A stretch of DNA of 39,303 bases from Hydrotalea sp. (GTDB lineage Bacteria > Pseudomonadota > Alphaproteobacteria > JASGCL01), in the NCBI GenBank assembly GCA_030054115.1, contig JASGCL010000010.1:5668-44970 (forward strand), given 5' to 3'. Under the pieces are notes generated by a model, which saw only the letters and a list, made by a program, of their open reading frames with translations, was not told the origin of the DNA and did not search any database. Below are positions 1-39,303 of the stretch, one piece after another. The position numbers were made by a program, and so were the translations under genes. Every line of letters starts with the position of its first letter. Within the stretch, counting starts at the first letter, position 1.

Positions 1-55
1 ATTTTATTGAGATAAAAGCGTGGGCGGGGTATGAAGAAATTCCGGGTGGTTAGCT
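1..55. repeat. Direct repeat copy 1: tRNA-Val leader plus 5' end of the tRNA
   Basis: Positions 1-55 are identical to 93-147, an offset of 92 bases. The repeat holds 43 bases of leader and the first 12 bases of tRNA-Val (44-55 here). After position 55 this copy diverges, so it carries only a tRNA 5' stub. The stub is followed by a weak hairpin (66-70 with 77-81) and an AT-rich run. The repeat starts at the first base of the window, so it may extend further left. It reads as a tandem duplication or the remnant of a decayed tRNA array, not as a phage att site, because those usually copy the 3' end of a tRNA. Confidence 0.9.
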
Positions 56-92
56 TAAGCGCGGGGGAAGTGCCACCTTCCGCCCTTATATA

Positions 93-147
93 ATTTTATT
101 GAGATAAAAGCGTGGGCGGGGTATGAAGAAATTCCGGGTGGTTAGCT
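93..147. repeat. Direct repeat copy 2, running into the intact tRNA-Val
   Basis: Identical to 1-55 over 55 bases. Here the shared 12-base tRNA start continues into a complete tRNA gene. Any promoter for the tRNA that lies in the 43-base leader is therefore present twice. Confidence 0.9.
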
Positions 148-210
148 CAGCGGTAGAGCATCTCGTTTACATCGAGGCGGCCGGGGGTTCGATCCCCTCA
201 CCACCCACCA
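136..210 (+). tRNA. tRNA-Val, anticodon TAC
   Basis: A full cloverleaf can be drawn. The acceptor stem GGGTGGT (136-142) pairs with ACCACCC (200-206). The D arm is GCTC/GAGC. The anticodon stem TCTCG/CGAGG encloses the loop TTTACAT, with anticodon TAC at 168-170. The variable loop has 5 bases and the T arm is GGGGG-TTCGATC-CCCTC. The 3' ACCA is encoded (207-210). The anticodon reads valine GUA and GUG codons. The gene follows a partial duplication of its own start and precedes an accessory block. Confidence 0.95.
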
Positions 211-329
211 TATTTTCTTTGCCACGTGCGTAATGGTAACGGCACCAGGTGCTTAAAGCCGGCCTTGGGCTGGCGGGTAGAATCTCATACTTGCCTAAAA
301 AGATAATTTCCGTTACGGATTAACCAACG

Positions 330-779
330 ATGGTAATAAAGATATTGAAGCAAGTATGGGCGGCGTTGTGGCGATATTGGTTTCGCTTGCCGCGACCATT
401 GCGGTTTTTGTTGGTTGGCGGTTTTAACACCGTTGCGGGCTATGGCGTGTTTTTATTATTTGTCTGGTTGTTGGGGGCGGGGCGTTATCAAATTTGCTTG
501 GCCCTGCAATATATATTTTTTTCTTTTGTTGCCTATACCACACAGAAAATTTTTGTTTTCGCCGATAGAACAACCCACCTTAAAACCATAACCCATCAAT
601 ATATCAGCGCGGCCACGACGTGGTTTGTTGGCTATATTATCAATGCCGCGTTGCTTCACCTGTTGGTGGATGAATTGGCGATAAATCTTTATTTGTCGCA
701 ATTTTTGGCCATGATGGTGGTCGCGCTCTCTAATTACTACGGCCTAAAAACATTTGCTTTTAAGATGAAAAAAATATAA
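330..779 (+). CDS. GtrA-like family membrane protein (putative lipid-linked sugar flippase)
   Basis: This is a 149-residue protein with about four membrane helices. It has the GtrA hallmark near residues 24-36 (FRFLLVGGFNT-like, here RFLLVGGFNTVAG) and a C-terminal NYYGLKTFAFK-type end. Family members are thought to flip undecaprenyl-phosphate-linked sugars across the inner membrane for modification of surface glycans. No GtrB-like glycosyltransferase is visible in the window. Two large membrane proteins of possible glycosyltransferase type follow after only a few bases, so the three genes probably form one operon for envelope glycan decoration. Two short perfect palindromes (242-252 and 309-319) lie in the 119-base leader and could be operators. 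The family call is firm; the substrate is unknown. Confidence 0.85.
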   Translation: MVIKILKQVWAALWRYWFRLPRPLRFLLVGGFNTVAGYGVFLLFVWLLGAGRYQICLALQYIFFSFVAYTTQKIFVFADRTTHLKTITHQYISAATTWFVGYIINAALLHLLVDELAINLYLSQFLAMMVVALSNYYGLKTFAFKMKKI

Positions 780-788
780 TAGTTGAGA

Positions 789-2246
789 ATGGCGAAAATT
801 GCAAAGCGACAAAAACCCGTCGCAAACATCAATAAAACCGCGTGGTTGGCGGTGATGCTATTGCCAATATTTTTATACATGTGGGCGGTGTCTTTCCTTA
901 CCCCCATGATGGTCGATGATTTTCAAATGGCCGTGAACAGCACCGGTCGATGGTTCGACCCGGCGTTGATATGGCATCAATTTGTGATTAATTATTTTAA
1001 CGAAAGCGGCCGCATCGGTATATTGTTTTGGGCTTTCTCGCTGTTGTCTTTTGGCCGCCTGCCGTTTTATGAAAATGGCGCGAATTTTATATTGGCGGGC
1101 ATCAACGGTGCGGTGTTCGTTTTGTTTTTATGGTTGTGTTACATCATGGCATTTGGCCAGCGGCCAAATTTTGCGAAAAATAAAGACAGGCTAAATTGGT
1201 TCTGGCTATTCCTCCTCAGCATGATAATTATCGCGCGCAAGGGTGAAACCTATTTTTGGATTAGCGGCTATGTTATGTATCTGTGGTCGATAACCTTGCT
1301 TTTTGCCTTTGGTGTTTTTTATCGTTTGTTATTGAGCGATAAAAATATGTTGCAATTCAAAAAAAATAATTGGCAAAAATATATTTTTATTATTTTTATC
1401 GCGCTCCTTGGGTTTTTGGCCGGCATGACATTTGAAATCGGTGGTATTATTACCATCGCCTTGTTGCTCGGTGTGATTGGTTATCAATGGTTGGTGGCGC
1501 GGCAACAATTGCCGGCCTGGGTTTACATTGGCGCGGTGGCCTTCGTGGTTGGCTACGCGGTGTTGATGGTGGCCCCGGGGAATTATGTGCGCCTTGGCGA
1601 TCCGTTTTTTGCCGCCTTCAACGAAAGAAGTTTTATTGATAAATTAGAGCGCGTGCCGCATATGTTGCGGTTGTTTATCACGCGACTGCGCTGGGTGCCG
1701 CCGATTATTTTATTGTTCGCTTTTTACCATTGGCAAAAAAATAGCAAGGCGGCAGGCAAAAAATCCTCCATCATTGAAAAATTTATCGCCATGATAAAAA
1801 AAGATAAATTATTTGCCACGGCGGTTATTTTTTTCGTGGCGTCCTTGGCTTCGGCCTCGGCGGTCGCCTTTAGCCCGGTGAAGGACGCGCGGGTTTTTTT
1901 CCTCGCCACGGTGCTATTCATGGTCAGTTTTTTATTGGCGATCGATTATCTTTTCACCTCGGGCATTTTGTCGCGGCGGGTTAAGCAAATTATTTTTGTT
2001 GGATTTGCCTTGTTGTTGGTTTGTTGGTTGGTGCGGATTGGCTGTCGCGCCTATGAATATCATAATGCTTTTGAAGCGCGCGAGGTGATTATTAAACAGC
2101 AAAAAGAAAATGGCGTCACCCATATTGTCGTGCCGCCAATGAATTTAAAAACTAATTTTTGGATTAACGATGGTAGTATTAAATCCGATTGGGTGAAAAA
2201 GGCCTGGTCAGATTATTACGGCGTGGCATCGATGGAAGAAAAATAA
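789..2246 (+). CDS. Multi-pass membrane protein, DUF6056-like (paralogue 1)
   Basis: About 485 residues with roughly ten hydrophobic helices. An extracytoplasmic motif near the N terminus (TPMMVDDFQMA) and a central RKGETYFWISGY segment resemble DUF6056-type proteins, which are considered membrane glycosyltransferase-like. The acidic pair after the first helix (VDDF) would suit a catalytic or metal-binding role, as in GT-C enzymes, but this is inference. I chose the ATG at 789; an in-frame TTG at 783 is also possible and neither has a clear ribosome binding site. The gene begins 9 bases after the GtrA-like gene and is clearly paralogous to the next gene. Confidence 0.7.
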   Translation: MAKIAKRQKPVANINKTAWLAVMLLPIFLYMWAVSFLTPMMVDDFQMAVNSTGRWFDPALIWHQFVINYFNESGRIGILFWAFSLLSFGRLPFYENGANFILAGINGAVFVLFLWLCYIMAFGQRPNFAKNKDRLNWFWLFLLSMIIIARKGETYFWISGYVMYLWSITLLFAFGVFYRLLLSDKNMLQFKKNNWQKYIFIIFIALLGFLAGMTFEIGGIITIALLLGVIGYQWLVARQQLPAWVYIGAVAFVVGYAVLMVAPGNYVRLGDPFFAAFNERSFIDKLERVPHMLRLFITRLRWVPPIILLFAFYHWQKNSKAAGKKSSIIEKFIAMIKKDKLFATAVIFFVASLASASAVAFSPVKDARVFFLATVLFMVSFLLAIDYLFTSGILSRRVKQIIFVGFALLLVCWLVRIGCRAYEYHNAFEAREVIIKQQKENGVTHIVVPPMNLKTNFWINDGSIKSDWVKKAWSDYYGVASMEEK

Positions 2247-2249
2247 ACC

Positions 2250-3722
2250 ATGGGACAAAAAAAATCTTCACCTTTGATAAATGGCGCATCGGTTTCTGGC
2301 TTTGGCTGGTTGGTGTGGTTTTTGCCATTTTTTTATATTGCCGTCGTTACTTATTTAACGCCACTGCGCGCCGATGATTTTGCCACCGCCAATATGTATT
2401 ATGATTACGGCTATCAGCCCGGGCATTTTTTCTACCCGCGTATGATTTGGGATTTTTATATCGACAATTATTACCATTGGGGCAGTCGCCTTGGTTATAT
2501 ATTTGTGACAATTCCGTTGGATTCTTTCTGGCGCACGCCGTTTGATTATTTCTGGGCGGCGTTGATTGCCGGTGTGTTGAATGGGTTAGTTTTTACTTTT
2601 TTTACATGGTTGATATTTATTTTCTGTTTTGGCCGTCGGCCAAGCATTTCATCGGTTGATGACCAGCGGCGTTGGTTTTTTATTTTTGCTGGCGCCATGT
2701 TGATATTGGCGCGTAAGGGGGAAACGATTTTTTGGGCCAATGGCTATAGCATGTATAGCTGGCCGGCAACCCTGCTGTTTGCTTTTTTGGTTTTTTATCG
2801 CCTGTTGATGAGCGATAATGATAGATTTGTTTTTTCGCAAAATATTATTAAAAAATATATTTTTATTTTATTTATCGCCATCTTGGGTTTTTTGGGCGGC
2901 ATGACAATGGAATTTGCCGCCCTGGTGACGCTGTTGGTGTTGTTGCTACTGATAGCCTATAAAATTTTTATCGCCAGGAAAAAATTACCGCTGTGGGCCT
3001 ATGTTGGGGTGACGACCTTCATCGTTGGGTTTTTGGTGATGATGACGGCCCCCGGCCAGTGGGAGCGTTTTAAACACTCCGACGACCAAAATATTTTTCA
3101 CCTTAGCGATATTCTGCATCGCTTAAGTTACCTGCCCGACCGCTTCCACCATTTTATTGTTAAGACCAGGTTCATGCCGTTTGTTGTTTTGTTGGTGCTG
3201 TATGGTTGGGGCAAGGAAATAAAGACAAGGGCGGCCATGCCATGGTGGAAAGGCCTGTGGCAAAAAATGCAAAAGGACAAGGATTTTGGGGTGGCGGTGT
3301 TTTTCTTTGTGGCGAGCATCGGTTTTGTTATGGCCAATATCTACAACACCTTTTTTTCATGGCGCGCTTTATATTTTGGTTCGGCATTGTTGTTGGTGTC
3401 GTTGGTGTTGTCGGCCGAATTTGTTTTTGTTAAAAGCAAAAATATCTTGTCGGCGCGATATAAAAAAATTGCCTTGCGCTTGGTGATGTGTTTGGCGGTT
3501 GTCCATTGGGCGGCCTATGGTTATTTTACCTATCGTTACCACGTGGCATTTGAACAGCGGGTGGCATCGATTAAACAACAAAAAGAAAATGGCAAAACCG
3601 ATGTTGTCGTGCCGCCATTTCGGTTTAACACCGCCTATTGGGTGTCGGGCGATATTAACACCGATTGGGTTGCCGACCTTGTAGCAAGATATTATGGTGT
3701 TAGAAAAATAAGTTTGCAGTAA
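2250..3722 (+). CDS. Multi-pass membrane protein, DUF6056-like (paralogue 2)
   Basis: 490 residues with the same architecture as the preceding gene. The two share an early DDF motif (LRADDFATAN here), the central RKGETxFW block, a KYIFIxFIAxLGFLxGM block and the C-terminal IKQQKENG...VVPP segment. They are an old tandem duplication, since identity is confined to blocks. Only three bases separate them. With the GtrA-like gene this suggests two related membrane sugar transferases that could act on different acceptors or linkages. The function is inferred from family resemblance only. Confidence 0.7.
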   Translation: MGQKKSSPLINGASVSGFGWLVWFLPFFYIAVVTYLTPLRADDFATANMYYDYGYQPGHFFYPRMIWDFYIDNYYHWGSRLGYIFVTIPLDSFWRTPFDYFWAALIAGVLNGLVFTFFTWLIFIFCFGRRPSISSVDDQRRWFFIFAGAMLILARKGETIFWANGYSMYSWPATLLFAFLVFYRLLMSDNDRFVFSQNIIKKYIFILFIAILGFLGGMTMEFAALVTLLVLLLLIAYKIFIARKKLPLWAYVGVTTFIVGFLVMMTAPGQWERFKHSDDQNIFHLSDILHRLSYLPDRFHHFIVKTRFMPFVVLLVLYGWGKEIKTRAAMPWWKGLWQKMQKDKDFGVAVFFFVASIGFVMANIYNTFFSWRALYFGSALLLVSLVLSAEFVFVKSKNILSARYKKIALRLVMCLAVVHWAAYGYFTYRYHVAFEQRVASIKQQKENGKTDVVVPPFRFNTAYWVSGDINTDWVADLVARYYGVRKISLQ

Positions 3723-3723
3723 T

Positions 3724-5412
3724 ATGGCTGACAATAAATCTATCCATGATACGATAAAGACGAGCTTGCATCGCGAGGGGATGATTAAAACATGGCGTGC
3801 GTTATTATTTAATTATGTTAGCCAACTGGCTAACAATGGGCGTGACGATGTTAAGATTATTTTGCAGGATAAATTTTTTCGGGGTGTAAAAAAAACAAAG
3901 GGGATGGAAAACCCCCTCGCCGGATTAACCATGGGGCAAATCGCCGGGCTTTATGAATTTTCGCTGGCACATTGCGACGCGGCGGCGCGCAAAACCGCTG
4001 GCCAGTATTTTACGCCCGACGATGTTGCAACATTGATGGCGGATAAGGCCGTAAAAAACCTTGTGCAATATGTTGGCAATAAAGAACAAAATAATAAAGA
4101 AAAAATCTGGTGCGACCCCTGCGCCGGCATTGGCAACCTCGCCTATTATTTGATTGCCCGTCAAAATACCGCCGAGGATTTTTTGCTTAATAATATATAT
4201 TTTATCGACCGCGATCCCTTGGCGTTATTCATTGCGCGCGTTTTGTTGACGGTGCATTTTCAACAAAAAAATAAAAATTTATTTCACGCCATCGAAAAAA
4301 AATTTATCACCGCCGATTTTTTAACCGCCCGCAATTTACCGCCATTCGATTATGCCCTGTTCAATCCGCCCTATGGCAAGGTTGATAAAAATACAAACAA
4401 CCCCAACCATGCGCCCGACCTTTATGCTTTATTTATCGAACGGGTGATGGCGCAAACCAAAGGCCGCGGTGGCGGGTTCGTCGCCGTAACGCCGCAATCA
4501 TTCACCCACGCGCAAAAATTTTTATCCCTGCGGCAACAATTATTGGCGCAGGCAAAAAAAATCACGATTTATAATTTTGACAATGTGCCCGATGGTTTAT
4601 TTAATAATAAAAAATTTGGCAGTATCAACAGCAACCACGCCAACAGCACCCGCGCCGCCATTACCATTTTCCAACATAAAACCGCCGCCAGTGATGGGCT
4701 AGAATTTTTTATCACGCCATGGCTTCGTTGGCGCGCCGCTGAGCGCGCAACATTGTTGGCAAGCGTCGACCATTACTTAACCGCCGTGCCCTATGTTACC
4801 GCGACCATATTTCCAAAAGTTCATGACCATTTTCAAAACCTTTACCAATTGGTGCAGGGCCACGACCAAAACCAAGCAACAGAAAAAACACAAAAAATAT
4901 TGGGTGACATGCTATCCGCCACGCCAACCAAATATAAATTATTCGTGCCGACCACGCCGCGTTATTTTATTTCGGCCTTGTTAAAAAAACCAAACCGCAC
5001 CAGTTATCGCACGCTTTATTTTTTTTCAAGCGAGACGCGCGACCAGGCCTACGTCCTCCTCAATAGCAGTTTTTGCTATTGGTGGTGGCGCGTTACCGAC
5101 GGCGGCATGGGGCTTTCGCAACGCACCTTGCTCACCATGCCGTGGGTGGCGATTGCTGGCCGCCACGACGCGTTGGTAAAAAAAATAAAATGGTCAGAAA
5201 AAAATAATAAAGTTATCAAAAAAAATGCTGGCCGCGACAATGAAAATGTTAAGCACGATATTGCGCTGTTGGCACATTTAAACCGCGCGGTGGTCGGCGG
5301 GTTGAATCATGTCGCCCCGATTAAAATCCCCAGCAATGGGTCGATGCGTCGCGCCCGTGGTTGGCAGGGCAGTGATTTTTTAAAACTCCATTACAATAGT
5401 ATTTTGTCATGA
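3724..5412 (+). CDS. Orphan N6-adenine DNA methyltransferase
   Basis: 562 residues. An N-terminal helical region is followed by GQYFTP (residues 93-98), the SAM-binding motif I DPCAGIGN (131-138), a motif II-like region ending in DRDP (162-165), and the catalytic motif IV NPPY (214-217). This order is typical of gamma-class N6-adenine methylases of the type I HsdM and type IIG/Eco57I kind. The C-terminal half (about 330-560) matches no domain I can name and could serve target recognition. No endonuclease or HsdS gene is adjacent, and no nuclease motif is seen in the protein itself. The start codon lies one base after the upstream stop, so it probably belongs to the same transcript. Either an orphan regulator or a decayed restriction system is possible. 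Confidence 0.85.
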   Translation: MADNKSIHDTIKTSLHREGMIKTWRALLFNYVSQLANNGRDDVKIILQDKFFRGVKKTKGMENPLAGLTMGQIAGLYEFSLAHCDAAARKTAGQYFTPDDVATLMADKAVKNLVQYVGNKEQNNKEKIWCDPCAGIGNLAYYLIARQNTAEDFLLNNIYFIDRDPLALFIARVLLTVHFQQKNKNLFHAIEKKFITADFLTARNLPPFDYALFNPPYGKVDKNTNNPNHAPDLYALFIERVMAQTKGRGGGFVAVTPQSFTHAQKFLSLRQQLLAQAKKITIYNFDNVPDGLFNNKKFGSINSNHANSTRAAITIFQHKTAASDGLEFFITPWLRWRAAERATLLASVDHYLTAVPYVTATIFPKVHDHFQNLYQLVQGHDQNQATEKTQKILGDMLSATPTKYKLFVPTTPRYFISALLKKPNRTSYRTLYFFSSETRDQAYVLLNSSFCYWWWRVTDGGMGLSQRTLLTMPWVAIAGRHDALVKKIKWSEKNNKVIKKNAGRDNENVKHDIALLAHLNRAVVGGLNHVAPIKIPSNGSMRRARGWQGSDFLKLHYNSILS

Positions 5413-5427
5413 TTGGCGAAAAATCAT

Positions 5428-5456
5428 TTGACAAGTTTTACAAAATTGGTTAGCAA
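5428..5456 (+). promoter_or_regulatory. Possible sigma-70-type promoter of etfBA
   Basis: A perfect TTGACA (5428-5433) is followed, 17 bases later, by TAGCAA (5451-5456), a weak -10 match. It lies 36 bases before the etfB start, which has a strong AAGGAG ribosome binding site at 5475-5480. The -35 and spacing are good; the -10 is poor. Confidence 0.4.
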
Positions 5457-5491
5457 AAATCATTCAATTTTTTAAAGGAGAAAATAAACCG

Positions 5492-6241
5492 ATGAAAATT
5501 TTGGTGCCAGTAAAAAGGGTGATTGAGGCCAACACAAAGGTCAGGGTTAAAGCCGACCAAAGCGGTGTTGAGTTGAACAATGTCAAAATGGACATGAATC
5601 CCTTCTGCGAAATCGCCGTTGAGCAGGCGATAAGATTGGTCGAAGCAAAAATTGCGACCGAGGTCGTCTTGGTCTCGGTCGGCACGGCGCAGGCGCAGGA
5701 AACCATCCGCAAGGGGTTGGCGATGGGCGCAGACCGCGGCATTCACATCACCGCCGACCATGAAACCGAAAACCTGTTGGTTGCCAAATTATTGGCCAAG
5801 GTGGTTGAAAAAGAAAAACCAGGGTTGGTTATTTTGGGCAAGCAAGCCATCGACGGCGATGCCAACCAAACCGGCCAGATGTTGGCGGCCTTGCTTGGCT
5901 GGCCATCGGCGACCTATGTTTCAAAATTGGCCATCAATGGCGACGCGGCCGACATCACGCGAGAGGTTGACGGCGGCTTGGAAATTATCAAGGTGAAAAT
6001 GCCGGCGGTCTTGACCGCCGACCTGCGGCTTAACGAACCGCGCTATACGACCTTGCCAAATATTATGAAGGCAAAGAAAAAACCGATTGAAACCCTAACC
6101 GCCGATGCGTTGGGCGTTGCATTGACGCCGCGTTTAAAAACCCTGAAGGTTATCGAACCAAAATCGCGCGGCGGCGGCGTTAAGGTAAAAACCGTTGCCG
6201 AATTGGTAAAAAAATTACACGACGAAGCAAAAGTTATTTAA
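5492..6241 (+). CDS. etfB: Electron transfer flavoprotein beta subunit
   Basis: 249 residues, the usual length. The protein begins with [10 protein letters not shown] and carries the AMP-binding loop [14 protein letters not shown] (116-129) and the family signature [18 protein letters not shown] (181-198). EtfB binds AMP and, with EtfA, forms the soluble flavoprotein that collects electrons from acyl-CoA dehydrogenases and dimethylglycine/sarcosine dehydrogenases and passes them to ETF-ubiquinone oxidoreductase. The start is fixed by AAGGAG 11 bases upstream. etfA follows after 21 bases. Confidence 0.98.
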
Positions 6242-6262
6242 CCCATAGCAACGAAAGGAACG

Positions 6263-7222
6263 ATGATGTCGATTTTAGCAATTCTTGACCACCACGATAA
6301 TATGTTGGCGCCGGCGTCGCTGAGCGCATTGACCTGCGCCAAAAAAATTGCCGAGGTTAGCAAGGGCGAGATTGACATTTTGGTGATTGGCAAAGATTTA
6401 AAACCCATCACCGATAAATTATCAGCCGCCAGCGGCGTTAAAAAAATATTCACCGCCAGCGCCGACCATTTGGCGCACCCGGTGGCCGAAGACGCCGTGC
6501 CGATTATTTTGGCATTGGCAAAAAATTATCGCCATGTGGTGATGCCGGCCAATAGTTTTGGCAAGAACATCATGCCGCGCGTTGCGGCCTTGCTTGACGT
6601 GCAACAGATTTCTGAAATCACCGGCGTGGTGAAGGAAAATACCTTTGAACGGCCGATTTATGCCGGCAACGCCCTGGCGACGGTCGAAACCAGCGACAAA
6701 ATTATTTGCATGACGGTGCGCGGCACCGCCTTTGAACCCGATGCTTTGTCGGGGGGCAAGGCCGAGGTGGCGGCGGTCGATGTGCTGGCCAAAACCGATA
6801 AGGTTTCGTTTGTCAAATTAGACCAAACAAAAAGCGAGCGTCCCGAATTGACCTCGGCGAAAATTGTTATCTCGGGCGGGCGTGGCATGGCGGCGAAGGA
6901 AAATTTTGGATTGTTGGATAAGGTTGCCACGATATTGAACGCGGCGGTTGGGGCATCGCGTGCCGCGGTCGACGCGGGTTACGCACCAAACGATTACCAA
7001 GTTGGCCAAACCGGTAAGGTGGTGGCGCCCGACCTTTATATCGCGGTGGGGATTTCCGGCGCTATACAACATTTGGCCGGCATGAAGGATAGCAAAATCA
7101 TCGCCGCCATCAATAAGGACGATGAAGCACCAATTTTCCAAGTTGCCGATTATGGGCTGGTGGCTGACCTTTTCACCGTTCTGCCGGAGTTAGAGGCCGA
7201 GCTGAAAAAAATTAAGAAGTAG
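6263..7222 (+). CDS. etfA: Electron transfer flavoprotein alpha subunit
   Basis: 319 residues, the normal size. The C-terminal FAD-binding domain shows SGGRGM (204-209), [11 protein letters not shown] (230-240), GQTGK (248-252), GISGAIQH (263-270) and [12 protein letters not shown] (287-298), which together form the ETF-alpha FAD pocket. It is co-transcribed with etfB. Two adjacent ATGs (6263 and 6266) are possible; a GAAAGGAA sequence lies just upstream. A hairpin with a T run follows the gene, consistent with the end of the operon. Confidence 0.98.
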
Positions 7223-7223
7223 C

Positions 7224-7260
7224 CCTATTTGGGAGCATTGCCTTAAGGCGATAGGTTTTT
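7224..7260 (+). terminator. Likely intrinsic terminator after etfA
   Basis: An inner stem TTGCC/GGCGA with loop TTAA (7238-7251) and an outer stem CCTAT/ATAGG (7224-7228 with 7251-7255) are separated by a one-sided bulge. Five T residues (7256-7260) follow directly. The stem starts two bases after the etfA stop codon. Confidence 0.55.
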
Positions 7261-7420
7261 CTACAAAATAAACCTTGATTGGTTGTTTTGGCTGGCTGGT
7301 GTTCAGCATCAAATTATAATCATTGCGGCGCAGTATTTGCCCCACAAGATGCACTGATTGTTGCAGTTGCGATGCTTAACTTAGAAAATAAGAATGGTGG
7401 CTTAATGTAAGCGACATCGT

Positions 7421-7448
7421 CCCAATGGCGGCCACCCAATGGCGGCCA
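7421..7448. repeat. Perfect 14-base tandem duplication
   Basis: The unit CCCAATGGCGGCCA occurs at 7421-7434 and again at 7435-7448 without any change. It lies in the 230-base convergent space between etfA and the b-subunit gene, five bases beyond the latter's stop codon. No gene is seen in the rest of that space. Confidence 0.95.
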
Positions 7449-7452
7449 GAGG

Positions 7453-7956
7453 TTATTGCAAGCCGCCGAGTTTTTTTATCGATTTTTCCAATAAATTGTC
7501 GTTGTTTTTTTCGTTCGCCAATTCGCGGGCGATGCTGTCGCGCGCGCTGGCGATTGCTTCTTGCGCAATTTCTTTTACCAATTGGTCTTTTAATTTTGCT
7601 TGGTCTTGGACCAGGCGGTTGGCCAATTGTTTTTCTTTTTGCGCCAATTGTTTTTGTAATTTTTCATCGGCATCGGCTAATATCTTTTTGGCATCGTCGC
7701 GGCTACCCTGCAAAATTTCATCGGCCATTTTTTTGGCGTCCTGTAATTTTTTTTCGGCGGTATGATAAAATTCTTCGGCTTCTTTTTTGATTCTTGCCGC
7801 CTCGGCCAATTGATTTTTAACATCGGCAATGTTTTTATCCAGCATGCCCAATAACATGCCGCGCCCCTTCACAAATGCCAAAATAACAAAAATGCCAAAG
7901 GATACGGCCACCCAAAGGGTTGGGTCGGTGGGCAGTTGGTTTATAATCGATTGCAT
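7453..7956 (-). CDS. atpF: ATP synthase F0 subunit b
   Basis: 167 residues: one N-terminal membrane helix (about 13-30) followed by a long charged, alanine-rich coiled coil (about 40-150), the peripheral stalk of F1F0 ATP synthase. It is the last gene of the cluster, nine bases after the b' gene. Paired b and b' genes at the end of a separate F0 operon are characteristic of alphaproteobacteria and other photosynthetic-lineage ATP synthases. By position this is the classical b subunit; the two could be named the other way round. Confidence 0.93.
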   Translation of the reverse strand: MQSIINQLPTDPTLWVAVSFGIFVILAFVKGRGMLLGMLDKNIADVKNQLAEAARIKKEAEEFYHTAEKKLQDAKKMADEILQGSRDDAKKILADADEKLQKQLAQKEKQLANRLVQDQAKLKDQLVKEIAQEAIASARDSIARELANEKNNDNLLEKSIKKLGGLQ

Positions 7957-7965
7957 GATGATGAT

Positions 7966-8595
7966 TTACGATAGGATTTTTTTGACAATTTCTTTTGATA
8001 AATTATCGACCAGGGTTTGTTTTTCCTTTTCGATATCGGATTTTATTTTTTGCAACATGCCGTTGGCGTTGGCGACCACGCCGTCAGATTTTTTTTGAAA
8101 TTGTTTCAGCGCTTCTTCCTGCTGGCTGGCAACGGTTGCGGCGGCGGTGGTCATTTCGACCCGCGCCGCGCCGCGCGCGCTGGTTAATTTTTCCTCTAAA
8201 TCATTTTCCATTTTTTTGCCGCGCGCCAGTAATTTTTCGGCGGTTTGCATGTTGTCCCGGATGATATTTTCGCGAAATTCCAATCGCGCACCAATTTTTG
8301 GCACGAAAAATTGGCGCATTAAGAAAAAGAAAATACCAAAACTGATGACCAACCAAAAAAGCTGGCTGGGGAAGGTCGAGGCCTCAAATTGCGGCAGACC
8401 TTTGAATTCCTCGGCCTCGCCGGCGGCTTCCTCCGCCATGGCCATCAATGGGGTCACCAAGGGCAACAGCGCAACCCCAAAGCCGATGGCAACCGGCGAC
8501 GCGCGACGAAACCCGAGGCGCACCAATTGTTTGATTGGTGCGCTTCGGTATCGAAAAAAAGTCATCAATCCGAGCAACATTGTCGCGTTCGGCAA
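7966..8595 (-). CDS. atpF2: ATP synthase F0 subunit b'
   Basis: Up to 209 residues. After a variable N terminus with a hydrophobic stretch (about 35-54, possibly a signal or extra membrane segment) comes EEFKGLPQFEASTFPSQLFW, the region before the conserved membrane helix (about 75-96), then a coiled-coil stalk. It forms a heterodimer with the b subunit as the peripheral stator. The longest frame uses a TTG start at 8595; an ATG at 8580 or the ATG 18 bases further in (8562) is also plausible and would shorten the N terminus. No convincing ribosome binding site decides between them. It lies nine bases after atpE. Confidence 0.93.
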   Translation of the reverse strand: MPNATMLLGLMTFFRYRSAPIKQLVRLGFRRASPVAIGFGVALLPLVTPLMAMAEEAAGEAEEFKGLPQFEASTFPSQLFWLVISFGIFFFLMRQFFVPKIGARLEFRENIIRDNMQTAEKLLARGKKMENDLEEKLTSARGAARVEMTTAAATVASQQEEALKQFQKKSDGVVANANGMLQKIKSDIEKEKQTLVDNLSKEIVKKILS

Positions 8596-8604
8596 GATAA
8601 ATTT

Positions 8605-8829
8605 TTACCCGTAAAGGATAAGGAAAGCGATGAGCAAGGCGTAAAGAGCCGTTGCCTCAACCAGGGCAAAACCAAGCATGGACACGCCGAAAACATGTTC
8701 GCGCGCCCCCGGGTTTTTGCCAAGAGCCGTTACCAGGGCGGAAAAGATATTACCAATACCAATACCGACACCAAAAAGCGCAATAACGGCAATCCCCGCG
8801 CCTATCATTTTTGCAGATGCTAGATCCAT
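8605..8829 (-). CDS. atpE: ATP synthase F0 subunit c
   Basis: 74 residues forming two membrane helices with a polar loop between (GKNPGAREHVFG). The ion-carrying carboxylate is the Glu in GFALVEATALYALL near residue 59. The typical sodium-binding Gln/Ser constellation is not evident, so a proton-type ring is likely. A clear AGGAGA ribosome binding site precedes the ATG. The gene lies 36 bases after atpB. Confidence 0.97.
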   Translation of the reverse strand: MDLASAKMIGAGIAVIALFGVGIGIGNIFSALVTALGKNPGAREHVFGVSMLGFALVEATALYALLIAFLILYG

Positions 8830-8865
8830 TTTTTTATCTCCTAAAAAAAATTAATGAACAAAGGT

Positions 8866-9621
8866 TTAATGATGGAGGTGTAGCGCATCATTTATATAAA
8901 GGCAAGTTAAAAAACAAAAGACATAGGCTTGTAAAAACGCCACCATGATTTCAAACCCGACCAACACGACATTAACGGTGATGGGCAACAGGCCGGCGAT
9001 GCCAAAAGACATGGCCGCCAGGGGGATAACAAAGCTGGCAAAAATTTTCATCATCGCGTGGCCGACCATCATGTTGGCGAACAACCGCACCGACAGGCTG
9101 ATGGGGCGCGACAGGTAAGAAATAAATTCGATAGGTATCATCAACGGAAACATGAAAGCCGGTGTGCCCTTTGGCGGGACGAACAAGCTTAAAAATTTAA
9201 AACCATGTTTGGCAAAACCCAGCAAAGTGACAAAAATAAATATCACCCCCGCCATGACAAAGGTAACAAAAATATGGCTGGTGAAGGTGAAGCTGTAGGG
9301 CAACAGGCCGAGCAAATTGCCAATCAAAATAAAAAAGAAAAGCGAGAAAACAAACGGCAGGTATTTTTTTGCCTCGGCCCCGCTGTTCGATTCCACCATG
9401 TTGGCGACGAATTGGTATGATTGTTCAATAACGACCTGCAACCGCGTGGGTATTAAATTATCGGCGGTTGGTTTTTTGCGGACGGCAAGGAACAATAACC
9501 CGCTGGATACCACCAGCGCCAGCATCATGAACAATGCCGAATTGGTGAAGGAAACATCCACCCCGCCGATATGCAGGGGGACGATGGGTTCAATTTTAAA
9601 TTGGTGAAGTGGACTGGCCAT
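8866..9621 (-). CDS. atpB: ATP synthase F0 subunit a
   Basis: 251 residues with five to six membrane helices. The proton-channel helix contains SRPISLSVRLFANMMVGH (about 168-185), including the essential stator arginine. The last helix has the conserved FEIMVAFLQAYVF pattern. It is the first gene of the F0 cluster; atpI, usually upstream in this group, is missing and cobN ends 34 bases before the atpB start on the same strand. Confidence 0.97.
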   Translation of the reverse strand: MASPLHQFKIEPIVPLHIGGVDVSFTNSALFMMLALVVSSGLLFLAVRKKPTADNLIPTRLQVVIEQSYQFVANMVESNSGAEAKKYLPFVFSLFFFILIGNLLGLLPYSFTFTSHIFVTFVMAGVIFIFVTLLGFAKHGFKFLSLFVPPKGTPAFMFPLMIPIEFISYLSRPISLSVRLFANMMVGHAMMKIFASFVIPLAAMSFGIAGLLPITVNVVLVGFEIMVAFLQAYVFCFLTCLYINDALHLHH

Positions 9622-9655
9622 GATTTTTCTTTAGGGTTTTTCTCTCATCATTTCT

Positions 9656-12600
9656 TTAATGAATTTTTTTGTTTTTTTCAAGTAGAAACGATTCCAATAT
9701 ATTTAGCGTATCGTTGCGTTTGGGTTGCCACAGGCCACGGGTAATGGCCTCGTCAAATTTTTCTGCCATGTCGTAAAGGGCGGGGGCGTTGTTGGCGCGT
9801 AAAAAATCGACCGAGGATTTATCGAGCAAATAATGTTGAAACAAAAGGTCAAAATGTTCCGGCCGCACCGCATGGGTGGTGGCGGCAAAGGCGAAAAGAT
9901 AATCGACGGTCGCCGCCATTTCAAACCCGCCCTTGTAACCGGTTTGCCTTATCCGCGCCAACCATTTTTGATTGACGGCGCGACCGCGCAGAATCAACCC
10001 GATTTCTTCTGACAAGCTCCGCACCACCGGTTGTTGCGGGTTGCTGTGGTCGTTGTGGTAATGGGCTAGTTTTTTATCGATGCCCTTGCCCTGTTGTAAA
10101 AAACTGGCGGCATTGAACAGGCCGCCTTGGAATTGGTAATAATCGTCGCTGTCCAAAATATCATGTTCGCGGTTGTCTTGGTTTTGCATCACGACATCGG
10201 TCATGGCCAATTTGTCGTGAAAGATATTTTTTTTGCCGCCGTGGTTGGGCGTAACGGCGACATTATTGGCCGATTGATTTTTGCCATAATAATGACTGGT
10301 CCATTGCAAAAATTGTTGCGCCAAGTCGGCGGTATCGCGCCACGTGCTGTTGTCGAGCATCTGTTGCATGCCGGTGCCGTAACTGCCCGGGGCCGGGCCA
10401 AATATCGACGCGCCGGCCAGGTCGCCGGCCACGTCCTCGGCAACGCCACCCGTTATTAATTGCGCGATGGTTTCGCGATAGTGATGGGCGATGGGGTTTT
10501 GCGCCGGTGGTTCGGGCAAGGCCGCGACGGCGCGATGTGCCCCGTCAAATAAATTTATTAAGTGGGGGAAGGCGTCGCGAAAAAAACCCGAAATCCGCAA
10601 ATTGACCATCACCCGTGGCCGGTTCAACAACGAAAGTGGTTGGATGGTAAAACCGGTAACGCGGCCGGTGGCGGCCTCCCAATTGGGTGTCACCCCGAGC
10701 AGGCACAGGGCGGTGGCGATGGTTTCGCCGGCGGTGCGCATTTCGGCCGTGCCCCACGCCGTCAGGGTAATTGTTTTTGGGTAATCGCCATGTTCGGCAA
10801 TATAACGCGCCAGCACCAGTTCACTACTCCGCCGTGCCACGTCATAGGCCGATGGGCTGGGGGTTTTGCGATTATCAACCGTGAAAAAATTATGACCAGT
10901 CGGCAGGAGGTCAGGCCGACCGCGGCTGGGCGCGCCCGACCCGCCGGGTGGAATAAACCCGCCGTCAAGCCCGCGTAGTAAATTATTCATTTCATTTTTT
11001 GGCGATGATAAAATCTTGGCCAATAATAATTCCGCCCGCATGATTAGTGGTTTTATCGCCGGCGATTTTTTTAATAATAAAAAAATTGGCTGTAGCGTTT
11101 TTATTTTCTGTTGCTGATTTTTGGCGGCGGGCAGGGACAAAATATCGCCCAGCCACAAAATCGCCAATTGGTCGATGGCCGATTGCCAGTCGCCGGCGGT
11201 GGTGATTTTTTTGCCAAATACCTGTTCGAGCAATTTTTTGTGCGCGGGTTCTTGGTCATTATTTTTTTCAAGCACGTCGGCGATAACATCGCCCAATGGT
11301 GCAATATCGGTTTTCACCCGCAACAGATAAAAAATATTTTCGGCAAGTTGCGCGCGCTCGATTTTGCCGCCAAACACATGCAACCCGCCGCGAATTTGCA
11401 GGTCGCGCAAATCGCACAGATGCCGGTCGATAACCGCCAATTGTTGCAGGCCGCCATCGTCGCGCCATTGTTTCGCGTCGATGCCCAATTCTTTATCCAA
11501 ACCGGTGTTGGTTAATTCATCGCTAATCGCGGTGATGATATTTTTTTGCCGTGGTTCGTTCAATTGCCGCGCTTGGTTATATTCGTCCATCAGCCATTCC
11601 AATTTTTGTAACGACGCCGATTGCTCGGCGCGCATCATCATCGGCGGCAGGTGCGCGATAATCGCCGACGAGGTGCGACGTTTCGCCTGCGCGCCCTCGC
11701 CCGGGTCGTTGATGATGAATGGATAAAAATAGGGGCAGGCCGGCAACAGGGCGCGTGGCAAGCATGACGATTGAACACCATTTAATCCGCCCAAGGATTT
11801 CCCCGGCAACCATTCCAAATTGCCGTGCTTGCCAAAATGCACCATGGCGTGCGGCGCGATATTATTTACAAAACAATAATGGGCGATGTAATAATGCGGC
11901 GGGGCCAGTTGCGGGTCATGTTGCGTTGCGTCGGGGTCGATGTCGTAACCGCGTTGCGGTTGCAACAGCAATGTTACCTTGCCAAATTGTTCGCCCATGA
12001 TAAGGAAGGCTTTACGTCCTTTGTCAAAAAATGGGTCGTCCTGCGGCGCGCCCCATTGCGCGGTAATTTTTTTTTGCCATGGCTTGCTGAGTTGCGCAAA
12101 ATATTTTTTGTAATCGGCGAGTGATAAGGTCAGGCAAATTTTTTTCACCACGCCGTTTTTTTTATCCGCCGGGTAATTATTGGTAACCCCGGCCAACAGC
12201 GACCCCACAATGTCATTGCCGGTCGTGCGCGGCTGATATGCTTTCCCCATATCATATTTTTTTTTATACAGCGCGATAAAAAACTGCGCCACCGATTCAG
12301 GCGTGTTCAGCCCGACGCCGTTCATCAACCGGCTATCCTTCGCCGGGTAATTCGACGTCACCACCACCAATTTTTTATCGTGGTTATCTATGGTTTGTAA
12401 TTGCAAATAACATTGCAATTTTTTAATCAGCGGTGACAGGGATTCTTTCGCCAGGGCAAAATCCTTCAGCTCGGTTTCCAATTGTTTGTGGCGACGCGCC
12501 GATTCTTTAAACCCGATAATGCCGTCGACAATCACGCCGTCTTGCTCCGGCAAAATAACCGACAGGGTGGCATCCTGCACCGACAGGCCTTGCGGGTTTT

Positions 12601-13501
12601 TTTGCCATGTTTTTTTTGGCGTCGACGACAACAATGGTTGCAACATGGGGCAGGGCAGTCCCCAGGCATTTAACGCAATGGTATCATCGCTAGCTGTAAC
12701 CTCGCCCGTCATGTGATTCGCGATGGCAAAATTAAGAAAGCTCAAGATTATTTTTGGTTGGTGCTTTGCGAATAAATGCTCGATGATTTTTTTTGCGCCC
12801 TGGTCCTTGCCGCCGCTGACATAAATACCAACCGCGCTGATGCCGTTATCTTTCAACCCCTGCAACAATTTATCGAACAATGACAATTGCCCCGATTGAA
12901 AATGGGCGCGATAAAACATGATGACGACCGCCGGTTTTTCGACCTGCCACATTGCAAAATCATAAGCTTGATTTGGCGCGTATAAACCGGCGGGCAAAAT
13001 ATCGCGCGGCGGCGGCAATGTGGTTTCGCCTGATAAAAGTTGCAGGCTGGCCGCGACATTTTCCACCCCGCCCTTTTGCCAATAGGTTTCCAACAGACCG
13101 CGCGTCGCCGCATCGCCAGTGGTGTAATCGGTTAGCTCGGGGTCGGCACCGCCATCGCCATTTAAAAAATAAAGTTGGATGTTGCGTTGTTTTGCAATTT
13201 TGTGAAATTGCTCGACGCCATAGGCCCAATAGTTTTTACCACCCAACAGGCGGATGATAATCACCTTTGCATGTTGCGCGGTTTTGTCGATGTAATCGTC
13301 GATGGTGAAGGGGTGCTTCATCTGCGCCAGGTTGGCGGCGCGTAGGCTGGGTAGGGGATTGCCCCGCTTCATGGCGAGGGCGAGCAGGGTGAGGTCGGTG
13401 TCGGCGAAGGAGAGAAAAAGCCAGTCGGCGGGGGTTTGGTTTATCACCACGGCGTTGCTGGCGCCGTCAAGATTTTGGCTATCGCCGACGATAAGGTGCA
13501 T
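9656..13501 (-). CDS. cobN: Cobaltochelatase subunit CobN
   Basis: 1281 residues, about the normal length for the large subunit of the ATP-dependent cobaltochelatase, which inserts cobalt into hydrogenobyrinic acid a,c-diamide in the aerobic cobalamin pathway. The family block HFGKHGNLEWLPGK is near residues 553-567, followed by YPFIINDPGEGAQAKRR. The C-terminal region has ARYIAEHGDYPKTI, then LTAWGTAEMRTAGE and RVTGFTIQP blocks. CobS and CobT partners are not in the window. No cobalamin-riboswitch-like B12 box was recognised in the 197 bases upstream. Being co-directional with and only 34 bases from atpB, it may be co-transcribed with F0 genes. Confidence 0.95.
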   Translation of the reverse strand: MHLIVGDSQNLDGASNAVVINQTPADWLFLSFADTDLTLLALAMKRGNPLPSLRAANLAQMKHPFTIDDYIDKTAQHAKVIIIRLLGGKNYWAYGVEQFHKIAKQRNIQLYFLNGDGGADPELTDYTTGDAATRGLLETYWQKGGVENVAASLQLLSGETTLPPPRDILPAGLYAPNQAYDFAMWQVEKPAVVIMFYRAHFQSGQLSLFDKLLQGLKDNGISAVGIYVSGGKDQGAKKIIEHLFAKHQPKIILSFLNFAIANHMTGEVTASDDTIALNAWGLPCPMLQPLLSSTPKKTWQKNPQGLSVQDATLSVILPEQDGVIVDGIIGFKESARRHKQLETELKDFALAKESLSPLIKKLQCYLQLQTIDNHDKKLVVVTSNYPAKDSRLMNGVGLNTPESVAQFFIALYKKKYDMGKAYQPRTTGNDIVGSLLAGVTNNYPADKKNGVVKKICLTLSLADYKKYFAQLSKPWQKKITAQWGAPQDDPFFDKGRKAFLIMGEQFGKVTLLLQPQRGYDIDPDATQHDPQLAPPHYYIAHYCFVNNIAPHAMVHFGKHGNLEWLPGKSLGGLNGVQSSCLPRALLPACPYFYPFIINDPGEGAQAKRRTSSAIIAHLPPMMMRAEQSASLQKLEWLMDEYNQARQLNEPRQKNIITAISDELTNTGLDKELGIDAKQWRDDGGLQQLAVIDRHLCDLRDLQIRGGLHVFGGKIERAQLAENIFYLLRVKTDIAPLGDVIADVLEKNNDQEPAHKKLLEQVFGKKITTAGDWQSAIDQLAILWLGDILSLPAAKNQQQKIKTLQPIFLLLKKSPAIKPLIMRAELLLAKILSSPKNEMNNLLRGLDGGFIPPGGSGAPSRGRPDLLPTGHNFFTVDNRKTPSPSAYDVARRSSELVLARYIAEHGDYPKTITLTAWGTAEMRTAGETIATALCLLGVTPNWEAATGRVTGFTIQPLSLLNRPRVMVNLRISGFFRDAFPHLINLFDGAHRAVAALPEPPAQNPIAHHYRETIAQLITGGVAEDVAGDLAGASIFGPAPGSYGTGMQQMLDNSTWRDTADLAQQFLQWTSHYYGKNQSANNVAVTPNHGGKKNIFHDKLAMTDVVMQNQDNREHDILDSDDYYQFQGGLFNAASFLQQGKGIDKKLAHYHNDHSNPQQPVVRSLSEEIGLILRGRAVNQKWLARIRQTGYKGGFEMAATVDYLFAFAATTHAVRPEHFDLLFQHYLLDKSSVDFLRANNAPALYDMAEKFDEAITRGLWQPKRNDTLNILESFLLEKNKKIH

Positions 13502-13587
13502 GGATTCACCCTATCGCAAAATGGGCATAAAAAAAAGTCCCAAAAAAACCGCCCAAATTTATGCGTTTACACTAGGTAGGCAGTTTA

Positions 13588-13689
13588 TTCGCCCTATATG
13601 GTTGCCCTATCGTTGCACTGCTTGAGGGCATCACTTCACTACTTGAGGGCAAATATATTGCCCTCAAGCAGCGAAGCGGTAGGGCGAAT
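13588..13689. repeat. Inverted-repeat element with three copies of a 20-base unit
   Basis: The outer arms ATTCGCCCTA (13588-13597) and TAGGGCGAAT (13680-13689) are perfect inverted repeats. Inside, a unit ending in CTTGAGGGCA occurs twice in direct orientation (about 13611-13630 and 13632-13651) and once inverted (TGCCCTCAAG, 13659-13668). The last two form an 11-bp stem CTTGAGGGCAA/TTGCCCTCAAG with a five-base loop ATATA. It lies between the 3' end of glnA and the start of cobN. No T tract follows on either strand, so it is more like a palindromic intergenic (REP or miniature-element) repeat than a standard terminator. Confidence 0.8.
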
Positions 13690-13698
13690 ATATTGATA

Positions 13699-15108
13699 CT
13701 AATGCGAATAATACATGTCGTATTCGGCCGGGTGTGGGTGGTGTTCCAACCGGTAAACCTGTTGCCATAATATCTGGCTGTATGATTCGATGAAATCCTT
13801 GGTGAAGACATCGCCCTTGGTCAGGAACGAATTGTCTTTTTCCAAACTTTCCAACGCCTCGCGCAACGAATGGCACACCGTCGGAATTTTTTTCAATTCC
13901 GCGGGCGGCAAATGATACAAATCCATATCGTGCGGGTCGCCCGGGTGGATTTTGTTATTGATGCCGTCCAGCCCCGCCATCAACAATGCGGTGTAGCAAA
14001 GATAGGGGTTGGCCAACGGGTCGGGGAAGCGGAATTCCACCCGCTTCGCCTTCAAATTGGCGACATGGGGAATGCGGCAAGCCGCCGAGCGATTGCGCGC
14101 CGAATAGGCCATCATCACCGGTGCCTCGAACCCGGGGATCAACCGCTTGTAGCTGTTGGTCGAGGGGTTGGTGAAGGCATTAAGGGCCTTTGCGTGTTTA
14201 ATCACGCCACCGATAAAAAACAATGCCGTTTCGGAAAGGTCAGCGTAATTACCTTTTTTCACAAAGGTATTTTCGCCATTTTTCCAAAGCGAGATATGCA
14301 CATGCATGCCCGAGCCATTGTCGCCGTGAAGCGGTTTTGGCATGAAGGTCGCGGTTTTGCCAAACGATTCGGCAACATTATGCACGCCGAATTTATAAAT
14401 TTGCATGTTGTCCGCGGTCGCAACCAACGTGTCATACTTCATGCCCAATTCATGTTGCGCCGGCGCAACTTCATGGTGGTGTTTTTCCATTTTCAACCCC
14501 ATGCCGGTCAAGGCATCGAGCATCTCGGCACGGAAATCAACCCCACGGTCAACTGGCGGCACCGGAAAGTAACCACCTTTTTGACGTGGCCGATGGCCGG
14601 GGTTGCCGTCCTCGTAATCCTTCCATGAATTTGACGGCCATTCTTCGCTGTCAAAGCTATAGGCGACCAAATTTTGCTCGTTGCTCCATTTAACCGAATC
14701 GAACACAAAAAATTCAGATTCCGGCCCGAAAAGGGCGGTGTCGGCAATGCCGAGTGAATTTAAATAATCGACCGATTTTTTGGCGATAGAACGTGGGTCG
14801 CGTTCGTAATTATTGCCGGTTACCGGGTCGATAACGTCGCAAAAAATAACCAATTCGGGTTCTGCGGTAAATGGGTTGACGAAACAACGCGACACGTCGG
14901 GTTTTAACAACATGTCTGATTCGTTAATCGCCTTCCAGCCCTCGATTGACGAACCATCGAACATCAATCCCTCGTCCAACGCGTCCTCCACGGTATTGGC
15001 CATTTGGGCGAAATGGTGCCATTTGCCACGTGGGTCGGTGAAGCGGAACGAAACATATTTTATGTTTTCGTCCTTAATTTTTTTTAAAACGTCTTTGGCG
15101 GATGACAT
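13699..15108 (-). CDS. glnA: Glutamine synthetase type I
   Basis: 469 residues, the standard GSI length. It shows FDGSSIEGW near residue 50, the ATP/glutamate region NGSGMHVHISLW, and RFPDPLANPY towards the C terminus. Tyr398 in DLYHLPP corresponds to the adenylylation site (Tyr397 in enterobacterial GlnA), so the enzyme is probably controlled by GlnE adenylylation. It makes glutamine from glutamate, ammonia and ATP. The start has a strong AAGGAGAG site (15114-15121). The PII gene glnB, commonly upstream of glnA in this class, is absent; the 445 bases upstream carry no gene. Confidence 0.97.
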   Translation of the reverse strand: MSSAKDVLKKIKDENIKYVSFRFTDPRGKWHHFAQMANTVEDALDEGLMFDGSSIEGWKAINESDMLLKPDVSRCFVNPFTAEPELVIFCDVIDPVTGNNYERDPRSIAKKSVDYLNSLGIADTALFGPESEFFVFDSVKWSNEQNLVAYSFDSEEWPSNSWKDYEDGNPGHRPRQKGGYFPVPPVDRGVDFRAEMLDALTGMGLKMEKHHHEVAPAQHELGMKYDTLVATADNMQIYKFGVHNVAESFGKTATFMPKPLHGDNGSGMHVHISLWKNGENTFVKKGNYADLSETALFFIGGVIKHAKALNAFTNPSTNSYKRLIPGFEAPVMMAYSARNRSAACRIPHVANLKAKRVEFRFPDPLANPYLCYTALLMAGLDGINNKIHPGDPHDMDLYHLPPAELKKIPTVCHSLREALESLEKDNSFLTKGDVFTKDFIESYSQILWQQVYRLEHHPHPAEYDMYYSH

Positions 15109-15423
15109 CTGTTCTCTCCTTATATAATTATTGTTAATGGTGATGAAAATAATTCCAAGTTGGTGCTATTTGGTGTCGTTTCTTATCTTGCGACCTATTG
15201 TTCGTGATTGTTTTTACACAAAAACAGAACGGTAAGCGACCAGAAACCGAAACTTGGAATTTATTACTATGATGAGTCCGACCGAATCACAAGGGAAAAA
15301 TGCAATTTTTTAAAAATTTTTTTGCAAAAAATCACTGGTTTATTATTGACAAAAACCACCAAGTTGCGCGATAGTTACCACCCTGCCCAAAATATCACCG
15401 CTGGACGCAATGGGTGGCACAGG

Positions 15424-15461
15424 AGCAGGGGAACAGGGCAGGGGAACAGAGCAGGGAACAG
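15424..15461. repeat. Three tandem 12-13-base purine-rich units
   Basis: Units AGCAGGGGAACAG (15424-15436), GGCAGGGGAACAG (15437-15449) and AGCAGGGAACAG (15450-15461) are nearly identical. They lie in the non-coding region between trxA and glnA. Confidence 0.85.
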
Positions 15462-15505
15462 GTGGCATCATCTCACCGCAAGGCGCACAATGGCACCGCC
15501 GCGAC

Positions 15506-15528
15506 AAAACCAGCGCACTCAAGCGCGC
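15506..15528 (-). terminator. Possible terminator downstream of trxA
   Basis: Read on the minus strand, GCGCGC-TTGA-GTGCGC forms a six-pair stem (one G-U pair), then TGGTTTTG follows. The T tract is short, so the call is tentative. The stem starts about 25 bases after the trxA stop. Confidence 0.35.
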
Positions 15529-15553
15529 CCTATAAAAAAATTATGTTATTGTA

Positions 15554-15871
15554 TTAAAGCTGTGGCGTAAGCCAGGTTTCAATTTGCCCGCGCGCCATGG
15601 CGCCCACCCGCATGTCAACCACCTTGCCGCCCTTAAACAGCAACATGGTGGGGATAGAACGAATGTTATAATCACCGGCAATTTCCGGGAAATCATCGAT
15701 ATTTAATTTGGCGACCACCAATTTATCTTTTTTCGCTTCGGCGATTTCTTCTAAAATCGGGCCGACAACCTTGCACGGGCCGCACCATTCGGCCCAAAAA
15801 TCGACCAACACCGGCAATGGGTTTTCCAATACCTTTTGGTTAAAATCTTTATCGGTTAGTTTTTCGCTCAT
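15554..15871 (-). CDS. trxA: Thioredoxin
   Basis: 105 residues, the usual thioredoxin size, with the redox site WCGPC (residues 29-33) in FWAEWCGPCK and the cis-proline loop IRSIPTMLLF (71-80). It reduces protein disulfides in the cytoplasm using thioredoxin reductase. It starts 47 bases after the lon stop on the same strand, so lon and trxA may be read as one transcript. The ATG is preceded by AGAAAGAGAA. Confidence 0.96.
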   Translation of the reverse strand: MSEKLTDKDFNQKVLENPLPVLVDFWAEWCGPCKVVGPILEEIAEAKKDKLVVAKLNIDDFPEIAGDYNIRSIPTMLLFKGGKVVDMRVGAMARGQIETWLTPQL

Positions 15872-15918
15872 GTTTTCTCTTTCTAATTTTTTTGGTTGTT
15901 TGTCAAGTCAGCTCAAAA

Positions 15919-18582
15919 TTATTGATGCACCACGTCGGTTTTTTTGTCCTCGACCTCTTCCTCGATAGCGGGCACTATCGGGTTATTATTGTCCTTATCA
16001 TCCCACACCACCGGCGTTAATTTTTGCGTCAGGGCGGCCGCCAACACCTCATCGGCGGTTTCCACCGGAATAATGGTCAGGTTGTCTTTAATCACCTGCG
16101 GCAATTCGACCAGGTCCTTTTCATTTTCCTTGGGGATAAGCACGGTTTTAATCCCGCCGCGCAATGCCGCCAATAATTTTTCTTTCAATCCACCAATCGG
16201 CAAGACACGACCGCGCAGGGTGATTTCCCCCGTCATGGCAACGTCACTCCGCACCGGCACGCCGGTCAAGCTGGAAACCAGCGATGTCAACATTGCAATA
16301 CCGGCCGATGGCCCGTCTTTCGGCGTTGCCCCCTCGGGCACGTGCACATGCACGTCGTTTTTGGTCATGGTTTTTTTGTCAATGCCAAAGGACGCGGCGC
16401 GCGATTTTAAATAATTCTCCGCCGCCTCGACCGATTCTTGCATCACCTTGCCGACATTGCCGGTTTTGCTGACCTTGCCGCTACCGGGTTTTAAAATCGA
16501 TTCTATCATCAATATATCGCCCCCGACCTCGGTCCAGGCCAAGCCGGTTACGACGCCGATTAAATTTTTCTGTTCGGCCAAACCAAAACGGAATTGGCGC
16601 ACGCCGGCATATTGCCCCAGGCTTTCCGCGTTGATGGTCACGGTTGGTAATTTTTCCTGTTGGATTTTGCGCATCGCCTTTCGCGCCAATTTTTGCAATT
16701 CGCGTTCTAAATTACGCACGCCGGCCTCGCGCGTGTAGTATCTTATCAAATCGCGCACCGCCGATTCGGTTACATCCCATTCTTTTTCACCGCTCGCGCG
16801 TTTGGGTGCATTGTCGGCCTTGTCGGTATCGGCTGGCTTGGCGTCGCTGATGGCATCGCCATGTTTTGCTTCATCACCCGCGGTCATTGCGACCTTATCC
16901 AACGCTACGTCAGCAGAATCATTTTTGTCCTTCTCGGCTTTTTTGCTTGCCGGTTTTTCGGCCGGCGCGCCGTTTTCAAAACCATAATCCTTGGCAATTT
17001 TTGGCAGAAGATGTTTTTCGGCGATGGCGACCTTTTCATCCTCGGTGTAGCCGGGCAGGCGGATAATTTCCATGCGGTCGAGCAGGGCCGGTGGAATACG
17101 CAGGCTGTTGGCGGTGGCGATAAACATCACCTGCGACAGGTCGTAATCCAACTCCAAATAATGGTCGTGGAAATGGCTGTTTTGTTCGGGGTCAAGCACC
17201 TCGAGCAAGGCCGACGACGGGTCGCCGCGCCAATCGGCACCTAATTTGTCTATTTCATCCAGCAAGAACAATGGGTTGGTGCTACCGGCTTTTTTCATCG
17301 ATTGCAAAATACGACCAGGCAATGACCCGATGTAGGTGCGGCGGTGGCCACGAATTTCGGCTTCATCCCGCACCCCGCCCAGGCTCATGCGGACAAATTG
17401 GCGATTGGTGGCGCGGGCGATAGATTGGCCAAGCGATGTTTTACCAACCCCCGGCGGCCCGACCAGGCATAATATCGGCCCCTTCATTTTTTTCACCCGT
17501 TGCAGGACGGATAGATATTCCAAAATACGTTCTTTGACTTTTTCCAAACCATGGTGGTCTTCGTTCAACACCTCCTCGGCCAGGTTCAAATCGGTCGATA
17601 ATTTGGTGGGGTTCTGCCACGGCAGGGAGAGTATCCAATCAAGGTAATTGCGGACGACCGTGGCCTCGGACGACATGGCACCCATCATCGATAGTTTTTT
17701 TAATTCGGCGTTGAATTTTTCCATCGCCTCCTTCGGCAATTTCAATTTCTTGGCCTTGGCCTTTAATTCATCCAATTCATTTTTGGGGGAGCCATCCTCG
17801 CCCGAGCCCAATTCTTTTTGAATGGCCTTCATCTGCTCGTTCAAATAATATTCGCGTTGGGTTTTTTCCATTTGGCGTTTGACGCGGTTGCGAATTTTTT
17901 TCTCAACCTGCACCATCGAAATTTCGCCCTCGAGGTAGCTTAAGATTTTTTCCAACCGCTCGTCGATGACCAGCATTTCGAGCAAGGCCTGTTTTTCCGA
18001 TAATTTGATGGTCAAGTTTTGCGCGATGGTATCGGCTAGTTTGCCCGGGTCGGTGATTTTTTCTATCGAGCTGGCCAATTCGACCGGCATTTGTTTGCCC
18101 AGTTGAAAAAACTCCTGGAATTGCTCGACCAAGGTTTTCATCAGCGGGTTTAATTCCTCGCGGTTTTTAATTTTTTCTTCCAAGTCGGAAACCTCGGCCG
18201 ACATGAATTGGTCGCCCTGATAGAATTTTTTGACGCGGACGCGCTTGCCGCCCTCGACCAACACCTTCACCGTGCCATCGGGCAGGCGTAATAATTGTAA
18301 CACATTGCCCAGCGTGCCGATTTCATATAACTCCTCGGGCTTTGGGTCTTCGACATCCTCGGCTCGTTGGGTCAGGAGCAAAATTTCGCGGTCGGTGCGC
18401 ATCACTTCCTCGAGCGCGCCGATGGATTTTTCGCGACCAACAAACAACGGCACCACCATCGATGGGAAAACCACCAGGTTGCGCAATGGCAAAACTGGTA
18501 TCAGGCGTTTCATCACCGCGGCCCCCTTGCCAAATGGGTCGGTAGATTTCACCGATTCGGGGTTGTTAAAATTATCGCTCAT
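15919..18582 (-). CDS. lon: ATP-dependent Lon protease with an extra low-complexity insert
   Basis: 887 residues, about 100 more than enterobacterial Lon. Domain order: N-terminal LON substrate domain (about 24-220), coiled coil, AAA+ module with Walker A GPPGVGKT (375-382) and FLLDEID (439-445), then the protease domain with catalytic Ser759 in PKDGPSAG and Lys802 in GGLKEK. Residues about 537-600, between the AAA core and the small alpha domain, form an Ala/Lys/Asp-rich low-complexity segment ([12 protein letters not shown] and similar) absent from typical Lon proteins. All catalytic residues are intact. Lon degrades misfolded and regulatory proteins. It follows clpX after 282 non-coding bases. 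Confidence 0.96.
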
Positions 18583-18780
18583 GCTGGTTTTTCGCTATGG
18601 TTATTATTCATTACTGGTGATGGTTATTCAAAATTATTTAGAAGATTATTTACAAGTCTAGTTATTATGGAATTGCAATTTATATGCCTCGCGCCCCATT
18701 TATAAAACATTTGCCCCCATATTTATTTTCCCCTTATAAATCATTATGGTAAATTATTTTGTAACCCTCCAACAATAGTA

Positions 18781-18809
18781 AGATAGTGCTGGCAGGGTAA
18801 AAATACAAG
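18781..18809 (-). promoter_or_regulatory. Possible heat-shock (RpoH-type) promoter of lon
   Basis: On the minus strand CTTG (18806-18809) is followed after 18 bases by ACTATCT (18781-18787), close to the alphaproteobacterial RpoH pattern CTTG-N17-CYTATNT. It would give a leader of about 190 bases before lon. The rest of the 282-base clpX-lon space (18583-18864) is AT-rich and shows no gene. Weak evidence from one approximate match. Confidence 0.25.
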
Positions 18810-18864
18810 GGGGGGCAAGGGGGACAAGAAAAAAAGAAAAAGCCATTTTTATAAAATCAAATCT

Positions 18865-20586
18865 TTAGGCTGGTTTTTTTTCACCCTTATCATAAATAAT
18901 CAGCGGCTTGGCGGCGTTGGCTTTTTTGTCATCGCTTGCCATATCGCCACCACCCGCCGCGCCGGTTTTTTGATTGGCCGAGGTATCGCTGTCGCTGATA
19001 ATTTCCGCGCCCAGTGCCTCGACCGTGTCGCCATTGAAAATAATCTCGGCGACCTTTTGCCCGCCCTTATCGCCGGCCAATTGCCAATTGGGCAATTGGA
19101 ACATGGTGTCGGTCAGCAATTTTTCCAATATGGCACGCAGGCCACGCGCGCCGGTTTTTTTCTTTAACGCCAGGCCGGCAATTTTGTCCAACGCCTCATC
19201 GGTCATGGTCAACATGGCACCATCCCAACTAAACAGGGTTTGGTATTGCTTCAACAGGGCGTTTTTCGGTTTGGTCAAAATATCAATCAATGCCGATTTA
19301 TCCAAATCATGCAGAACCGCCACCACCGGCAACCGGCCGACAAATTCGGGGATTAAGCCGTATTTTATCAAATCGCCGACCTCGACCCGTTGCAACAATT
19401 CGTTTTGCCGGTCGCTGATGTCCTTGTCCTTCATCATCGGTTGGGCGTGGAAACCGATGCCGGTTTTGCTCGACCGCGCCTCGATAATTTTTTCGATGCC
19501 GGCAAATGACCCGCCGCAAATAAACAGGATATTGCTGGTATCCATTTTTAAGAAATCTTGTTGCGGGTGTTTTCTGCCGCCCTGCGGCGGGACGGAGGCC
19601 ACCGTCCCCTCGATAATTTTTAACAAGGCCTGTTGCACGCCCTCGCCCGAAACATCGCGCGTGATGGAGGGGTGTTCTGATTTGCGGCTGATTTTATCGA
19701 TTTCATCGATATAGACAATCCCCTTTTCGGCGCGGCCAACATCGTAATCGGCGGCCTGCAGGAGGCGCACCAGGATATTTTCCACGTCCTCGCCGACGTA
19801 GCCAGCCTCGGTCAGGGTGGTGGCGTCGGCGATGGTGAAGGGCACATCAAGCAATTTGGCCAGGGTTTGCGCCAACAGGGTTTTGCCACTACCGGTTGGC
19901 CCCAGCAACAAGATATTTGATTTTTGCAATTCAACGGCTGGCTTCGCCTTGCCGGTGCCATTGCCCGCGCCATTGGTTGCACCATTGCCCGCGCCGTTGG
20001 TGGCGCCATTGGCGGTATCGCCGTTGGCGACCTGCTCCAAATGTTTTAGACGTTTGTAATGGTTGTAAACCGCGACGGCGAGGATTTTTTTCGCCCCCTC
20101 TTGCCCGATGATATATTGGTTTAAGAAATCGGCAATTTTTTGCGGCGTCAATAAAATGCTGTCGGAGAATCCACCGCCGACCGAGCGCAATTGCGGCCGC
20201 TGTTCGGCGACAATATCGTTACACAGGGCGACGCATTCGTTACAAATATAAACCCCCGGGCCGGCGATTAATTTTTGCACCTCCTGCTGTTTTTTGCCGC
20301 AAAAGGAGCAGGTCAGCGGCGTTTTCGGTTTTTTATCGCCACCGCTGGCGGTGTTATTTTTGCTATCAACTTTATTGTCGGCTTTATTTTCCGCGCCGGT
20401 GTTTTTGTCGCCGCCCTTATCACCGTGCTTATCGGCCAGCTTGTCGCCAGTTTTATCCATGACCTTATCGGCCACCTTGCCCGACCCTTTGTTCGCGGCG
20501 TCCTTTAACGATTTTTTGCTATCGGCGGTGCCATCGCGCTCACCATTGAGGTCGTCATCGGGCGGGGTTTTGTTATCGTCACTCAT
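18865..20586 (-). CDS. clpX: ATP-dependent Clp protease ATPase subunit ClpX, enlarged
   Basis: 573 residues compared with about 420 for typical ClpX. The zinc-binding domain uses Cys93, Cys96, Cys115 and Cys118. Walker A is GPTGSGKT (229-236) and Walker B VYIDEID (291-297). Additions are an N-terminal tail of about 88 residues rich in Asp, Lys and Gly (repeated DK.GDK), an Asn-Gly-Ala repeat at about 188-213 just before Walker A, and an Ala/Asp/Lys-rich C-terminal tail. ClpX unfolds substrates for ClpP. Unusually, clpP is not next to it: the upstream neighbour is the divergent fdhA. The 217-base divergent space should hold both promoters. Confidence 0.95.
19957..20028 (-). repeat. Three 24-base repeat units inside clpX
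   Basis: Units at 19957-19980, 19981-20004 and 20005-20028 are similar in sequence; the first two differ at only a few positions. They encode the NGATNGAG-type repeats inserted between the zinc domain linker and the Walker A loop. Copy number may vary between strains. Confidence 0.85.
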
Positions 20587-20803
20587 TGCAGATATTAACT
20601 TTCGTCCCTCTCAATGTTTATTTTAGCCCATTATCACGCAAAACACAACCACTAGGATGAGGGCATCGGTAATGCAATATCGCCAAAAAATGGGGCATAA
20701 AACATGACAAAACCCGCGCAAAAAATCCAATTTCTTTTTGCGGAAAAAGCGGCTATAGGTAAGGGAAGCAAGCGATTGGCATCCATAATAAAATCAACAA
20801 AAA

Positions 20804-23668
20804 ATGAGCGATAAAAACACCCTTATTCTTAATGGCGAGGTCGTGCCCTATGACGACGGCGAAACCATTTGGCAGGTCGCCACCCGCACCGGCGTCGAAA
20901 TTCCGCATTTATGTTACCTGCCCAAACCGGGTTATCGCGCCGATGGCAATTGTCGCGCCTGTATGGTGGAGGTTAAGGGCGAGCGGGTTTTGGCGGCATC
21001 GTGCCTGCGGAAATGCGCCACGGGGATGGAGGTCAACACCGCCAGCGAACGCGCCAAAAAATCGCGCGCGTTGGTTTTTGAAATGTTGCTGGCCGACCAA
21101 CCAAAGGACAAGGCCGGCAATTTCAAAAACCCCGATGGGCAATTTGCCACGATGGTGAAACAACATGGTTTCGCGCTGGATAGCCGCTTTCCCAAAAACC
21201 AGCATAAGGCGGCAACGGCGCAGGATTTTTCCCACCCGGCGATGGCGGTGCAATTGGATGCTTGCATTCAATGCAACCTGTGTGTTCGCGCCTGCCGAGA
21301 GGTGCAGGTCAACGACGTCATCGGCATGGCGGGGCGCGGTTTTGATTCAGAAATTGTTTTTGACCAACATGACGCGATGGGTCATTCGACCTGCGTTGCC
21401 TGCGGCGAATGCGTGGCGGCCTGCCCGACTGGTGCGTTGATGCCGCAAAACCAAATGGTCAAGGCGGTGGAGGCAAATGACAACAAGGCGGTCGGTGATT
21501 TCAAACCAATGGTATTAAAAGAAACCGACAGCGGTTGCCCGTTTTGCGGCGTGGGTTGCCAAACAAAAATTTACACCAGCGAGGATAAAAATACCGGCAA
21601 GGATTTTATTGTCAAGGTTGATGGGCGCGACGGCCCGGCCAACCATAATAAATTATGCGTCAAGGGGCGGTTCGGCATGGATTACGCGCGGCACGACGAC
21701 CGGTTGCAATACCCATTGGTGCGCCGCGCCGACGCGCCGGCAAAAAAATGGGACGACCAGATTAATAAAGATAACCTCGACCAATATTTTCGCCGCGCCA
21801 GTTGGGATGAAGCCTTAGAGATTATCGGCAACAATTTCACCGCCGTCTTGCAACAACATGGTGGCAAGGGGCTGGCCGGTTTTGGTTCGGCGAAGGGTTC
21901 GAACGAGGAGGCTTACCTGTTCCAAAAATTGGTGCGCACCGGTTTTAAAACCAACAATGTCGACCATTGCACCAGGCTGTGCCATGCGTCGTCGGTCGCC
22001 GCATTGATGGAGGGGATTTCGTCGGGCGCGGTGTCGGCACCATTTACCGATGCCTTGCTGGCCGATGTTATTATTGTCATTGGTTCGCGGCCGACCGAAA
22101 ACCACCCGGTCGCGGCAACTTTTTTTAAGCAGGCCGCCAAACAGGGCAAAAAAATTATCGTTATGGACCCGCGCAAAAGCGGCATCACGCGCCATGCCTG
22201 GAAGCATTTACAATTTAAGGGCGGCACCGATGTGGCATTGTTGTCGGCGATGATAAACACCATCATCGAGGAGGATTTAATCAACGAGGATTATATCAAA
22301 CAATATGTTGAAAATTACGAGGGGTTGAAGGAACGTAATAAAAAATTCACGCCGGAAAAAATGGCGAGCATTTGCGGCATTCCGGCCGATGAAATTCGCG
22401 CCGTCGCCCGTGCCTATGCCACCGCCAAAAAATCGATTATTTTTTGGGGCATGGGGGTTTCGCAACATGTGCATGGCACCGACAATGCCCGTTGCTTAAT
22501 CGCGCTGGCCGGCATCACCGGTCAAATTGGCCAGGCGGGCACCGGGTTGCACCCACTGCGCGGTCAAAATAATGTCCAGGGAGCATCTGACGCCGGCCTT
22601 ATCCCGATGTTTTTTCCCGATTACAAATCGGTCGAAAATATTGAGGTGCGAAAATTTTACGAGGATTTTTGGGGCATGCAATTGGACCCGAAGCGCGGCC
22701 TGACCGTGGTGGAAATTTTGGGCGATATTATGAAGGGGGTAATTCGCGCCATGTATATCATGGGTGAAAACCCGGCGATGAGCGACCCCGACATGAAGCA
22801 CGCGCGCGAGGCATTGGCCAAGTTGGAATTTTTGGTGTGCCAAGAAATTTTCCTGACCGAGACCTGTTTTTTTGCCGATGTTATTTTGCCGGCCTCGGCT
22901 TACCCCGAAAAATCGGGCAGTTTCACCAACAGCAACCGCCAGGTGCAATTGGCAAAACCGGCGTTGCGGTTGCTGGGCGAATGCAAACAAGATTGGGAGA
23001 TAGTGCAACTTATCGCCAACCAAATTGGGTTGGATTGGCAATATAAAAATGTGGGCGAGGTTTACGAGGAAATGCGCCAGACCATGCCGTCGATTACCGG
23101 CATTACATGGGCGCGGTTGCAACGCGATGGGGTGGCGACGTATCCCTGTGCCGATGAAAAACCCGGCAAGGCGGTTATTTTTGGCAGTGGATTCCCCACG
23201 GCGTCGGGCAAGATGAAATTGGTGCCGGTTGATTTATTGCCGCCCGATGAAGTGCCGGACAAAGAATTCCCGACGATTTTAACCACCGGCCGGTTGTTGG
23301 AACATTGGCACACTGGCGCAATGACGCGGCGCGCCCAAGTGTTGGACGGGTTGGAATGGGCGGCGGTGGCGCATTTGCACCCGCAGGATATGGCGGAAAA
23401 AAATATTACCCAAGGGGACGATATAACCATCAGCACGCGGCGCGGCGAAATTACGGTGCCGGTGCGGGCCGACCGCGATGTGGCGCGCGGCATGGTGTTT
23501 GTGCCATTTTGTTTTGCCGAGGGGGCGGCGAACATGTTGACCAACCCGGCGTTGGACCCATTTGGCAAGATTCCCGAATTTAAATTTTGCGCGGCCAAGG
23601 TTGCGAAAAGCGATGGCAAAAAAATGCCAAGCGACAAAATGGGGCATAATATTCGCGCCGCGGTGTAA
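20804..23668 (+). CDS. fdhA: Formate dehydrogenase alpha subunit (molybdopterin, NAD-type)
   Basis: 954 residues. N-terminal [2Fe-2S] domain with Cys37, Cys50, Cys53 and Cys67; two [4Fe-4S] clusters from CIQCNLCVRAC (154-164) and CVACGECVAACP (197-208); the Mo-bisPGD domain with its own cluster (Cys245, Cys248, Cys252, Cys285). The active-site Mo ligand is Cys393 in TRLCHAS, so this is a cysteine enzyme, not a selenocysteine one. It oxidises formate to CO2. Partner diaphorase subunits (FdsB/FdsG), FdsD and the sulfurtransferase FdhD are not in the window. The ribosome binding site is weak. It is divergent from clpX and followed by a DUF1289 gene 41 bases on. Confidence 0.93.
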   Translation: MSDKNTLILNGEVVPYDDGETIWQVATRTGVEIPHLCYLPKPGYRADGNCRACMVEVKGERVLAASCLRKCATGMEVNTASERAKKSRALVFEMLLADQPKDKAGNFKNPDGQFATMVKQHGFALDSRFPKNQHKAATAQDFSHPAMAVQLDACIQCNLCVRACREVQVNDVIGMAGRGFDSEIVFDQHDAMGHSTCVACGECVAACPTGALMPQNQMVKAVEANDNKAVGDFKPMVLKETDSGCPFCGVGCQTKIYTSEDKNTGKDFIVKVDGRDGPANHNKLCVKGRFGMDYARHDDRLQYPLVRRADAPAKKWDDQINKDNLDQYFRRASWDEALEIIGNNFTAVLQQHGGKGLAGFGSAKGSNEEAYLFQKLVRTGFKTNNVDHCTRLCHASSVAALMEGISSGAVSAPFTDALLADVIIVIGSRPTENHPVAATFFKQAAKQGKKIIVMDPRKSGITRHAWKHLQFKGGTDVALLSAMINTIIEEDLINEDYIKQYVENYEGLKERNKKFTPEKMASICGIPADEIRAVARAYATAKKSIIFWGMGVSQHVHGTDNARCLIALAGITGQIGQAGTGLHPLRGQNNVQGASDAGLIPMFFPDYKSVENIEVRKFYEDFWGMQLDPKRGLTVVEILGDIMKGVIRAMYIMGENPAMSDPDMKHAREALAKLEFLVCQEIFLTETCFFADVILPASAYPEKSGSFTNSNRQVQLAKPALRLLGECKQDWEIVQLIANQIGLDWQYKNVGEVYEEMRQTMPSITGITWARLQRDGVATYPCADEKPGKAVIFGSGFPTASGKMKLVPVDLLPPDEVPDKEFPTILTTGRLLEHWHTGAMTRRAQVLDGLEWAAVAHLHPQDMAEKNITQGDDITISTRRGEITVPVRADRDVARGMVFVPFCFAEGAANMLTNPALDPFGKIPEFKFCAAKVAKSDGKKMPSDKMGHNIRAAV

Positions 23669-23709
23669 TGGTTTTGCCTGTGGTTAAAAAAAATTGAGAA
23701 AAATATAAA

Positions 23710-23949
23710 ATGACTGACGCGCAAACCAACCATTTAACATTTGCCCTGCCCAGCCCGTGCGTTGGCGTGTGCGAGATGGACGAGGCAAGGCGTTATTGCA
23801 AGGGTTGTTTGCGCACTATTCCAGAAATTAAAATTTGGAGCACGGCGAGCGAGGCGCAGAAATGGGATATTCTCCAACAATTAAAAACCCGCCGCCACGA
23901 CCGCGACGGCATTCAACCCCGGCGTGATAGAGTAAAACGGCGGGGGTAG
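23710..23949 (+). CDS. DUF1289 family small cysteine-rich protein
   Basis: 79 residues. The DUF1289 core is SPCVGVCEMDEARRYCKGCL (residues 14-33): four cysteines spaced C-x3-C and C-x2-C, suggesting metal or Fe-S binding. A conserved tryptophan follows (IKIWSTAS). The molecular function is not known. It starts 41 bases after fdhA on the same strand and may be co-transcribed with it. The C terminus is Arg-rich. A run of eight G residues follows the stop codon. Confidence 0.85.
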   Translation: MTDAQTNHLTFALPSPCVGVCEMDEARRYCKGCLRTIPEIKIWSTASEAQKWDILQQLKTRRHDRDGIQPRRDRVKRRG

Positions 23950-23969
23950 GGGGGGGTTTTAGATAAGCG

Positions 23970-24932
23970 ATGTTAAGCAATCAACCGATTGTTATAAGAG
24001 ACTTAAATACTTGGCCGATAGAGGTTAAGGAATTTTTGGCGGCGCACGAAGAATTGTTGGTTGATGAGAAGATTATAAAAATCGAGCTCGAGCAAATAGA
24101 CAAAGAAAGCAATGGCAGTCCATCTAATGCTTCGATGATAGCAGAACAAAATGAGCTACCATCAGCAAAAATTATCAATAATATATATAAAAAATATGGG
24201 GGCAAGGAACAATTTAATATATGTCGTGATAAATTTAAGACAGATTTAGTAAACATTTTACAAAAACATTCATTTCTGCTGGTGCATTACACGCGTTTAA
24301 CCGAATATGAAATAGGGGATATATTAAATAGCGGGCTGTCCTTGCCGAATTCGGCGGTTCTAGCAACGCGAATTGATAAATTGGTAGAACAGAAATATCT
24401 AACCGAAGAGCAAGCAAATCATTTAAAAAAATATAATGCTTATACTGATGCTAATGAAAGAAAACGCAGGGAGAATATTTTTTGCTTTGTGTCTGGTGAC
24501 CCATTGGAAGGGGAAACAGATAATTCAAAATGTCCTGATTATGGTAGATTAGTAAAATGTTGGGGTGGCGAAGCCTTATATTGTGGCAATGAAGAGTTAG
24601 TTATTGGCCAAACATTAAGAAAAATTGGCATTCCATCTATTATAGAGGCAGTTATTCCATGTTCTATTTTATGTAATGTTGATTTAGGACGCCAAGCAGT
24701 CGATAGATTTGTAAATCGACACTTAAAAAGCAAAAAAATTATTTATAAAAATGATAAATTATTTACAGAATATGAGGAATATCAAGACGGGTATGGCTGT
24801 CAGACCAAGGAAGACATCACCAACGAGGATATGAAAAAAATAAATATACTCAGAATTATTCGCTACGATAAAGACAGGGAAGAATTTATCCGTTTTACCG
24901 GTTGCGACAAATGGGATGAACAGCTTATTTAA
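23970..24932 (+). CDS. AT-rich orphan protein, possible ADP-ribosyltransferase-like fold
   Basis: 320 residues; not recognised with confidence. A charged N-terminal part (1-95) is followed by LLVHYTRLTEYEIGDILNSG (103-122), which recalls the HYT...IL..GL entry of ART-like toxins such as the DarT and RNA 2'-phosphotransferase groups, and by GRLVKCWGGEALYCG (192-206), where Glu201 could be the catalytic acid. The gene is clearly more AT-rich than its neighbours and has seven cysteines after residue 170. It ends one base before the facing aminotransferase gene, and no promoter or ribosome binding site stands out. It looks like an acquired gene, with a toxin, defence or effector role possible. 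The ART assignment is an inference from short motifs. Confidence 0.6.
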   Translation: MLSNQPIVIRDLNTWPIEVKEFLAAHEELLVDEKIIKIELEQIDKESNGSPSNASMIAEQNELPSAKIINNIYKKYGGKEQFNICRDKFKTDLVNILQKHSFLLVHYTRLTEYEIGDILNSGLSLPNSAVLATRIDKLVEQKYLTEEQANHLKKYNAYTDANERKRRENIFCFVSGDPLEGETDNSKCPDYGRLVKCWGGEALYCGNEELVIGQTLRKIGIPSIIEAVIPCSILCNVDLGRQAVDRFVNRHLKSKKIIYKNDKLFTEYEEYQDGYGCQTKEDITNEDMKKINILRIIRYDKDREEFIRFTGCDKWDEQLI

Positions 24933-24933
24933 C

Positions 24934-26373
24934 CTACTTCACAACCCCTTGCTTCTTTAAATCCATCATGGTGCGTTTGACGCCCTCTTTTAACGTGTCG
25001 ACCAGGAAATCAACTTCCCCCTCGGTAATGGTCAGGGGCGGCGACATAACGCACAGGTTCACAATCGGCCGCACCAGCAGGCCCAGGTTGTAACAATGGG
25101 CGTCAACCATCAACCCAACCCCGCGGTCAAGTTTTAACAAACCATTGTCGTCCTTGTCCGATTTGCGGTTGGCCACCAATTCGATACAACCGATTAACCC
25201 CTCGCCGCGCACGTCGCCGACAATCGGAATTTCCAACAGTTCGCGTAATCGTTTTTGGAAATAGGGAATGATTTTTCTGGCATGGCCGAGGATATTTTCT
25301 TTTTCAAAAATTTCCAAGGTTTTTAACCCGGCGGCGCATGCCATCGGGTTGCCGGAAAAGGTAAAGCCCGAGGTGAAAACCGCGCCATTTTTCCCGCCGA
25401 CTTTTTCCGCGCCGGCCACTTGGTTGTAAATTTTATCCGACAGGAAAAACGCCCCCATCGGCATGTAACCGCCAGTTATTGCCTTGGCGGTGGTGATGAT
25501 GTCGGGCACAATGCCGAAATAATCCTCGCTCGCCAACACATGGCCCATGCGGCCAAAACCGGTAACAACTTCGTCCGAAATATACAAAATATCATGCTTG
25601 GTGCAGATGGCGCGCATCGCCGCCAAATAACCCTTCGGCGGCACAATCACCCCGCCCGACGCCTGAATCGGCTCGGCAATAAACGCGCCGATATTGTCGG
25701 CACCATGTTGCGCAATTAAATCTTCAAATTCTTTCAGGCGGGTTTTTAAAAAATCCTCCTCCGACATATTGTCGGGTTTGAAATACAAATTTGGCGATTC
25801 CAAAAACAATGCCAAATGGGTCGCGCTGTCCATAAATGGGCGGTCGCGTTCGCGGCCGGTTATCCCCTGGCATAGGTAGGTCGCGCCGTGGTAACTTTTT
25901 TGCCGGCTGACAATTTTTTTCTTGGTCGGGCGGCCCAGCAAATTGTTATAGAAAAAAACAAACCGCAGGGCGGAATCAACCGCCTCCGACCCGGAGTTGG
26001 TAAAGAACACGTGGTTCAAATCGCCCGGCGTGTGTTTGGTTAACTCGCGCGCAAATTCCACCGCGATGGACGACGTCATGGCAAATGGTGAATAGTAGGA
26101 TAATTTTTCGGCCTGGGCGGTGATAGCCTTAACCATGTCATGGCGGCCATGGCCCAACGCCATGCACCACATGCCGGCCGGCGCGTCGAGAATTTTTTTG
26201 CCATCTTGGTCGTAAACAAAAACCCCCTCGCCCCGTTCAAACATCGCGCGTTTGTTCGTGCCCGAATATTCCATAAATTCCCATGGGTGGATAATATGGT
26301 CGTTGTCCCCCTGCCACAGCATTTTTTTTTCGTCGTCGGAAAAGGGTGGATTGTTGTGTAATATGTTGGCCAT
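24934..26373 (-). CDS. Class III PLP-dependent aminotransferase (omega-transaminase type)
   Basis: 479 residues. The class III features are TNSGSEAVDSALR (125-137), SYHGAT (160-165), the cofactor-binding DEVVTGFGR (267-275) and the PLP lysine Lys297 in TTAKAITGGYMPMG. Length and N terminus (HPWEFMEY then VYDQDGKKILDAPAGMWC) resemble the polyamine, taurine and beta-alanine:pyruvate transaminases. These move an amino group from an omega-amino compound to pyruvate or 2-oxoglutarate. It is the last gene of the minus-strand run with the sox-like genes, 95 bases after the ABC gene, which suggests a role in amine breakdown. The substrate cannot be read from the sequence. Confidence 0.9.
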   Translation of the reverse strand: MANILHNNPPFSDDEKKMLWQGDNDHIIHPWEFMEYSGTNKRAMFERGEGVFVYDQDGKKILDAPAGMWCMALGHGRHDMVKAITAQAEKLSYYSPFAMTSSIAVEFARELTKHTPGDLNHVFFTNSGSEAVDSALRFVFFYNNLLGRPTKKKIVSRQKSYHGATYLCQGITGRERDRPFMDSATHLALFLESPNLYFKPDNMSEEDFLKTRLKEFEDLIAQHGADNIGAFIAEPIQASGGVIVPPKGYLAAMRAICTKHDILYISDEVVTGFGRMGHVLASEDYFGIVPDIITTAKAITGGYMPMGAFFLSDKIYNQVAGAEKVGGKNGAVFTSGFTFSGNPMACAAGLKTLEIFEKENILGHARKIIPYFQKRLRELLEIPIVGDVRGEGLIGCIELVANRKSDKDDNGLLKLDRGVGLMVDAHCYNLGLLVRPIVNLCVMSPPLTITEGEVDFLVDTLKEGVKRTMMDLKKQGVVK

Positions 26374-26468
26374 GGGAAAATAATAATCTACTAAAATATT
26401 TTGTTGTTATTTTTATTGGTTCTAATTTTTTTGCAGATTACCAAACCAATTGTAAATAGCAAGCAAAA

Positions 26469-28157
26469 TCATACCAGCAATAATTTGGTTTCCTGGGTCT
26501 GCGGCGATTGCAACAGCGTATTTTTTTCGCCTTGCTCAATAATAATACCATTGTGCATGACAATGATATTATCGCTCAGGGCGCGCACCACGTTAATATC
26601 GTGGCTAACCAACAGGTAGGCGATGTTGTGTTTTTCCTGCAACCTTAACAACAATTCTATCATGTCGCGGGCGGTGGTTTTATCAAGCGCCGAGGTTGGC
26701 TCGTCCAGCAAAAGAATTTTTGGTTGCATGATAAGTGCCCGCGCCAGCGACACCCGTTGCCTTTGCCCGCCGGATAATTCGTGCGGGTAATTGTGCCATA
26801 ATGATTTATCGATTCCGACCTCGCGCAACATATCCTCGGCGGCGGTGATGGCGGCTTGCTTGGCCGATTTGTCGCCCCGCATCAACATTGGTTCGGCGAC
26901 AATATCAATAATAATTTGCCGCGGTTGCAACGATGAAAATGGGTCTTGGAAAACAACCTGCATGTTGCGTCGTTGCGCGCGCAATTGCCGGTTTGATAAG
27001 CCGCGCCAATTATTGCCGGCGACCATGATGTCGCCGCTTAAATATTGCTTTGGCGTTAGCATAAGCAACGCCTGGCACAGGCTGGTTTTGCCCGCGCCCG
27101 ATTGACCGATAACGCCGAGGGTTTGCCCGCGGTAAAGCGAAAAATTAATATCCTGCAGAATTTTTTTTACCTGCGGTGGTTGGCTTGCTTTGTTTTTTTG
27201 CCAAAAGAAAAGCCACTGGTTAAAAAATTGATAGGTTGTTTTATTATTGAGCGGCAAAGTCATCGACAGGTGGCGCGCCGCCAAGACAATATCGGTATCA
27301 TCGGGTTGGTTTTGGTTGGCTGGTTTTTTTTCGGGGTAGTTCATTTGCCAAAACGCCCGCCCATAATCGGTGCGCGGGTTGGTCAGCATGGTGGTGGTCG
27401 GGGCTTGCTCGATAACCTTGCCGTCGCGCAATAATAATAATTCGGATGTCAAATCCTCCAGCCCCAATTTATCGTGGCTGATATAAATCAGCGATAATTT
27501 TTTGGTGATGATTATTTTTTTTATCATCGCTAACAATTGATTTTTGATATGCTGGTCCAGCGCGGTGGTGGGTTCATCGGCGATTAAAATATCTGGCTCC
27601 CCCACCAATGCCATGGCGAGCAAGATACGTTGTTTCTGCCCACCGGATAATTGATGCGGGTAGCGTTGCCAAAAATCATCGGCCAGGTTATCGCGGTTGT
27701 TTTTTTTCTCGACGCTGAAGCGCGGCAAAGATAATTCAGCGCAAAGATTGGCCATGAAATCGATATGTTCCTGGCCCAGCATCGCCAGGCCGCGACTGGC
27801 CAACATGGCGGCGGCAAATTGCCGGCCAACGCGGTGTAGCGGGTTGAGGGCCGAATGAGGTTCCTGGAACAGCACGCCAATTTTTGCGCCGCGAAATTTG
27901 GCGCGTGCCTTGAAATCGGTGGTGGCCGATTCCTCGCCGAAGCAGGTGATACTGCCCGTCCCGCCAAATGGTTGATAGGGGGATAAAAGCCCGGGGATAG
28001 CCATTGCCAATATTGTTTTGCCCGCGCCGGATGAGCCAACCAAACCAACCCCCGCCCCACGGCGCAGGGTGAAGGAAACATCGTCGAGCAATTTTTTATG
28101 GTTGAGCTCCAGCGAGAGGTTTTTAACCGTCAGCAGGATGTCATTAGAATTTGTCAT
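26469..28157 (-). CDS. Double-ATPase ABC transporter protein (oligopeptide/microcin C type)
   Basis: 562 residues made of two complete ABC ATPase halves. The first has Walker A GSSGAGKT (41-48) and signature LSGGQKQR; the second has Walker A GQSGAGKT (about 355) and signature LSGGQRQR, each followed by a Walker B ending DEPT. This fusion is typical of YejF/GsiA proteins, where DppD and DppF are joined, energising peptide, glutathione or microcin C uptake. No permease or periplasmic binding protein lies in the window, so its partners are elsewhere. A linker of about 60 residues (about 275-335) between the halves is longer and less regular than usual. Confidence 0.9.
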   Translation of the reverse strand: MTNSNDILLTVKNLSLELNHKKLLDDVSFTLRRGAGVGLVGSSGAGKTILAMAIPGLLSPYQPFGGTGSITCFGEESATTDFKARAKFRGAKIGVLFQEPHSALNPLHRVGRQFAAAMLASRGLAMLGQEHIDFMANLCAELSLPRFSVEKKNNRDNLADDFWQRYPHQLSGGQKQRILLAMALVGEPDILIADEPTTALDQHIKNQLLAMIKKIIITKKLSLIYISHDKLGLEDLTSELLLLRDGKVIEQAPTTTMLTNPRTDYGRAFWQMNYPEKKPANQNQPDDTDIVLAARHLSMTLPLNNKTTYQFFNQWLFFWQKNKASQPPQVKKILQDINFSLYRGQTLGVIGQSGAGKTSLCQALLMLTPKQYLSGDIMVAGNNWRGLSNRQLRAQRRNMQVVFQDPFSSLQPRQIIIDIVAEPMLMRGDKSAKQAAITAAEDMLREVGIDKSLWHNYPHELSGGQRQRVSLARALIMQPKILLLDEPTSALDKTTARDMIELLLRLQEKHNIAYLLVSHDINVVRALSDNIIVMHNGIIIEQGEKNTLLQSPQTQETKLLLV

Positions 28158-28191
28158 GCGGCCGTAAAAAATCTAAAATAAAACCCTGCGG

Positions 28192-28953
28192 TTAATAATC
28201 AATTTTGATACGGGTGAGGTTGTTGGTCTTCACCGCCGCCACCAGCGCAAGATGACAAAACAGCGACGCCGCGGCCGAGCGCGGAATAAAAAACAAGGCC
28301 TCATCGCCCTGGTAAAAAATATAAAGCGGTTTGTTTAAAATCGACAGGCAATAAAAATTATCGCCTGATTTGTTGTCTTTCGGTAAGGGAATGAAGCTCG
28401 ACAGAAAATCATTTAATTTTTTTTGCCCGCTGACCCGCACCAATTGCCAACCCGCCCCGCTAGGTTGGATGAAGGGCGATGGCGATTTGTTATCGCGCGG
28501 GCTGGGCTTGTGCTGTTCGTTGTAAACCATCGCCGATGATTCGCTACAGCGCATTACCAACAGGCCTGATTTTTTCACCGCCAGCGATGATTGATAATAA
28601 ATATCCTGCCTGATGGGCGATAAGTTTTTTGCCGCGCCAAGTTTGCCCAGCAGGTTTATTAAAAATTTTTCAGGGTGCGCCTCACCGACCGGCGCGACCA
28701 ATGTTTGCAAGGCATGATGCGCCAAGGGCGCAACACCGGTCAGCAAAAGCCCGTGGTTGATGATAAACCCATCGGGGCGGCTTTTATCCACATAACTTTC
28801 GGTTAGGGCATTATCGATACGGCCGCGGTCGGGGCTATCGGCACCGGCCAGGCCGGTGAGGCCGGGAAAATCCGGATGCCAATAATCGCCGACCGGTAAT
28901 AATATAAGTGGCGAGGTGCTGGGCACGGCGGAAGCGGATGGGTTTTTTTTCAT
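28192..28953 (-). CDS. soxG: Sarcosine oxidase gamma-like subunit (divergent)
   Basis: 253 residues from the ATG at 28953. That start is preferred because AAGGA sits about ten bases upstream and the SoxA-like stop is only seven bases away; the longer frame from 29004 would overlap it. The protein follows the SoxA-like gene directly, as SoxG does, and shows the family-like opening (LPVGDYWHPDFPGLTGLAGAD) and a C-terminal LYIFYQGDEALFFIPRSAA block. Similarity is weak, and two Lys/Asp/Ser-rich stretches (about residues 148-160 and 195-205) look inserted. In sarcosine oxidase the gamma subunit packs against the folate-binding part of alpha. The call rests mainly on position. Confidence 0.6.
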   Translation of the reverse strand: MKKNPSASAVPSTSPLILLPVGDYWHPDFPGLTGLAGADSPDRGRIDNALTESYVDKSRPDGFIINHGLLLTGVAPLAHHALQTLVAPVGEAHPEKFLINLLGKLGAAKNLSPIRQDIYYQSSLAVKKSGLLVMRCSESSAMVYNEQHKPSPRDNKSPSPFIQPSGAGWQLVRVSGQKKLNDFLSSFIPLPKDNKSGDNFYCLSILNKPLYIFYQGDEALFFIPRSAAASLFCHLALVAAVKTNNLTRIKIDY

Positions 28954-28960
28954 GGCGATG

Positions 28961-31900
28961 TTATTCCTTTGCTTCGGGTAAGCCAAGTTGGTGGTAGGGC
29001 ACAATTATTGCCCGTTGGTAATTTTTAAACAATGGGTCGGCAATCATGACCTCCTGGCCGAATGGATCTTTCCATTTACCAGACAATGGGTCAAGTGCCG
29101 AGCGGACAAAACCAAGGGCGATGTATTTTTTTCTTATCGGGCAATAGGTCGCGCTGGTGATACGGCCGATGCCATGCCCCTGCGCCAGCGGTTCTTTATC
29201 AATTTCCTGCACGATACTGCCGGCGCGGATAATCGCCTGCTGGCCGGCACTGACCAGCGGGTTAAAGTTACTATTAAGGTTGGTGCCGGGCGCACCCGTG
29301 GCGGCGATAAAACCGCAGAGCCGTTCGCGATTTTTTTGGCCGAGGAAATCTTTTGATGCCTCGTCGCGGCCGGAAAACTTCCCATCACGCATGGCATCGT
29401 TAAGCCGACTATCGTAAAGACTATGGCCGCCGTCGATTTCGCCGACCGTGCCATGGGCGCCATCGCCCTTTAACATACGCCAATAATCCAGTGCTATCCG
29501 CCCCAGCCCAAATGGCCGATACCCCATGGCGTCAATGATGTCGCCAAGCGCGATGGTTGTGGCCGGTTGCCCCGCCGATTTTTTACCCGATAATTTTTTA
29601 GCGGCTGGCATTTCTTCATCATTTTGCGGGGCGAGCGCGCCATGCCATAATTGTTGGTATAGCGCCACCGCCTGGTCGGCTTGGCAGGTTATTTCAACGT
29701 CGGCCACCATGCCGCCGATGTAATAGGCGGGGAGGAAACGCCGCCGGCTTAGCAAAAACGAAAAGCCGCGCCACTCAACCTGTTGCGCTTGGTTGAGCGG
29801 TAAGTTCTTTATCAGCAATTGCCTTGCCACCTGGTCTAAATTTTCTTTTTCGTCCTTGGTGAAGGATTTTTTTACAGCGGCGTTTTTGCCCAATATTTTT
29901 TCGATGGTTTTTTCGATTAACTGCCCGTTATAAAATTGGCTGAGGAGCAGGGCAACGCCGCGCCCAACCAAGCGCAGGGTCGCCGATTGCTCGCTGTCGT
30001 CGATGATGCCCAAGGCGAATCTATTAACCCGCGCCAGGTGCGTGATGAATTGCGCCACCTGATGATTATTGGTGGGCTGGTTCATGGCGGGCAAGCGCAA
30101 CGGCAGGGATAGGATAACCATATCCGCCGCACGCACCATATAGCGGCCGCGCGCTAGAATTAAACCATCGCGCGGGTTGAGCAGGGTAACACCGCCCGCC
30201 GCACCAACCTTGCTGTTGCTGATTTTGGTCGCCGATAAAAATTGTAAGAAATCAATCGCCCGCTTGCCTATAATTTTTATCGTCGTCACCGCCGAGCCAT
30301 CGGCAAAACCGATGCCATTTAGGATATTTTGTTTTTCTTCGAGCGACTCCTCCTCGGCTTCATCCCCCGCGTGGTATGGATAATAATTGGCAATTTTTTT
30401 ACCATCCTCGACCGTGGTTTGCGCCCCATGGTCGTTGCTCAGGTTATTTTCGGGGTGCATGATGACATTAAAAAACTTTGGCCGATGGGTCAGGGGATAG
30501 AGCGGCATTTCCTCCTTAACCGCTACTTGGTTAAAAAATTGCCGACCATCAAGCGGCAGGTGCGCCAGCGCACCCAAGGCGGTGGGGTGGGCCATGCCGT
30601 GCAATTCACCAAAGATATTATTTTGCTGGATGATATTTTGCATTGTCGTCGCGGCGTCGGTTACTTTGTTGCCGTAAAGATACGCCAGGGCAAGCGACAA
30701 CCCACCCTGACCACGGTCAAAACCAAAACCCAATTTGCTGTAATGTTTGATGGCAAATGGCGTGTGGTAACCGGCGGCGAACGAGCCATGGATATGTTCT
30801 AACTTCACGTCATATTGGTGGTCGATGAAGCTGTTGCGCCCCAAATGCTGGGTGTCGGGCAAAAACCGATGGGGCATGATGGTCAGGCCATGGTGATATG
30901 CAACCATGTTACCTTCGCCAGTTGATTTTTTGCCCCCTGACTTGCTCAAAGATTTACCCACAGACTTGCCCTCTAATAAATTGGCAATTTCGCTGGCGAC
31001 ATCATTTGCCATTTTATGCGCCATGTTATTATTGCTATCGGTTTGGTGGCCGCTGTGGCCCACGAAGCATCCGCCGGCCGCGCCAACCAAAAAAACTTGC
31101 GACGGCCAATGTTTGGGCAGGTAAGCCTGCAATGGTTCGACCCAGGTGAGGAAATCCCCCTCCCGCTTGTCCTTGGGTAGCAATTGCGTGAACAGCGACA
31201 GCCGTGGTTGAAACCCGCCGCTTACAAGTAGGCAATCGCTGTTAAAAATCTTTTCGGTCTCCGCCGACAGGGCTTCATCGGTTTGGTCGGGGCGCGCCAG
31301 GACAATTTTGCTGGCCTGCGGCGCGACATATAATTCGGCCGGTTGTTTTTGTTTTTTGCTGGTGGCGTTTTTGGCCAAGTTTTTGGTTGTTGATAATTGT
31401 TCCCCGGCTGTTGGTTCGGGTGATAATTTTTCTGGCGTGGCGGTTTCATCTTCATCCAGCTGTTGCACCGCCAATAGCGACGCCACGGTCGGGTTGTCGG
31501 TGCGCACCACGCGGCCCAGCATTTTTATCGCCTTGCCGATACTGCGTGGGAAAATGGTTGGTGCCGATTGGCTGTAAAGGGCGCGGGCGCGCTTCGGGTA
31601 GTAAAATTCAAAAACCTCGGCCCCCGCCGCCTGGGCCATGGCACGCAACGCCGGGTTAATGTTTTTTCTGATATCGATAACCGCCGAGACACTAACCCCC
31701 GCCGAATGGAGGTAATCCAGATGGTGATAAACACTATCATTGTTGGTGATGATAACCGCGTGATGGCCGGGTTTGACGCCATAGATTTTTAATAATTTGA
31801 CGGCATTGCCAAAACCCATGATGCCCGGCAGGTCGTTGTTGTCAAACGGCAATAATTGTTCGCTTTTGCCGGTGGCCAAAATTACCGCACGGCAATGAAA

Positions 31901-33031
31901 AACATGATGCTGTTCGCGCCATATAACCTCGCCCGCCGCGTGGTTGTCGCGCTGGGTATGGTGGCTGTTGGCGGTGATTTCGATAATATCTTCGCGCATG
32001 GCCGCTTGGGCATTTTTTGTTTTGTCGGCGGATGCCGGACCTTTGAGTTTCTTGCTGGTCACCGCGGTGGTGGAAAAAAACCATGAAATGCGCGGGTCCA
32101 GCCGCAACCGCGCGCTTGCCTTGCCGATGGCATCGCTCATCTTGGCCATGGTGACATCGTCGGTTTCGTTGCTTATCAGCGCAATGCTGACCGATGACTT
32201 GCCAAGTTTAGCCATCAACGATTGCAGGGCCAGCGCACCATCGACCCCGCCGCCAACCACCACCACATCATATTGGTGAAATTGGTTGTCGTAAAATACT
32301 TGGGTGGCGGTATCGCGCCCCATATATTGGAATGCCGGGTTGACCAATGGTGCCGGCGCGTAGCCCATCATCTGGCGTAAAAAATCAGTCCAAAAACCGC
32401 CGCTGGTGGTGGCAAAATTTTTGCCGGTGAAGCCGTTCATCAACCCCAGGGCGCGGTGGGTGTCGTCGCGCAATTGGTTTATATCGTCGCGGGAAACGTC
32501 GCTGGTGCCAACCGCCCGCGCCAAACGATTGCCCAAATTTTTTGACAATCGCGCCGGCTGGCTGATGGGTTTGGGCATGGCCGAGACGACCTCGCGCGTT
32601 TTATTAAAAAATTGGATGGAGGAAAATTTGTCCGGGTGGCGCGTGCGATAGAACCTTGCCCCTGGGATAAGCGGCAGGGTGCCGACCGCCATGGCCGGTT
32701 CAAACCCATGGCGGTGATTATTGCCGGTTTTATCGCCGATGGCAACGAAGCCGTTGCTTTCATAAAATTTATCGGCCAGCATGCCGCGCGGCCGATGGTA
32801 AAGCAGTGAGCCCGCCAAAAATTTTTGCTGGTTGGCGAGCAATGCCGCCGCCACGTTATCACCATGAAACCCCAAGTATTTTTTGCCATCAAGAAAAAAC
32901 GCCACCGGCCGGCGTGTATCAACCGCGACACCAAATGGCCGACCGGCGCCAAGTTGTTGTGGCGCAACGCGCAAGGAATCGTCGGCGACCACCGCAGTTG
33001 GCGTTTGGGGTTTGTCTTTTTTTATTTTCAT
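28961..33031 (-). CDS. soxA: Sarcosine oxidase alpha-like subunit, unusually large
   Basis: 1356 residues against about 970-1010 for usual SoxA. Recognisable parts in order: Fer2_4-type N-terminal domain (FHGDNVAAALLANQ, YHRPRG near 78-83), Rossmann domain with intact VVVVGGGVDGALAL (256-269), the ATGKSEQLLPFDNNDLPG block (about 400-420), LLVSGGFQPRLSL, then IKHYSKLGFGFDRGQGG, and an aminomethyltransferase (GCV_T)-like C-terminal domain that ends in GRITSATYCP. In SoxA these bind NAD and tetrahydrofolate and demethylate sarcosine. Several Ser/Lys/Thr-rich low-complexity inserts (about 515-570 and 685-710) account for part of the extra length. The gene starts two bases after the SoxB-like stop. 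The substrate could differ from sarcosine. Confidence 0.8.
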   Translation of the reverse strand: MKIKKDKPQTPTAVVADDSLRVAPQQLGAGRPFGVAVDTRRPVAFFLDGKKYLGFHGDNVAAALLANQQKFLAGSLLYHRPRGMLADKFYESNGFVAIGDKTGNNHRHGFEPAMAVGTLPLIPGARFYRTRHPDKFSSIQFFNKTREVVSAMPKPISQPARLSKNLGNRLARAVGTSDVSRDDINQLRDDTHRALGLMNGFTGKNFATTSGGFWTDFLRQMMGYAPAPLVNPAFQYMGRDTATQVFYDNQFHQYDVVVVGGGVDGALALQSLMAKLGKSSVSIALISNETDDVTMAKMSDAIGKASARLRLDPRISWFFSTTAVTSKKLKGPASADKTKNAQAAMREDIIEITANSHHTQRDNHAAGEVIWREQHHVFHCRAVILATGKSEQLLPFDNNDLPGIMGFGNAVKLLKIYGVKPGHHAVIITNNDSVYHHLDYLHSAGVSVSAVIDIRKNINPALRAMAQAAGAEVFEFYYPKRARALYSQSAPTIFPRSIGKAIKMLGRVVRTDNPTVASLLAVQQLDEDETATPEKLSPEPTAGEQLSTTKNLAKNATSKKQKQPAELYVAPQASKIVLARPDQTDEALSAETEKIFNSDCLLVSGGFQPRLSLFTQLLPKDKREGDFLTWVEPLQAYLPKHWPSQVFLVGAAGGCFVGHSGHQTDSNNNMAHKMANDVASEIANLLEGKSVGKSLSKSGGKKSTGEGNMVAYHHGLTIMPHRFLPDTQHLGRNSFIDHQYDVKLEHIHGSFAAGYHTPFAIKHYSKLGFGFDRGQGGLSLALAYLYGNKVTDAATTMQNIIQQNNIFGELHGMAHPTALGALAHLPLDGRQFFNQVAVKEEMPLYPLTHRPKFFNVIMHPENNLSNDHGAQTTVEDGKKIANYYPYHAGDEAEEESLEEKQNILNGIGFADGSAVTTIKIIGKRAIDFLQFLSATKISNSKVGAAGGVTLLNPRDGLILARGRYMVRAADMVILSLPLRLPAMNQPTNNHQVAQFITHLARVNRFALGIIDDSEQSATLRLVGRGVALLLSQFYNGQLIEKTIEKILGKNAAVKKSFTKDEKENLDQVARQLLIKNLPLNQAQQVEWRGFSFLLSRRRFLPAYYIGGMVADVEITCQADQAVALYQQLWHGALAPQNDEEMPAAKKLSGKKSAGQPATTIALGDIIDAMGYRPFGLGRIALDYWRMLKGDGAHGTVGEIDGGHSLYDSRLNDAMRDGKFSGRDEASKDFLGQKNRERLCGFIAATGAPGTNLNSNFNPLVSAGQQAIIRAGSIVQEIDKEPLAQGHGIGRITSATYCPIRKKYIALGFVRSALDPLSGKWKDPFGQEVMIADPLFKNYQRAIIVPYHQLGLPEAKE

Positions 33032-33033
33032 CG

Positions 33034-34434
33034 TTATATCGCCCTTTCATAAAGGAATTGCCCCTTGGTAAAACGTTGGAAACCATAATCGGCGGCCGAT
33101 GGGTGGGGTGTGCCGGTTGCCACCAAATGCGCCATCGCCACGCCGGCGGCGGGGGCCAGGGCGTAACCATCGCCATTGATGCCGGTCACCATGTAAAGAT
33201 CATTTTTATCAAACAGCCGGTCGATAATCGGCGAGCCGTCGAACGATGCCAAATATGTTTGGTGCCAGCGGGTTAATAATTTTACCCGCAACAACGCCGG
33301 CATTAATTGCACCGCCGCCCGTGCCAACACCGTGGCGCGGTGCGAGATATTATCAACATTGTCCATCTGGTCCAGGTGCGCAAAAAACGCGTCGCTGGTG
33401 GTGGCATCGAATTCCATATTGGTTAGGTTGTTTGGCAGGGGGTGGCGGGCGAAGGCGCGGAACCAGACATTGCCCAATTCCCCCTGGCCGATGCTGACCT
33501 GGGCCACGGCGTCATCTTGGCCGGCAATGCCGCCGAACGTGGTGGGAAATTGAATTATTTTATCCATCATCGGCGACAGGCTTTCTGATAACAATTCGAC
33601 CTCGGTCGCGGCCACCCATGGCCAGGCACCGGCCGCCATGTTTTTGCCAAACATTGCGGTCATTTCGCGGGCGAAGAATTTTTTTAATTCCGGACTATGG
33701 TCGGGGCTGTTGGTCAGGAGTCTGGCCCCGCCGTCGGCCATCGCCAAGATTATTTTTTGGCCGTGAATGCTGTGGGTGGTGCCGTTGCGGGTAATTTTAA
33801 CCCCGCTGGTGCCGCGACCATTTTTGCTGAAGATAATTTCCTTGATGCTGGCATGTTGGACAATTTTGACGCGCCGCGCCGATAAGGTTCGCCAAAAGCC
33901 GTAGAAAGCCGCCATCGGGTTAAAAAAACCGGCGCGCCCCTGGGCCAGGCCGGCCAGCACCGTTTGGCTGGCTTGGTCAGAAAAATCGACCAACGGTAAA
34001 ATGCGGCGCAATTCGGCCAATTCCAAATAATCGGCGTCGACGCCATGCAGGCGCATGGTGTTGCCGCGATAACGCGCGTTTTTTATCATTTTGTCGTTTG
34101 TTAATAATTCTATCGCACCGATTTGCGACAACATGACATTGTAACCAATATCGCGGTGCAGGTCTTCCCACAATTTTAAATTCATTTCAAAAAATGGCGT
34201 GTTGGCCCCGGTTTGATAATTGGCACGCACCATTGCCCATTGGCGGTTGTCGATGGTCGCGCCCAGCGTTGTCGGGCTGAGGATTAAAATATCCTCGCCA
34301 TCGTGGTTTTGCGACAAATAATGGGCGATAGACAATGCCATGGTATCGCCGCCGATAATAATCACCGCGTGATTTTTTTTTACCACTTCCTCAATGGTGT
34401 CATTTATAACATAGGGGCGGGGGGAAGACTGCAT
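33034..34434 (-). CDS. soxB: Sarcosine oxidase beta-like subunit lacking flavin motifs
   Basis: 466 residues. It is a D-amino-acid-oxidase-fold protein, recognised by the overall SoxB pattern: an opening VIIIGGDTMALSIAHYL (24-40), MVRANYQ (68-74), SPIIDRLF-like and GYALAPAAGVAMAHL blocks, and an RFTKGQFLYE end. The FAD loop normally reads GxGxxG; here it is G28-G-D30-T-M-A33, so two of three glycines are gone. The acidic residue at the end of the second strand is replaced (ILSPT). The segment that in SoxB carries the covalent-FMN histidine (RHDAV-like) reads NPMAA here (172-176). It is the first sox gene, directly followed by the SoxA-like gene with no soxD between. It may be a flavin-free or rewired subunit. 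Confidence 0.75.
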   Translation of the reverse strand: MQSSPRPYVINDTIEEVVKKNHAVIIIGGDTMALSIAHYLSQNHDGEDILILSPTTLGATIDNRQWAMVRANYQTGANTPFFEMNLKLWEDLHRDIGYNVMLSQIGAIELLTNDKMIKNARYRGNTMRLHGVDADYLELAELRRILPLVDFSDQASQTVLAGLAQGRAGFFNPMAAFYGFWRTLSARRVKIVQHASIKEIIFSKNGRGTSGVKITRNGTTHSIHGQKIILAMADGGARLLTNSPDHSPELKKFFAREMTAMFGKNMAAGAWPWVAATEVELLSESLSPMMDKIIQFPTTFGGIAGQDDAVAQVSIGQGELGNVWFRAFARHPLPNNLTNMEFDATTSDAFFAHLDQMDNVDNISHRATVLARAAVQLMPALLRVKLLTRWHQTYLASFDGSPIIDRLFDKNDLYMVTGINGDGYALAPAAGVAMAHLVATGTPHPSAADYGFQRFTKGQFLYERAI

Positions 34435-34485
34435 GGCTCCATAATATTTTTTATACTATTTTTTTATAGACATAGAAATAAATTT

Positions 34486-35328
34486 CTACAAAAATTCTAT
34501 AACAGGCTTTGCGCCGATTTCATAGTCCAACCTTAATAATGATAAATAGGGGATTTTGCGCGCCATGGCTTTATTTAAGGCATCAGTCAATAGTTGGTTT
34601 TCGGCCGTGTGATAAAAAAACGCCATGATGGCGCGAAGCACCCCGTCATGCGCCACGATGACGATGTTTTTTTCACGGCATGTGGCCAGCAATTTTTCCA
34701 GCGTGGTTGTCGCCCGTTGGTAAAGCATGATAAAACTTTCGCTAGTATTTTCGTTATCGGGAGATTTATCGGGGTATTTATCGGGACATTTATTGGGGTA
34801 TTTATCGGGGGATTTATTGGCGGGGGGCGCGCGGTTGATAAAATCTTGCCAAAATATGTCATAGGCGACTTTATCCCGCGCCTCAACCTCGGCATAGGTC
34901 ATGCCGTGCCACGCGCCAAAATGTTGTTCGCGAAAACCCTTGTCGGTGTTAAGTTGCGGCGTTGCGGCAAATGCTGGGTTCTGCCGACGCAGGTCGGCCA
35001 GCAAATGGTCAAATGTTTGGCGCACGCGAAGCAGGTCGGAGCCGGCAAAATAAATATCATCGCAAATATTATCGAGTTGTTGTGCGGTGGCGTTGATAAT
35101 GGCACGCGCCACCATGGCGTAACGTTCGTGGTTGCGCGCCGCGGTAATGGGGTAATCCAATTGTCCCAAAATCACACCGCCGATGGGTTGGCCGGCCGAA
35201 CCATGTTGCGCGGGAAAAACCACCTGGTCATGGCGCAGGAGGAAAATTTTTTTGCCCTGGCCATGCCCGCCATGACCCCTGTGCTCATTGACTGGCGCGT
35301 TTGTAACGTTACTCTTAACCTTGTTCAT
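34486..35328 (-). CDS. Histidine phosphatase family protein (phosphoglycerate mutase-like)
   Basis: 280 residues. The phosphohistidine motif is LLRHDQ (31-36, His33), where most family members have RHG. SDLLRVRQTF (97-106), FREQHFGAWHG (132-142, Glu134) and the second catalytic histidine in VAHDGVLRAI (226-234, His227) complete the active site. Broad-specificity phosphatases and the alpha-ribazole phosphatase CobC share this fold; CobC is conceivable because cobN is in the window, but nothing proves it. Residues about 170-193 are a repeat of P-[DN]-K tetrapeptides encoded by a 12-base tandem repeat. It lies 51 bases upstream of the SoxB-like gene on the same strand and may head that operon. 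Confidence 0.85.
   Translation of the reverse strand: MNKVKSNVTNAPVNEHRGHGGHGQGKKIFLLRHDQVVFPAQHGSAGQPIGGVILGQLDYPITAARNHERYAMVARAIINATAQQLDNICDDIYFAGSDLLRVRQTFDHLLADLRRQNPAFAATPQLNTDKGFREQHFGAWHGMTYAEVEARDKVAYDIFWQDFINRAPPANKSPDKYPNKCPDKYPDKSPDNENTSESFIMLYQRATTTLEKLLATCREKNIVIVAHDGVLRAIMAFFYHTAENQLLTDALNKAMARKIPYLSLLRLDYEIGAKPVIEFL
34754..34825. repeat. Six-unit 12-base minisatellite inside the phosphatase gene
   Basis: Six consecutive 12-base units (34754-34765, 34766-34777, 34778-34789, 34790-34801, 34802-34813, 34814-34825) follow the pattern TTATCGGGGNAT, with the last unit more diverged. In the coding strand they encode four-residue repeats of Pro-Asp/Asn-Lys plus Tyr, Ser or Cys. The 12-base unit keeps the frame, so copy number can change without breaking the gene. 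Confidence 0.95.
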
Positions 35329-35490
35329 TATTTTGTCCGCAACAGGTTTTGGTTCATAATCGGGGCGTTATCGGTGTTGGTGGGGGGGCGCAATATCATC
35401 GTCCATTCGCCACTATTGCGGTATTACATGTTTTAAGCTATGGATGTCAAACCCCCGATAAACGATAATTAAACATTTTCCTAATGTTAT

Positions 35491-35564
35491 GGTGCGATGG
35501 CGGAGTGGTTACGCAGAGGTCTGCAAAACCTCGTACGCCGGTTCAATTCCGGCTCGCACCTCCA
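35491..35564 (+). tRNA. tRNA-Cys, anticodon GCA
   Basis: The acceptor stem GGTGCGA (35491-35497) pairs with TCGCACC (35554-35560), followed by T and an encoded CCA. The anticodon stem GAGGT/ACCTC holds the loop CTGCAAA with anticodon GCA. The T arm is GCCGG-TTCAATT-CCGGC. It is the only tRNA on this side of the window, and an AT-rich accessory gene follows it. No copy of its 3' end was found at the far edge of that gene. Confidence 0.96.
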
Positions 35565-35620
35565 ACATATGCGCGATGAACGCGCGAAACTGCCGTAGTT
35601 GAGTAGGAATGTATTTTTTT

Positions 35621-35661
35621 GGATTGCAAGCAGTAATTTTTAGCTTGATGAATTACAATCC
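35621..35661 (+). other. Bulged stem-loop in the leader of the AIPR gene
   Basis: GGATTG (35621-35626) pairs with CAATCC (35656-35661), and TAATT pairs with AATTA just inside, leaving a seven-base bulge on the left and a loop of about 13 bases. It lies 32 bases before the ATG at 35694. It could act as an mRNA control structure or a protein-binding site. Confidence 0.35.
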
Positions 35662-35693
35662 TTAATTTATTATTCCACTTGAGGTATAATAAA

Positions 35694-37406
35694 ATGAATA
35701 AACATTCACCAGAGCATCAAAATGAAATTTTACTATTAAATAAAAAAATAAGTGAAAAAATCGCCGATGAGGGATTCGACGATGGCGAAAGATTTGAACT
35801 TTTTTGTGCAAATTTTATTTTAAAGGATTATAACCTTGATGACGCGCAGATAGGCGAGGGCATTATTGATGGCACACAGGATGGCGGCATTGATGCAATT
35901 TATATTTTTATTGATGGAGAGTTAATATCAATTAATGATGAAAAAAAATTTGATGATGTTGAAGATTTAAAAATAATAGCTATCCAATCGACATGTGATG
36001 ATTATTTTGAAAAGAAAAAAGTTATTAACTTTCTTGACACAGTTAGGAGATTAATTTTTTGCTCGGATAAAGATTTTAATAATAACGCTTCTATTGTTAG
36101 ACCCGAATTACTAGCAATTATTAAAAACTATAGAGAAATTAGAGGAGCAACTCTTCCTAAAAAGATAGAGCTGTTTTATCATTATTCGGCAAAAAGGTCC
36201 CATCAAGATAGTGATGATTTAAAAGAATATTTAAATAAAGAGATAAATGATATAAGAGCAAGAAATCAATTTGATTTTTATTTTGATAGTAAATTTTATA
36301 CGACGAAAGAATTACTAGAAATTGCAAGGAGTCGCCCAAAGAAAATTAGAAATATTAAATTTATAAATAATACATGTATGAATCATAAAGATGGTTATTT
36401 GTTCTTTTGCAAGTTAAAAGATTTTAGAGAATTTTTAAAAGCGAGAGATGAGTCTGGCAATCCCAAGGATGATATAGATATTAGCCTTTTTGAAAACAAT
36501 ATTAGAGCTTATCAAGGAAATAAAAAATCGGCAAATAAAGCCATGCAAGATACCCTTGCCAGTGATGGAGCCGAAGATTTTTTATGGCTAAACAATGGGG
36601 TAACCATTATTGCAGATCAATTTTCTCCTCGTTCTGACGACGCTAACATCGATAATCCAATGATAGTCAATGGATTGCAGACTTCTAGAACGATTTTCGA
36701 TTATCTAAAACCTGCTAGAGAAGAAAATGCTGTTTTAATTAAAGTGATTATTCCAAAAGATAAAAAGAGCATAGATAAAATTATTCGTTCAACCAATACA
36801 CAAACAGCAGTTCCTCCAGAAGCACTTTACGCAACAGAAAAAATTCATTATAACATAGAAGACCATTTGCAAAAATATAATATTTTTTATGATAGAAGAA
36901 AAAATTTTTATAAAGAGAAAGGAAAAAAAGCTTCTGAAATTCTTACTATAAAAGCGTTAGCGCAAGCAATTTTAGCAATAGTCGAAAAAAAGCCTGACGA
37001 TGCAAGGGCGCGACCATCTAATTATCTTAAGGATAAAGATAAACATGGTAAAATTTTTAATACGAATTACCCATTAGATACTTACTATATAGCGACAGAA
37101 TTGCTTCGAGTAACAAATAAATTTTTAAAAAATAAAATTAAGCACGAAGAAATAAGCACATTTCAGAGCAAGGATATTTTATATTATATTATGATGTCCA
37201 TTCCCATACTTTTATTAAAAAAGGAGCAGCCAACTGCAAAAGAAATATCTAAGATAGAGGTAGATAAAGTTGATGATAAATTAATTAATCGTGCATATTC
37301 GGGTGTTAAAAATATATATGATAAGGCAGATGACGGACACACTTATTCAAAAGGCACTGAGATGTTGCAAAAAGTGAACGCTTGGCTAAAATCAGAAATT
37401 TCGTAA
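35694..37406 (+). CDS. AIPR-family (abortive infection phage resistance) protein
   Basis: 570 residues from the ATG at 35694, chosen because GAGGT (35681-35685) is well placed; a TTG at 35679 would overlap it. The C-terminal half has the AIPR pattern: ENNIRAYQG (267-275), FLWLNNGVTIIADQF (296-310) and NPMIVNGLQTSRTIFDYL (321-338). The N-terminal part resembles a PD-(D/E)xK nuclease: GTQDGGIDAIYI (60-71) followed by IIAIQST (94-100), where a lysine would be expected in place of Thr100. AIPR proteins occur in phage-defence loci. The gene is far more AT-rich than its neighbours and sits between tRNA-Cys and ettA, suggesting recent acquisition. No partner gene is adjacent, so it may act alone. 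Confidence 0.85.
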   Translation: MNKHSPEHQNEILLLNKKISEKIADEGFDDGERFELFCANFILKDYNLDDAQIGEGIIDGTQDGGIDAIYIFIDGELISINDEKKFDDVEDLKIIAIQSTCDDYFEKKKVINFLDTVRRLIFCSDKDFNNNASIVRPELLAIIKNYREIRGATLPKKIELFYHYSAKRSHQDSDDLKEYLNKEINDIRARNQFDFYFDSKFYTTKELLEIARSRPKKIRNIKFINNTCMNHKDGYLFFCKLKDFREFLKARDESGNPKDDIDISLFENNIRAYQGNKKSANKAMQDTLASDGAEDFLWLNNGVTIIADQFSPRSDDANIDNPMIVNGLQTSRTIFDYLKPAREENAVLIKVIIPKDKKSIDKIIRSTNTQTAVPPEALYATEKIHYNIEDHLQKYNIFYDRRKNFYKEKGKKASEILTIKALAQAILAIVEKKPDDARARPSNYLKDKDKHGKIFNTNYPLDTYYIATELLRVTNKFLKNKIKHEEISTFQSKDILYYIMMSIPILLLKKEQPTAKEISKIEVDKVDDKLINRAYSGVKNIYDKADDGHTYSKGTEMLQKVNAWLKSEIS

Positions 37407-37425
37407 AAACAAACTGATTTTATAG

Positions 37426-39102
37426 CTACCTACTAAACTTTCGGAATTTTGGGCGGTGGGGTTTGTCGGCTTCCGCGCCCAGTCGTTTTTTGCGGTCGGC
37501 CACGTAACTTTGGTAATTGCCGGGCCAAAATTGCACCATGCCGTCATCTTCAAACGCCAAAATATGGCTGGCCAATTTGTCCAAAAACATCCGGTCGTGG
37601 CTGATAATAACCGCCGAGCCAGCGAATTCCAAAATCGCCTCCTCCAACGCGCGCAATGTTTCCACGTCCAAATCGTTGGTCGGTTCGTCCAGCAAAAGCA
37701 AATTGCCGCCCGATTTCAACACCTTGGCCAAATGAATGCGGTTACGTTCGCCGCCCGACAGCAAGCCAACTTTTTTCTGTTGGTCGGGCCCCTTAAAATT
37801 AAACAACCCAACATAACCGCGCGACGGGAAAACGCGACCGCCAACCTCCAAATTATCCAAACCATTTGAAATTTCTTCCCACACGGTTTTGCCGGCGTCC
37901 AACGAATCGCGCCGTTGGTCTTGGTAACCGATAGTCACCGTTTCACCCACCGTGATATCGCCAGCGTCGGGTTTTTCTTGCCCCGACAACAAACGGAACA
38001 GCGTGGTTTTGCCAACCCCGTTCGCGCCGATAATGCCAACAATCGCGCCGGGCGGAATGGTGAATGACAGGTCATCAAACAATAATTTATCGTTATAGGC
38101 CTTGGTGAGGTTCTTCGCCTCGATAACAATATGGCCCAGCCGTGGGCCGGGCGGAATAAACAGCGAATCGGTGGTTTGTTTTCGCGTCGCGCTATGTTGC
38201 AACATTTCTTCATATGCGTTTATCCGCGCTTGCGATTTTGTTTGCCGCGCTTTCGGGTTCGATTTTATCCATTGCTCCTCGTCCTTCAAAAATTTCATGC
38301 GCGCCGATTCGGTTTTGCCCTCTTGCTCCAACCTTTGTTGTTTTTGTTTTAACCATGTCGAATAATTCCCCTGATACGGAATGCCGGTGCCGCGATCCAA
38401 TTCCAAAATCCAACCCGTGACATTATCCAAAAAATATCGGTCGTGGGTAACCATCACCACCGTGCCCTTGTAATCTTCCAAAAATCGTTCCAGCCAGGCG
38501 ATTGAATCGGCGTCAAGGTGATTGGTCGGTTCGTCCAGCAACAAAATATCCGGCCGTTGTAACAATAATTGGCACAGGGCGACACGGCGCATCTCCCCCC
38601 CCGACAGGTCTTTCACCCCCCAATCCTCCGGCGGGCAACGCAGGGCGTCCATCGCCACCTGCATCGTCGATTGCAAATCCCACGCGTCGGCGTGGGTAAT
38701 TTTGTCGCTCAATTCGGCTTGGCGGGTTAATAATTTTTCCATTTCGTCGGTGTCGGTGACCTCACCCAATTTGGCGGAGATTTGCTCAAACTCCACCACC
38801 AGGTCTTTTAAATCCCCCAGCCCCAGCATGACATTTTCACCCACCGTCAGGTCATGATTCAATTTTGGCTCCTGCGGCAAATAACCAATGGTGATGCCGT
38901 CGGCGGCCCAGGCCTCACCGGTTATATCTTTGTCCACGCCGGCCATAATTTTTAACAGCGTCGATTTCCCCGCGCCGTTTTCGCCCAAAATACCAATTTT
39001 AACGCCGGGCAGAAATTGTAAATTGATATTTTTTAGGACTTCCTTGCCCCCCGGGTATATTTTCCCGACATTTTGCATGAAATAAACGAATTGCGGTGCC
39101 AT
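37426..39102 (-). CDS. ettA: Energy-dependent translational throttle protein EttA (ABC-F)
   Basis: About 558 residues from the ATG at 39102, which matches the usual EttA start (MAPQFVYFMQNVGKIYPGG); a TTG 48 bases upstream gives a longer frame without family support. Two ABC domains are present: Walker A GENGAGKS with signature LSGGEMRR in the first, GANGVGKT and LSGGERNR in the second, each with a DEPTNHLD/DEPTNDLD Walker B. Between them lies the P-site tRNA-interaction linker. There are no membrane segments. EttA binds the ribosomal E site and adjusts the first elongation step to the ATP/ADP ratio. It faces the AIPR gene, with only 19 bases between the stops. No gene is supported in the last 150 bases of the window. 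Confidence 0.95.
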   Translation of the reverse strand: MAPQFVYFMQNVGKIYPGGKEVLKNINLQFLPGVKIGILGENGAGKSTLLKIMAGVDKDITGEAWAADGITIGYLPQEPKLNHDLTVGENVMLGLGDLKDLVVEFEQISAKLGEVTDTDEMEKLLTRQAELSDKITHADAWDLQSTMQVAMDALRCPPEDWGVKDLSGGEMRRVALCQLLLQRPDILLLDEPTNHLDADSIAWLERFLEDYKGTVVMVTHDRYFLDNVTGWILELDRGTGIPYQGNYSTWLKQKQQRLEQEGKTESARMKFLKDEEQWIKSNPKARQTKSQARINAYEEMLQHSATRKQTTDSLFIPPGPRLGHIVIEAKNLTKAYNDKLLFDDLSFTIPPGAIVGIIGANGVGKTTLFRLLSGQEKPDAGDITVGETVTIGYQDQRRDSLDAGKTVWEEISNGLDNLEVGGRVFPSRGYVGLFNFKGPDQQKKVGLLSGGERNRIHLAKVLKSGGNLLLLDEPTNDLDVETLRALEEAILEFAGSAVIISHDRMFLDKLASHILAFEDDGMVQFWPGNYQSYVADRKKRLGAEADKPHRPKFRKFSR

Positions 39103-39303
39103 GATTTTTCTACGATGCTCAAAGTTATTGTTACCTTTTATATAAAGCAAAAAAGGCGGAGCTTGTAAACAGCAGAATGAATAACGGGCCTAAAACTGCA
39201 ACGCAACCCCCAGGCCGGTTGCCAACCCCTCCATCAGGCCTTGCACCTCGCCAAGATGGAAAGAGAGCTATCGATAAAAATACGGGACAGGCCGAACAAC
39301 CTC

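Follow-up and report, generated by a model that had tools for sequence, protein, structure and literature searches.

On the minus strand of the analyzed window (a stretch of 39,303 nucleotides), soxB*, soxA*, and a gene in the soxG position encode what we consider, with moderate probability, a pseudoenzyme paralogue of heterotetrameric sarcosine oxidase (HSO), in which the beta subunit is structural and any remaining ligand or redox role lies in the alpha subunit. Such a complex would have stopped being an amine oxidase and would still be kept as a folded protein complex, with a beta subunit that binds neither FAD nor covalent FMN and acts as the structural partner of alpha. Cofactor residues are lost, the fold appears selected in simulations, and a motif-intact paralogue is present in the genome. 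The gene soxB* (33034..34434, minus strand) encodes a SoxB-like beta subunit in which the flavin-binding motifs are absent, and its frame is intact over 466 residues, as the sequence-only reading had stated, with the start ATG at 34434 and the stop at 33034–33036. The protein scores 189.8 bits against TIGR01373 (soxB), which is below the curated cut-off of 529.45, and it is matched by Pfam DAO (E = 2.8e-26). Its best PDB matches by phmmer are the chains 2gag_B, 3ada_B, and 1vrq_B, and its identity to SoxB relatives in the MAFFT alignment is 23–34%.

All four flavin-related changes claimed from the sequence alone were recovered by alignment, each on the minus strand. The first concerns the FAD phosphate loop (residues 28–33; 34336..34353), in which GGDTMA replaces GGGGHG, so that the central Gly is changed to Asp and two loop glycines remain. 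The second is Ser53 (34276..34278), placed where beta strand 2 ends and relatives carry the ribose-binding Glu; soxB* reads ILSP where relatives have VLEK, and the acidic residue corresponds to the E of V(L/V)EK. The third was found by phmmer and alignment and comprises Asn172-Pro173-Met174 (33913..33921) in place of Arg-His-Asp. Within this segment, NPMAA (172–176), Asn172 occupies the Arg column and Pro173 the column of the flavin-binding His. The last is the C-terminal motif (residues 418–428; 33151..33183), where GINGDGYALAP replaces GWCYGGFKATP and aligns to the family pattern GW(CY/GT)GGFKATP. Furthermore, GATIDNRQWAM replaces GGGNTGRNTTI of the relatives, a segment which we take to lie near the flavin in the SoxB family. 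The residue roles in HSO, including that of the His of RHD as covalent FMN attachment site, are likewise taken as background. The motif register was identical by MAFFT, by a family HMM built without the query, and by phmmer to 2gag_B, 3ada_B, and 1vrq_B, and alignment with these solved SoxB chains revealed neither a normal GxGxxG nor a His at the equivalent positions. GxGxHG, RHD, and GWxxxGFK are kept in 49/49 SoxB relatives, all from the same class, and the acidic-residue pattern is matched in 48 of the 49; chance is therefore excluded as an explanation for the changes in soxB*.

Judged from these residues, the combined loss of motifs makes binding of both FAD and FMN by soxB* improbable. 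A missing FMN-His is by itself compatible with bound FMN: in opine dehydrogenase relatives, this flavin lies between the alpha and beta subunits, where an Arg-X-Trp motif has been proposed to bind it (PMC4575208). This precedent, the two remaining loop glycines, and a Rossmann fold predicted to be intact speak for residual binding by soxB* of FAD, or of FMN where alpha and beta meet, in an unusual manner despite the altered motifs. However, Asp stands in for the central loop Gly, and the ribose Glu has disappeared together with GGNTGRNTT and GGFKATP; we regard retained flavin binding as highly improbable. A flavin-free scaffold, as put forward in the sequence-only reading, is the simplest interpretation of the motif losses together with the kept fold.

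The fold of soxB* was predicted by AF2 with a pLDDT of 80.9 and a pTM of 0.86; as the model is informed by flavin-binding homologues, it indicates compatibility with the fold and is not a proof of it. Foldseek returned the HSO beta chains 1vrq_B, 3ada_B, and 2gag_B as best matches of the model (TMt 0.80–0.82), and residues 301–309, 332–347, and 421–423 were poorly predicted. The rest of the fold had been described as well conserved, which does not hold for the sequence: at 23–34% identity, the protein retains no more than about half of the residues that are invariant in the family, and it is the fold that is kept. Among columns with at least 95% conservation, soxB* retains 47/102, compared with 99/104 for the canonical copy of the same genome, and none of the SoxB relatives falls below 73% retention at a conservation threshold of 90%. 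Within the reliably aligned parts (18–237 and 370–465), the relatives L020 and L025, which are as divergent as soxB* where columns vary, retain 86% and 84% of the invariant columns, respectively, versus 48% in soxB*. This low retention compared to equally divergent relatives indicates that the family-defining constraints are gone in soxB*. We also considered a loss restricted to the flavin sites, as initially suggested, and rejected it in favor of a general loss in which the flavin motifs are only mildly enriched. Of the flavin motif positions, 19/24 are lost (5/24 kept) versus 55/107 elsewhere (52/107 kept), a modest enrichment for a set of positions chosen post hoc (Fisher p = 0.02), and the middle region (238–369) is hardly alignable.

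The claim that soxB* does not look like decay stood up. No stop was found in the 2077 codons of the three sox* genes, where neutral drift to 50–60% identity would be expected to produce about 40, and GC content by codon position (GC3) as well as synonymous codon choice resemble those of neighboring housekeeping genes. A foreign-DNA artefact was rejected on the basis of this native codon usage. Hydrophobic columns of soxB* were kept hydrophobic at a proportion of 0.86, compared with 0.72–0.74 in the null, and none of 600 stop-free neutral runs with a matched loss of invariant residues attained this value; on the well-aligned parts, the proportion was 0.91 versus 0.73–0.75. Selection on soxB* is thus deduced from simulations and not from dN/dS, for one genome with no orthologue among the genomes scanned. 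The pattern looks different from ordinary decay in that the fold appears selected and the old chemistry does not, and it is most simply explained by selection for a protein that folds but no longer has its original active site. A functionless, redundant paralogue that is being lost under relaxed selection and has simply not yet been hit by a stop would account for other features of the data. How conserved a column is has almost no influence on its retention in soxB* (0.45–0.46 relative to family frequency in every conservation class, while controls rise steeply), retention at polar columns equals that of the neutral null, and the loss extends jointly over beta and alpha as well as the soxG position and soxD. 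Nevertheless, the absence of stops, the hydrophobic core beyond the neutral null, the native codon usage, and a block of the alpha subunit (residues 386–660) with 20/22 invariants kept all run against relaxed selection, which we consider unlikely.

The alpha subunit gene soxA* (28961..33031, minus strand) encodes a SoxA-like protein of 1356 aa with many in-frame insertions, whereas relatives have 980–1019 aa and the canonical copy of the same genome 1049 aa. It reaches 206 bits against TIGR01372 (cut-off 1164); of its domain matches, Fer2_4 passes, and GCV_T, GCV_T_C, and SO_alpha_A3 remain below the cut-off. In total, soxA* retains 110/222 family-conserved positions, compared with 210/242 for the canonical soxA. 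The loss is unevenly distributed. In the GcvT-like half, 44% of the invariants are kept, which is at or below the neutral null, and Ala960-Arg961 (30149..30154, minus strand) replace a conserved Asp-Asp in the folate domain. An Asp at this site is presumably catalytic for folate chemistry in the GcvT/dimethylglycine oxidase families, an equivalence that we assume by sequence. In contrast, the dinucleotide domain keeps 70% of its invariants, a proportion reached in 0/120 simulations under a null of about 50%. A constrained block (residues 386–660; 31052..31876, minus strand), which contains an insertion at about 485–595 and encompasses the most confidently predicted part of the alpha model, keeps 20 of 22 family-invariant residues (p ~6e-5 against one half, for a region chosen after inspection). 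The GxGxxG of this domain (GGGVDG, residues 260–265; 32237..32254, minus strand) and the ATG motif are intact; following strand 2, ADE has changed to ISN with loss of the acidic residue, and the FGGxL loop has been deleted. The alpha model, covering residues 1–690, is weak (pLDDT 59), with insertions largely of low confidence; its best match is 1vrq_A, and others include 1y56_A and disulfide-reductase-type flavoproteins.

The alpha subunit would have lost its folate chemistry, with one half of its dinucleotide-binding domain still under selection. As this half is the part still under selection, any remaining ligand-dependent role, be it sensing or the binding of NAD(H) or a similar dinucleotide, would sit there. 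The earlier suggestion that the chemistry had shifted to alpha is consistent in part with these residues: the retention in 386–660 and the intact GxGxxG agree with it, and the loss of the folate residues and of the FGGxL loop does not. Another explanation would be a re-purposed redox complex, in which the beta flavins are lost and the alpha dinucleotide domain, with NAD(H) or with FAD as in the proline dehydrogenase-type alpha, runs a new reaction. Beyond the intact GxGxxG and ATG and the conserved block, it would fit the fold matches to 1vrq_A, 1y56_A, and disulfide-reductase-type flavoproteins, and the aminotransferase and ABC ATPase genes that may belong to the same operon. However, the altered acidic residue and the missing FGGxL loop do not favor this explanation, no second redox partner is evident, and the neighbors do not point to one reaction, so that we consider it quite unlikely. 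Only tentatively, the complex could be flavin-free with beta as a pure scaffold and an alpha block that newly senses a nucleotide or performs a non-flavin reaction, possibly together with the neighboring transporter ATPase and aminotransferase.

Regarding the locus, soxA* begins 2 bp after soxB*, and a soxD hidden between them was rejected, as there is no room in 2 bp; in the relatives examined, soxD overlaps or abuts neighboring frames. The soxG-position gene (28192..28959, minus strand; 255 aa) was assigned by position only and shows a short SoxG-like motif FFIPRSAAASLF. It yielded no family match, and a SoxG identity was undetectable by HMM, with the SoxG HMM also taking in alpha GcvT-like domains. 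Three further minus-strand genes are possible operon members: a YejF-like double ABC ATPase 34 bp downstream of the soxG-position gene (26469..28157), a class III aminotransferase (24934..26373; PRK07036 above cut-off), and a histidine-phosphatase-superfamily gene directly upstream of soxB* (34486..35328). The proposed pseudoenzyme complex may be linked to the transporter ATPase and the aminotransferase. No permease or binding-protein gene accompanies the YejF-like ATPase among the larger ORFs of the window. An in-frame repeat insert, KSPDKYPNKCPDKYPDKSPDN, is present in the histidine-phosphatase-superfamily gene, and the canonical soxA likewise exceeds that of relatives in length; in-frame insertions may therefore be common in this genome. 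Two plus-strand genes were probably acquired. The first (35679–37406), near the sox* cluster, is an AIPR-domain gene matching AbiU (PADLOC, E = 1.5e-134) with a low GC3 (0.22) and foreign codon usage and is probably a phage-defence gene; the second (23970–24932) encodes 320 aa, has a low GC3 of 0.30 unlike its neighbors, and gave no match in Pfam, NCBIfam, or PADLOC. Elsewhere in the window, two tandem DUF6056 genes (783–3722, plus strand) precede a gene for a type II DNA methyltransferase (3724–5412, plus strand).

The source genome (1.68 Mb, 95.5% complete) is the sole member of its order among the genomes searched and contains a b/b' pair of ATP synthase genes, which points to an alphaproteobacterium. 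It also contains a second, canonical soxB-D-A-G operon (G000:C12, L032) with all motifs present; its soxB keeps GGGGHG, IE, RHDA, and GWGTGGFKATP. No SoxD, and no SoxG detectable by HMM, is encoded in the genome outside this operon. Two small genes, one of 103 aa and the other probably DUF1638-like, lie directly upstream of the canonical soxB (L032, 1290–2260). By identity, soxB* is nearest to the GWCYGGF/MSMDGSPII subtype, and the canonical copy belongs to the GWGTGGF subtype. As the subtypes differ, soxB* probably did not arise by recent duplication of the canonical copy. Its placement in a tree was not used, because soxB* joined the outgroup with a branch length of 10, which looks like long-branch attraction. 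Homologues sharing the GGD and NP changes had been proposed as a further line of evidence, and no such orthologue was found in 58 relatives, 385 genomes of the class, and 399 genomes of the phylum, nor in two contig scans of further genomes that reached close relatives only.

Complexes of the sarcosine oxidase type are regarded as strictly flavin-dependent enzymes, and annotation by homology could name soxB* a 'sarcosine oxidase'. The sox* genes caution against assigning one-carbon or amine metabolism by homology alone. With a fold that is seemingly selected, the loss of flavin sites, folate residues, and zinc subunit, and a motif-intact copy in the same genome, they offer a clean natural test of non-chemical subunit roles. 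Among the papers searched, none paired sarcosine oxidase with 'pseudoenzyme'; in common with pseudoenzymes in general, soxB* combines a kept fold and an intact frame with lost catalytic residues. Compared to HSO (Corynebacterium sp. U-96 1vrq/3ada; 2gag), the gene order B-A-(G) and the predicted beta fold are shared, and sequence homology to both large subunits is significant (TIGR01373/TIGR01372). However, soxB* lacks the FAD loop, the ribose Glu, the FMN-His, and the C-terminal GGFK, the operon is without the SoxD (zinc) subunit, the Asp-Asp of the folate domain is lost in soxA*, which is about 350 aa longer, and both proteins score far below the curated cut-offs. The canonical soxB-D-A-G of the same genome belongs to the same family, but keeps the motifs and soxD. 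The L-proline dehydrogenase PDH1 (1y56) and the opine dehydrogenase OdhABC, which contains FAD and FMN, share the beta and alpha folds predicted for the sox* proteins and show that, in related complexes, FMN can lie between alpha and beta and beta subunits can be exchanged (PMC4575208). Unlike the sox* complex, PDH1 and OdhABC keep the ADP-binding GxGxxG in both alpha and beta (PMC4575208).
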